NCBI GenBank assembly: GCA_018058095.1 | Contig: JAGPCO010000060.1 | Coordinates: 1 to 43,587 of the forward strand | Length of the DNA stretch: 43,587 bases | Origin: Kofleriaceae bacterium | GTDB lineage: Bacteria; Myxococcota_A; Polyangia; Haliangiales; Haliangiaceae | Reading direction: 5' to 3' | In this document: one piece after another, positions 1 through 43,587 of the stretch | Position numbering within the stretch: position 1 is the stretch's first letter | How the letters are laid out: the number at the start of each line of letters is the position of its first letter | Notes under the pieces: generated by a model | What the model saw: the letters and a program-made list of their open reading frames with translations, nothing else | Databases searched by the model: none | What the model was told of the DNA's origin: nothing | Position numbers and translations under genes: made by a program

Positions 1-310
1 CCGCCACCGCCGTCACCCCCACCCGCGTCGTAGCCACCACCACCACCACCGGAGTCGTAGCCACCACCACCACCACCACCGCCGTCACCACCGCCGTCAC
101 CACCACCACCGGCGTCGTAGCCGCCGTCACCACCACCGCCGTCACCACCACCAGCGGTGTCGTCGCCACCGCCGTCACCACCACCACCGGCGTCGTAACC
201 ACCGCCGTCACCACCACCACCCGCGTCGTAGCCGCCGCCGTCACCGCCACCACCGGCGTCGTAGCCGCCGCCGTCGCCACCACCACCCGCCGCCTCGTAC
301 CCGCCGTCGG
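1..310 (-). repeat. 33-bp coding tandem repeat (Gly/Tyr/Asp)
   Basis: On the minus strand this region encodes about four near-exact 11-residue units (GYDAGGGGDGG), followed by shorter and longer variants containing GDDTA, YDS and extra GGD steps. The units differ mainly at synonymous Gly positions, which suggests in-frame slippage or unequal crossover within a translated gene. Confidence 0.8.
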
Positions 311-1178
311 GAGCAGCACTCGCGCCGTCCGCGGAGGGCTGCGCCGCTGCATCACCACCATCGATGCCATCGAGATCCGTCGTCGGTGGTGCCGGGTCGT
401 AACCAGGGTCGTCGACCGCCGGGTCCGCGCTCTGCGGCGTCGGGTCCGGCGGAAGCGACTCGGCCGCGCCGCCATCACCTGGCGAGGCGTCGCTCGGACC
501 GGCCTCGACCGGGTTGCCTGGGGCGACGTCGGCATCGACCGGGTTGCCCGGGGCGACGTCGGCGTTGACCGGGCTGCCCTCACCAGGCGCGGCCTCGACC
601 GGCGCCGTCGCCGCCGCGTCCGGCGGCAGGAAGCCGTCCATCGTGCTGCCCGGCACCGGCTGCCCACCGGTGAGGGCGTCGGCCACCGTGGTCTGCACGG
701 TGTTGATGCCCTGCTGGATCGTGTCGCGGATCTCCGGGCCGAACACGCTGCCGAGCGCGCCGGCCAGGCCGGTCTCCTGGTTCCAGTAGCCGTACTCGGT
801 CTGCGCCCAGTCGGCGCTGGTCTCGGGCGTCACCGTCTGGCCGAGCTTCTCGGCCACCTCGGGTTGCTGCAGGAACTGGCCGAAGTTGCCCTCGCCGATC
901 GGCCCGGCCACCGTGTACAGCGCGGCCGCGACCGTGTTGACCACGGAGCCGACGGTGCCAGTCTCGTACCCGGCGGTCTGCGCCACCACGCCGAGGCGCG
1001 AGTTCGGATCCGGCGTCGACCAGCCGGCGTAGGTCGAGACCAGGTTGGCCACGTTGTTGCCGACCCACAACGCGGCGGCGCCGGCGGCCAGCAGCGGCAC
1101 CAGCCCGCCGCTGGCGTCCTCCAGCTCGGAGGCGTCGAGGACGATGAGCTCGGTCGGCGCCGGGCGAGTGCTGCTCAT
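1..1178 (-). CDS. Gly-rich repeat protein with double-glycine-type leader (3' end outside window)
   Basis: The reading frame is open from an ATG at 1178 to the left edge (at least 392 codons, no stop). The N-terminus carries LDASELEDASGG at residues 14-25. It fits the double-glycine leader consensus used by peptidase-containing ABC exporters: Leu at -12, Glu at -8, Leu at -7, small residue at -4, Gly-Gly at -2/-1. A hydrophobic Leu/Ala stretch follows (about 26-38), then a soluble region to about 180. Next come Pro/Ala/Asp-rich sequence with near-identical APGNPV units, and from about residue 290 an 11-residue repeat of type GYDAGGGGDGG that degenerates toward the window edge. The leader suggests processing and export; the Gly/Asp repeat may be a flexible or Ca-binding tail. 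The function is unknown. No exporter gene is visible nearby. Confidence 0.8.
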   Translation of the reverse strand, partial: MSSTRPAPTELIVLDASELEDASGGLVPLLAAGAAALWVGNNVANLVSTYAGWSTPDPNSRLGVVAQTAGYETGTVGSVVNTVAAALYTVAGPIGEGNFGQFLQQPEVAEKLGQTVTPETSADWAQTEYGYWNQETGLAGALGSVFGPEIRDTIQQGINTVQTTVADALTGGQPVPGSTMDGFLPPDAAATAPVEAAPGEGSPVNADVAPGNPVDADVAPGNPVEAGPSDASPGDGGAAESLPPDPTPQSADPAVDDPGYDPAPPTTDLDGIDGGDAAAQPSADGASAAPDGGYEAAGGGGDGGGYDAGGGGDGGGYDAGGGGDGGGYDAGGGGDGGGDDTAGGGDGGGGDGGYDAGGGGDGGGDGGGGGGGGYDSGGGGGGYDAGGGDGGG

Positions 1179-1353
1179 CAGGCCCGCTGCTGCAGGAACG
1201 GGTCCAGCGCATCGACCGTACGCCGCCTCACGCTCTCGGCCGCAAGCGCGCGATCACTCGACGCCGCCCTGTCGAGCACGGGTAGCGCCTGGTGGGGGTG
1301 CGACGGTCGCCGTGCTCCTTCTCCACGCCGCCGCCCCGTGCGACCGTCGCGCC

Positions 1354-1917
1354 GTGGCCAACGTCTGCGTCTTCCTTTCGTCCTCGCCCGGGCACCGCCC
1401 GGAGTACCGCGCCACCGCCGTCGCCCTCGGTCAGGCCATCGCCGCCGCCGGGCACACCCTCGTCTACGGCGGCTCCTCGGTCGGCCTGATGCTGGCCCTG
1501 GCCGACGCGACCATGGCCGCCGGCGGCCGGGTCGAGGGTGTCATCCCGCGTGGCCTGGTCGATCGCGAGGTCGCGCACCTCGGGCTGACCGAGCTGGTCG
1601 TGGTCGACAACATGCACCAGCGCAAGGCCGAGATGTACCGGCGCGCCGACGGCTTCATCGTCCTGCCCGGCGGCTTCGGCACGCTCGAGGAGGCGTTCGA
1701 GATCCTCACCGGCGTGCAGATCGGCGTGCACGCCAAGCCGATCGTGTTCCTCGACGTGCTCGGCTTCTGGACCGGCCTGGCCGGCTTCCTCGATCATGCC
1801 GCCGGCGAGGCCATGCTGCGGCGCGAGGTGCGCTCGCTGTTCCAGCTGACCGATCGTGTCGACCACGCGCTGGCGGTTGCGACCGGCCCGGGCCAGCCGT
1901 TTCACCTCACGGTGTGA
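1354..1917 (+). CDS. LOG-family protein (TIGR00730-type Rossmann fold, lysine-decarboxylase-like)
   Basis: A 187-aa protein carrying the LOG hallmark PGGFGTLEE (about residues 109-117) and the upstream GRVEGVIP/MHQRKAEMY region, where the Arg-Lys pair helps bind phosphoribosyl substrate. Family members are cytokinin riboside 5'-monophosphate phosphoribohydrolases or general nucleotide 5'-monophosphate nucleosidases, often misnamed lysine decarboxylases. The length is normal for the short LOG form. The GTG at 1354 starts the conserved VxVFxSS strand; the longer upstream frame is low-complexity and looks non-coding. There is no obvious Shine-Dalgarno. The gene converges on the lipoprotein gene ending at 1943, with a hairpin between them. 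The exact physiological substrate is not inferable. Confidence 0.88.
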   Translation: MANVCVFLSSSPGHRPEYRATAVALGQAIAAAGHTLVYGGSSVGLMLALADATMAAGGRVEGVIPRGLVDREVAHLGLTELVVVDNMHQRKAEMYRRADGFIVLPGGFGTLEEAFEILTGVQIGVHAKPIVFLDVLGFWTGLAGFLDHAAGEAMLRREVRSLFQLTDRVDHALAVATGPGQPFHLTV

Positions 1918-1921
1918 GCCC

Positions 1922-1939
1922 GAGCCAGGTTCCTGGCTC
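1922..1939. terminator. Bidirectional hairpin between convergent genes
   Basis: A perfect 8-bp inverted repeat GAGCCAGG/CCTGGCTC with a 2-nt centre lies in the 25-bp gap between two convergent stop codons. There is no U-tract, as is common in very GC-rich genomes. The position strongly suggests a shared terminator. Confidence 0.6.
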
Positions 1940-1942
1940 ACC

Positions 1943-2638
1943 TCAGGTCGGCGGCGTGCACAGGCCGTGGGCGTCGGTCGCGATCCGCGGAGTACACACC
2001 GCCCCCCCGGTGCACCGGTTGTCGCTGCCGTCGACGCGGCAGATCGCCTGGCACGTCCCGGTGGTGGGCTGGCAGCCCAGGCCAGCGAGACAGGCGTCGG
2101 CCATGAAGCAGACCGAGCCGATGTCGCCCGTGCCAGGCACCGAGCAACCTGGGCTCTCGATCCAGCCTGCCGGCGAGCGATAGGGAACGATACAGGCCTG
2201 ACCGGCAAGGCAGACGGGCGCAAGCGGGTCACACGGGGCCGTGCACAGCGCCGGCGCACCGTTCGGGCACCAGCCACCGTCGACACACTGGTACTCGGGC
2301 ATGCCGCACGAGCGCCGACAGATGCCGTCCACGCACCCGAGCGTCGGTAGGCACGAGTCGGGCTCACCGAGCGGGGCGGTGCAGGCCTCGCCTGGACCGT
2401 CGGTGCCGGGAATGGAGGTGCAGCCGAGGCTCCAGCCAGGTTGGAAGTACGCGCACCGCTCGCCAGCATTGCAGTGACGCTGCGGCGCCGCACCGCAGCT
2501 GCTCGAGACCGCGCCGTCGACGGCAGGCGCGCTGTCGAGCGGCCTTCGGCCGTCGGGCGCTGTGGGAGCGTTCCCACACCCGGCCGCGACCAATACAACG
2601 GCCACCGGTCGTCGCCAGCGGAAAAACCTACTGCGCAT
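1943..2638 (-). CDS. Cys-rich lipoprotein
   Basis: A 231-aa protein with an Arg-rich n-region, a hydrophobic core and lipobox VAAGC (Cys21), so it is a predicted lipoprotein with Gly at +2. The mature part has more than 20 cysteines in spaced modules (CxxxxxC, GxxC patterns) resembling the Dickkopf/EGF-like Cys-rich lipoproteins common in myxobacteria. This implies an extensively disulfide-bonded extracytoplasmic protein. It is the last gene of a three-gene operon: its start overlaps the end of the protease gene by 11 bp. No enzymatic motif is visible and its function is unknown. It may be an accessory or binding partner of the upstream metalloprotease. Confidence 0.82.
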   Translation of the reverse strand: MRSRFFRWRRPVAVVLVAAGCGNAPTAPDGRRPLDSAPAVDGAVSSSCGAAPQRHCNAGERCAYFQPGWSLGCTSIPGTDGPGEACTAPLGEPDSCLPTLGCVDGICRRSCGMPEYQCVDGGWCPNGAPALCTAPCDPLAPVCLAGQACIVPYRSPAGWIESPGCSVPGTGDIGSVCFMADACLAGLGCQPTTGTCQAICRVDGSDNRCTGGAVCTPRIATDAHGLCTPPT

Positions 2639-4469
2639 ATTCCACCGCCACGATGATCACCCGCTGGCTGTATCCGTTGTCGTTGCCCAGCACGGGAGGT
2701 GAGATTGTTGTCGGTGAGGTGTGCACGGTGTTCGCTCCGGACCACGCGGTGTCCGTCAGCGCGCGCGAGTAGCTCCGGATCACCTTGGAACCGGGCTTGA
2801 GGTACGCGAGGACGAAGCGAGCGTTGGCGCTCTGGTACGAAATCTGCGGGCTCGCCACCTGCGCGAGGTCCCCGCCGTTGGTCCACTGCGCGGTCTGGGT
2901 CCACCCACCGCTCGTGTTGATCTCCCCGCGGAGGGTCATCAGGTTGCTTGCCTCACTGTAGGTCCGGAACACCATGAGGCAGCCGTTCGACTGACCTGTG
3001 CAGGCGACGGTGGGCGGTGACCACGACAGGTGCCCGAAGGCGGTGAACGCGTTGCCAGGCTGTGCCGAACCCGCCACTGGGATCGTGAGCAGATTGATGT
3101 AGTAGCTACCGTTGACAAGTGCGACGACGAAGACCTTCCGATACGGGTCGAACGACGCGGCGACTTGATCACCTCGGTTGCGGATGGCCGCCCCGGAGTT
3201 CGGGTTGGTCAGGCAACCTTGCGAGGTCCAGTTTGCGCCGGAAGGCGAGGTCATCCAGCACAACCGCTTCTCGCGGTAGTCGGCCGGAGAGGTTGGGCCG
3301 TGACTACCCATGCCATAGGGGAAGATCGTGTACGGAGGATTAGCCTCCACCTTCGGCGGGTCTTTCTCCAGGTAGAATATCGCAAACTGCTGGTTGACGC
3401 TGTCATAGGCCACCGCCGGAGGTGCGTAGGCGTCGGTTGGCGGAACTACGAAGGCCGTTTCGGTGCCTGTGAACTCCTTGCGCATGCCCTTGAGCATGAG
3501 CCGCCAGTTGTCGACGCCGATCCAGGGCACGATGAGGTCGGGTGCTCCCTTGCTCAGGCTACCGGGCCGGAACGCGATCGCCGAGCCGCTGGGCACGTCG
3601 TTGTCCCCGACGGACCAGGTCGAGCCGTAGCCGCCGGATGAGCCCGACAGCCATGACTTGTAGGCGCCCGTTCGGATCCCGTAGACGGAGTAGACCGCGT
3701 ACGGAATCGTGGGGATGGCGAACAGCGTTTCGCGTTCGTAGCTGGTCCAGTGACGATGGTGGTCTGGCGGCGTGTTTGCCATCACCGGTGCAGTGGTGAC
3801 GTAGGTGCCTCCCTGGCTATGCTCGAGAAGCGCGAGCGGGGTGCCGCCGTAGCTGTCCGTGAACGTGTGGTTCAGCGCAAGCGTGTGGCCGAGTTCGTGC
3901 GTGAAGGCAACGTGAATATCCGCGCCGGGCGTGGCCTGCGCCGGGTCGAATGGCTTGAATGTCCTTGGTCCGCCGTTGGCGCCGTTGATGGACAGGTACG
4001 CGTAGAGTTCGACGTGGCCTCTCGTGATGTGACCGCTCGCGCAGTCATCCACGTGGGTCGCCGAGTAGGCAACCGTGGATGGCGACAGGTTTGCCGACAC
4101 CACGATCGCCTGGTCTAGCGTGAGCTGGGAGGTGGTTCCGGCGTAGTAGAAGCGGACGCTCAGGCCGAGCAGGTCGTTGGTGGTCGCCAGCGCTTGTTCC
4201 AGTTGCACGGCGATCTGAGCCAGCGTCCAGTTGGTGCCGTCCGGTCGCTTGAGCACGGTGAGTCCCGTGTGGAGATAGATCGGGATTGTCCTGTTGGCGG
4301 GCTCCCAGTGCCAGGGCGATGCGCTGGGACAGGTCGAGTTGTAGCGAGACTGGACCCCCGACGCGGTCGGCTTGTGGCCCCAGGCCACCGAGGCGGACGC
4401 GATGAGCCACCCAGCGAGCACCAACGGGACTATCGCCGATGCGAATCCCAGGCGAGCTGCGCGGCTCAT
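2628..4469 (-). CDS. Secreted matrixin/metzincin-like metalloprotease
   Basis: A 613-aa protein with an N-terminal signal peptide (hydrophobic core about 10-29, likely cleaved near AWG31). The zinc site is HELGHTLALNH at 191-201, giving ligands His191, His195 and His201 and catalytic Glu192 in the HExxHxxxxxH spacing of metzincins. The usual Gly of HExxHxxGxxH is Ala here. A Met-turn candidate APVMAN lies near Met230. The roughly 380 residues after the catalytic domain look beta-rich with many W/Y/S residues, possibly a beta-propeller-like or substrate-binding part. The start ATG overlaps the stop of the upstream lipoprotein gene as ATGA, indicating translational coupling. It is probably an extracellular or periplasmic peptidase; the substrate is unknown. 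Confidence 0.83.
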   Translation of the reverse strand: MSRAARLGFASAIVPLVLAGWLIASASVAWGHKPTASGVQSRYNSTCPSASPWHWEPANRTIPIYLHTGLTVLKRPDGTNWTLAQIAVQLEQALATTNDLLGLSVRFYYAGTTSQLTLDQAIVVSANLSPSTVAYSATHVDDCASGHITRGHVELYAYLSINGANGGPRTFKPFDPAQATPGADIHVAFTHELGHTLALNHTFTDSYGGTPLALLEHSQGGTYVTTAPVMANTPPDHHRHWTSYERETLFAIPTIPYAVYSVYGIRTGAYKSWLSGSSGGYGSTWSVGDNDVPSGSAIAFRPGSLSKGAPDLIVPWIGVDNWRLMLKGMRKEFTGTETAFVVPPTDAYAPPAVAYDSVNQQFAIFYLEKDPPKVEANPPYTIFPYGMGSHGPTSPADYREKRLCWMTSPSGANWTSQGCLTNPNSGAAIRNRGDQVAASFDPYRKVFVVALVNGSYYINLLTIPVAGSAQPGNAFTAFGHLSWSPPTVACTGQSNGCLMVFRTYSEASNLMTLRGEINTSGGWTQTAQWTNGGDLAQVASPQISYQSANARFVLAYLKPGSKVIRSYSRALTDTAWSGANTVHTSPTTISPPVLGNDNGYSQRVIIVAVEYAQ

Positions 4470-5167
4470 GGTGCACTCCCGGTATCGCCTTGGCCAATGG
4501 CCTGGACGACCTGCGCGAGCTGCGCCTCGGTCATGCTGCCGCGTTCTGGGGAGACCAGGCCAGAATCGCCGCGGTGAAGGACGGCGGTCAGGTCCAGCCA
4601 GCCTCGCTCTGGCGCATCACCTTCGAGCGCGAGGACGTAGCGCTGACCGGGCGCGAACCACGTCGGCGACAGCACATCGTGGACAGTGGTGGCGACGTCG
4701 AGAGCGGGCGAGTAGCCGCCCCGCAGCGTGATGGTCCAGACGGCGCTGGCATCTGCCCCCGGCGTTTGCAGCAGAACCGCGTCGGTGCGAAAGCGAAGGC
4801 GGGTGACGATCAAGGGCGCGTGCGTCGGATCGTCAGCGAGGACCGTGGCATCCAGTAGCGTCGCCTCGACGATCAGTTCAACGGATGCCCAGGCTTCGGT
4901 GAGGACGTCGACGAGGGAGGAAGGCGCCGCGTCGATAGAGGGCTCCGGGAAGCGAGCATCGGCTCCAACGCCTGCATCGATGGACGGCAGGTCGGTGACC
5001 ACCTCTTCGTCGACTGTGGCCGCCAGCTCGACGTGTGCAGTGGTCTCGCCCAGGCTGTCGTCGCCACCACTCGATCCACAGCCGGCAGCGGTTGTGAGCG
5101 CCACGGGGGCGAGCGCTAACAGGGCCAATAGTTGGGGGGGGCTCGCGGAGTTAGGGCTGCGTCGCAT
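4466..5167 (-). CDS. Lipoprotein, first gene of protease operon
   Basis: A 233-aa predicted lipoprotein. The frame stays open further upstream, but the ATG at 5167 directly precedes a classic signal with lipobox TAAGC (Cys30), so that start is chosen; the upstream extension is Pro/Arg-rich and lacks signal-peptide character. The mature N-terminus is Gly/Ser/Asp-rich (linker), followed by a beta-rich region with TLRGGYSPAL and APGQRYVLAL that may be a small beta-sandwich. A C-terminal helix contains SMTEAQLAQVVQAIG. The stop overlaps the next start by 4 bp (ATGA), so it is co-translated with the metzincin-like protease. The function is unknown; an inhibitor, chaperone or anchor for the protease is conceivable. 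Confidence 0.78.
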   Translation of the reverse strand: MRRSPNSASPPQLLALLALAPVALTTAAGCGSSGGDDSLGETTAHVELAATVDEEVVTDLPSIDAGVGADARFPEPSIDAAPSSLVDVLTEAWASVELIVEATLLDATVLADDPTHAPLIVTRLRFRTDAVLLQTPGADASAVWTITLRGGYSPALDVATTVHDVLSPTWFAPGQRYVLALEGDAPERGWLDLTAVLHRGDSGLVSPERGSMTEAQLAQVVQAIGQGDTGSAP

Positions 5168-5665
<498 letters not shown>

Positions 5666-6597
5666 TCACTGCGCCAGAGTGATCAGCGCGCCGCCGGCGG
5701 CGACGACCACGGCGCCGATCAGCGCCAGGCGGGTCGGGCGGTCGCCGACGACCAGGCCGAGCACGGTCGCGAACACGACCGACGTGTTGCGCAGCGAGAG
5801 CACCACGCCGGCGCCGCCGTCGGCCAGCGCGCGCACGAAGAGCAGGAAGCCGAGACCACACATCAGGCCGGCCAGCACGCTGCGGCCGGTGCGCCGGCGC
5901 AGGATCTCGCCAGCGGCGGCGCGGCCGGCGCGGCCGAGGCCGACCAGGTTGACCAGGGTCGCGCCGCCGAGCGACAGCGCGAACACCGCGGCCGGCGCGC
6001 CGCCGTCGGCGAGCGCGGCCTTGTAGCAGAGGTGATAACCGGCGATGCAGCCGGCGCACAGCGCGGCCCACGCCACCGCGCGCGCCGGCGTGCCGCGGCT
6101 GGCCCCGGCCATGGCCAGCCCGACCAGCACCACCGCGCTGCCGACCAGCGCCTGCCAGCCCGGCGCCTCGGCCAGCAGCAGCACCGACAGCGGCCACACC
6201 AGCACGACCGAGCCGCCGCGGCTGATCGTGTAGACCGGGGGTGGGGACCCCGTCGGCCTCGCCGATGGGGCGGGGCTTTGCCCCGTGGGATCAAGGCGAG
6301 GGACGTGCCATCACGCAGCGATGGTCATGTCCCGAGCGGCCCGGCCGTGAGGCCACGCGCCAGCGCCGGCACGTACACCGCCTCGAACGCGCCGGCCGCC
6401 AGCGTGAAGCCGAGCGCCGCCGTCGTCGGAAACGCGGCCGTCCCGGTCGCGCCCTGCACCAGCGCGACCAGCCCGGCCAGCGCCGACGCCAGCCCGACCG
6501 CGACGACCACTGCGCGCGGCTTGTCGGGCTCGCCGCGCAGCACCGTGTTCCAGCCGGCGTGCAGCAGCGCCGACAAGAGGACCAGGGCCGCGGTCAC
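5666..6597 (-). pseudogene. EamA/DMT-superfamily transporter, interrupted
   Basis: Two frames form one drug/metabolite-transporter protein. The N-part (6597-6325, 90 aa) begins MTAALVLLSALLHAGWN and ends ARGLTAGPLG. The C-part (read from 6235 to 5666, about 189 aa) begins VYTISRGGSVV and holds the remaining membrane helices. Joined, they give about 279 aa, the usual length for a 10-helix EamA permease, and the join falls in the conserved loop before YTISRGG. Between them lie about 92 bp (6236-6327) absent from the protein logic, which shift the frame and introduce a TGA right after the N-part. The gene is therefore probably inactive, unless the C-part is made separately from the GTG at 6205. 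The original substrate is unknown. Confidence 0.8.
6236..6327 (-). mobile_element. 92-bp palindromic insertion (REP/MITE-like) in EamA gene
   Basis: Read on the minus strand, the inserted segment together with the last codons before it forms two stem-loops. The first spans about 6301-6334, with GGGACATGACCATC opposed to GATGGCACGTCCC around a GCTGCGT loop (one mismatch and one bulge). The second is GGGGC-AAA-GCCCC at about 6270-6282. It has no coding capacity. The size and paired hairpins resemble REP-type or miniature mobile elements, but no clear target-site duplication can be read and no second copy was noticed in the window. The boundaries are inferred from where EamA homology breaks and resumes, and may be off by a few bases. 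Confidence 0.55.
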
Positions 6598-6631
6598 CGG
6601 CGGAGAGGTAGCAGAGATCCGGCGCCGCCGC

Positions 6632-6928
6632 TCACGGACAGATCGACAGGTCGACCTGGTACGGCGCCGGCGCGCAGCTCGCCACCTGGCCCTGCAGCGT
6701 CTCCAGCGCGGCGTCGCACACCTCCTCGTCGGCGCACACCATCACGGTCGCTTGCATGCCGGAGCAGGTGCGGGTGATCGAGGCGCGATGGACGAAGGCG
6801 CGGTCACACGTGGCCGGGCTGTCCGGCATGTTGGTCTCCTGCACCACCACCAGCGGTTCGGTGTCGCCGCACGCCGCCAGCGGCACGGCGGCGAGGGCAA
6901 GCAGCAGGGTCACGAGCGGGCGCAGCAT
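6632..6928 (-). CDS. Small lipoprotein
   Basis: A 98-aa predicted lipoprotein: MLRPLVTLLL signal core and lipobox PLAAC (Cys20) followed by Gly. The mature part of about 78 aa has six further cysteines (TCDRAF, RTCSGM, VCADEEVC, SCAPAP, SICP), likely three disulfides. It begins 14 bp after the stop of the putative regulator gene (6943-7656), so the two are probably co-transcribed. The frame is open far upstream, but only this ATG gives a signal peptide. The function is unknown. Confidence 0.75.
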   Translation of the reverse strand: MLRPLVTLLLALAAVPLAACGDTEPLVVVQETNMPDSPATCDRAFVHRASITRTCSGMQATVMVCADEEVCDAALETLQGQVASCAPAPYQVDLSICP

Positions 6929-6942
6929 GGTCGGGCTCCTGG

Positions 6943-7656
6943 TCAGGGTTCGTCGCCGCGAGGGGCGAGGCCGAGGGTGAGGGTGAAGCGCTGGTCGGCC
7001 AGGCCGGCGAACTCGGCCGCCTCGTCGATCTGCGCCAGGTCGCGCCGGAGCTCGCCCTCGAGGCGCTCGATCCACGCCTTGAGGTCGGCCGCCGACGCCG
7101 AGAAGCTGATGGTCTTGGTCAACGCGCGCTCGCGGTCGTCGCGGACCAGGCGGTGCATGATCGCCCGGTACGCGCCGTCGAGGAAGTGGTTGAGCGAGTC
7201 GATCCGGCCCTTGAACTGCTCGTTGCGCATGACCACGTAGCGCTGCGCCGCGTGCAGGCGGCCGTCGTCGCCGCGCTCGATGCGGCCGTCGGCGACCAGC
7301 CGGGCCAGGGCCGCCTCGATCTCCGACGGCGACCACGCCGGCAAGAGCGCGTGCAGTTCGGCCGGCGTGCGGGTGGTCGCGGTCATCGCCTCGAGCTCGC
7401 GGGCCAGGCCCTCGTCGCGCTCGGCCGCGAAGAAGTCGCCACCCAGCCGCTGCGCCAGCGAGCGCATGTGCCGCGGCGTCTGCCCGAACTGCGCGGCGAT
7501 CTCGTCGAGGCTCATGCCTTGCCGGTGCAGGTGCTCGAAGTAGGCCAGCCGCAGCAGGTCGAGCAGCGGGCGGATGGGGACGCGGAAGGATGCGGCCGCG
7601 CGCACCGCTGGCTTGAGCAGCGAGTAGATGACGCGGAGCTGCCCCTCGCGGACCAT
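6943..7656 (-). CDS. Putative HTH regulator (DUF6502-like appearance)
   Basis: A 237-aa cytoplasmic protein. Residues about 12-50 (LLKPAVRAAASFRVPIRPLLD) precede a helix-turn-helix-like segment MSLDEIAAQFGQTPRHMRS (about 48-66). A winged-helix-like stretch follows (about 97-145, SPSEIEAALARLVADGRIERGDDGR), then a helical C-terminal half. The architecture is like small two-HTH regulators annotated as DUF6502 in proteobacteria, but that family name is from memory and uncertain. An inverted repeat TGAAA-CACA-TTTCA lies 7 bp upstream of the start, a natural place for autorepression. A small lipoprotein gene follows 14 bp downstream, and a three-repeat lipoprotein gene is divergent. Confidence 0.7.
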   Translation of the reverse strand: MVREGQLRVIYSLLKPAVRAAASFRVPIRPLLDLLRLAYFEHLHRQGMSLDEIAAQFGQTPRHMRSLAQRLGGDFFAAERDEGLARELEAMTATTRTPAELHALLPAWSPSEIEAALARLVADGRIERGDDGRLHAAQRYVVMRNEQFKGRIDSLNHFLDGAYRAIMHRLVRDDRERALTKTISFSASAADLKAWIERLEGELRRDLAQIDEAAEFAGLADQRFTLTLGLAPRGDEP

Positions 7657-7821
7657 GGCTCAATGAAACACATTTCACTGCGAAGTAAAACATCGGAAAT
7701 TTGATTCCGGACCGCTGCCGGATCCGAAAATCTGTCTCCGGACAGTGGGTTGCGAACGGCAACCGGCCGTAGGAACTGGATTTCCGCCATTGGCCCGTTC
7801 GTTGCTTTTGATTTCCTCATC
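7657..7821. promoter_or_regulatory. Divergent promoter region with palindromes
   Basis: 165 bp between divergent starts, distinctly more A/T-rich than its surroundings (about 7661-7735). It contains the inverted repeat TGAAA-CACA-TTTCA at 7664-7677 and two copies of the palindrome TCCGGA at 7706-7711 and 7737-7742. These copies are spaced exactly 31 bp, close to three helical turns; the first sits in the larger inverted repeat TCCGG-N7-CCGGA (7706-7722). These look like operators for a dimeric regulator, possibly the HTH protein encoded at 6943-7656. No confident -10/-35 pair could be assigned. Confidence 0.5.
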
Positions 7822-8388
7822 ATGAAGAACAAACAAATCTATGTGGTTAGCGCCCTGTCCGCCCTCCTCGCCGGCGCCTGCGGGCCCGACCTGTCGACCG
7901 AGCAGCGCCGGGTCGAGATCTGCGACCCGGCCGCCTGCGACGCCGCCGGCCCGCCGCTCGGGGCGCCCAACTACACCTGCCCGGACGGCACCGTGGCCGG
8001 GCCGGCCTGTCTGCGCGAGATCGACCCGGCTGGCGATCCTGGCGGCGCCTGCGGCTGGGGCATCGTCGACTGCCCCGACGGCGGCGACACCCCGGCGTGT
8101 GATCCCGACGACTGTGGCCCCGCGCCCGGCGCGCCGAACTGGACCTGCGACGACGGAAGCCTCGCCGGCCCGGCCTGCCTGACCCAGGCCGACGGCAGCT
8201 GCGGCTGGTCGATCGTCGAGTGCCCGGCGCCGGCGCCGGCCTGCGATGGCCCCGACGCCTGCACTGGGCCGGCTCCGGGCGCGCCCAACTACCTCTGCCC
8301 CGACGGCACGCTGGCCGGCCCCGCCTGCCAGGCCGGCAGCGACGGCGCCACCTGCGGCTGGGTCATCGTCGACTGCGGCGACGCCTGA
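7822..8388 (+). CDS. Lipoprotein with three tandem Cys-rich repeats
   Basis: A 188-aa predicted lipoprotein with signal MKNKQIYVVSALSALLAGAC (lipobox AGAC, Cys20). The mature protein is almost entirely three homologous modules of about 45-60 residues, each with pattern GAPN[YW]xCxDG[TS]xAGPAC followed by CGWxIVxC: NYTCPDGT, NWTCDDGS, NYLCPDGT, and CGWGIVDC, CGWSIVEC, CGWVIVDC. Each module has an even number of cysteines and probably folds as a small disulfide domain. The start ATG is chosen because it opens the signal peptide; no strong ribosome binding site is visible. The gene is divergent from the HTH regulator operon and may be its target. The module family is not recognised. Confidence 0.8.
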   Translation: MKNKQIYVVSALSALLAGACGPDLSTEQRRVEICDPAACDAAGPPLGAPNYTCPDGTVAGPACLREIDPAGDPGGACGWGIVDCPDGGDTPACDPDDCGPAPGAPNWTCDDGSLAGPACLTQADGSCGWSIVECPAPAPACDGPDACTGPAPGAPNYLCPDGTLAGPACQAGSDGATCGWVIVDCGDA

Positions 8389-8432
8389 CTGCCGTCACCG
8401 CCGCCGGCGCGCGCCGCGCGTGCTCGCGCCGA

Positions 8433-8813
8433 TCACGCGCCGGCGCGCGGGCGGTGGGCCCACCAGCCCAGCGCCAGCCCGATCGCGACGATGAGCAGCC
8501 CGCCGGCCTCGCGCTCCTCCTCGACCGCGCCGCCCTTCTCGCTCATCTTGAGCCAGACGTCGCTCAGGCCGACCTTGCCCCAGATGCCGGTGACGAGGAC
8601 GGCGGCCCACGCGGCGGCGCCGACCGCCACCACCAGCGCCAGCGGTCGGGCCCAGGCCCGCGTCGACGGCAGTGGCAGCGCCGCGCTGGCGACCGCGGCG
8701 ATCAGGTACAGCGCGATCCAGCGCCACGGGTCGGGATCGTTGTACTGCAGCCCGGCGCTGATCACGAACAGCGCGGCCAGCAGCCACGACAGCAGGGCGG
8801 ACGGGCGGGCCAT
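8433..8813 (-). CDS. TMEM220-like small membrane protein
   Basis: A 126-aa integral membrane protein with about four hydrophobic helices. The N-terminal stretch LSWLLAALFVISAGLQYNDPDPW matches the pattern of the transmembrane family 220 (Transmemb_220, PF15071), whose signature is an aromatic/Asn-Asp-Pro-Asp segment after helix 1. Further helices lie at about 31-45, 55-77 and 105-119, the last ending GWWAHRPRAGA. A cytoplasmic acidic loop (KMSEKGGAVEEEREAG) lies between helices 3 and 4. The family function is unknown. The gene is divergent from adk across 111 bp and convergent with the three-repeat lipoprotein. Confidence 0.8.
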   Translation of the reverse strand: MARPSALLSWLLAALFVISAGLQYNDPDPWRWIALYLIAAVASAALPLPSTRAWARPLALVVAVGAAAWAAVLVTGIWGKVGLSDVWLKMSEKGGAVEEEREAGGLLIVAIGLALGWWAHRPRAGA

Positions 8814-8924
8814 GGGCCGATGCTACCCCGCGGCGGCCACGGGCGCGTCGGGCGCACAGGCGCGGCCGCGCCTAGCCCAGGGCGGCCCGGCCGTGCCAGG
8901 ATGCGCGGGTCGAAGGAGACCCTC

Positions 8925-9554
8925 ATGCGCATGATCCTCGTCGGCCCGCCGGGAGCGGGTAAGGGTACGCAAGCGGCCAAGCTGGTCGACCACTTTGCCA
9001 TTCCGCACATCTCGAGCGGCGACATGCTGCGCGCGGCGGTCAAGGACGGCACCGCGCTCGGGCTGCAGGCCGACGCCTTCATGAAGGCCGGCCAGCTGGT
9101 GCCCGACGACGTCGTCATCGGCATGATCCTCGAGCGCATCGCCAAGCCCGACTGCGCGCGCGGCTTCATGCTCGACGGCTTCCCGCGCACCCGGCCGCAG
9201 GCCGAGGCGCTCGACGCCGCCATGGCCCGCGCCGGCGTTGCCCTCGACGCCGTCGTCCTGATCGAGGTGCCCGACCAGCTCATCGTCGACCGCGTCACCG
9301 GGCGCCGGACCGACCCCGAGACCGGCACGATCTACCACCTGCAGTTCTCGCCGCCGCCGGCCGACGTCGCCGGCCGCCTGGTCCACCGCAAGGACGACAC
9401 CGTCGAGGCGGTCACGGCCCGGCTCGACAAGTACCACTCGGAGACGGCGCCGATCGTCCCGTTCTACCAGGGCCAGGGCATCCTCCGCCGCGTCGACGGC
9501 GTCGGCACCCCGGCCGAGGTCACCACCCGCATCATGACCGTGTTTGGACGCTGA
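8925..9554 (+). CDS. adk: Adenylate kinase
   Basis: A 209-aa enzyme catalysing ATP + AMP = 2 ADP in the cytoplasm. P-loop GPPGAGKGT at residues 7-15, AMP-binding SSGDMLR, LDGFPRT, and LID segment GRRTDPETGTIYH, which lacks the four Zn-binding cysteines and so is the non-zinc long-LID type, as in E. coli. The length is typical. A strong Shine-Dalgarno AAGGAG at 8913-8918 sits 6 bp before the ATG. The stop is 2 bp from the leuS start, so the two are very likely co-transcribed. Confidence 0.97.
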   Translation: MRMILVGPPGAGKGTQAAKLVDHFAIPHISSGDMLRAAVKDGTALGLQADAFMKAGQLVPDDVVIGMILERIAKPDCARGFMLDGFPRTRPQAEALDAAMARAGVALDAVVLIEVPDQLIVDRVTGRRTDPETGTIYHLQFSPPPADVAGRLVHRKDDTVEAVTARLDKYHSETAPIVPFYQGQGILRRVDGVGTPAEVTTRIMTVFGR

Positions 9555-9556
9555 CC

Positions 9557-12106
<2,550 letters not shown>

Positions 12107-12124
12107 CGGAAACGAGCGCGCGCC

Positions 12125-13111
12125 GTGCACGTCCTGGTCATCGGCGGCAGCAACTTCATGGGGCTGACCCTGGTGTGGCGGCTGCTCCTGGCCGGGCACC
12201 GCGTGACCGTGCTCAACCGCGGTCGCCAGCCCGACCCGTTCGCCGACCGGGTCGAGCGCCTCCGCGCCGATCGTGGCCGCGACGAGTTCGATCAGGCCCT
12301 GGCCGGGCGCGAGTTCGACCGCGTGGTCGACCTGGCCGGGTTCACCGGGCCCGAGCTGGCGCGGGCGGTGCGGGTGCTGGGCGGCCGGGTCGGCCACTAC
12401 CTGTTCGTGTCGACCGGGCAGGTCTACCTGGTGCGCGAGGGTTGCCCGCGGCCGTCGCGCGAGGTCGACTACGATGGCCCGGTCATGGCCGCGCCGCCGC
12501 GGCCGGCCGACCACGACGACTGGCGCTATGGCGTCGACAAGCGGGCCGCCGAGGACGTGCTGGTGGCCGCCGGCGCGGCGCTGCCATCGACGCGGCTGCG
12601 CCTGCCCATGGTCGTCGGCGAGCGCGACCCCAAGCGCCGGTTCGACGCCTACCTGTGGCGCCTGCTCGACGGCGGCCCGATCCTGGTCGCCGGCGCCGAC
12701 GCCCGCGCCCGTCACCTGTACCGCGGCGCCGTGGTCGACGCCCTGCTGGGGCTGCTGGCCGCGCCGCCGCCGCCCGGCCAGGCCTTCAACCTGGCGCCGG
12801 CCGAGGACGTCGCGGTCGGCGCGCTGGTGGCCGAGCTGGCCGACCGCGTCGGCGCCCGGGCCGAGATCCGCGCCGTCGACGCCGACGCGCTGGAGGCGGC
12901 CGGCCTGTCGGCGCGTGCCGCCTCGCCGTTCTCGACCCGGTGGATGTCGCTGCTCGATCCGGGCCGGGCCATGACCGAGCTCGGCTTCGTGCACCCGCCG
13001 CGCGCGGCCGTGCTCGACCGCATCGTCGCCGACGCGCTGGCGCGGTGGGACGCCGCGCCGCCGCCCGGCTACGACCAGCGCGCGGCCGAGCTGCGCTGGG
13101 CCGGGCGCTGA
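12125..13111 (+). CDS. NAD-dependent epimerase/dehydratase-family protein
   Basis: A 328-aa extended short-chain dehydrogenase-like protein. The N-terminal Rossmann motif is GGSNFMG (7-13), the GGxxFxG variant of atypical SDRs. VDLAGFTG follows strand 4, VSTGQVY (about 98-104) holds the catalytic Ser/Thr region, and YGVDK at about 138-142 is the YxxxK pair. It lies 18 bp after leuS on the same strand, starting at a GTG that begins the conserved MxVLVIGG strand. The length and motifs fit nucleotide-sugar epimerase/reductase-like proteins, including chloroplast-type RNA-binding atypical SDRs. The substrate cannot be assigned from sequence. Confidence 0.85.
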
Positions 13112-13161
13112 CCGCGGCCCGCCGCGGGCACGGGCCGGCCGGATCGTGCGACGATCGGGTC

Positions 13162-14013
13162 ATGGGGACGGAGGACGACGACCGCTTCGCACCGCCAGCG
13201 GCGGGGGACGACGCGCCGCTCGAGCTGGCCGACGTGCCGCGCGGGATCCGCGGCCGCGGCCCGAGCACGAACCCTCCACCTGGCCCCGCCGATGCCTCCC
13301 GCGCGGCCCCGCCGCCGGGCGCCGCGGCCCCGCTCGGCCCGGCCGACGAGGCCCGGGCTCGCGCCCTGGCCATGACCAGCGCCCTGGCCGCCGGCGCCGG
13401 TGGGCACCACCCGCCGAGCCCGTGGCGGCGCTGGATCAGCTTCGGCGTCGCGCTCCTGGTTGGCTCGGCCGTGGTGTGGTGGCTCGCCACCTCGGGCCGC
13501 ACCGTCAAGCAGGTCCACGGCACCTACCGGTCGAAGACCGTGGGCGTCACCCTCGAGCTCCCGCTGGGCGCGTGGAAGACGGCGACCGATCACCGCCGGG
13601 TCCAGCGCCTGGGCAGCGCCAGCGCCAGCGTCGAGATGTTCTACCGCGGCAAGAGCATCGACGATCCCGACGTCGCGCTCGCCCTGTTCCGGTGGCACGC
13701 GCCCGGGATGTTCGGCGCCACCGTCGACCTCGACCAGCTGACCAAGCTGGCGCGGGAGCGGACCCAGCTGATGACGATGGCCAGCGGCATGGTGGTCGGC
13801 GCGCTCGACTGTGGCCCGGTCAGCGGCGTCCGCCCCGAGCCGGCGGCGGCGTGCCTGGGCAAGGGCACGCTGCGCGACGAGGGCCTCAAGGTCTACCTGC
13901 TGCTGTGGGCCGACACCGTCGAGGACCTCATCGGCGTCATCACCTTCACCCGCGACGACGGCGACCCCGCCAGCGTCGGCGAGGCGCTGGTCCGCACCGT
14001 GCGGCCGCGCTGA
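13162..14013 (+). CDS. Single-pass membrane protein of unknown function
   Basis: A 283-aa protein. The N-terminal ~85 residues are Pro/Ala/Asp-rich and disordered-looking (probably cytoplasmic). They are followed by one membrane helix at about 91-110 ([18 protein letters not shown]) and an extracytoplasmic globular domain (about 115-283). The domain begins [19 protein letters not shown], similar in feel to PsbP/Mog1-type or DUF-like beta-sandwich folds that contain a conserved 'xLPxGxW' start. Two cysteines in it (DCGPV, AACLG) may pair. It lies between the epimerase-like gene and moaB on the same strand with a 50-bp gap. The function is unknown. Confidence 0.75.
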
Positions 14014-14075
14014 TCAGTTGGGATTCCGATCCCGCGGCGCCGCCGGGCGCCAGCGGGCCGCGTACACTGCCGGCC

Positions 14076-14600
<525 letters not shown>

Positions 14601-14796
14601 GGCCTTCTTCCCCAGCCTCGAGCAACTCCGTGCGATCTGATCGTCGACGGTGGCGCCTACCTCCACGTCGCCGTCGCCGTCAAGGTCCACGACCACGACC
14701 ACGACGTCGTCGCCGTCGACGCCAGCTCGGGGCAGCCCCGGGGCCCGCCGCCGCCGGCCTCCCCCTCGGCTGCGAACCCGGGTACCCTCGGCTGGC

Positions 14797-15717
14797 ATGT
14801 CGCTCGATCACGCGCTGCAGCGCTCGCTCGCCATCCGCCTCAACCTGGTCGGTCTGTCGTCGATGCCGGTGGTCGAGGAGTGGATGGACATCCACATCGA
14901 CCGCTGGCTCGAGCACGTGCCGATGCCACCGGAGATGCCCGACGGCCACGGAGTGAGCTACCTGGCCACCGTCGGCAGCGACCTGCGCCGCCTGTGGTGC
15001 GGGGCGTGGGGTGACCCGCGCGGCTTCGTGCCGAAGATGGCCGACTACTTCAAGCTGTGCAACATGGCCAAGAGCGACGAGCGGGTGCTCGACCAGATCG
15101 GCCTCACGCTCGAGCCCCAGCTCGTCGGCAGCTGGATCGGCGTGTGGGCCGGCAAGGTCTTCACCGGCTGGCACTTCTGGGACCCGCACGCATGGGACCG
15201 GTTCGAGCCGCTGTTCGGGACCCACGAGGCCAAGTACAAGGTCAAGAAGTTCGTCGAGGACCACCACATCGATCAGATCGAGCGGTTCACCCAGGCCATC
15301 GGCGACGACGCCTTCAGCGAGCTCGAGCTGCGCCTGCCCGGGGACGACGTCGAGGCCCAGGTCGGGGCGATGGACGCGGCCTTCGTCCACTTCACCGGCG
15401 CGCCGCTGCGGCGCGAGCTGTGCGATCGCCTGCGCGAGGCGCCGGTGCCGACCATGACCGTCAACGTCCGCATCCGCGACGGCAAGATCATCAAGGTCGG
15501 CGGCCAGATCGCCGCCAGCGGCAACGCCGCGACCGAGGCGTTCTGCGTCGACGCCCAGGTCGGCTGCGACGGCAAGCTGTTCGCGGTGTGCGACAAGCTG
15601 GGCGGGGCCGGCCGCCTCGAGTACGTCCGCGCCGGTGAACACGCGGGGGTCGACGTGTTGATCGAGCCGGCCGACCGGCCGAGCAAGCCGGTCGCCCCGG
15701 CCCCGGCGGCCAACTGA
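14797..15717 (+). CDS. Conserved-looking protein of unknown function
   Basis: A 306-aa protein with no signal peptide and no membrane helix. It is rich in Trp and aromatic residues near the middle ([19 protein letters not shown], about 107-125), contains a Lys/His segment ([14 protein letters not shown]) and has a C-terminal beta-rich part ([20 protein letters not shown]). The fold and family are not recognised. The ATG at 14797 follows about 195 bp of non-coding sequence after moaB. The next gene (release-factor-like) starts 8 bp after its stop, suggesting co-transcription. Codon usage and strand match the surrounding genes. Confidence 0.75.
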
Positions 15718-15725
15718 GCAAGGCC

Positions 15726-16271
15726 GTGGCGCCCGGGGCCGACGCCACCGCCGCCGATCGCGCGCGCTGGGCCAGCTGCAGCGACGCCGCGCTGGCGGCC
15801 GAGTGTGAGGTCGACCGCTACCGGGCGTCGGGCCCGGGCGGGCAGCACCGCAACAAGACCGAGAGCGCCGTGCGCTACCGCCACCGCGCCACGGGCCTGG
15901 CCGCCATCGGCGAGGAGAGCCGGTCGCAGGCCGAGAACCGCGAGCGCGCGCTGCGCCGGGTTCGCGCCGTGCTGGTGCTGTCGATGCGCCTGCCAGTCGC
16001 GCCCGAGGCCGGCCCGTCGGCGCACCTGGCCCGCGTGCTGGCGGCCGGGACCGCGCCCCTGGGCGAGAAGACCCGGCAGACTGGTGGCTACCTGATGGCC
16101 ATGGCCGAGCTGCTCGACCTGCTGGCGGCGTGTGGCGGCGAGGTGGCCGCCACCGCGGGGCGCCTCGGCGTCACCACCGGCGCGACCTCGAAGTTCCTGC
16201 TGCACGACGAGCGGGTGGCCCGGCTGGCCAACCAGATCCGGGCCGAACACGGCCTGCGTCCGCTGCGCTGA
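15726..16271 (+). CDS. Peptide-chain-release-factor-like GGQ protein
   Basis: A 181-aa protein with the catalytic domain of class I release factors: GPGGQHRNKTESAVRYRH (about 36-53), where the GGQ triggers peptidyl-tRNA hydrolysis. It has no codon-recognition domain and no long basic tail, so it differs from RF1/RF2 and from ArfB/YaeJ. The C-terminal ~55 residues form a helix-turn-helix-like unit (GGEVAATAGRLGVTTGATSKF ending AEHGLRPLR) seen, as far as recalled, in short 'release factor-like' proteins of Myxococcota and Planctomycetes. The GTG start lies 8 bp after the preceding stop. A role in ribosome rescue is inferred, not shown. Confidence 0.85.
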   Translation: MAPGADATAADRARWASCSDAALAAECEVDRYRASGPGGQHRNKTESAVRYRHRATGLAAIGEESRSQAENRERALRRVRAVLVLSMRLPVAPEAGPSAHLARVLAAGTAPLGEKTRQTGGYLMAMAELLDLLAACGGEVAATAGRLGVTTGATSKFLLHDERVARLANQIRAEHGLRPLR

Positions 16272-16284
16272 GGGGACTCAGCGC
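16265..16284. terminator. Bidirectional hairpin terminator
   Basis: A perfect 8-bp inverted repeat GCGCTGAG-GGGA-CTCAGCGC contains the TGA stop of the release-factor-like gene and ends 8 bp before the stop of the convergent lipoprotein gene. The position between convergent genes supports a shared terminator. Confidence 0.65.
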
Positions 16285-16291
16285 GCCGCGC

Positions 16292-16672
16292 TCACTGGTC
16301 GTCGACGACGCAGCCCGGGCCAAGCACCGCGCTGCAGGCGGCCGGTGGCACCTCGAGCATGCAGAACTCGGCGTCGCTCAGGCCGCTGAGCGTGTCGAAG
16401 CACTCGCGGAAGTCACCGACGGTGGCGGTGCAGGTGGCCGGCGGGGTCGAGCCGTCGCAGTCGGCCGCGGTGGTGCCGATCTCGACCGTGAACCCGCCGC
16501 CGCAGTCGATGGTGCGGGCCGGGAAGTCGGCCACGAACTCCTGGCACAGGGCGTCGGACTCGGCCGGCGTCAGCGTGCCGACCACCTTGCTGTCGGGCAG
16601 GCCGCTGCTGCCGCCGTCGCCGCCGCAGCCGAGGAATCCAACCAGCGCAGAACAGAGAAGGAGGTGCTTCAT
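16292..16672 (-). CDS. Small Cys-rich lipoprotein, tandem paralogue A
   Basis: A 126-aa predicted lipoprotein (MKHLLLCSALVGFLGC, lipobox FLGC, Cys16, Gly at +2). The mature domain shares with the neighbour at 16836-17195 the ordered motifs LTPAESDALCQEFVADFPAR, ATCTATVGD, then LSxAExC and PAxC, with conserved cysteines, so the two are tandem duplicates. Six to eight cysteines imply disulfides and an extracytoplasmic location. A Gly/Ser linker (CGGDGGSSGLPDS) tethers the domain. The family is not recognised. It is convergent with the release-factor-like gene. Confidence 0.8.
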   Translation of the reverse strand: MKHLLLCSALVGFLGCGGDGGSSGLPDSKVVGTLTPAESDALCQEFVADFPARTIDCGGGFTVEIGTTAADCDGSTPPATCTATVGDFRECFDTLSGLSDAEFCMLEVPPAACSAVLGPGCVVDDQ

Positions 16673-16835
16673 GTGCCGCTGATAACACGCGCCGCCTCGA
16701 GCCGCCCGGCCCCCGGCCGCGCATCGACCGCGCGCGTGCGTCGGTTCACACCACGTGGCAGGTGGTCTGGCCGCGTCAGCGCTGAACGAGCCTTCCTGGC
16801 GCCCGCGTGTCGGCCGTCGCCCGTCGGCGTGGTCA

Positions 16836-17195
16836 TCATCTGGTCTGGCAGGCGGTCGAGGTCACGACCAGGCACTCGGCCGGCGCGTCGTCGAGCGCAC
16901 ACAGCTCGGCCTGGCTCAAGGCGAACCAGGCCGACATACACGCGCGGAGGTCCCCGACGGTCGCGGTGCAGGTCGCCGGGGCGGGGTAGTTCTGGCAGGC
17001 CGGCTCCGGCACGCCGATGACCAGGTCGAAGCCCGTGCACTGGGTGATCCGGGCTGGGAAATCCGCGACGAGCTCTTCGCACAGGGTGTCGACTTCTGCG
17101 GCGGTGAGGCCGCTGAGAGGCCTGGCGGCAGGCACGGGCTCATCCCCGCATCCGAGCAGGCTGGTCAGGACCCCGGCCAGGAGGACGTGCTTCAT
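16836..17195 (-). CDS. Small Cys-rich lipoprotein, tandem paralogue B
   Basis: A 119-aa predicted lipoprotein (MKHVLLAGVLTSLLGC, Cys16, Gly at +2), clearly paralogous to the downstream gene at 16292-16672. Shared features are LTAAEVDTLCEELVADFPAR, PATCTATVGDLRAC, LSQAELCALDDAPAEC and a final near-C-terminal Cys. The intervening ~163 bp carries no gene and could hold a second promoter. The diverged middle parts suggest an old duplication. The function is unknown. Confidence 0.8.
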   Translation of the reverse strand: MKHVLLAGVLTSLLGCGDEPVPAARPLSGLTAAEVDTLCEELVADFPARITQCTGFDLVIGVPEPACQNYPAPATCTATVGDLRACMSAWFALSQAELCALDDAPAECLVVTSTACQTR

Positions 17196-17332
17196 GGCCG
17201 TGGCCTATCACGGAATCCCAGCCGCAGGGGTCCGCTACCGCGTCCTGCCACGCGTTGTGGGGGTCGTCACGGACGGCGTGCCAGGCGTGGCGACCAGGTC
17301 GTCGGCGTCGTGCCCGACGCTCGGCTGGTACA

Positions 17333-18409
17333 GTGCGGTCCGTGCTCGGATTCCCCGCTGTGCTGTGCGGCGTGTTCTTCCTGGTGGCGGCGTGCGGGCC
17401 CCGTCACAATGCGAGCGCGCCACCACCCGCACCACCAGCGACCGCGGCGCCCGTGCCGGTCCCGGTCGCGACCCTGACGCCCGCCGGGTTCGACCCGCGG
17501 CGCCACCTGCTCGGCGCCGGCGTCGCGCGCGACTATCGTGCCGCCGCCGGCGGATACGCAAACCTGTGCGCCGGCGGCTGCGGTGATCTGGCGGCGTGCC
17601 GAGCCCTGGCGACGCTGGTCAAGGAGGAGCGTGGTCTGCTGCCGAGCCGGGATCAGCTGCCGATCGCGGCGCGGATGTGCGCCCGTCATGACCCGGTCGG
17701 CTGCGGCCTGATCATGATCCTGATGCAAGGCGTGGCAGGAGCGCCCGATGAGGCAGCGACGGCCGCGCCGTGTGTGGAGCCGACGTCAGCGGCGTGCGAC
17801 AGCGAGGTCTTCTTCGCCATCGGCCTGTTCGAGTTTCCAACCGACGACGGTCCGCCGCCCGCCAACCAGGGCCTGGCTCGCGTGCGCGGCCGCCTCGAGG
17901 ACGACCTCGCGCGCCTGTGCGTGGCCGGCCGGGCCGATGCGTGCGGCAAACTGCTGCGCACCTACCCGTTTGGTTGCGACGGCCCAGCGGCGGCGAGGTG
18001 CGCGCTGCGCCGGATCGACGAAGCCAATGCGGCGTTCCCGGACGAGCCGCCCGTCGCCCCGACGCCCGTGCTGGCGGCTGGCGCGGTGCTGGTGTCGGCG
18101 TGTCGGTCTGGCGACGCCGATGCCTGCGCCCTGACCGACGCGGGACCGATCGACCCGCACGTGTTGTGCCGCGCTGGCGACCTCGGCAGATGCGCCGAGC
18201 TGGCCCGGGCTGGCGACAAAGACGCAGCCGCGCTCGCGTGCCAGGCCGGCCAGACCCACTGGTGCGACCCAGCAACCGCCGAGCGCGCCACCGTCAACGC
18301 CATGATCGAGGAGCTACGCCAGCTCGCCGCCGCGTGTGCTGGCGGCGACGGAGCGGCCTGCGCCCAGCGCCGCGCCCTGGTGACGCCGGCCGCCTGTCCC
18401 GCCCAGTGA
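17333..18409 (+). CDS. Lipoprotein with Sel1-like Cys repeats
   Basis: A 358-aa predicted lipoprotein. The signal peptide (VRSVLGFPAVLCGVFFLVAAC) ends in lipobox LVAAC (Cys21), followed by a Pro/Ala linker. The mature part has repeated CxxGDxxAC-type units (CRSGDADAC, CRAGDLGRC, CAGGDGAAC, CVAGRADAC), like the Cys-containing Sel1/TPR-like helical repeats frequent in myxobacterial proteins, so an alpha-solenoid scaffold is inferred. GTG 17333 is preferred over GTG 17342 because it gives the n-region an Arg; the open frame further upstream lacks signal character. It is divergent from the tandem lipoproteins. Confidence 0.75.
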   Translation: MRSVLGFPAVLCGVFFLVAACGPRHNASAPPPAPPATAAPVPVPVATLTPAGFDPRRHLLGAGVARDYRAAAGGYANLCAGGCGDLAACRALATLVKEERGLLPSRDQLPIAARMCARHDPVGCGLIMILMQGVAGAPDEAATAAPCVEPTSAACDSEVFFAIGLFEFPTDDGPPPANQGLARVRGRLEDDLARLCVAGRADACGKLLRTYPFGCDGPAAARCALRRIDEANAAFPDEPPVAPTPVLAAGAVLVSACRSGDADACALTDAGPIDPHVLCRAGDLGRCAELARAGDKDAAALACQAGQTHWCDPATAERATVNAMIEELRQLAAACAGGDGAACAQRRALVTPAACPAQ

Positions 18410-18428
18410 GCGCACGCGCGCGGCGCTC
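18408..18428. terminator. Candidate hairpin between convergent genes
   Basis: GAGCGC (18408-18413) and GCGCTC (18423-18428) form a 6-bp stem around a GC loop, in the 23-bp gap between the convergent genes ending at 18409 and 18433. No T-tract is present. Confidence 0.4.
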
Positions 18429-18432
18429 GCGT

Positions 18433-18996
18433 TCACGGCGAACGGGGCACGAGGACCAGGCCGTCGTCGCCCTGGTGCTGGTACCGCTCCCGCCGCCTGT
18501 CGGCACCGACCACGTCGATCACGCCGCGGTGGATCGTCACGGCGCGAACCGGCCCGGCGACGTCGACCCGGCCGAGCTCGGTCGGGCCGGTCGGACCCAG
18601 CTGATACAGATACAGGGTCGTGCGCTCGCTGGTCCGGGTCTCGGTCGGACCGGGGAACCACGACACGATGTGCAGGATGACCGCGGCCTCGACCTGGCGG
18701 TCGCCGTCGAGGTCGCCGTAGACCACGCCGGCCAGCCGGGTGTTGATGGTGTCGTGTGGGCGATCGAGCTGGCGGTACAGGTGCAGGCTGCCCCGGCCGG
18801 CGCGGAGCGGGCCCTTGTGGCCGCCGTAGTCGTGGTTGCACCAGTCGAGCTGGCGCAGGCTGGTGAGGCGGGCCGGCGCCGGCCGCGGCTCGCCGCAGCG
18901 CGGCGGCCGCACCCGCTCGGCCCGGGCGGTCGCGCCGCCGGTCACCACCAGCAGGCTCGCCGCCAGCCCGAGCGCGATCGCGCGCGCCGTCCTCAT
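18433..18996 (-). CDS. Secreted protein with Ca-binding-like DLDGDRQVE segment (FG-GAP-like)
   Basis: A 187-aa protein with an N-terminal signal peptide (MRTARAIALGLAASLLVVTGG, cleavage near ATARA), so probably periplasmic or secreted. The middle holds GVVYGDLDGDRQVEAAVIL (about 91-109), which resembles an FG-GAP/VCBS-type calcium loop 'DxDGDxxxE', followed by beta-strands (TTLYLYQLGPTGPTELGRVDV). One or two propeller-like blades may be present. The start ATG overlaps the sixA stop as ATGA (18993-18996), so the gene is translationally coupled to the phosphatase. The function is unknown. Confidence 0.72.
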   Translation of the reverse strand: MRTARAIALGLAASLLVVTGGATARAERVRPPRCGEPRPAPARLTSLRQLDWCNHDYGGHKGPLRAGRGSLHLYRQLDRPHDTINTRLAGVVYGDLDGDRQVEAAVILHIVSWFPGPTETRTSERTTLYLYQLGPTGPTELGRVDVAGPVRAVTIHRGVIDVVGADRRRERYQHQGDDGLVLVPRSP

Positions 18997-19502
18997 CGGC
19001 GCCTCCGGCCGAGCTGGCGCAGCAGGCGTGGCGGCAGCAGCGCCCGCACGCTCATGCCGCCCGGCGTCGGCGTACCGTCGAGCGCGACCACGCCGCCCTT
19101 CTTGAGCGGGATGGCCGCGGCGTGGCGCGCGTCGCCGAAGGCCAGCCACGCCGCCAGCTCGCCCAGCCACGGCTCGTGCCCGACGACCGCCAGGCCACCG
19201 GCGGCGCCGTGCACCGCCAGCTGCGACAGCAGGGCCGCGCCGGGCGAGGCGCACAGCAGCTCGCTGGCCACCAGCGCGCCCTCGCGGGGCCCGCGCAGCA
19301 GCGGGCGCAGCAGGTGGGCGGTCTCGGCGGCCCGACGCCATGGCGAGTGCAGCACACGGGTCACGCCAACCCCGACCGCGCCGAGCCCGGCCGCCCCGGC
19401 GCGGAAGCGACGGCGCCCACGTCGGGTCAGCGCCCGGGCGGCGTCGTCGCCATCGGCGCCCAGCTCGGCGGCGATGGCGTGGCGGATGATCCACAGCTGC
19501 AC
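18993..19502 (-). CDS. sixA: Phosphohistidine phosphatase SixA family
   Basis: A 169-aa histidine-phosphatase-superfamily protein. RHA at residues 7-9 (IIRHAIAAE) carries the catalytic His of the RHG motif, the second His is in VVGHEPWLGEL, and PLKKGGVVAL is the SixA-type C-terminal motif. SixA removes phosphate from His-containing phosphotransfer proteins or PTS proteins in the cytoplasm. GTG 19502 begins the conserved first strand; longer frames upstream lack homology. The stop overlaps the next start by 4 bp. The length is normal for SixA (about 160 aa). Confidence 0.88.
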   Translation of the reverse strand: MQLWIIRHAIAAELGADGDDAARALTRRGRRRFRAGAAGLGAVGVGVTRVLHSPWRRAAETAHLLRPLLRGPREGALVASELLCASPGAALLSQLAVHGAAGGLAVVGHEPWLGELAAWLAFGDARHAAAIPLKKGGVVALDGTPTPGGMSVRALLPPRLLRQLGRRRR

Positions 19503-19637
19503 GTGGGGATCATGGCAGGTCGTGGTCGGCCCGCCAAGGCTGCGTCGGCGGCGCAGCCCGTGCGCGGGCACGACGCAGCTCGTGCTGCGCCCGCGGCCGC
19601 GTTGACAGCACGGGGTCGACCGTGGGAAGTGCCTGGC

Positions 19638-20141
19638 ATGAAGCGCTTCCTGATCGTGATGTCGGTCCTCGCCGCTGCCTGTGGCGGCGCGTCCACCCCG
19701 TCCACCAGCACCACCACCAGCACCACCACCACGCCGACCGGCGGCGCCGAGCCGCACGCCATGCCGGCCGAGTTGAACAGCTTCCACGACGTGCTGTCGC
19801 CGCTGTGGCACGCCGATCCGGGCGAGCAGCGCACCGCCGACACCTGCGCCGCCGTCCCGTCGTTGACCTCGGGCGCGGCCAGCGTCAAGACCGGCGCGGC
19901 CCCGGCCGGCGCCGACGCGGCGGCCTGGACCGCGGCGGCCGACAAGCTCGGCGCCGACGTGGTCGCCCTGGGCACGGCGTGTGGCGGCGATCGGGCCGGC
20001 TTCGAGCCGGCGTTCGAGCAGCTGCACGAGGCCTTCCACGCGCTGGTCCGCCTGGCCGGCGCCGGCCACGACGAGGGCGAGCACCACCAGGGCGAGGGCC
20101 ACGACGGCCAGCACGGCGACGGCGCCCACCACGGCGGCTGA
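19638..20141 (+). CDS. Lipoprotein with His-rich C-terminal tail
   Basis: A 167-aa predicted lipoprotein (MKRFLIVMSVLAAAC, lipobox AAAC, Cys15, Gly at +2) with a Thr/Ser linker. The helical mature domain has regularly spaced Trp/His (FHDVLSPLWHADPGEQR), a Cys pair (TCAAV, ACGGD) and a last helix FEQLHEAFHALV. The C-terminal 25 residues are almost all His, Gly, Asp and Glu (GHDEGEHHQGEGHDGQH), a likely metal-binding tail for Ni, Zn or Cu. The overall shape recalls cytochrome-c'-like four-helix bundles or DUF305-type proteins without a CxxCH motif. No heme site is present. Divergent from sixA. Confidence 0.78.
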   Translation: MKRFLIVMSVLAAACGGASTPSTSTTTSTTTTPTGGAEPHAMPAELNSFHDVLSPLWHADPGEQRTADTCAAVPSLTSGAASVKTGAAPAGADAAAWTAAADKLGADVVALGTACGGDRAGFEPAFEQLHEAFHALVRLAGAGHDEGEHHQGEGHDGQHGDGAHHGG

Positions 20142-20207
20142 GCGCGGGTGGCGCGGCTGTTCGCGAGAACGATTGAGTTGCCCCTTCGCGGGCCCTAAGG
20201 TGTGGCC

Positions 20208-20852
20208 ATGACCCGCCTCGAGCTGTGGGACGGCGCCGCGCAGTACACCGGCGCGCACCTCGATCCCAGCACCGTCGACCCGGACCCCTTCGTCCTGTTC
20301 CACCGCTGGTTCGCCGAGGTCGCGGCGACCGCGCAGCCAGTGGTCAACGCCATGACCCTGGCCACCGTCGACGCCGACGGCCGGCCGAGCGCGCGGGTGG
20401 TGCTGCTCAAGGAGCTCGACCCGCGCGGCTTCGTCTTCTACAGCAACTACGCCAGCCGCAAGGGGCGCGACCTCGAGGCCCGCCCGGTCGCGGCCCTGGT
20501 GTTCTACTGGGAGGCGCTGCACCGGCAGGTCCGGGTCGAGGGCGAGGTCGAGCGGGTCAGCGCGGCCGAGTCCGACGCCTACTTCGCGGTGCGACCCCAC
20601 GGCAGCCAGGTCGGCGCGCTCGCCTCGCCGCAGTCGGCGGTGCTGCCCAGCCGGGCCGAGCTCGAGCGGCGCGTCGCCGCCACCCTGGCCGAGCTGGCCG
20701 GGGCGGCGCCACCGCGGCCGCCGCACTGGGGCGGCTACCGGGTCGTGCCGCGCCTGCTCGAGTTCTGGCAGGGCCAGGACAGCCGCCTGCACGACCGCGT
20801 CGAGTACCGCCGGACCGCGACGGGTTGGGACCGCGTTCGCCTGGCGCCGTGA
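20208..20852 (+). CDS. pdxH: Pyridoxamine/pyridoxine 5'-phosphate oxidase
   Basis: A 214-aa FMN enzyme making pyridoxal 5'-phosphate from PNP/PMP in the cytoplasm. FMN-binding [19 protein letters not shown] (about 64-82) and [21 protein letters not shown] (about 127-140), and substrate-binding [16 protein letters not shown] near the C-terminus follow the family order. The length is typical. AAGG about 8 bp before ATG 20208 supports that start over GTG 20202. Neighbouring genes give no pathway context, as usual for pdxH. Confidence 0.95.
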
Positions 20853-20871
20853 CGGCCCGGCGCCGCGCCAG
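20841..20871. terminator. Candidate hairpin between convergent pdxH and unknown gene
   Basis: 7-bp arms CTGGCGC (20841-20847) and GCGCCAG (20865-20871) span the pdxH stop codon and end 3 bp before the stop of the convergent gene at 20874. It is a plausible shared terminator without a T-tract. Confidence 0.4.
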
Positions 20872-20873
20872 CC

Positions 20874-21719
20874 TCAGGAGCGCTGCTTGCCGTCGCGCAC
20901 CCGGGCGGTGACGCCGACCAGGTGGCCACCGTCGCCGTCGACCAGGACCCGGGCCGGGTTGCCGAGCTGGAGCAGGTCGCCCAGGCCGTGCTCGTCGGGC
21001 GCGAGGTGCCAGGTCGTGGTCGCGTCGAGCTCGACCGCGTGGTGCGGCAGGTCGAAGTCGGCGCCGCGCGCGGCCGCCTCCGACAGCTGGGTCAAGACCT
21101 CGCTGACGAGGTCGGTGTCGTCGTCGCTGCACAGCGCGACCAGGTCGGGCGCGCCGAACTTGCGCAGGCCCCGCGTGTGCAGGGCGTGGGCGCCGTCGGG
21201 GCGCTCGGCCGTGGTCTCGTAGACCAGGCGCAGCTCGCGCCGCACGTCGAGCGCGGCGCCCGGCGCGCCCAGGCCGTCGGGCCGGTAGAAGGTCATGGCG
21301 TGGGCGTCGAGGACGATCTGGGCGCCACGCGCGACCAGCCAGCGGGCCAGGCCCCACGCCGCCTGCAGGTAGCCGAGGTCGGCCGGCGCGGCCGGGCTGG
21401 CGCTGATCATGAACAGGGTGTCGGCCTGGTCGAGCAGGCCGAGGTCGCCGTCGGCGCCGCCGAGGTCGGCCTCGGCGATGGCCCGCAGCGCGCCGGTGCG
21501 CCAGCCCTCGAACCAGGCCGGATCGACCGCGCGCGGCACCGCCCGCACCTCGAGCGCCTCGGCCTCGGCCGCGCTCGGCAGGCCGAACCGGCCCAGCGAC
21601 AGCGGCACGTCGTCGCGCAGGGCGCCGCGGACGAAGCACACCAGCACCACCTCGGGCTGGCGCGGCGCCTGCGGCGGGGTCGAGAAGGTCCAGGGATCAA
21701 TCACCGTCGTCATCGTCAC
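20874..21719 (-). CDS. Unknown protein co-transcribed with yhhQ
   Basis: A 281-aa cytoplasmic-looking protein. It starts MTMTTVIDPWTFSTPPQAPRQ and has an early hydrophobic strand PEVVLVCFVRGAL. The middle contains TLFMISASPAAPADLGYLQAA and GAQIVLDAHAMTFYRPDGL, alternating strands and helices that would fit an alpha/beta fold. The C-terminal part has ALCSDDDTDLVSEVLTQL and LVDGDGGHLVGVTARVRD. The layout resembles DUF4261-like proteins, but this is not certain. It begins 16 bp after the yhhQ stop, suggesting an operon. No function is assigned. Confidence 0.75.
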   Translation of the reverse strand: MTMTTVIDPWTFSTPPQAPRQPEVVLVCFVRGALRDDVPLSLGRFGLPSAAEAEALEVRAVPRAVDPAWFEGWRTGALRAIAEADLGGADGDLGLLDQADTLFMISASPAAPADLGYLQAAWGLARWLVARGAQIVLDAHAMTFYRPDGLGAPGAALDVRRELRLVYETTAERPDGAHALHTRGLRKFGAPDLVALCSDDDTDLVSEVLTQLSEAAARGADFDLPHHAVELDATTTWHLAPDEHGLGDLLQLGNPARVLVDGDGGHLVGVTARVRDGKQRS

Positions 21720-21735
21720 CTCGGGGCGGGCAGGC

Positions 21736-22458
21736 TCACAGGGTCGGCGGGCCGGCCATGGCGCCGACGTCGGCCTGGTCGTGTTCGGCTCGCACGGGCT
21801 CGATCTTGAACACGCGCTCGAGCACCTCGTGCACGCCGTAGATGACCGGGGTCATGGCCACGGCCCACACCAGCTTGATGAGGTAGCCGGTGAGGATCAT
21901 GTTCCAGATGGCGGCGCCTGGCATGAGCCCCGCGAACGCCAGCCAGGTGATGACCACGGTGTCGACGCCCTGCGACACCACCGTCGATCCGGTCGCGCGC
22001 AGCCACAGCAGGCGGCCGCCGGTCGCCTTCTTGATGACGAAGAACACCGTGATGTCGAGCAGGCTGGCCAGCAGGAAGGCGACCATCGATGCCAGCTGGA
22101 TGCGGGTCGCGCTGGTGAACACCCGGGTGAAGGCATCGGGCGTGACGCCCTTCCAGTCGGGCGGCGGCGGCGCGAACGGCATGGCGCCGGCGGCGCTGAC
22201 CAGCAGCAGGGTGAAGCCGACCATGGCCGCCATCAGGTAGGTGACCTGGCGCGCGGTGCGGCGGCCGTAGAACTCGTTGAAGATGTCGGTCAGGACGAAC
22301 GTGAGCGGGAAGGCGAGCTGGCCGACCGAGAACGGCCAGTCGCGCCCGAGCAGGTGGATGGTGGTGACCTTGCCGCCGGTCAGGTTGCCGACCAGGAGGC
22401 AGGTCAGCGACACCCCGACCAGGGTCACGAACAACCCGAGCCGGCGGTCGAGCTTCAT
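21736..22458 (-). CDS. yhhQ: Queuosine precursor transporter (VUT/YhhQ family)
   Basis: A 240-aa inner-membrane protein with about six helices. Signature FPLTFVLTDIFNEFYGRR (about 49-66), typical of the VUT family 'FxxTDxxxExYG', and the later STVVSQGVDTVVITW segment. Family members import queuosine precursors (preQ0/preQ1) for tRNA modification; this role is known for E. coli YhhQ and inferred here. The length is normal. The C-terminal ~25 residues are a soluble acidic tail. The unknown gene 20874-21719 follows 16 bp downstream. Confidence 0.93.
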   Translation of the reverse strand: MKLDRRLGLFVTLVGVSLTCLLVGNLTGGKVTTIHLLGRDWPFSVGQLAFPLTFVLTDIFNEFYGRRTARQVTYLMAAMVGFTLLLVSAAGAMPFAPPPPDWKGVTPDAFTRVFTSATRIQLASMVAFLLASLLDITVFFVIKKATGGRLLWLRATGSTVVSQGVDTVVITWLAFAGLMPGAAIWNMILTGYLIKLVWAVAMTPVIYGVHEVLERVFKIEPVRAEHDQADVGAMAGPPTL

Positions 22459-22504
22459 GGCGCGACGATGCCACAGCCCTTCACCCGGTGGGCAGCCACG
22501 CCGG

Positions 22505-23017
22505 TCACAGCTGGGTGGCGACGATCCGGGTCCGCTCGGCGCACGGCAGGCTGGCGCCGGCCTCGCCGGCGGCGTCGGCGGTGCACGGCCCGGCCGCCAC
22601 GTCCTGGGTGATCTCGTACCGGCGCTGATCGATCGTCACCGTGGCGCCGTCGAGCAGCGCGGTGGCGCGCAGGTACGACAGCAAGCACGTCGTGCCGCCC
22701 GAGCTGGCGCTGGAGATCGTGCCGGCCCAGCCGCCGTCGATCTCCTCGCTGAAGCTGAGCGCGAACAGGCCTGGCGCGGGGTCACACGTGCCGGGGTCGG
22801 GCCCGGTGCACGCGGTGTACTGGAAGTACTCCTGGCCGATGAACTCCTCCTCGGTGAAGCGCAGGTAGGCCAGCGGGTCGGCCGGCGCCGCGCCGTCGCC
22901 GCAGCCCTGGTCGTCGACGGCGTGCTGCTCGACCTGGTACATGCCCGACAGGTCGACCCCACCGCAGCCGCTGGCCAGCAGCAGCGCCGCCACGACGGCG
23001 TGGATGGGCGGCCTCAC
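22505..23017 (-). CDS. Lipoprotein, coupled to lectin-like lipoprotein
   Basis: A 170-aa predicted lipoprotein starting at GTG 23017 (VRPPIHAVVAALLLASGC, Cys18, Gly at +2). The start overlaps the stop of the upstream gene as GTGA (23014-23017), so translation is coupled. The mature part is a beta-rich domain beginning LSGMYQVEQHAVDDQGC and containing FTEEEFIGQEYFQYTAC, GGTTCLLSYLRATALLDGATV and a final ERTRIVATQL. The pattern suggests a small beta-barrel or lipocalin-like fold with four to six cysteines. The family is not recognised; it probably acts with the C-type-lectin-like partner. Confidence 0.72.
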   Translation of the reverse strand: MRPPIHAVVAALLLASGCGGVDLSGMYQVEQHAVDDQGCGDGAAPADPLAYLRFTEEEFIGQEYFQYTACTGPDPGTCDPAPGLFALSFSEEIDGGWAGTISSASSGGTTCLLSYLRATALLDGATVTIDQRRYEITQDVAAGPCTADAAGEAGASLPCAERTRIVATQL

Positions 23018-23631
23018 CGGCACTCGCAGGCGTAGGGCCGGTTCAGGCTGCAGCTCCGGGTGACGTACGTGCCGGCGCTGGGGCGCACCAGCGGGCATCG
23101 GCCGGGATCCATGCCGGTCTCGCTCCCTTCCCACGGCAGGAACGTCACGGCCGTGCCGTCGAGGCTGAGGAAGGTCGCGGTCACCGCGTCGTAGCGTACG
23201 CCGACCCACGCCTCCTGGGTGCTGGTGAGCCGGTAGGCGTCGAGCTCGGCCTGCGACCGGAAGGCGATGAGGTAGGTCCGGCCCGGCGCGTCGTCGGCGC
23301 AGTCGCTCGCCGCCGCGTCGAAGGAGCGGCCGGTCGTGGACATCCGCACCAAGGGCAGCCCGACGCCGAGCTCCAGGTAGCCAGTCGGGCACGCGACCAG
23401 GGCGCCGTCGGCGGTTCCGGCGTCGACGGTGGCGCCGCTGGCGTCGACCGCGCGCGTGGCGTCGTCGCCGGCGGCGGCGTCGCCGGCGGCGACACACACC
23501 TGGCGGCCATCGGCCACGCCGCAGACCTGGCCGACCGGGCACAGCTGACCCAGGCTACACGGCAGGTCGTGGCTCGACGGCGCGAAGCACCCGGCGGCCA
23601 GGGCGATCGGCAGGACGAGGGCCCGGCGCAT
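23014..23631 (-). CDS. C-type-lectin-like domain lipoprotein
   Basis: A 205-aa predicted lipoprotein (MRRALVLPIALAAGC, Cys15). The mature N-terminus has a Cys-rich CSLGQLCPVGQVCGVADGRQVC stretch (the 'CPxGxxC' myxobacterial motif) and an Ala/Asp linker. A C-terminal domain of about 115 residues has C-type-lectin hallmarks: SFDAAASDCADD, SQAELDAY, AWVGVRYD, FLPWEGSE, CPLVRPS and the terminal SLNRPYACECR. The frame upstream is open, but the ATG at 23631 opens the signal. It is coupled to the next lipoprotein and divergent from recA across 166 bp. Carbohydrate or protein binding at the cell surface is inferred. Confidence 0.78.
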   Translation of the reverse strand: MRRALVLPIALAAGCFAPSSHDLPCSLGQLCPVGQVCGVADGRQVCVAAGDAAAGDDATRAVDASGATVDAGTADGALVACPTGYLELGVGLPLVRMSTTGRSFDAAASDCADDAPGRTYLIAFRSQAELDAYRLTSTQEAWVGVRYDAVTATFLSLDGTAVTFLPWEGSETGMDPGRCPLVRPSAGTYVTRSCSLNRPYACECR

Positions 23632-23797
23632 ACCCGCTGATCGTAGCACCGTCCGGTCCAGGCTCGGCGGCCGGGCCACGGCCAGGGCTGTCCGGGCGGC
23701 GCCCGGGTCGCCGTCCGCGCCCGTGTGATCTCCCGTCGTTGTCGGCGCGGCGGCGCCGGCACGGCGCGTGCTGGTGGCCGCGGGCAGGAGGTTTCCC

Positions 23798-24831
<1,034 letters not shown>

Positions 24832-24835
<4 letters not shown>

Positions 24836-25020
24836 GCGCGGCCGGGACCTCGGCCGGGCCCGGGGCGCGTGTGCCGCCGGGCCCACCACCGCCGCGACCG
24901 CTGGTGCCGCCGATCGTGTCGCGCCACTGGGGCTGGGCCGACGAGCCGGCCTGGGTGGCGCCGCCGACCGCGTGGTCCGGCGACCCGGCCCGACCGGGCG
25001 GCCCGGCTCGCGGCTCGTGA
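24832..25020 (+). CDS. Possible short Pro-rich protein overlapping recA stop
   Basis: A GTG at 24832 overlaps the recA TGA (GTGA) and opens 62 codons: [11 protein letters not shown], a Pro run, then [20 protein letters not shown]. The Trp/Pro composition is unlike random GC-rich sequence and the 4-bp overlap mimics translational coupling, but there is no recognisable family. It may be only a chance frame, since recA usually is followed by recX, which is absent here. Confidence 0.3.
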
Positions 25021-25058
25021 GGCGCGCGGGCGCGGCTGGGCCACGCCCGCGGCGCGTG

Positions 25059-25649
25059 TTACCGGCCGCCGCCGTGGTCGTCGCCGACGTCGTCGATGAA
25101 CGGCGCCTGCAGGTCGAAGTCGACGATGCCGATCGGGTCGGCCGAGAACTGGCTGGCGACCTGGACCCGGTGGGCGATCGGGCCGGCGTACTCGAGGGCG
25201 GCCATCCGCTCGACCTCGGCCATGCTCAGCGGCAGCACACCCAGGTTGGCGAACACCTCGTGGCAGGTGATGACGCTGGCGGTGGCGACGCAGGTCGCGC
25301 TGCCCGACCCGCTGGTCAGGGTCACCTCGCGGCTGGTCGCGCTGATGGGGCCGGCGAAGGTCACCGACAGCGGCCCGCCGACCAGGCCGACCGGGAGGTC
25401 GTAGTGCAGGGTGGCCACGCCGGCGGCGACGGTCCAGTCGACGTGCTCGACCGGGTAGGTCGCGGCCGCGGTCAGATCGGCGCTGACCGGCACGCGATAC
25501 GCGCCGACGAAGGCTCCGCTGGTCATCGGCACCGGGTCGCCCGGCTGCACCGTCGGATCCGGATCGCCCGGCAGCACCCCGTCGTCTTCACTCATGCAGG
25601 CGGTCAGCGCGGAGGCGGCGAGGAGGCAAGCGGCGAGGGTGGTGCGCAT
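25059..25649 (-). CDS. Lipoprotein downstream of TPR regulator
   Basis: A 196-aa predicted lipoprotein. The ATG at 25649 opens the signal MRTTLAACLLAASALTAC (Cys18); an earlier ATG at 25748, overlapping the regulator stop as ATGA, would add 33 residues without signal character and is possible but less likely. The mature N-terminus is Asp/Pro-rich (PGDPDPTVQPGDPVP), followed by a beta-rich domain with GAFVGAYRVPVSADL, GGPLSVTFAGPISA and CVATASVITCHEVF (one disulfide). The C-terminus is acidic and His/Gly-rich (DDVGDDHGGGR). The function is unknown. It is probably co-transcribed with the regulator. Confidence 0.75.
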   Translation of the reverse strand: MRTTLAACLLAASALTACMSEDDGVLPGDPDPTVQPGDPVPMTSGAFVGAYRVPVSADLTAAATYPVEHVDWTVAAGVATLHYDLPVGLVGGPLSVTFAGPISATSREVTLTSGSGSATCVATASVITCHEVFANLGVLPLSMAEVERMAALEYAGPIAHRVQVASQFSADPIGIVDFDLQAPFIDDVGDDHGGGR

Positions 25650-25744
25650 CGGGATGACCCCAACATACCTGCGGGCCCACGCCGGGCCAGTGACACCCCC
25701 TGTCAGGGCGACCGCGGTCGTGACGCGATACCCGAGATTCGAAG

Positions 25745-27640
25745 TCATCTTATATCCTTAATCTCGTCATCCGATGCCAAGGCGCGATAGCGAGTGGCGC
25801 GGGCAAAGCCGGTCCGCTCGGCCTCGCCGTGGGCGACCAGGCCCCGCAGCGCGCGCAGCACCGTGCTGGGTGAGAGCCCGAGCGCTCGCGCCAGGTCGGG
25901 GACGGAGGCCGGGCGGCCGCCAGCCAGACGCCCGAGCACCTGCGCCGCGACCCGATCGGGCGCCCCGAGCGGCCCATCCTCATCGGGCCGCGCCGGCGCG
26001 CCCGCGGGCTGGTGCAGGTCGAGCGCGGGGACCTCGCCTTCCTCCCACAGCGACGGCGTGGTGGGCCCGGGGTCGACCCGGCCGAGCAGGTGTACCGGCA
26101 CCGTGGTGCGGTAGCCGTCGGCGTGGACCTCGACCCAGTCGCCGTGTGGGGCGAGGAACGTGCGCAGGCGGTGGATGGTGGTCCGCACCGGCGGGTCGTG
26201 CAGCTCGGGGTGATAGCTGCGCAGGCCCCACAGCTCGGCGACGATCCGCGCCTTGCTGGCCTCGCCACTGGCGAGCAAGCGCAAGAGCGGCGGGCACCAG
26301 CGCGGCGGGCGCGGCCGCACCACGACCTCGCCATGATCCTCCAGCACGACCAGGTCCTCGCCGGGGACGAGGACGATGCGCCGGCCCGGCGTCAGCCCGA
26401 GCAGCTCGGGGATGACCCCGTACCAGCCGACGGCGACGATCCGCGCCAGCGCCGAGCCGTCGCGCTGGGCCACCGCGCGCAAGAGCGGGGTCAGGCCGTC
26501 CTCGTCGAACACCGCGCCGCGCTCGCCCGGGTCGAGCTGCCCGAGCGCGGACTTGGCGGCGAAGTGCTGGCTGCGCCGCCACAGCTCGCGCAGTTCGGCC
26601 ACCACCACCTGCTCGGCCGCGTCGTCCCCGTCGGCGCGGGCCAGCAGCGCCACGAACGCCAGCAGCTCGGCGCGGAAGCCGACGTCGCGCGGCTCGATCA
26701 GCGCGTGCGCCTGCGCGACCAGGTCGCGGCAGGCGCCGATCCCGTCGGCGAAACGCGTCACCCACAGGCGGGCCAGCAGGCTGGTCACCTTGCCGCGCCG
26801 GGTGTCGCCGCGCAGCGCATCGCGATCGGCGTCGTCGAGCGCCTGCGCGGCGTCGCGGCCGCGCCCGCGCAGGGCGCGTTGCACCGCGGCCTCGGTCAGG
26901 AGCGCGCGCCGTGTGTACGAGTCGTGCGAGCGTCGGCGCAGCAGCTCCTCGACCCGCGTCAGCGCGCGCTGGTCGGGGACGAACCGGGCCACGTACGACG
27001 CGATCGACGTGTCGACGGCGAACGCGTTGTTGCTGAGCCCGACCCGGCGCGCCTGCTGGTTGGCCTGCTCGAGCAAGGCGATGCCGCGCTGCAGGTGGCC
27101 CATCTGCACCAGCGCGTGGCCACGCAGGTCGGTCGCCAGCATGTTGAGGTACACGAAGCCGGCGGCGTGGGCGGCCTGGACGGCGCGCAGGGCGTGGCCG
27201 GCGGCGCGGGCGTAGCTGCCGGTGAAGTAGCGCTGGCAGGCCAGGCCCTGGAAGACGAAGCCGCGCACCCAGGCATCTGGCGCGTGGCGATCGGCCATCG
27301 CCTGCCGCACCAGCAGGGTGTGTGCGCGCTCGAAGTAGCCGGCGCGTGCGGCGGCCAGGCCGAGGAAGAAGCGACCGGCGGCGCGAGTGCGTCGGCTGGC
27401 GGGATCACGCGCGGCCGGGGCCGCCTCGGACCAGGTCGACAGCACCATCTGCGCATCGTCGACCCGGTCGAGGAAGGTCAACGCACCGACGACGAAGGCC
27501 AGGTCCGGGTCGGCGATGGGGCCACCGGCATCGAAGGTGCTGGCGACGATCTCAGTATACCGGCCAGCGTAGAACTGGCTCGCAATCGGGGTCTGACCCA
27601 CTTCGGTCGTCGGGATCGGATCGGTACCGGATGGACTCAT
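25745..27640 (-). CDS. Large TPR protein with two winged-helix domains (transcriptional regulator)
   Basis: A 631-aa cytoplasmic protein. Residues about 20-400 are helical repeats of TPR/SARP-activator type (e.g. ARAGYFERAHTLL, GSYARAAGHALRAVQAAHAAG, HLQRGIALLEQANQQARRVG). About 410-525 holds a winged-helix of OmpR/BTAD type: PPLLRLLASGEASKARIVAELWG, then TTIHRLRTFLAPHG and VEVHADGYRTTV. The last ~70 residues are an IclR/MarR-like HTH (SVPDLARALGLSPSTVLRALRGL, with YRALA near the end). The start ATG at 27640 lies beside an A/T-rich promoter shared with the divergent lipoprotein gene. The domain combination fits a sensory or signal-integrating transcription activator; the ligand is unknown. 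Confidence 0.83.
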   Translation of the reverse strand: MSPSGTDPIPTTEVGQTPIASQFYAGRYTEIVASTFDAGGPIADPDLAFVVGALTFLDRVDDAQMVLSTWSEAAPAARDPASRRTRAAGRFFLGLAAARAGYFERAHTLLVRQAMADRHAPDAWVRGFVFQGLACQRYFTGSYARAAGHALRAVQAAHAAGFVYLNMLATDLRGHALVQMGHLQRGIALLEQANQQARRVGLSNNAFAVDTSIASYVARFVPDQRALTRVEELLRRRSHDSYTRRALLTEAAVQRALRGRGRDAAQALDDADRDALRGDTRRGKVTSLLARLWVTRFADGIGACRDLVAQAHALIEPRDVGFRAELLAFVALLARADGDDAAEQVVVAELRELWRRSQHFAAKSALGQLDPGERGAVFDEDGLTPLLRAVAQRDGSALARIVAVGWYGVIPELLGLTPGRRIVLVPGEDLVVLEDHGEVVVRPRPPRWCPPLLRLLASGEASKARIVAELWGLRSYHPELHDPPVRTTIHRLRTFLAPHGDWVEVHADGYRTTVPVHLLGRVDPGPTTPSLWEEGEVPALDLHQPAGAPARPDEDGPLGAPDRVAAQVLGRLAGGRPASVPDLARALGLSPSTVLRALRGLVAHGEAERTGFARATRYRALASDDEIKDIR

Positions 27641-27798
27641 CGTGACGCGATTAAATTATCATAATTCATCAAATATTCAAGTATCGCGTCTCGAGATCGG
27701 AGATGTTCGAAAGGGTGCGTAACTCGACTGTTGGGTGGCTCGGCTGTATTCCAGGTTCAGGTCACGAACCCATCAACTGCAAACGAAGAGAGCACCCC
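27641..27798. promoter_or_regulatory. A/T-rich divergent promoter region
   Basis: The first ~45 bp after the regulator start (27650-27684) is strikingly A/T-rich against the GC-rich background. On the minus strand it holds candidate elements TTGAAT followed after 16 bp by TAATTT, and also TATGAT just upstream; none is decisive. The rest is mixed sequence up to a GAAGAGAG ribosome site before the lipoprotein gene at 27799. Confidence 0.5.
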
Positions 27799-28347
27799 AT
27801 GAAGACCCTCCGCACCCTGACCCTGGCCCTTTCCACCCTCACCCTCACCCTCGCCGTTGGCGCTGGCTGCGCGGTCGAGACCTCCAGCACCGAGCGCGCC
27901 ATCATCGACACCCCGTGTGCGGCCGACGCCGAGTGCCCGGCTGGCTTCGAGTGCGAGATCGAGGTCGAGCACGGCGTCACCACCAGCTTCTGTCAGGCCC
28001 ACGAGGACTCGGATGGCTCCTGCCCGGCCGGCTACGAGCTGGAGATCGAGCACGGCCAGGCCTACTGCAAGCCGCACGGCGGCGACGACGCCGGCGGCGG
28101 TGCGGGTAGCGGCAGCGGTGGCGGCAGCGACGACAGCGGCGGCGGCGCCGGCAGCGGCAGCGGCAGCGGCAGCGACGACAACGGCGGCGGCGGTGGCGGC
28201 AGCGACGACAACGGCGGCAGCACCGGCACCGGCACCACGGGCGCCACCTGCGCGACCGACGCCGACTGCGCGGTCGGGCTCGAGTGTGAGGTCGAGGTCG
28301 AGCACGGCATCACCACCTCCACCTGCCAGCCGCACGGCGGCGCCTGA
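27799..28347 (+). CDS. Lipoprotein with repeated Cys modules and Gly/Ser/Asp linker
   Basis: A 182-aa predicted lipoprotein (MKTLRTLTLALSTLTLTLAVGAGC, Cys24). The mature part has three related modules: CAADAECPAGFECEIEVEHG (about 40-59), SCPAGYELEIEHGQAYC, and C-terminal CATDADCAVGLECEVEVEHG, each ending in TTSxCQxH or similar. A ~50-residue Gly/Ser/Asp linker (GGGSDDSGG type) separates the second and third. The repeated CxxxxxC and EVEHG suggest a small binding domain. GAAGAGAG 8-14 bp upstream supports ATG 27799 over longer frames. It is divergent from the TPR regulator. Confidence 0.8.
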   Translation: MKTLRTLTLALSTLTLTLAVGAGCAVETSSTERAIIDTPCAADAECPAGFECEIEVEHGVTTSFCQAHEDSDGSCPAGYELEIEHGQAYCKPHGGDDAGGGAGSGSGGGSDDSGGGAGSGSGSGSDDNGGGGGGSDDNGGSTGTGTTGATCATDADCAVGLECEVEVEHGITTSTCQPHGGA

Positions 28348-28380
28348 GCCGCGTCGCGGTCGCTCCGCCCCGGTCCTGCC

Positions 28381-28608
28381 ATGTCTGCTCCTCGCATCAG
28401 CGTTCAGGTCATCCGGGCCCTCGGCCAGGCCCTGGCGCGGCGGCCGCGCGGCACCACCGCGCCGCCACCGGGGCCCGGGTGCGAGCGCCGACGCGAGCCG
28501 CCGTGGCGGGTCCCATCCCCGGGGCGGCTCGAGGCCGACCTCGACGAGGAGCCGACCGGGGTGTTCAACCCGCCCGGGCCAGCGACCGCGCCGGTCCGGG
28601 CGGGTTGA
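28381..28608 (+). CDS. Possible small basic protein
   Basis: A 75-aa frame starting MSAPRISVQVIRALGQALARRP, then Pro/Arg-rich sequence and an acidic patch (EADLDEEPTG). The 3' end, including the stop codon, lies in the inverted repeat at 28565-28608, which would act as its own terminator. No family is recognised and no ribosome site is evident. The N-terminal amphipathic segment is the only sign of coding. Confidence 0.25.
   Translation: MSAPRISVQVIRALGQALARRPRGTTAPPPGPGCERRREPPWRVPSPGRLEADLDEEPTGVFNPPGPATAPVRAG
28565..28608. terminator. Long GC-rich inverted repeat (terminator-like hairpin)
   Basis: TCAACCCGCCCGG (28565-28577) is perfectly complementary to CCGGGCGGGTTGA (28596-28608). One mismatch further in, the pairing continues for 2 bp, giving a stem of about 16 bp around a loop of about 12 nt. 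It is far stronger than expected by chance and lies downstream of the 27799-28347 lipoprotein gene. No U-tract follows. Confidence 0.6.
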
Positions 28609-28835
28609 TCACACGATCGGGCGCGACACCCTGACCGGCTCGTCGTCGGCCATGGGCGTCGAGCTCGATCGGGTGCGCATCACCCGCGGCGGCTGACAGC
28701 GCTGACAGCGATGTCGTGGTCGAACGCCAGCCGGCCGAGTCACACCGGCCAACTGCGCGCGATCGCGTCCGCGTGAGCCGGCACGTTCGTTGCCATGGCC
28801 TGCCTTCGGTTGCCAGGCGCGACCAGGAGGCCACG

Positions 28836-30536
28836 ATGACCCGGACCGGAGCTGCACTCATGATCGCCACGCTGACCGCGTGTGCCGCCGACGATCTCGG
28901 CGGCGCTGGCCCCGGCGCCGACGCTGGGGCCTGGGGCGGGTCGGACGCCAGTGGTGGCACCGCGCAGTGTTTCTCGTCGAGCGAGTGCCCGGTCGGGTAC
29001 GTGTGCTCGGAGTTCGGCACCTGCGTGGCCCCGCCGCCCGGGGGCGACGCCGGCGTGCCGCCGCCACCCGAGGTCGAGTACGCGTTGACCGATCCGACGT
29101 CGTCGCGCCGCTTCGTCTGGGTCGCCATGATCGATCAGGACCGGCTGGCCAAGATCGACGCCGCCAACCTCGAGGTCACGGCCATCCCGGTCGGCGACCG
29201 ACCGCGGGTGTTCACCACCCTGCCGGGCACCGACACCGCGGTCGTGCTCGATGGCGGCAACGCCGCCGCCACGGTGGTGCGGCCGGCCGCGGGCTCGGCC
29301 GCGACCGAGCTGTACCCGACCCTGCCCAACCTCAACCGGCTGGAGGCGGCGCCGGGCGGCCGCTACGCCGTCGCCTTCTTCGACCTGGCCAAGGCCATCG
29401 CCGAGGCCGGCAGCCTGGCCGCGGTCGGCCAGCTCGGCTCGTTCCAGGACGTCACCGTGCTGGCGCTGCAGCCGGGCAGCCAGCGCGCGGTCGACCTCAC
29501 CGTCGGGTTTCGCCCACGCGAGGTCGAGCTCGACGCCACCGGCCGCTACGCCTACGTCATCACCGACGACGGCGTCTCGGTCATCGACCTGCCGCTCATG
29601 ACCGCCGGCGAGCCGACCATCGTGCCGCCGGTGCCGCTGTTCACCGACCCGGCGATCGACGCCCGCACCGCCGAGGTCGACATCGTCGCCAGCGGCGCCT
29701 ACGCGGTGGCCCGCCTGCCCGGCGCCGCCGCCCTGCGCGTGGTCCGCCTGCTCCCACCCGGGGTCGGCACCGGCTACGACGTGCCGCTGCCGGCGGCGCC
29801 GACCGACCTCGACCTCGCGCCCGACGGGTCGCGGGTGTACGCGGTGTTCCGCAACCCGACCGGCCTGGCCGAGATCGAGATCCCGGCCGACGCCATCGAC
29901 CCGAGCGGCATCAGCGTGGTCGGCATCGCCGGCGCCACCGGCGGCTCGCTGGTCACCAGCGCCGACGGCCGGCGCGGCCTCCTGTACACCAACGCCAGCC
30001 TCGACGAGCGCCTGACCGTGGTCGAGCTCGACCAGCCGGGCCTGGTGCACCGGACCTTCCCGCTGCAGAAGGCGGTGCGCGCGGTCGGGTTCGATCCGAC
30101 CGGGGCCAAGGCCATCGTCCTGCACGCGCGCGCCCCGGGCGATCCGCAGCAGGCGACCAGCTTCGACGAGTTCATCGACCGCAGCCACGGCTACTCGGTG
30201 GTCGATCTGGCGACCGGCTTCGCCAAGCTGCAGATCACCCCGGTCAACCCGGAGGCGTTCACCTTCGCGCCCGGGGCCGCCCGCGCCTACGTCACCCTCG
30301 ATGGCGGCGCCGCCGACGGCGCCGTGACCGCGGTCCAGACCATCGAGCTCGACACCGGCGTGGTCCGGACCACCTCGCTCGGGTCGACGCCGTCGGCGCT
30401 GGGCGTGGTGCCCGACAGCGGCAAGGTCTTCGTGTCGCAGGACCACCCGCTCGGCCGGGTCACCTTCCTCGACGTCGTCTCCGGCGAGGTCCGGACCTTG
30501 ACCGGGTTCGATCTCAACAGCCGCGTCATCGACTGA
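28836..30536 (+). CDS. Beta-propeller (YVTN-like) lipoprotein 1
   Basis: A 566-aa predicted lipoprotein (MTRTGAALMIATLTAC, Cys16) with AGGAGG at 28825-28830. The mature N-terminus has a Cys module (CFSSSECPVGYVCSEFGTC), then a long beta-repeat region with blades of pattern 'PDGSRVYAVF', 'ATGRYAYVITDDGVSVIDL', 'GAARAYVTLDGG' and 'PDSGKVFVSQDHPLGRVTF'. This fits a 7- to 8-bladed YVTN/lactonase-like propeller. The terminal RVxFLDV segment is shared with the next gene, so they are divergent paralogues. The next start is about 33 bp downstream. Binding or scaffold role at the outer membrane is inferred. Confidence 0.82.
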   Translation: MTRTGAALMIATLTACAADDLGGAGPGADAGAWGGSDASGGTAQCFSSSECPVGYVCSEFGTCVAPPPGGDAGVPPPPEVEYALTDPTSSRRFVWVAMIDQDRLAKIDAANLEVTAIPVGDRPRVFTTLPGTDTAVVLDGGNAAATVVRPAAGSAATELYPTLPNLNRLEAAPGGRYAVAFFDLAKAIAEAGSLAAVGQLGSFQDVTVLALQPGSQRAVDLTVGFRPREVELDATGRYAYVITDDGVSVIDLPLMTAGEPTIVPPVPLFTDPAIDARTAEVDIVASGAYAVARLPGAAALRVVRLLPPGVGTGYDVPLPAAPTDLDLAPDGSRVYAVFRNPTGLAEIEIPADAIDPSGISVVGIAGATGGSLVTSADGRRGLLYTNASLDERLTVVELDQPGLVHRTFPLQKAVRAVGFDPTGAKAIVLHARAPGDPQQATSFDEFIDRSHGYSVVDLATGFAKLQITPVNPEAFTFAPGAARAYVTLDGGAADGAVTAVQTIELDTGVVRTTSLGSTPSALGVVPDSGKVFVSQDHPLGRVTFLDVVSGEVRTLTGFDLNSRVID

Positions 30537-30569
30537 GCCGCCTTCCCCCCCTCGTACCCGGAGCCCGCC

Positions 30570-32231
30570 ATGCCTCGTCCTCGTCCCTTCTCGTCGCTCC
30601 GCCCCGCGGGCGCGGCCGGCGCCGGCCGCGCGCCCAACCGACGCCTCGGCGCGGTCATCCTCGTCGGCCTGAGCGCCGCCAGCCCGATCGCCTGCGTCGA
30701 CCCGCGCCCGCCCGAGCTCGACCGCGTGCGCACCCTGGTCGGCCCCATCCCGCTCAAGAGCCAGGTCGCCTGGGCCGACTCGGCCCTCGACCAGGTCGTC
30801 GCCGTCGACGTCGCCGGCGATCGCCCCACGGTCGGTCGGTGGCCGATCGGGCGGCGCCCGGTCTACGCCGCACCGACCCCGAGCGGCGAGCAGCTGCTGG
30901 TGGTGACCCGCGGCGAGGAGGCGCTGGCTCGCGGCCAGGTCGATCAGGAGCCGACGCTGTGGAGCGTCGATCTGCGCAGCCCGGGCAGCACGCCGGTCGG
31001 CTACGTCGTCGGCTCGCCGTTCGACCGGCTGCAGGTGTCGGCCGACGGCGCCATCGCCGTCGCCTACTTCTCCGAGGCTGGCCCCGACGATCAAGGCTTC
31101 TTCCGCAACCCCAACGAGCTGGCCTTCATCGACCTGACCCGACCACCGGCGGCCGACAACCCGGTCCTCAAGACGGTACGCTCGTTCGGCGCGACCCCGA
31201 CCGGCGTGGTGCTGTCGCCGCGGATGGCCATCGCCGGCGCCGACGACGCCAGCGAGCGGGTGTTCGCCTTCATCCTGGCCACCAACGTCGTCACCGTGGT
31301 CGACGCCAGCCATCCGCTCCACAACGAGGTGTCGATCCGCCTCGACGTCGCCGGCACGGGCACCGTCGTGCCACGGGAGCTGGTGTTCGCGCCGGCGACC
31401 GCGACCGCCTACCTGCGCTCGGACGGCGCGCGCGACATCCTCGAGCTGGCGCTGGTCGCCGATCCGCCGGCCGGGACCGGGCCGACCGAGAACGACTACC
31501 AGCCGCTCCTGGCCGAGCTCGGCGCCGGCGGCGGGCCGTCCGACATCGCCGTGTTCGACGATCCGGCCGGCCGGCGCTTCGTGCTGGCGTCGACGCCGGC
31601 CACCCGCGAGCTGGTGATCATCGACGCCGACACCGCGCAGTTCCGGCGGGTCGCCACCCCGGATCCGATCGACCGCATCCTGGTCTTCCCGGTCGGCGCC
31701 GATCCGGGCCGACGCGCGGTGCTGGCCAACGTCGGCGCGGCGCTGCCGCGGGTCCACACCCTGCCGCTCGAGGCGGTGGCCGACCCGCTGGCCCGGCTCG
31801 ATCTCACCACGATCGCCGTCGGCGAGCCGGTGCGCGACGTGGTGGCGGTGCCCGGCCGCGAGGTCGCCATGCTGGTCCACGACGACGACCGCACGGTGCT
31901 CGGCCTGCTCGATCTCGGCTTCGGCTCGGTCTCGCCCCTGCTCGGGGTCGGCCGCCTCGACACCTACGCCTTCACCGCCACTGGTGACTACCTCGTCGGC
32001 GGGACCCAGGCCGAGCCGCGCATCGGTTACCTCGAGCTGTCCAACCTGCACCCGACCGACCTGCGCCTCGACGCCGCGCCGAGCCGGGTGTTCGCCCTGC
32101 CCATCGGCAAGATCGTGGTCGACCACGCCGATCCGCTCGGCCGGGTCACGGTGGTGCCCAGCACCGCCAGCGGGCGGGCCGACGCCGTCGTGCTGGCCGG
32201 CTTCCTGCTCGCCAACCTGCTCGAGCGCTGA
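30570..32231 (+). CDS. Beta-propeller (YVTN-like) lipoprotein 2
   Basis: A 553-aa protein; the n-region is long and Arg/Pro-rich, then a hydrophobic core (LGAVILVGLSAASPIAC) with lipobox PIAC (Cys42). Blade-like repeats include SPFDRLQVSADGAIAVAY, PTGVVLSPRMAIAGADDASE and the last VDHADPLGRVTVVP, matching the DHPLGRVTF end of the preceding gene. Other blades (RRFVLASTPATRELVIIDAD, REVAMLVHDDDRTVLGLLDL) are typical of YVTN propellers. It is flanked by the first propeller gene and the barrel-like gene, all on one strand with small gaps, probably one operon. The function is unknown. Confidence 0.8.
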   Translation: MPRPRPFSSLRPAGAAGAGRAPNRRLGAVILVGLSAASPIACVDPRPPELDRVRTLVGPIPLKSQVAWADSALDQVVAVDVAGDRPTVGRWPIGRRPVYAAPTPSGEQLLVVTRGEEALARGQVDQEPTLWSVDLRSPGSTPVGYVVGSPFDRLQVSADGAIAVAYFSEAGPDDQGFFRNPNELAFIDLTRPPAADNPVLKTVRSFGATPTGVVLSPRMAIAGADDASERVFAFILATNVVTVVDASHPLHNEVSIRLDVAGTGTVVPRELVFAPATATAYLRSDGARDILELALVADPPAGTGPTENDYQPLLAELGAGGGPSDIAVFDDPAGRRFVLASTPATRELVIIDADTAQFRRVATPDPIDRILVFPVGADPGRRAVLANVGAALPRVHTLPLEAVADPLARLDLTTIAVGEPVRDVVAVPGREVAMLVHDDDRTVLGLLDLGFGSVSPLLGVGRLDTYAFTATGDYLVGGTQAEPRIGYLELSNLHPTDLRLDAAPSRVFALPIGKIVVDHADPLGRVTVVPSTASGRADAVVLAGFLLANLLER

Positions 32232-32303
32232 CCGCGCCCGCCCACCCGCGTTCCGCCCTGCCCGGACCTCCGCCCGTCGAACGACCTCGCTCAGGAGCTA
32301 GCC

Positions 32304-33029
32304 ATGCGCTCATCCACCATCACCTCGCTCGCCGGCGTCGTCGCCGCGTGCTCTGTCGCCACCGCCCAGGCCGACGACCTCGAGGGGGGCGTCCGATCGG
32401 CCGCGCCGCCCACGCTGGGCGCGCGGCGCTGGGTCGGTGACCTCGCCGTCGACACCCGCTGGATGACGTCGTCCTCGGCCGCGGTGGCCGCGACCGGGCC
32501 CCTGGTCGGGCCCCGGTTCGGGCTGAGCCGTCACCTGCTCGGCCTTCCGCTGGCGGGGCGTCGCCTCGACCTCGCCGTCGGTGGTCGGCTCGCGTTCGGC
32601 AACGCCAGTGGCGAGCTGTTCCAGCGCCTGCACACCGAGGTCGACCAGGCCGCGCTGCTGGCCGGCGCCGGGCTGCGCACCACGGCCTGGCGTCGGCTGT
32701 CGGTCGCGGCCCTGGTCGAGGCCGGCGCGGCCCGGACCGACCTCGCGATCACCGAGGTCGGCACTGGCATGGTCGCCGTCGACGACGGCGGCTGGGGCGT
32801 GCTGGCCAGCGCCGCCGTGGCCGCCGACCTCGAGGTGGTGCGCTCGAGCCGGCTAGCCGTGACCATGGGCCTCGAGCTCGGGGTGACCCTGGCCGCCCCG
32901 GTGGCCATCGCCGCGATGGTCGGGGACGGCGCCGATCCGGACCTGTCGATCGCCACCGGTCACGCCGCGCTGGGCGAGCTCGACACCCGCGGCGTGCGGC
33001 TGTCCGTGTCCTGGCGGGCCGGGTTCTGA
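32304..33029 (+). CDS. Probable outer-membrane beta-barrel protein
   Basis: A 241-aa protein with a cleavable signal (MRSSTITSLAGVVAACSVATAQA, cleavage near AQA). The mature part has alternating hydrophobic strands rich in Gly and Ala (RLDLAVGGRLAFG, AALLAGAGLRTTAWRRLSVAALVEAGAA) and ends SWRAGF with a C-terminal Phe, the usual terminal signature recognised by the BAM machinery. About eight strands could be accommodated. AGGAG lies 6 bp before ATG 32304. As third gene of the propeller locus it could anchor or expose the two lipoproteins. This role is inferred. Confidence 0.7.
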   Translation: MRSSTITSLAGVVAACSVATAQADDLEGGVRSAAPPTLGARRWVGDLAVDTRWMTSSSAAVAATGPLVGPRFGLSRHLLGLPLAGRRLDLAVGGRLAFGNASGELFQRLHTEVDQAALLAGAGLRTTAWRRLSVAALVEAGAARTDLAITEVGTGMVAVDDGGWGVLASAAVAADLEVVRSSRLAVTMGLELGVTLAAPVAIAAMVGDGADPDLSIATGHAALGELDTRGVRLSVSWRAGF

Positions 33030-33125
33030 GCCTGGTGGCCTGGCCGGACCGGCTGGCCCAGGTCCTCGGTTGTGATCCGACTTCAGCCGTGACCGGACCA
33101 GGCCTGGCGGCCTACAATCGCGCTG

Positions 33126-34124
33126 ATGTTTCGGTGCGTGGTGGCGGTGGCGGCAGCGGCGGTGGCGCCGGCGTGTTTCTCGCCGTCGTCGCTCGGGCCG
33201 CCATGCGCGTCGGACCGGAGCTGCCCGGCCGGGCTGGTCTGCGTCGACCAGCCCGATCCTCGGTGCGTGAGGCCCACGGCTGACGCCGGCGAGGGCGGGG
33301 CCGATGCGGAGGCGCTGACCGACGCCACGCCGCTGGCCGACGCCGCGCCGGATGGCGACGCCGACGGCGTGGCCGACGCCGTCGACAACTGCGTCGCCGT
33401 GGCCAACCCGACCCAGGCCAACGAGGACGGCGACCCGCTCGGCAACCTGTGTGACCCGTGCCCGCACCTGGCCGGGCTCGACGCCGCCGCCGCGGCCGCC
33501 GATCGGGACGGAGACCTGGTCGGGGACGCCTGCGATCCACGCTCGACCTCTCCCGGCGACGTGATCGCGATGTTCCTCCCGTTCGACGATCCGTCCGAGC
33601 TGGGACGGCTCGAGCCGGCCTCGGCCTCGGCCTGGTCGATCAGCGGCGGGGCCCTGCGCGTCGACGTGGGCGACGGGGAGATCAGCGCCATCTGGTCGCT
33701 GGACCAGTTCACCCCGCGCGGCACGGTCGTCGCCGGGCTCACCCCGACGATGCTGCAAGGGGCCGGGGCCGGCAACCACTCGATCTCCGTGCTGCGGGAA
33801 GTCAGCTCCAACAACCACGCCGGCGAGGCCTGCTTCCAGTCGAACGGCAACCCGATGGAGATCGGCTGGGCCCCCGCGGTCGGGGTCTCGTCGCTGGGGA
33901 CGCCAGCCGCCGAGACGCCGTATCCGGTCCCGGTCGCGCCCGATCGGGCGTACGTGATGAGCGCGACCCGACTCAACAACCAGCGGACGTGCCGGGTCGC
34001 CACCGTCGGTCACAACGACGTGGTCGCGATCTCTCAGTTCAGCGGCAACGGCGCCGGCGTCGGCCTGCGGGTGCGCGCGGTCGACGTCGCCTTCCCGTAC
34101 CTGGTGGTGATCACCTCGCCGTGA
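33126..34124 (+). CDS. Lipoprotein with thrombospondin type-3 repeats
   Basis: A 332-aa predicted lipoprotein (MFRCVVAVAAAAVAPAC, Cys17). After a Cys-rich module (PPCASDRSCPAGLVC) come TSP3-type calcium-binding repeats, e.g. DGDADGVADAVDNC, ANEDGDPLGNLCDPC and DRDGDLVGDACD (about 75-140). These typically form a Ca-loaded rod. The C-terminal ~190 residues form a beta-sandwich-like domain (FLPFDDPSELGRLEPASASAW, NGNPMEIGWAP, VGLRVRAVDVAFPYLVVI), perhaps concanavalin-like. It converges with the dehydratase gene ending at 34152. The start ATG is 96 bp after the barrel gene. Surface Ca-dependent adhesion is inferred. Confidence 0.82.
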   Translation: MFRCVVAVAAAAVAPACFSPSSLGPPCASDRSCPAGLVCVDQPDPRCVRPTADAGEGGADAEALTDATPLADAAPDGDADGVADAVDNCVAVANPTQANEDGDPLGNLCDPCPHLAGLDAAAAAADRDGDLVGDACDPRSTSPGDVIAMFLPFDDPSELGRLEPASASAWSISGGALRVDVGDGEISAIWSLDQFTPRGTVVAGLTPTMLQGAGAGNHSISVLREVSSNNHAGEACFQSNGNPMEIGWAPAVGVSSLGTPAAETPYPVPVAPDRAYVMSATRLNNQRTCRVATVGHNDVVAISQFSGNGAGVGLRVRAVDVAFPYLVVITSP

Positions 34125-34151
34125 TCGCCGGGCCACGCGCGCCGGGCGCGG

Positions 34152-36155
<2,004 letters not shown>

Positions 36156-36302
36156 CGCCGGTGTGTACCACGCCGTCGCCGGGGGCGCAGCGGCCGGCGC
36201 GGGCCGCGTCGCGCTCGGCCCGCCCGATCGCCGGGGGCGACCTGGACGCTCGGCCGGCGCGTGGTCGCCGTCGCCCCGCGCCTTCCGTGATACTGCCGGC
36301 CG

Positions 36303-38468
36303 ATGCAAAGCCGATGGCTGCACCGGCCACGCCTGCACCGCCCCGGCCCCGGTGTGGCCGAGAAGCGGGCGACCTGGCTCGAGCTGTTCTACGACCTGGT
36401 CTTCGTCGCCGCCTTCATCCAGCTCGGCAACGCGCTGACCGCGCGGGTGTCGCCGCTCGGCTACGCCGGGTTCGCCCTGGTGTTCGCGGCGATCTGGGTC
36501 AGCTGGACCGGCTTCACCTACTTCGTCAACCGCTTCACCGTCGACGACTTCGTGCATCGCCTGCTCGCCTTCGCGCAGATGTTCGCGGTGGTGGCCATGG
36601 CCGTCAGCGCGCCGGCGGCGATGGACGGCGCCCCGGCTCGGTTCGCGATCGCCTTCGCCCTGGCCCAGGCCATCATCGCCGTGCTGTACCTGCGCGCGTA
36701 CCGCCAGGTGCCGGACGGCCGCGCCTACGCCCGCTACTGGGGCGGCGCGTTCGCGGTCGGCGCGGTCGCGCTCGGCCTGTCGGCCGCGCTGCCGACGCCG
36801 TGGGCCTGGGGCCTGTGGGCCGTCGGCCTGGGCTGGGTCGTGACCGCGCCGTTCCGCCGCGGCGGTCGGACCCTGGCCGCCGAGGCCCCGGCCGACGAGG
36901 AGCACATCGGCGAGCGCTACGGCCTGCTCACGCTGATCGTCATCGGCGAGTCGTTCGTCAAGGTGGTGACCGGGCTCGACGACGGCGCCGGCGCGGGCGC
37001 GCTCGGCCCGATCGTGCAGGCCTCGCTGGCGCTGCTCATCACCTGCTCGATCTGGTGGATCTACTTCGACGACGTGGCCGGCTCACGCCTGCGCGAGCAC
37101 GGCATGGCGCCGGTGTTCTGGCTGTACGGCCACCTGCCGCTGCAGCTGTCGATCACCGCCACCGGCGTGGCCATCAAGAAGATCGTCCTCTTCGATCTGG
37201 CCATGCCGGCGCCCGAGGCCTATCGCTGGCTGGTCGGCGTCGCCCTCGGTGGCACGCTGCTGGCGACCGCGCTGCTCGACGCGGTGACCGAGCGCAAGCA
37301 GGCCGAGCTGAGCGACAGCCTGCGGGTGGCCGTGCGCACCGGGTCGGGCCTGCTGGTGCTGCTCTTGGCCCCGGCCGGCGCCGGCATGGACGCCGGCTGG
37401 TACCTCGGCGCCATCGTCGCCATCTGCGTCGGCCAGGTCCTGTTCGACATGGCGATGGCCCCGTTCGAGGTCACGCGCGAAGACCACGAGCGCGAGACCA
37501 TCGCCGACGAGCTGCGCCGGCTGCACGCCGCCGGGCAGACCCGGCGCGGGCCCGAGCTGCGGGTCGGCCGCGGCATCGTCCGGCTCGGCACGCCGTCGGA
37601 CCTCCGGCGCGACTTCTACTTCTGGCTGATCGAGGGCGGCTGGCTGCGCTTCTTCGCGGTCGCCGCCGTCCTGTTCCTGGTCGCCAACGCGTTCTTCGCC
37701 GGGCTGTACCTGCTCGAGCCGGGTTCGATCAGCAACGCCCGGCCGGAGTCGTTCGCCGACGCCTTCTACTTCAGCGTCCAGACCCTGGCCACCATCGGCT
37801 ACGGCAACCTCAACCCGGCCACCGACTACGGCAACGTGATCGCCACCGTCGAGGCCGGCGTCGGCCTCATCGGCGTCGCCCTCACCACCGGCCTGGCCTT
37901 CTCCCGGCTGGCCCGGCCCAAGGCCAGCGTCTTGTTCTCGCGCCCGATCGTGGTCACGACCATGGACGGGACCCGGGTGTTGACCTTCCGCGTCGGCAAC
38001 GCGCGCGGCAACGACGTGGTCGAGGCCTCGGTCAGCGTCACCGCCATGGTCGACACCTTCACCCGCGAGGGCCAGCACCTGCGCAAGCTGATCGACCTGC
38101 CGCTGCGGCGGTCGCGCTCGCCCATGTTTCGCCTGTCGTGGACCGTCATGCACGACCTCGACGCCGGCAGCCCGCTGGCCGACGTCGACTGGTCGGCGGT
38201 GCACGCCTCGACCGGCGGGCGCCTGGTCGGCCTCAACGTCACCCTGGTCGGCCACGACGGCACGTACAACCAGACCATCTACGCGCAGTACACGTACCAG
38301 CCCGAGGACGTCCACCTCGGCCATCGCTTCGTCGACGTCGTCAGCCAGCTGCCCGACGGGCGCATGGCGATCGACTTCTCGCGCTTCCACGACACCGTGC
38401 CCGAGGCGGCGGCGCCGTCGAGCCCGGTCAGCGCGGCCGCGCCCGCTTCTTCGCCGCCGCCGCCTTGA
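36303..38468 (+). CDS. LtrA-domain/KirBac potassium channel fusion protein
   Basis: A 721-aa membrane protein joining two families. Residues about 20-400 match LtrA (bacterial low temperature requirement A): ATWLELFYDLVFVAAFIQL (family W[LV]ELFxDLxxV), multiple helices, and GLLTLIVIGESFVKVVTG. Residues about 431-721 match inward-rectifier K+ channels of KirBac type: slide helix RRDFYFWLIEGGW, TM1, a pore with selectivity filter TIGYG (497-501), TM2, then the cytoplasmic Ig-like domain (VVTTMDGTRVLTFRVGN, RSRSPMFRLSWTVMHDLD). Both parts look intact. The frame spans the junction without a gap, and the start ATG at 36303 is close to the conserved LtrA beginning. Its last 41 bp overlap the convergent CarH-like gene. 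Confidence 0.88.
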   Translation: MQSRWLHRPRLHRPGPGVAEKRATWLELFYDLVFVAAFIQLGNALTARVSPLGYAGFALVFAAIWVSWTGFTYFVNRFTVDDFVHRLLAFAQMFAVVAMAVSAPAAMDGAPARFAIAFALAQAIIAVLYLRAYRQVPDGRAYARYWGGAFAVGAVALGLSAALPTPWAWGLWAVGLGWVVTAPFRRGGRTLAAEAPADEEHIGERYGLLTLIVIGESFVKVVTGLDDGAGAGALGPIVQASLALLITCSIWWIYFDDVAGSRLREHGMAPVFWLYGHLPLQLSITATGVAIKKIVLFDLAMPAPEAYRWLVGVALGGTLLATALLDAVTERKQAELSDSLRVAVRTGSGLLVLLLAPAGAGMDAGWYLGAIVAICVGQVLFDMAMAPFEVTREDHERETIADELRRLHAAGQTRRGPELRVGRGIVRLGTPSDLRRDFYFWLIEGGWLRFFAVAAVLFLVANAFFAGLYLLEPGSISNARPESFADAFYFSVQTLATIGYGNLNPATDYGNVIATVEAGVGLIGVALTTGLAFSRLARPKASVLFSRPIVVTTMDGTRVLTFRVGNARGNDVVEASVSVTAMVDTFTREGQHLRKLIDLPLRRSRSPMFRLSWTVMHDLDAGSPLADVDWSAVHASTGGRLVGLNVTLVGHDGTYNQTIYAQYTYQPEDVHLGHRFVDVVSQLPDGRMAIDFSRFHDTVPEAAAPSSPVSAAAPASSPPPP

Positions 38469-39348
38469 CCGGCAGCGAGTCGGCGAAGTCGGCCAGCGCG
38501 GCCAGGCTGGCGCAGTGGGCCGAGCATCGCAGCGTCGCGCGCAGGTCGTCGTCGATGGCCCGGCCGCCGAGGGCGAGGGCGGCGCCGGCGGCGCGGGTGG
38601 CCGCGTGCAGCGCGGCGACATCGGCGATCAGGCGGGCTCGATCGGGGACGTGGCCGACGCTGAGGGCGAGCAGGCGCGGCTGCCGCTCGGTCACCGCCGC
38701 GACCAGGGTCGCGGCCGGGTGGCCGGCCCCCAGGCCGATGGCGCGCCAGCCTCGCTCGCGCAGGATGAGCTCCCCCAGGCCGATCGCCAGGCTGTACGGG
38801 TCGCCCTCGAGGCTGGCCAGCAGCGCGACCGGGCCGGCGGCGGGCACGGCGATGAGCCCGCCCAGGTCGAACAGCGCGGCGCGCACGATCTCGACGGCGT
38901 GGTGCTCCTGGTACACCTCGAGCTGGCCGATCGACCAGGCGTGGCCGAGCCCGGCCATGACCGGCCCGATCACCTCGTCGCCGATGCGGGTCAGGGGCTG
39001 ACCGGCCAGGTACAGGCCGGTGAGGAGCGCGCGGGCGTCGGCCGCGGCGCCGGCGCGCAGCGCGGTGCCGAGCCGGTCGGCCACATCGCGCAGGGCCCGG
39101 GTCGCGTCGCGGTGGGCGCCGGCCGGCAGCCCGAGCAGGTCGGGCCGGGCCGGGTCGAACCCCTGCGCGCGCAGGAACGCGACCACGTCGGCGATCGGGA
39201 TGCGGCGATGCCCGCCCGCGGTCTTGCGGGTCGGGATGGCGCCGTCATCACACCAGCGCTTGACCGACGACTCGCTGACGCCGATGGCCTCGGCCACCTG
39301 GCGCGGCGACAGATCGCGTTCGGGCGCCGAGCGGCGGCGGGGCGGCAT
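38428..39348 (-). CDS. CarH/LitR-like MerR-type regulator with cobalamin-binding-type fold
   Basis: A 306-aa protein. The N-terminal helix-turn-helix of MerR/excisionase type spans about 13-60 (LSPRQVAEAIGVSESSVKRW, then GGHRRIP). The helical-bundle domain has the W-x9-EH signature (Trp138, Glu148, His149: WSIGQLEVYQEH) that caps adenosylcobalamin in CarH-type photoreceptors. The Rossmann-like B12-binding domain (about 172-290) shows EGDPYSLAIGLG where the ExHxxGL ligand motif is expected, with Tyr185 in place of the cobalt-ligand His and Ala in place of Gly. The fold is kept but ligand binding is doubtful. The C-terminus is a short Lys/Arg tail. ATG 39348 is preferred over GTG 39354. It converges on the channel gene. 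Confidence 0.85.
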   Translation of the reverse strand: MPPRRRSAPERDLSPRQVAEAIGVSESSVKRWCDDGAIPTRKTAGGHRRIPIADVVAFLRAQGFDPARPDLLGLPAGAHRDATRALRDVADRLGTALRAGAAADARALLTGLYLAGQPLTRIGDEVIGPVMAGLGHAWSIGQLEVYQEHHAVEIVRAALFDLGGLIAVPAAGPVALLASLEGDPYSLAIGLGELILRERGWRAIGLGAGHPAATLVAAVTERQPRLLALSVGHVPDRARLIADVAALHAATRAAGAALALGGRAIDDDLRATLRCSAHCASLAALADFADSLPVKAAAAKKRARPR

Positions 39349-39402
39349 GGCCACACAGGGTACACCAGCGGCGCCGGGCGCCGGCGGTGGTGCCCCGGCG
39401 CC

Positions 39403-40302
39403 TCAGCGCGCCGAGCAGCCCTGGATCTCGCCGGCGCTCGAGCGGGCGGTGCTCAGGCAGGCCACCGCGGCGCGCTGGACCAGCTCCTTGGTCGGGAGGT
39501 GGCAGGCGCCGTCCTTGCCGGTCTGGCTGATCCACTTCATCAGGCCGGTGCGCCAGGCCCACAGGCGGGCCCCGCTGGCGTCGCCGAAGTCCGCCTTGCT
39601 GTAGTCGTCGTTCCAGTTGAAGAACGAGCCGCCCCAGTTGCTGTTGGCGTTCAGCTCGACCAGCTCGGCCGGCGGGTCAGCCATGATGGCCTCGAAGCGG
39701 ATGGCGCTGGCCTGCATACACAGGCGGCCGGCGTCGGTGCCTTCCTCGAACGAGTAGGTCGGGTTGTGGCCGCCGGTCCACTTCTGCCAGAACTCGGTGC
39801 CACCCAGGTTGAACTCGGTGTCGGCCGGGTACTGGTACGAGGTCGGCGCGGTGGTGCCGGCCGGGAACTTGATGATGGCCAGGGTCACGTCGCGCGCGTC
39901 GGCGTACAGGTCGGTCTGCTGCTCGCAGCGCGGGCCGACCACGGTGGCCAGCTTGCGCATCGAGTACAGGCCGATGTACGGCACCGCGTCGACCTCGGCG
40001 ATGTCGTCGAACAGGTCGTCGTCCGCTGTCCCGAACGCGCCATCGGCGCCGTCGCGGTGGGCGACCAGGTTCTTGGCGGCCCGGCTCGACAGCCCGGCCT
40101 CCTTGAGCGCCTCGGCGGCCACACCCTCGTTGAGATAGCCGACGATCTTCTCGAGCTCGCACGCCGAGAACTCGCTGTCGTCGGCCTTGCCGCCAGGAAC
40201 GGCGACGTCGTCGGCACCATCCTCACCCTCGTCGGTCACGCAGGCGCTGGTGGTGAGGAGGGGCAGGGCCAGGAGCGAGGCGAGCACGGTCAGTTGGCGC
40301 AT
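39403..40302 (-). CDS. Lipoprotein with helix-hairpin-helix domain
   Basis: A 299-aa predicted lipoprotein (MRQLTVLASLLALPLLTTSAC, Cys21, Val at +2) with an Asp/Glu linker. Residues about 45-125 form a HhH-like fold: LNEGVAAEALKEAGLSSRAA then DIAEVDAVPYIGLYSMRKL, where the second half matches the ComEA-style helix-hairpin-helix. The remaining ~170 residues hold Trp/Asn-rich beta-like sequence (GGHNPTYSFEEGTD, NSNWGGSFFNWNDDY) with a few cysteines, possibly a lectin-like or enzymatic domain. HhH on a lipoprotein could bind protein or DNA at the surface. ATG 40302 is chosen because it starts the signal; 12 extra codons upstream are not needed. Its family is unassigned. Confidence 0.75.
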   Translation of the reverse strand: MRQLTVLASLLALPLLTTSACVTDEGEDGADDVAVPGGKADDSEFSACELEKIVGYLNEGVAAEALKEAGLSSRAAKNLVAHRDGADGAFGTADDDLFDDIAEVDAVPYIGLYSMRKLATVVGPRCEQQTDLYADARDVTLAIIKFPAGTTAPTSYQYPADTEFNLGGTEFWQKWTGGHNPTYSFEEGTDAGRLCMQASAIRFEAIMADPPAELVELNANSNWGGSFFNWNDDYSKADFGDASGARLWAWRTGLMKWISQTGKDGACHLPTKELVQRAAVACLSTARSSAGEIQGCSAR

Positions 40303-40445
40303 GGGGTGCGTCAGGAGCAAGCGTTGCGCCAGATCCAAGCTGCTGGAATCGCACGGGTGAGGCCCGGCTGCTCGAGCCCCACGGCAACTCGACCTGCCGC
40401 GCCCAGGCCCGTCGGCCGGTCAGTGCCGTGGCCAGGGGATCGTGT

Positions 40446-42683
40446 CTACGAGCCGCCGACCGGGGTCGGCGTCGACCGCCAGGCCTTGCCGTCGCCGACC
40501 TGCCCCTGGTCGTTGCTGCCCCAGCAGTACAGGTCCTTCGTCGTCGTGATGCCGCACGCGGTCTCGCCGGCGGCGGCGATCTTGGACCACCGGAGGCCGG
40601 GCTCGACCAACCGGGGCATGTGGTCGACGTCGACCGCCGGCTCGACCCCGAGCTGTCCCTTGCTGCCACCACCCCAGCACGACAACCTCTGCGCCGAGTC
40701 GATGGCGCACGTGAAGTCCGTGCCGGCCGCGGCGCTGGACCACGAGCCTGGCAACAGGGTCGGCGCGGCGATCGGCGCTGCCGGCGCGCCAGCCTGGCCG
40801 TGGTCGTTGCGGCCCCAGCACCACAGCTCCATGGCCGGCCCGATCGCGCACGTGTGGGCCTCACCGGCGATGAGCCCGCCGGCCGCGTCGACCTCCATGA
40901 CCACTCCGACGCTGGACCCGAGCTGACCGTGGGTGTCGTCGCCCCAGCACCGGACCGCCGTGGCAGACGCGCTGGCAGGCGTGGTGGCGAGGCAGGTGTG
41001 CTCCGCGCCGACCGCGACCCCGGTGACGGAGACGCCCACCCCGACGGGCACCGGCGGCTCCTGGTCGGAGCTCGGGCTGGTGACCTGGGCGACCTGGTTG
41101 GGGCCCCAGCAGTAGGCGGTGGCGTCGGCCAGGATGGCGCAGGCGTGTCGGCTCAGGGCCACCTGGGCCACCGCCAGGGTCAACTCGGTGCGCGTCACCT
41201 CGATCGCGGTGCCGAACGCCGCCGTCGGGGTGGAGTCCAGGAGCTCGCCGCGGTTGTCACCCCAGCAGTACAGCGTGGTGGTCGTGACCCCACACGAGGC
41301 GGCGGTCCCGAGCGCGAGCCGGAGTCCGGCCGGCCACACCGGGGAGGCATCGGGCCGCGGGATGGAGGCCGGGATCTGGTAGCTACGGTGGGGCGGCCCG
41401 ACGCCGAGCCGGCCGGCGTTGCCCTGGCCCCAGCACCGCACGCTCGATCCGCTGACGCTACACGTGTGCTTGGGCCCGAGCGCCACGTCGTCGACGCTGG
41501 TGCCGATCTGGATCGGGCGGAAGCGCGCCCCGCCGGTCCCGCCGCCGAGCTGTCCCTCCCCGTCGAGGCCGACGCACCAGGCGCGGGAGTCCTCGTCGCG
41601 CCCGCACAGGTGACGATCGTAGAAGGAGATCGACTGCCAGGTCGTGTCGGTCAGCACCGGGGTCGGGCTGAGCAGGTTGGTGCTGGCCCCGACATCGTCG
41701 GTCCCGAGCCGGCCATGCTCGCGGTTGCCCCAGCACGACAAGGCGGTCCCGGCGCGGGCGCAGGTGGAGGCGGTCGCGACCGCCAGCTCGTCCCATCCCG
41801 ATCCCGCCAGCACCGGCGTCTCGGACGCCACCATCGTCCCGTTGCCGAGCTGGCCGTTGCCGTTGCTGCCCCAGCACCACACCTGCCCCGCGCCGTCGAG
41901 CGCGCAGGCGTGGTCGTCGCCGACGTCGATGCCAGTGATGGACGAGGTGAGGCCAGGGACCACGGCCGGGCTCGGCGTCGTCATGCCCCGCAGCGTGCCC
42001 CAGCAGTACGCGTCGCCGGCGCGGACGCCGCAGCTGTAGCCGGCGTGTAAGGCGACGGCGGACCAGCCAGCCTCGGCGCCGACCCTCGTCGGGGCGTAGT
42101 CGGTGGTGTCGGACGGCAGGCCGAGGCGAAACTCGAAGTTGGCGCCCCAGCAGGTCAGGACGCCGGCACCGTCGAAGGCACAGCTGTGGGTGTGACCGGC
42201 CGCGACCTGGACGAAGCCGGCGCCGATCGGCACGCGCTCGGGCGTGGGGTGTACGGTCGGCTCGCCGACACCGAGCTGGCGCTGGTCGTTGTCGCCCCAG
42301 CACCAGACCGAGCCATCGGTCTGCACGCCGCACGTGTGGCTGATCCCGAGGGCGACGCCCCGCCACAGGCCGGTGCCGGCCTCGACGACGCGGACCGGCT
42401 GGGCGCGGCTGCTTTGCTGCCCATCGCCGAGCTGCCCGTCGCCGCCGCGGCCCCAGCACCACAGGTGCTGATCGGCGTCGATGCCGCAGGTGTGGCTCAG
42501 GCCGGTGGAGATCGTCGCCCAGGAGGTCGGCGCCGGCGGAGCGTCGTCACCGGTGGCGGGGGCGTCGGGCCGCGGGGTCACGCCGAAGACCACGTCGCAC
42601 CCGGCGGCGCACAGGGCGCCGAGCAGCGCCGCTTCGAGCCAGCCGCGCGCGGGGCCGAAGGCGCGCGTCGACCTGGACCGCAT
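40446..42683 (-). CDS. RCC1-repeat (beta-propeller) lipoprotein
   Basis: A 745-aa predicted lipoprotein (LEAALLGALCAAGC, Cys29, Asp at +2). The mature protein contains 14 RCC1-type blades, each with SHTCGI/CALD... followed by WCWG-type ends: WCWGRGGDG, WCWGDNDQR, TCWGANFEF, YCWGTLRG, WCWGSNGNG, SCWGNREHG, WCVGLDGEG (Trp replaced by Val), RCWGQGNAG, YCWGDNRGE, YCWGPNQVA, RCWGDDTHG, WCWGRNDHG, SCWGGGSKG, YCWGSNDQG. This equals two 7-bladed propellers. The paired Cys in most blades suggest disulfides in an extracytoplasmic setting. The role is probably protein-protein contact; RCC1 proteins are numerous in myxobacteria. The Asp at +2 would signal inner-membrane retention in enterobacteria; it may not apply here. 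Confidence 0.88.
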   Translation of the reverse strand: MRSRSTRAFGPARGWLEAALLGALCAAGCDVVFGVTPRPDAPATGDDAPPAPTSWATISTGLSHTCGIDADQHLWCWGRGGDGQLGDGQQSSRAQPVRVVEAGTGLWRGVALGISHTCGVQTDGSVWCWGDNDQRQLGVGEPTVHPTPERVPIGAGFVQVAAGHTHSCAFDGAGVLTCWGANFEFRLGLPSDTTDYAPTRVGAEAGWSAVALHAGYSCGVRAGDAYCWGTLRGMTTPSPAVVPGLTSSITGIDVGDDHACALDGAGQVWCWGSNGNGQLGNGTMVASETPVLAGSGWDELAVATASTCARAGTALSCWGNREHGRLGTDDVGASTNLLSPTPVLTDTTWQSISFYDRHLCGRDEDSRAWCVGLDGEGQLGGGTGGARFRPIQIGTSVDDVALGPKHTCSVSGSSVRCWGQGNAGRLGVGPPHRSYQIPASIPRPDASPVWPAGLRLALGTAASCGVTTTTLYCWGDNRGELLDSTPTAAFGTAIEVTRTELTLAVAQVALSRHACAILADATAYCWGPNQVAQVTSPSSDQEPPVPVGVGVSVTGVAVGAEHTCLATTPASASATAVRCWGDDTHGQLGSSVGVVMEVDAAGGLIAGEAHTCAIGPAMELWCWGRNDHGQAGAPAAPIAAPTLLPGSWSSAAAGTDFTCAIDSAQRLSCWGGGSKGQLGVEPAVDVDHMPRLVEPGLRWSKIAAAGETACGITTTKDLYCWGSNDQGQVGDGKAWRSTPTPVGGS

Positions 42684-42725
42684 GGGGCGAGGGTATCACG
42701 CGCCGTCGGGCCGCCGCTCGCCGGC

Positions 42726-43277
42726 TCACGGGCAAGCGACGGTCTTGCTGACCTCGCCGGTCGGCGCGCTCTCGAGGCCGGCCTGGTTCACCGTGGTCAT
42801 CACGAAGTACGTCGTGCCGTCGGCGAGGCCGGTCAGGCGGTAGCTGCACACCTGCTGGGTCGTCATCTCGCCCGGCATGCCGCAGGCGACGACGTCGCCG
42901 TCGACACAGGGCAGGCCGACCTCGACCAGGTTGGGGTAGGGCCCGCCCGGCGTCGTGCCCCAGTACAGGCGGTACCCGGCCAGATCGGTCAGGCACGTGC
43001 CGTCGGTGTTGCTGTAGGCGCCGTCCCAGCTCAGCAGCGCCTCGTCACAGGCCGCCGGGGCGACGCAGCGCCGGGCCGAGCACACCTGGTCACACGGGCA
43101 CTCGGGGTCGGCCTGGCACGCGGGTGGTGCGGCGCAGCCGTCGGCGTCGATGGCCGCGCCGGCATCGGGTCCGGTGACCGGGTCGGGATCCGGCTCGGCG
43201 CCACACGCGGCCGCGAGGACGGTGGCGAGCAGGCAGGGCGCGATGGCCGACAGCGGGGTGGGCGAGGTGGTGGACAT
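42726..43277 (-). CDS. Lipoprotein with fibronectin-III-like domain
   Basis: A 183-aa predicted lipoprotein (signal ends VLAAAC, Cys25, Gly at +2). A Cys-rich module (CAAPPACQADPECPCDQVC) precedes a fibronectin-III-like domain of about 95 residues: the strand C pattern LAGYRLYWGTTPGGPY, and the late LTGLADGTTYFVMTTVNQAG (the classic 'LxxLxxGTxYxxxVxAxxxxG' tail). Additional cysteines (GLPCVDGDVVACG, QVCSYR) likely cross-link it. It lies upstream of the RCC1 gene on the same strand with a 42-bp gap, so the two may be co-transcribed. Function unknown, likely surface adhesion. Confidence 0.82.
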   Translation of the reverse strand: MSTTSPTPLSAIAPCLLATVLAAACGAEPDPDPVTGPDAGAAIDADGCAAPPACQADPECPCDQVCSARRCVAPAACDEALLSWDGAYSNTDGTCLTDLAGYRLYWGTTPGGPYPNLVEVGLPCVDGDVVACGMPGEMTTQQVCSYRLTGLADGTTYFVMTTVNQAGLESAPTGEVSKTVACP

Positions 43278-43374
43278 GGCCTACTCATCGCCGATCGATC
43301 CACCGGCCAACAAGACGCCATCGCCGCCACCCGCCTGGCCCGGCGCGCCAGCCTGGCCAGCGCAGCTGCGCTGG

Positions 43375-43587
43375 TCATGGCGACGGCGGTCGCCGGCGCG
43401 CCCGCAACTCCGCGATCACCTGCTGGCGCGCCGTGGCCGGCAGCGCGGCCGTGAGCACCGCGAACACCACGCGCTCCTCCTGCGCCAGGTGGGCCTCGAG
43501 CTTCGCCGTGAGCGCGGGCAGCACGGCCGCCAGCGCGCGCCGACCGTCGGCAGCGGTCGCGTCCTCGCTCCGCGCCGCCAGCGCGGC
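43375..43587 (-). CDS. Hemerythrin-like domain protein, C-terminal part (5' end outside window)
   Basis: The last 70 codons of a minus-strand gene whose start is beyond the right edge. The visible peptide contains LPALTAKLEAHLAQEERVVFAVL, which fits the third-helix HxxxE region of hemerythrin/HHE domains (His and Glu of 'HLxxEExxxFP'), followed by a basic tail RARRRPPSP. The usual Pro after Phe is Ala here. It would be an O2- or NO-sensing di-iron protein, but the assignment rests on one helix. Confidence 0.55.
   Translation of the reverse strand, partial: AALAARSEDATAADGRRALAAVLPALTAKLEAHLAQEERVVFAVLTAALPATARQQVIAELRARRRPPSP

Follow-up and report, generated by a model that had tools for sequence, protein, structure and literature searches.

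C39 exporters are regarded as peptide exporters. Type I adhesins of the RTX/LapA kind carry a C-terminal, uncleaved signal and Ca-binding nonapeptides. The double-glycine precursors of cyanobacteria are 28–164 aa long (PMC3140520), and the CvaAB system of Escherichia coli exports a 116-aa cargo poorly (PMC10231218). In Faecalibacterium, MAM, an abundant envelope protein that is not a bacteriocin, has a double-glycine (GG) leader, and an adjacent PCAT is its proposed exporter (PMC12184118). No literature on double-glycine leaders in Myxococcota was found in the limited set searched.

Here, a large protein of a Kofleriaceae bacterium that begins with such a leader and runs into a glycine-rich tail is compared with these systems. 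From its sequence, the reading to which we lean is that of a modular surface or matrix protein, processed by a C39 peptidase and exported by a type I route.

Architecture, leader and paralogs

The window, i.e., the whole stretch of 43,587 nucleotides that was analysed, is the start of contig C30 in a draft genome of 7.57 Mb (97% complete). The open reading frame (ORF; 3..1178, minus strand) starts with an ATG at 1178 and remains open as far as base 3, giving at least 392 aa with the 3′ end missing at the contig end. Its frame is coding and the ORF is real, because GC3 reaches 0.97 over the N-terminal 190 codons. Since the window starts at base 1 of the contig, the true C-terminus lies outside view, and a search of other contigs with the tail returned no candidate for the missing 3′ part. 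The protein has a net charge of −53, lacks both Cys and His, and consists, in order, of a double-glycine leader (residues 1–25), a hydrophobic helix (26–50), an all-helical domain (56–165), a linker (166–290) and a repeat tail (291–392 and beyond). The cargo behind the leader thus amounts to 367 aa inside the window, a lower bound that bears out the large cargo claimed by the first-pass annotation.

The hydrophobic helix (LVPLLAAGAAALWVGNNVANLVSTY; 1029..1103, minus) is supported by an AlphaFold2 (AF2) model, in which it spans residues 2–25, and by alignment with the paralog on contig C134, which has VAPLLFIGGAILSMG at the matching position. The linker (309..683, minus) is acidic and rich in Pro, Ala and Asp, and contains a 10-aa repeat (NADVAPGNPVDADVAPGNPVEA) detected by TRF at 500–579 with a period of 30. 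The tail (3..308, minus) is built of the 11-aa unit GGGGDGGGYDA, and its composition is extreme: the final 100 residues in the window include 65 Gly, 17 Asp and 7 Tyr. TRF placed a 33-bp (11-aa) array at 133–287 with 90% matches, and related arrays across 14–309. The repeat tail described earlier is therefore present; the statement that the protein ends in it does not hold for the window copy, whose tail carries on past the contig end, while in the paralogs the stop codon follows the tail. RTX repeats of the GGxGxDxUx type (PF00353) had no match up to E 10 in the window protein or in the C134, C218 and G006 proteins.

Two neighbouring genes were recorded in the window. An ORF of 613 aa (2628–4469, minus) has a secreted-type N-terminus and a HELGH zinc-protease motif. 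A LOG-family-like gene (~1353–1917, plus) is divergent from the glycine-tailed ORF; a LOG-like gene also lies ~2.5 kb from a helical-domain gene in another genome (locus L063, G171), which is probably a coincidence.

The leader (MSSTRPAPTELIVLDASELEDASGG; 1104..1178, minus) carries the double-glycine consensus at residues 14–25 (LDASELEDASGG), with L at −12, D at −11, E at −8, L at −7, A at −4 and G at −2 and −1. This agrees with a hydrophobic residue at −12, an acidic or polar one at −8, Leu/Met/Ile at −7, an aliphatic one at −4 and Gly-Gly/Ala at −2/−1, so that the consensus reported in the first-pass annotation stands at −12, −8, −7 and the GG pair. C39 cleavage is predicted after Gly25. 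The strict consensus occurred 5 times in 289,788 residues of proteins from the same genome, in a census over 0.90 of the 7.57 Mb, aimed in part at loci of interest, and a lone N-terminal match is for this reason not decisive. When the N-terminus was scanned alone, it matched NCBIfam TIGR03949 (class IIb bacteriocin, lactobin A/cerein 7B) with an E-value of 9e-4 and 19.0 bits, below the curated cut-off of 21.5, and with a cargo of at least 367 aa there is no small peptide product that would place the protein in that family; no match to TIGR03949 arose with the whole window protein. It was the only NCBIfam family matched by the N-termini of the window and C134 proteins (E 0.025 for C134), and the NHLP/Nif11 leader families of NCBIfam gave no match to the window N-terminus. 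In a profile trained solely on leaders adjoining C39 exporters in other genomes, the window leader ranked between 5th and 10th of 281,351 12-mers from its own genome, depending on smoothing, and the leader of the C218 protein ranked 1st.

Other leaders of the same type, which the first-pass annotation had proposed to look for, were found in the same genome on C134 (424 aa) and C218 (429 aa), and a fourth protein of the same build occurs within the genus (G006:C950). Searching one genome with the first 50 residues recovered C134 at E 0.012, with the same spacing followed by PLL..GGA. With the C134 protein as query, C218 (E 1.8e-11) and G006:C950 (E 1.3e-7) were recovered via the middle region, the leader not being used, and both nonetheless have a leader (MSISELDGDALNQVSGG and MNKKSDDRALEVLDLDALDEVSGA, respectively) and a tail. 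All three combine a GG/GA leader with a Gly-Asp-Tyr/Phe C-terminus right before the stop codon, as in C134 (GGGGYDSGSGG..GGDFGGGGGFE), and the cleavage site is GG in all own-genome copies and GA in G006. In a comparison of 35 genomes of the order, their middle repeats (TQTFDDGSTL...) were limited to this genus, the weakest match, in G010, looking unrelated. The window protein is linked to these paralogs by the leader, the following helix and the tail only, and a Gly-rich tail is low-complexity sequence.

These results bear on whether the N-terminus resembles a leader by accident, in a protein that is simply cytoplasmic, or disordered and of low complexity. From the census rate (5/289,788), ~0.4 N-terminal matches would be expected by chance in the 0.9 Mb sampled, and the leader alone is hardly beyond chance. 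The case is raised by C134, by C218 and G006, by TIGR03949 and by the profile rank: the same leader and tail recur in three proteins of this genome and one of a relative, and the rank is high in a profile built from exporter-adjacent leaders of other genomes. Because of the paralogs of the same design, the predicted leader appears well above chance, and an accidental resemblance is very improbable. Other weak look-alikes in relatives were dropped on inspection, being in the wrong frame, internal or without GG, and a leader-like motif on C43 probably lies inside a longer ORF.

C39 exporters in the genome and its relatives

The genome-wide check for a C39 exporter that the first-pass annotation had suggested returned five PF03412 matches, so the refuting condition named there, a genome lacking such an exporter, does not hold. 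Two of them (C27 and C92) keep all of the catalytic Gln, Cys, His and Asp, C152 has a C39 domain without the catalytic Cys, and C43 and C157 encode other C39-like proteins. PF03412 had no match on the contig of the window itself, although whatever follows the gene downstream is cut off by the contig end. The C27 locus has the full type I layout, with a 776-aa PCAT (nearest NCBIfam TIGR03796, under its cut-off), two HlyD-like adaptors and a TolC-like channel. Two acidic GG-leader proteins of 204 and 391 aa adjoin this exporter, and because of these neighbours, large GG-leader proteins next to a C39 exporter can be said to exist in the same genome. The 391-aa protein (L029:11502-12677) contains an Asp run (CDDDDDDDDDDRDEDE), and a 729-aa adaptor of the locus has long Gln runs. 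Elsewhere in the genome, a 76-aa ORF (L194:7126-7356, contig C204) has a Cys-rich C-terminus (..GGAAGAGILSAMGMCSLLCPPQSASCLGCLPSTQTC..) and resembles a ribosomal peptide precursor.

Exporters of the C27 type were present in 23 of the 56 genomes of relatives, many of them flanked by GG peptides whose leaders read I-D-x3-L-x2-V-x-GG, as in the window leader, and the exporter-adjacent cargo in relatives was short (53–97 aa). In G043, a same-strand run consists of a GG peptide, an adaptor, a PCAT, another adaptor and TolC; its first gene (L240:11733-12107) encodes a GG leader and a 97-aa Gly/Tyr-rich cargo (GGYGGMYGGGGYGSYGG...CGCW). This run joins leader, Gly/Tyr-rich cargo and C39 exporter in one cluster, though in a different species. 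Some GG-leader peptides next to the C39 exporters in relatives contain long runs of methionine (L235, L236, L238 and L239; e.g., DQMMQMMMMMMMMGGGGGG) and could be metal-binding or membrane-active.

Alternatively, an ABC transporter that lacks C39 could recognise the leader, whether or not a separate peptidase takes part. The C134 gene lies 231 bp downstream of such a transporter, which is MsbA/type I-like, directly upstream on the same strand, and could be the exporter of the C134 protein; the loss of the catalytic Cys in C152 points the same way. Against this, the GG of the C39 cut site is kept in all own-genome leaders, with GA in G006, and the surroundings of C218 showed no transporter of this kind. 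Export through another transporter is thus quite unlikely, and export of the window protein by C39 cleavage and a type I route appears probable.

The helical domain

The domain at residues 56–165 (PDPNSRLG..GYETGTVG..EYGYW; 684..1013, minus), defined by profile matches and AF2, shares ~30–38% identity with its counterparts, which occur in eight further genomes of the class. Neither this domain nor the paralogs had been noted in the first-pass annotation. Its profile matched 9 of the 289 class genomes, mostly as a single copy each, and 2 of 377 in a draw from the phylum. Among the carriers are lipoproteins, one protein that joins the domain to a pilin-like N-terminus, and proteins of 135 and 193 aa in which it stands alone; two large carriers come from G010, on a contig that may be a binning contaminant. 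AF2 modelled a homolog as all-helical with a pLDDT of 91 and a pTM of 0.84, and the window copy with a pLDDT of 76. No Pfam or NCBIfam family exceeded its cut-off for the domain and no solved relative was found, although PF24655 (DUF7645) matched one member at E 0.006. Fold searches with both models stayed at background (Foldseek E >1; VIA best Z 3.1, 64 residues, rmsd 5.4), by which a new fold is not proven. A scan of viral contigs gave no match, PHROGs and PADLOC yielded none of note, and weak matches to the window domain in G053 and others proved to be ordinary proteins.

A profile built from myxobacterial members only also matches a copy on a Nostoc plasmid (E 1.1e-17), where the domain lies behind an N-terminal stretch of ~64 aa, in place of the barnase-type ribonuclease (PF00545) that Tolypothrix plasmids have there. 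The Nostoc and Tolypothrix genes share an S8 protease-PrcB cassette, and their N-terminal stretches are 67% identical. The gene behind PrcB (L027:7734-8336, Nostoc NZ_CP117772.1; L048:4001-4657, Tolypothrix NZ_CP063792.1) keeps the N-terminal 64 aa and swaps the C-terminal domain, and lysozyme genes occur further along after the cassette.

Since the Nostoc domain occupies the position of the Tolypothrix ribonuclease, the window protein could conceivably be a C39-exported antibacterial effector, with the helical domain as the toxin and the leader and tail as delivery and spacer parts. Such a slot is typical of swappable toxin domains; the sporadic distribution of the domain would agree with this, as would the hydrolase-like stretch that follows one G010 copy. 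Polymorphic toxins have a variable toxin domain at the C-terminus and an immunity gene next to it; the domain sits in the effector slot in Nostoc and is internal in the window protein, where it precedes the linker and tail instead of being C-terminal. Furthermore, no consistent immunity-like neighbour was found in the myxobacterial loci and none clear behind the Nostoc gene, several carriers are lipoproteins or orphans, and the domain is missing from the paralogs that have this leader and tail. An antibacterial effector is accordingly unlikely; given export, a structural or matrix-like role is probable, and a structural or adhesive function fits the composition and the paralogs as read from sequence.

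Proposed route and comparison with known systems

For the preferred surface or matrix protein, the N-terminal 25 residues would bind the C39 domain, and the cut would follow Gly24-Gly25. An ABC channel, a HlyD-like adaptor and a TolC-type channel, for which C27 is the candidate locus, would then move the unfolded remainder outside. There, the hydrophobic helix and the compact helical domain may be displayed as an anchor or functional head, connected through the acidic linker to the Gly/Asp/Tyr tail, which would be long, flexible and anionic. The product would most likely be part of a surface coat or extracellular matrix, within a paralog set of common leader and tail and differing middles. In the best-supported account, a large, mostly disordered cargo is cleaved by C39 and reaches the cell exterior by type I export. 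The anatomy, the paralogs, the intact exporters and the placement of such exporters next to GG-leader proteins are seen directly, whereas we infer the structural role, the cleavage and the pairing of this exporter with the window protein. Caution over cargo size is due mainly to the poor export of a 116-aa cargo by CvaAB; the short exporter-adjacent cargo of relatives also counts against the proposal. More tentatively, a myxobacterial lineage may possibly have turned a C39 bacteriocin exporter into a route for a large, silk-like, Gly/Asp/Tyr-tailed surface or matrix family, of which the window member has an undescribed helical head.

The leader and exporter are of a known kind; the cargo size, the paralog-wide Gly/Asp/Tyr tail and the helical domain were not described in the limited literature searched. 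If the proposal is true, a family of 300–430 residues with one leader type would show that disordered Gly-rich cargo can lift the size limit, would allow large materials to be secreted from Gram-negative cells by way of a cleavable leader, and would identify an unsuspected myxobacterial cell-surface component. The undescribed helical domain is a second, separate target.

Compared with the known systems, the window protein resembles the RTX/LapA-type type I adhesins, which travel by an ABC-HlyD-TolC route, in being large, acidic, repeat-bearing and Gly/Asp-rich; however, their signal is C-terminal and uncleaved, whereas the window protein has an N-terminal leader and no RTX match. MAM shares the idea of a GG leader paired with a PCAT, a likeness by description, and differs in its length of 135 aa, its phylum and its adjacent exporter. 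The class II bacteriocin and microcin V systems are alike in leader consensus, predicted cut site and a C39 exporter layout with adaptor and TolC, but their cargo is a small peptide, whereas that of the window protein comprises at least 367 aa.

Follow-up and report, generated by a model that had tools for sequence, protein, structure and literature searches.

An LtrA domain joined in frame to a KirBac-type potassium channel in a Kofleriaceae bacterium and its relatives

Introduction

In Kir channels, the slide helix couples the cytosolic side of the protein to the pore gate. The bacterial channels KirBac1.1 and KirBac3.1 are proteins of about 300 amino acids with a short N-terminus. The LtrA family (low temperature requirement protein A) has had its name since the description of Listeria mutants in growth at low temperature, and it is mechanistically blank. 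Its stand-alone members, for example the Nostoc proteins annotated as 'low temperature requirement protein A' (L096, L098), end after helix 12.

Two further groups of channels bear on the locus described here. The NirBac channels of Anaeromyxobacter are unusual KirBac relatives that likewise come from Myxococcota (PMC4607889). Their filters are altered and non-selective, and no fusion has been described for them. Human TMEM175, a lysosomal K+/H+ channel, is built from two six-helix repeats and assembles as a dimer, and the bacterial proteins have a single repeat and assemble as tetramers (PMC7176437). Conservation in TMEM175 is highest in helix 1, which lines the pore, and low in helices 4-6 (PMC7176437).

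Here we describe a gene in a 43,587-nucleotide stretch of DNA from a Kofleriaceae bacterium of the phylum Myxococcota (contig JAGPCO010000060.1, hereafter the window) whose product is a KirBac channel with a new accessory membrane module, LtrA, attached to the slide helix. In the open literature that was searched we found no paper linking LtrA to TMEM175, none that treats inward rectifiers together with low temperature requirement proteins, and none on an LtrA-Kir architecture.

Results

One open frame encodes both domains

The fusion gene is a single open frame that runs from an ATG to a stop codon with 0 internal stops and encodes 721 amino acids (Table 1). The start codon is consistent with the relatives, in whose alignment M1 is nearly invariant. 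The first-pass annotation had read this frame as LtrA and KirBac in one polypeptide, and searching the two parts separately against Pfam bore this out. The LtrA model PF06772 matched over its full length (230.5 bits against a cut-off of 31.9, E 4.7e-68, model positions 1-351 of 356), and the same residues were recovered again in a whole-genome search. In the C-terminal half, Ion_trans_2 (PF07885) matched residues 462-535 with 46.7 bits and IRK_C (PF17655) matched with 70 bits, each against a cut-off of 22.5. The IRK transmembrane model PF01007 scored 15.4 bits in the 721-aa protein, below its cut-off of 22.7, and matched 8 of 10 relatives. Both domains were present in all 10 aligned fusions. 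Since the same GC-rich DNA also carries an overlapping open frame of 957 aa, the length of the frame alone is no proof of a gene; the fusion was accepted as real because both of its parts have homologs and the arrangement is conserved, as described below.

The Kir half matched KirBac1.1 (1p7b/7swj) by sequence over residues 422-716 with E ~1e-64 and KirBac3.1 over residues 425-698 with E ~1e-58, and a complete KirBac channel occupies residues ~422-702. The slide helix, TM1, a pore helix (residues 484-495), the TxGYG filter and TM2 are all present, and together with IRK_C they follow the same order as in KirBac1.1 and KirBac3.1, with which the Kir half shares 36-41% identity in structural alignment. 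The filter sequence TIGYG lies at residues 497-501, as had been annotated. In contrast to the KirBacs with their short N-terminus, the fusion places a 12-helix LtrA unit ahead of the slide helix. Counts of lysine and arginine in the loops gave a topology in which LtrA has 12 helices with both its N- and C-terminus inside the cell and the Kir part takes its normal orientation. The linker that joins the two (residues 386-433) was modeled by AlphaFold2 with a pLDDT of 32-48 and varies in length among fusions. A frameshift or stop at the junction, which had been named as the observation that would undo the fusion, was looked for; the junction shows no frameshift, and no stop or restart was found near the linker.

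A whole-genome profile search found no LtrA elsewhere in the source genome, which does contain 1 further, ordinary KirBac on a separate contig. The neighbors of the fusion gene in the window include genes for an aconitase and for a MerR-like regulator with B12-binding domains. The latter gene is convergent with the fusion gene and overlaps its 3' end by ~41 bases, and beyond it lies a gene for a 745-aa protein of RCC1 repeats. No neighbors of the fusion gene were conserved among the loci, except between two that are near-identical, and the idea of an operon partner or of a signal that could be read from the neighborhood was rejected for this reason.

Table 1. Position of the fusion gene, its parts and two neighboring genes in the window.
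Feature	Residues	Position	Strand	Evidence
LtrA-KirBac fusion gene	721 aa + stop	36303..38468	+	Open frame, Pfam, KirBac matches, start codon
LtrA domain PF06772	22-368	36366..37406	+	Pfam, 230.5 bits
TMEM175-fold unit (predicted), 12 predicted TM helices	25-385	36375..37457	+	AlphaFold2, TMEM175 Z 24.8, positive-inside topology
TM1 motif ELFYD; E27 and D31 invariant	27-31	36381..36395	+	Conservation, structural offset
TM7 motif ERYGLLTLIVIGE; R205 invariant, E204 and E216 nearly so	204-216	36912..36950	+	Conservation
Charged cytosolic linker, low model confidence	386-433	37458..37601	+	AlphaFold2, topology
Kir slide helix	434-443	37602..37631	+	Model; alignment to KirBac1.1/3.1
Kir TM1	447-470	37641..37712	+	Model
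Pore helix and K+ filter (TIGYG 497-501 = 37791-37805)	484-501	37752..37805	+	KirBac alignment, relatives
Kir TM2	508-536	37824..37910	+	Model
Kir cytoplasmic beta domain IRK_C PF17655	543-701	37929..38405	+	70 bits; KirBac3.1 Z 22
MerR-like regulator with B12-binding domains		38428..39354	-	
Protein of RCC1 repeats	745 aa	40446..42683	-	PF25390, PF00415

The fusion is conserved and each half forms a single clade

The first-pass annotation had called for the same architecture to be sought in other genomes. A genome scan returned 10 full-length relatives with 43-52% identity, and altogether we count 43 distinct fusions in different genomes, that is, this protein and at least 42 relatives. Fusions with an in-frame junction include those of genomes assembled into as few as 5 (G151) and 20 (G017) contigs. 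Within the source phylum, 48 of 379 genomes gave an LtrA match. At 26 of the 30 loci that were read, a Kir half followed in the same frame; 3 held a stand-alone LtrA and 1 (L047) was ended by its contig. The last had been considered as a short stand-alone LtrA inside the fusion clade, an interpretation that was rejected because the contig end alone accounts for it. Six more frames of 700-990 aa (L105-L110) are fused. A further frame of 612 aa (L111, genome G231) holds both halves and looks degraded or frameshifted. Two loci (L004 and L010) give the same gene calls as two others (L041 and L042). Outside the source phylum, the fusion was found in 2 of the 297 genomes from the phylum to which L001 belongs (Holophagae, Acidobacteriota) and in 1 of the 74 from that of L008.

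In phylogenetic trees, the LtrA halves of all 43 fusions formed one clade against the stand-alone LtrAs with a support of 99 (98 with fewer rows), and LtrA proteins outside this clade stand alone. The 36 Kir halves tested likewise formed one clade, separate from 10 stand-alone KirBacs, on a branch with a support of 99. Since both halves are monophyletic, the two domains have remained paired while the fusions diverged deeply (42-53% identity). The simplest reading of these trees is a single old fusion whose parts would have stayed together since. None of 15 other genomes of the source genus has the fusion and other genera of the family do, and this patchy presence across genus and family indicates that loss or transfer has occurred. 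Adjacent stand-alone LtrA and Kir genes, the arrangement expected of a Rosetta-stone pair, were not seen in the stretches read.

The LtrA half is predicted to share the fold of TMEM175

AlphaFold2 run on the fused alignment placed 12 helices in the LtrA half, and LtrA modeled alone reached a pLDDT of 88.5 and a pTM of 0.87. The best structural match of this model was human TMEM175 (Z 24.8, rmsd 4.3, 347 of 416 residues aligned). Entries of human TMEM175 filled structural ranks 1-10, with Z from 24.8 to 19.1, rmsd of 4.0-5.8 and at most 347 aligned residues, against a Z of 8.2 for the best match of any other kind, and in Foldseek TMEM175 was the only match with E<1e-3. The models thus predict that LtrA shares the TMEM175 fold. 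The pattern of conservation is similar in the two families: helix 1 is the most conserved helix in LtrA also, and TM1 and TM7, the equivalents of the pore-lining helices of TMEM175, reach 3.34 and 3.11 bits per position against 2.0-2.6 elsewhere. The values are 2.0-2.2 bits for TM4-6 and 2.2-2.35 bits for TM11-12, in parallel with the weak conservation of helices 4-6 in TMEM175.

Residue equivalences to TMEM175 were derived for the first repeat from the ends of the structural alignments, in which an offset of 10 (LtrA 23 = TMEM175 33) opens the alignment in 8 of 10 TMEM175 rows. At this offset, F29 and D31 in ELFYD would lie opposite F39 and D41 of the human FSD motif, and Y30 takes the position of the serine, so that the FSD motif as such is absent from the LtrA half. 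The putative equivalent of T49, which forms the K+ filter layer of TMEM175, is position 39, occupied by I, L or V in the fusions (I39 here), and that of the I46 gate is position 36, which is A in 41 of 42 fusions. The stand-alone LtrAs differ from the fusion clade at these positions, with V/F and A/T where the clade has A36 and I39. These replacements make K+ conduction through LtrA doubtful.

Sequence comparisons gave a different picture from the structural ones. The TMEM175 model PF06736 had no match at E<=1 in the 721-aa protein and none anywhere in the source genome, and the LtrA profile had no match among PDB sequences. When the LtrA repeats were aligned by hhalign to 13 bacterial TMEM175 proteins, reversed and shifted controls did equally well in 22 of 24 cases for repeat 1 and in 2 of 24 for repeat 2, and profile-profile kinship of LtrA and TMEM175 overall had no support above the controls. 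A search by sequence for an internal repeat within LtrA gave nothing significant. Because the profiles show no kinship and neither the filter threonine nor the gate isoleucine is kept, we do not count LtrA as a member of TMEM175; on the strength of the modeled fold, a distant relationship between the two is nevertheless probable.

Both halves are under selection

The 721-aa protein has all the residues that are invariant in the LtrA family (E27, D31, W68, R86, E204, R205, I212, E216, W251 and W252), and these are conserved no less strictly in the fusions than in LtrAs that stand alone. Among the fusions, E27 and D31 are kept in 42 of 42, W68, R86, R205, W251 and W252 in 43 of 43, and E216 in 40 of 43. 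The stand-alone proteins resemble the fusions in their full-length PF06772 match and in their invariant E27, D31, W68, E204, R205, W251 and W252, the difference being the Kir channel that the fusions add after helix 12. In the Kir half, the filter reads [TS][IV]G[YF]G in every case examined, and unlike the NirBacs the fusions keep a K+ filter. With the LtrA family residues intact and the K+ filter kept, both halves are under selection and look functional. The earlier suggestion of a redox signal found no support: the cysteines vary among the relatives, and C248 in TM8, for instance, is replaced in L003 and L007.

Some fusions depart from these patterns. E216 or E204 is lost in L007, L110 and L111, of which L110 (G083) and L111 have fast-evolving LtrA halves that lack E216 (and in L110 also E204) and have kept their Kir matches. 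Filters of the fusion clade other than TIGYG are TVGYG, TIGFG, TVGFG and SIGYG; the TIGFG, TVGFG and SSIGYG filters come from L005, L050, L071, L030 and L035.

Discussion

The sequences give good support to a KirBac-type K+ channel that would carry one LtrA unit per subunit: the fusion is genuine, old and conserved, and no canonical part is missing from its Kir half. The mechanism we favor is a tentative one. The gene product would be one subunit of a tetrameric, K+-selective KirBac-type channel, and each subunit would contribute an N-terminal 12-helix LtrA unit with the predicted TMEM175 fold as a covalent 1:1 regulatory partner. LtrA ends on the cytoplasmic side and leads through a flexible, charged linker of ~48 residues to the slide helix of the Kir part. 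The buried acids that are conserved in LtrA (E27, D31, E204 and E216) may sense a stimulus, probably protons or cations, and the response of LtrA would act through the linker on the slide helix and thereby set the probability that the Kir pore is open. The first-pass annotation had likewise supposed that LtrA gates the channel, and had pictured four LtrA bundles around one pore. That arrangement would hold for a tetrameric Kir part, but the picture overlooked the channel fold predicted for LtrA. Because the 12-helix form of TMEM175 is a dimer, four LtrA copies could pair into two pore-like units beside the one Kir pore, in which case they may be more than sensors.

In a second reading, less likely than the first, one chain carries two conduits: the LtrA units would provide a TMEM175-like cation or proton path of their own, the Kir channel would pass K+ independently or as charge balance, and the fusion would fix stoichiometry and location only. 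The predicted fold (Z 24.8; Foldseek), the position of the conserved acids in helices equivalent to the pore-lining ones of TMEM175, and the pore that 12-helix TMEM175 builds as a dimer (PMC7176437) all point this way. Against it, the filter threonine and the gate isoleucine are absent at the putatively equivalent positions, the LtrA and TMEM175 profiles are no more alike than controls, and we found no evidence of conduction by any LtrA. A wider form of the argument would place all LtrA proteins within the TMEM175 superfamily, as a bacterial branch that transports protons or cations, with two LtrA-pair pores around one Kir K+ pore in the fusion and one ion path gating or balancing the other; we regard this as unlikely.

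If LtrA were instead a scaffold, trafficking or lipid-organizing unit, it would only position the Kir channel or help its assembly. The flexible linker, variable in length and modeled with low confidence, is as compatible with a mere tether as with a gating rod, and the lack of conserved gene neighbors pointing to a signal also fits. A passive anchor, however, does not need buried charges, and their conservation in fusions, as strict as in stand-alone LtrA, disfavors this unlikely reading. Finally, the genomes are mostly draft metagenome assemblies, and a frameshift divides one of the 10 full-length relatives (L008). The fusion might on that account be an error of assembly or binning, a frameshift product or two genes read through by accident, but the chance of this is negligible, and the idea was rejected on the independent genomes, with their 43 distinct in-frame fusions, a single clade for each half and an uninterrupted junction.

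For the Kir field, LtrA is an accessory module of a new type, joined to the slide helix. The fusion ties the functionally obscure LtrA family directly to potassium transport, and the conservation and single origin of this fusion to a K+ channel, combined with the very strong TMEM175 fold match, argue directly for experiments on LtrA as a protein that handles ions. Should the predicted fold prove right, LtrA acquires a testable function, and the fusion is a natural covalent construct in which the Kir current could report it.

In genome G430, which belongs to the same phylum as L001, a stand-alone LtrA (L070, 1408-2859) has at its C-terminus a zinc finger of the UBP type (PF02148, 43.7 bits) and represents a second kind of LtrA fusion. 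In L005, the short contig that bears the fusion gene also has, at its edge, a minus-strand frame of 413 aa for a second K+ channel, with a TVGYG filter and an apparent nucleotide-binding regulatory region.
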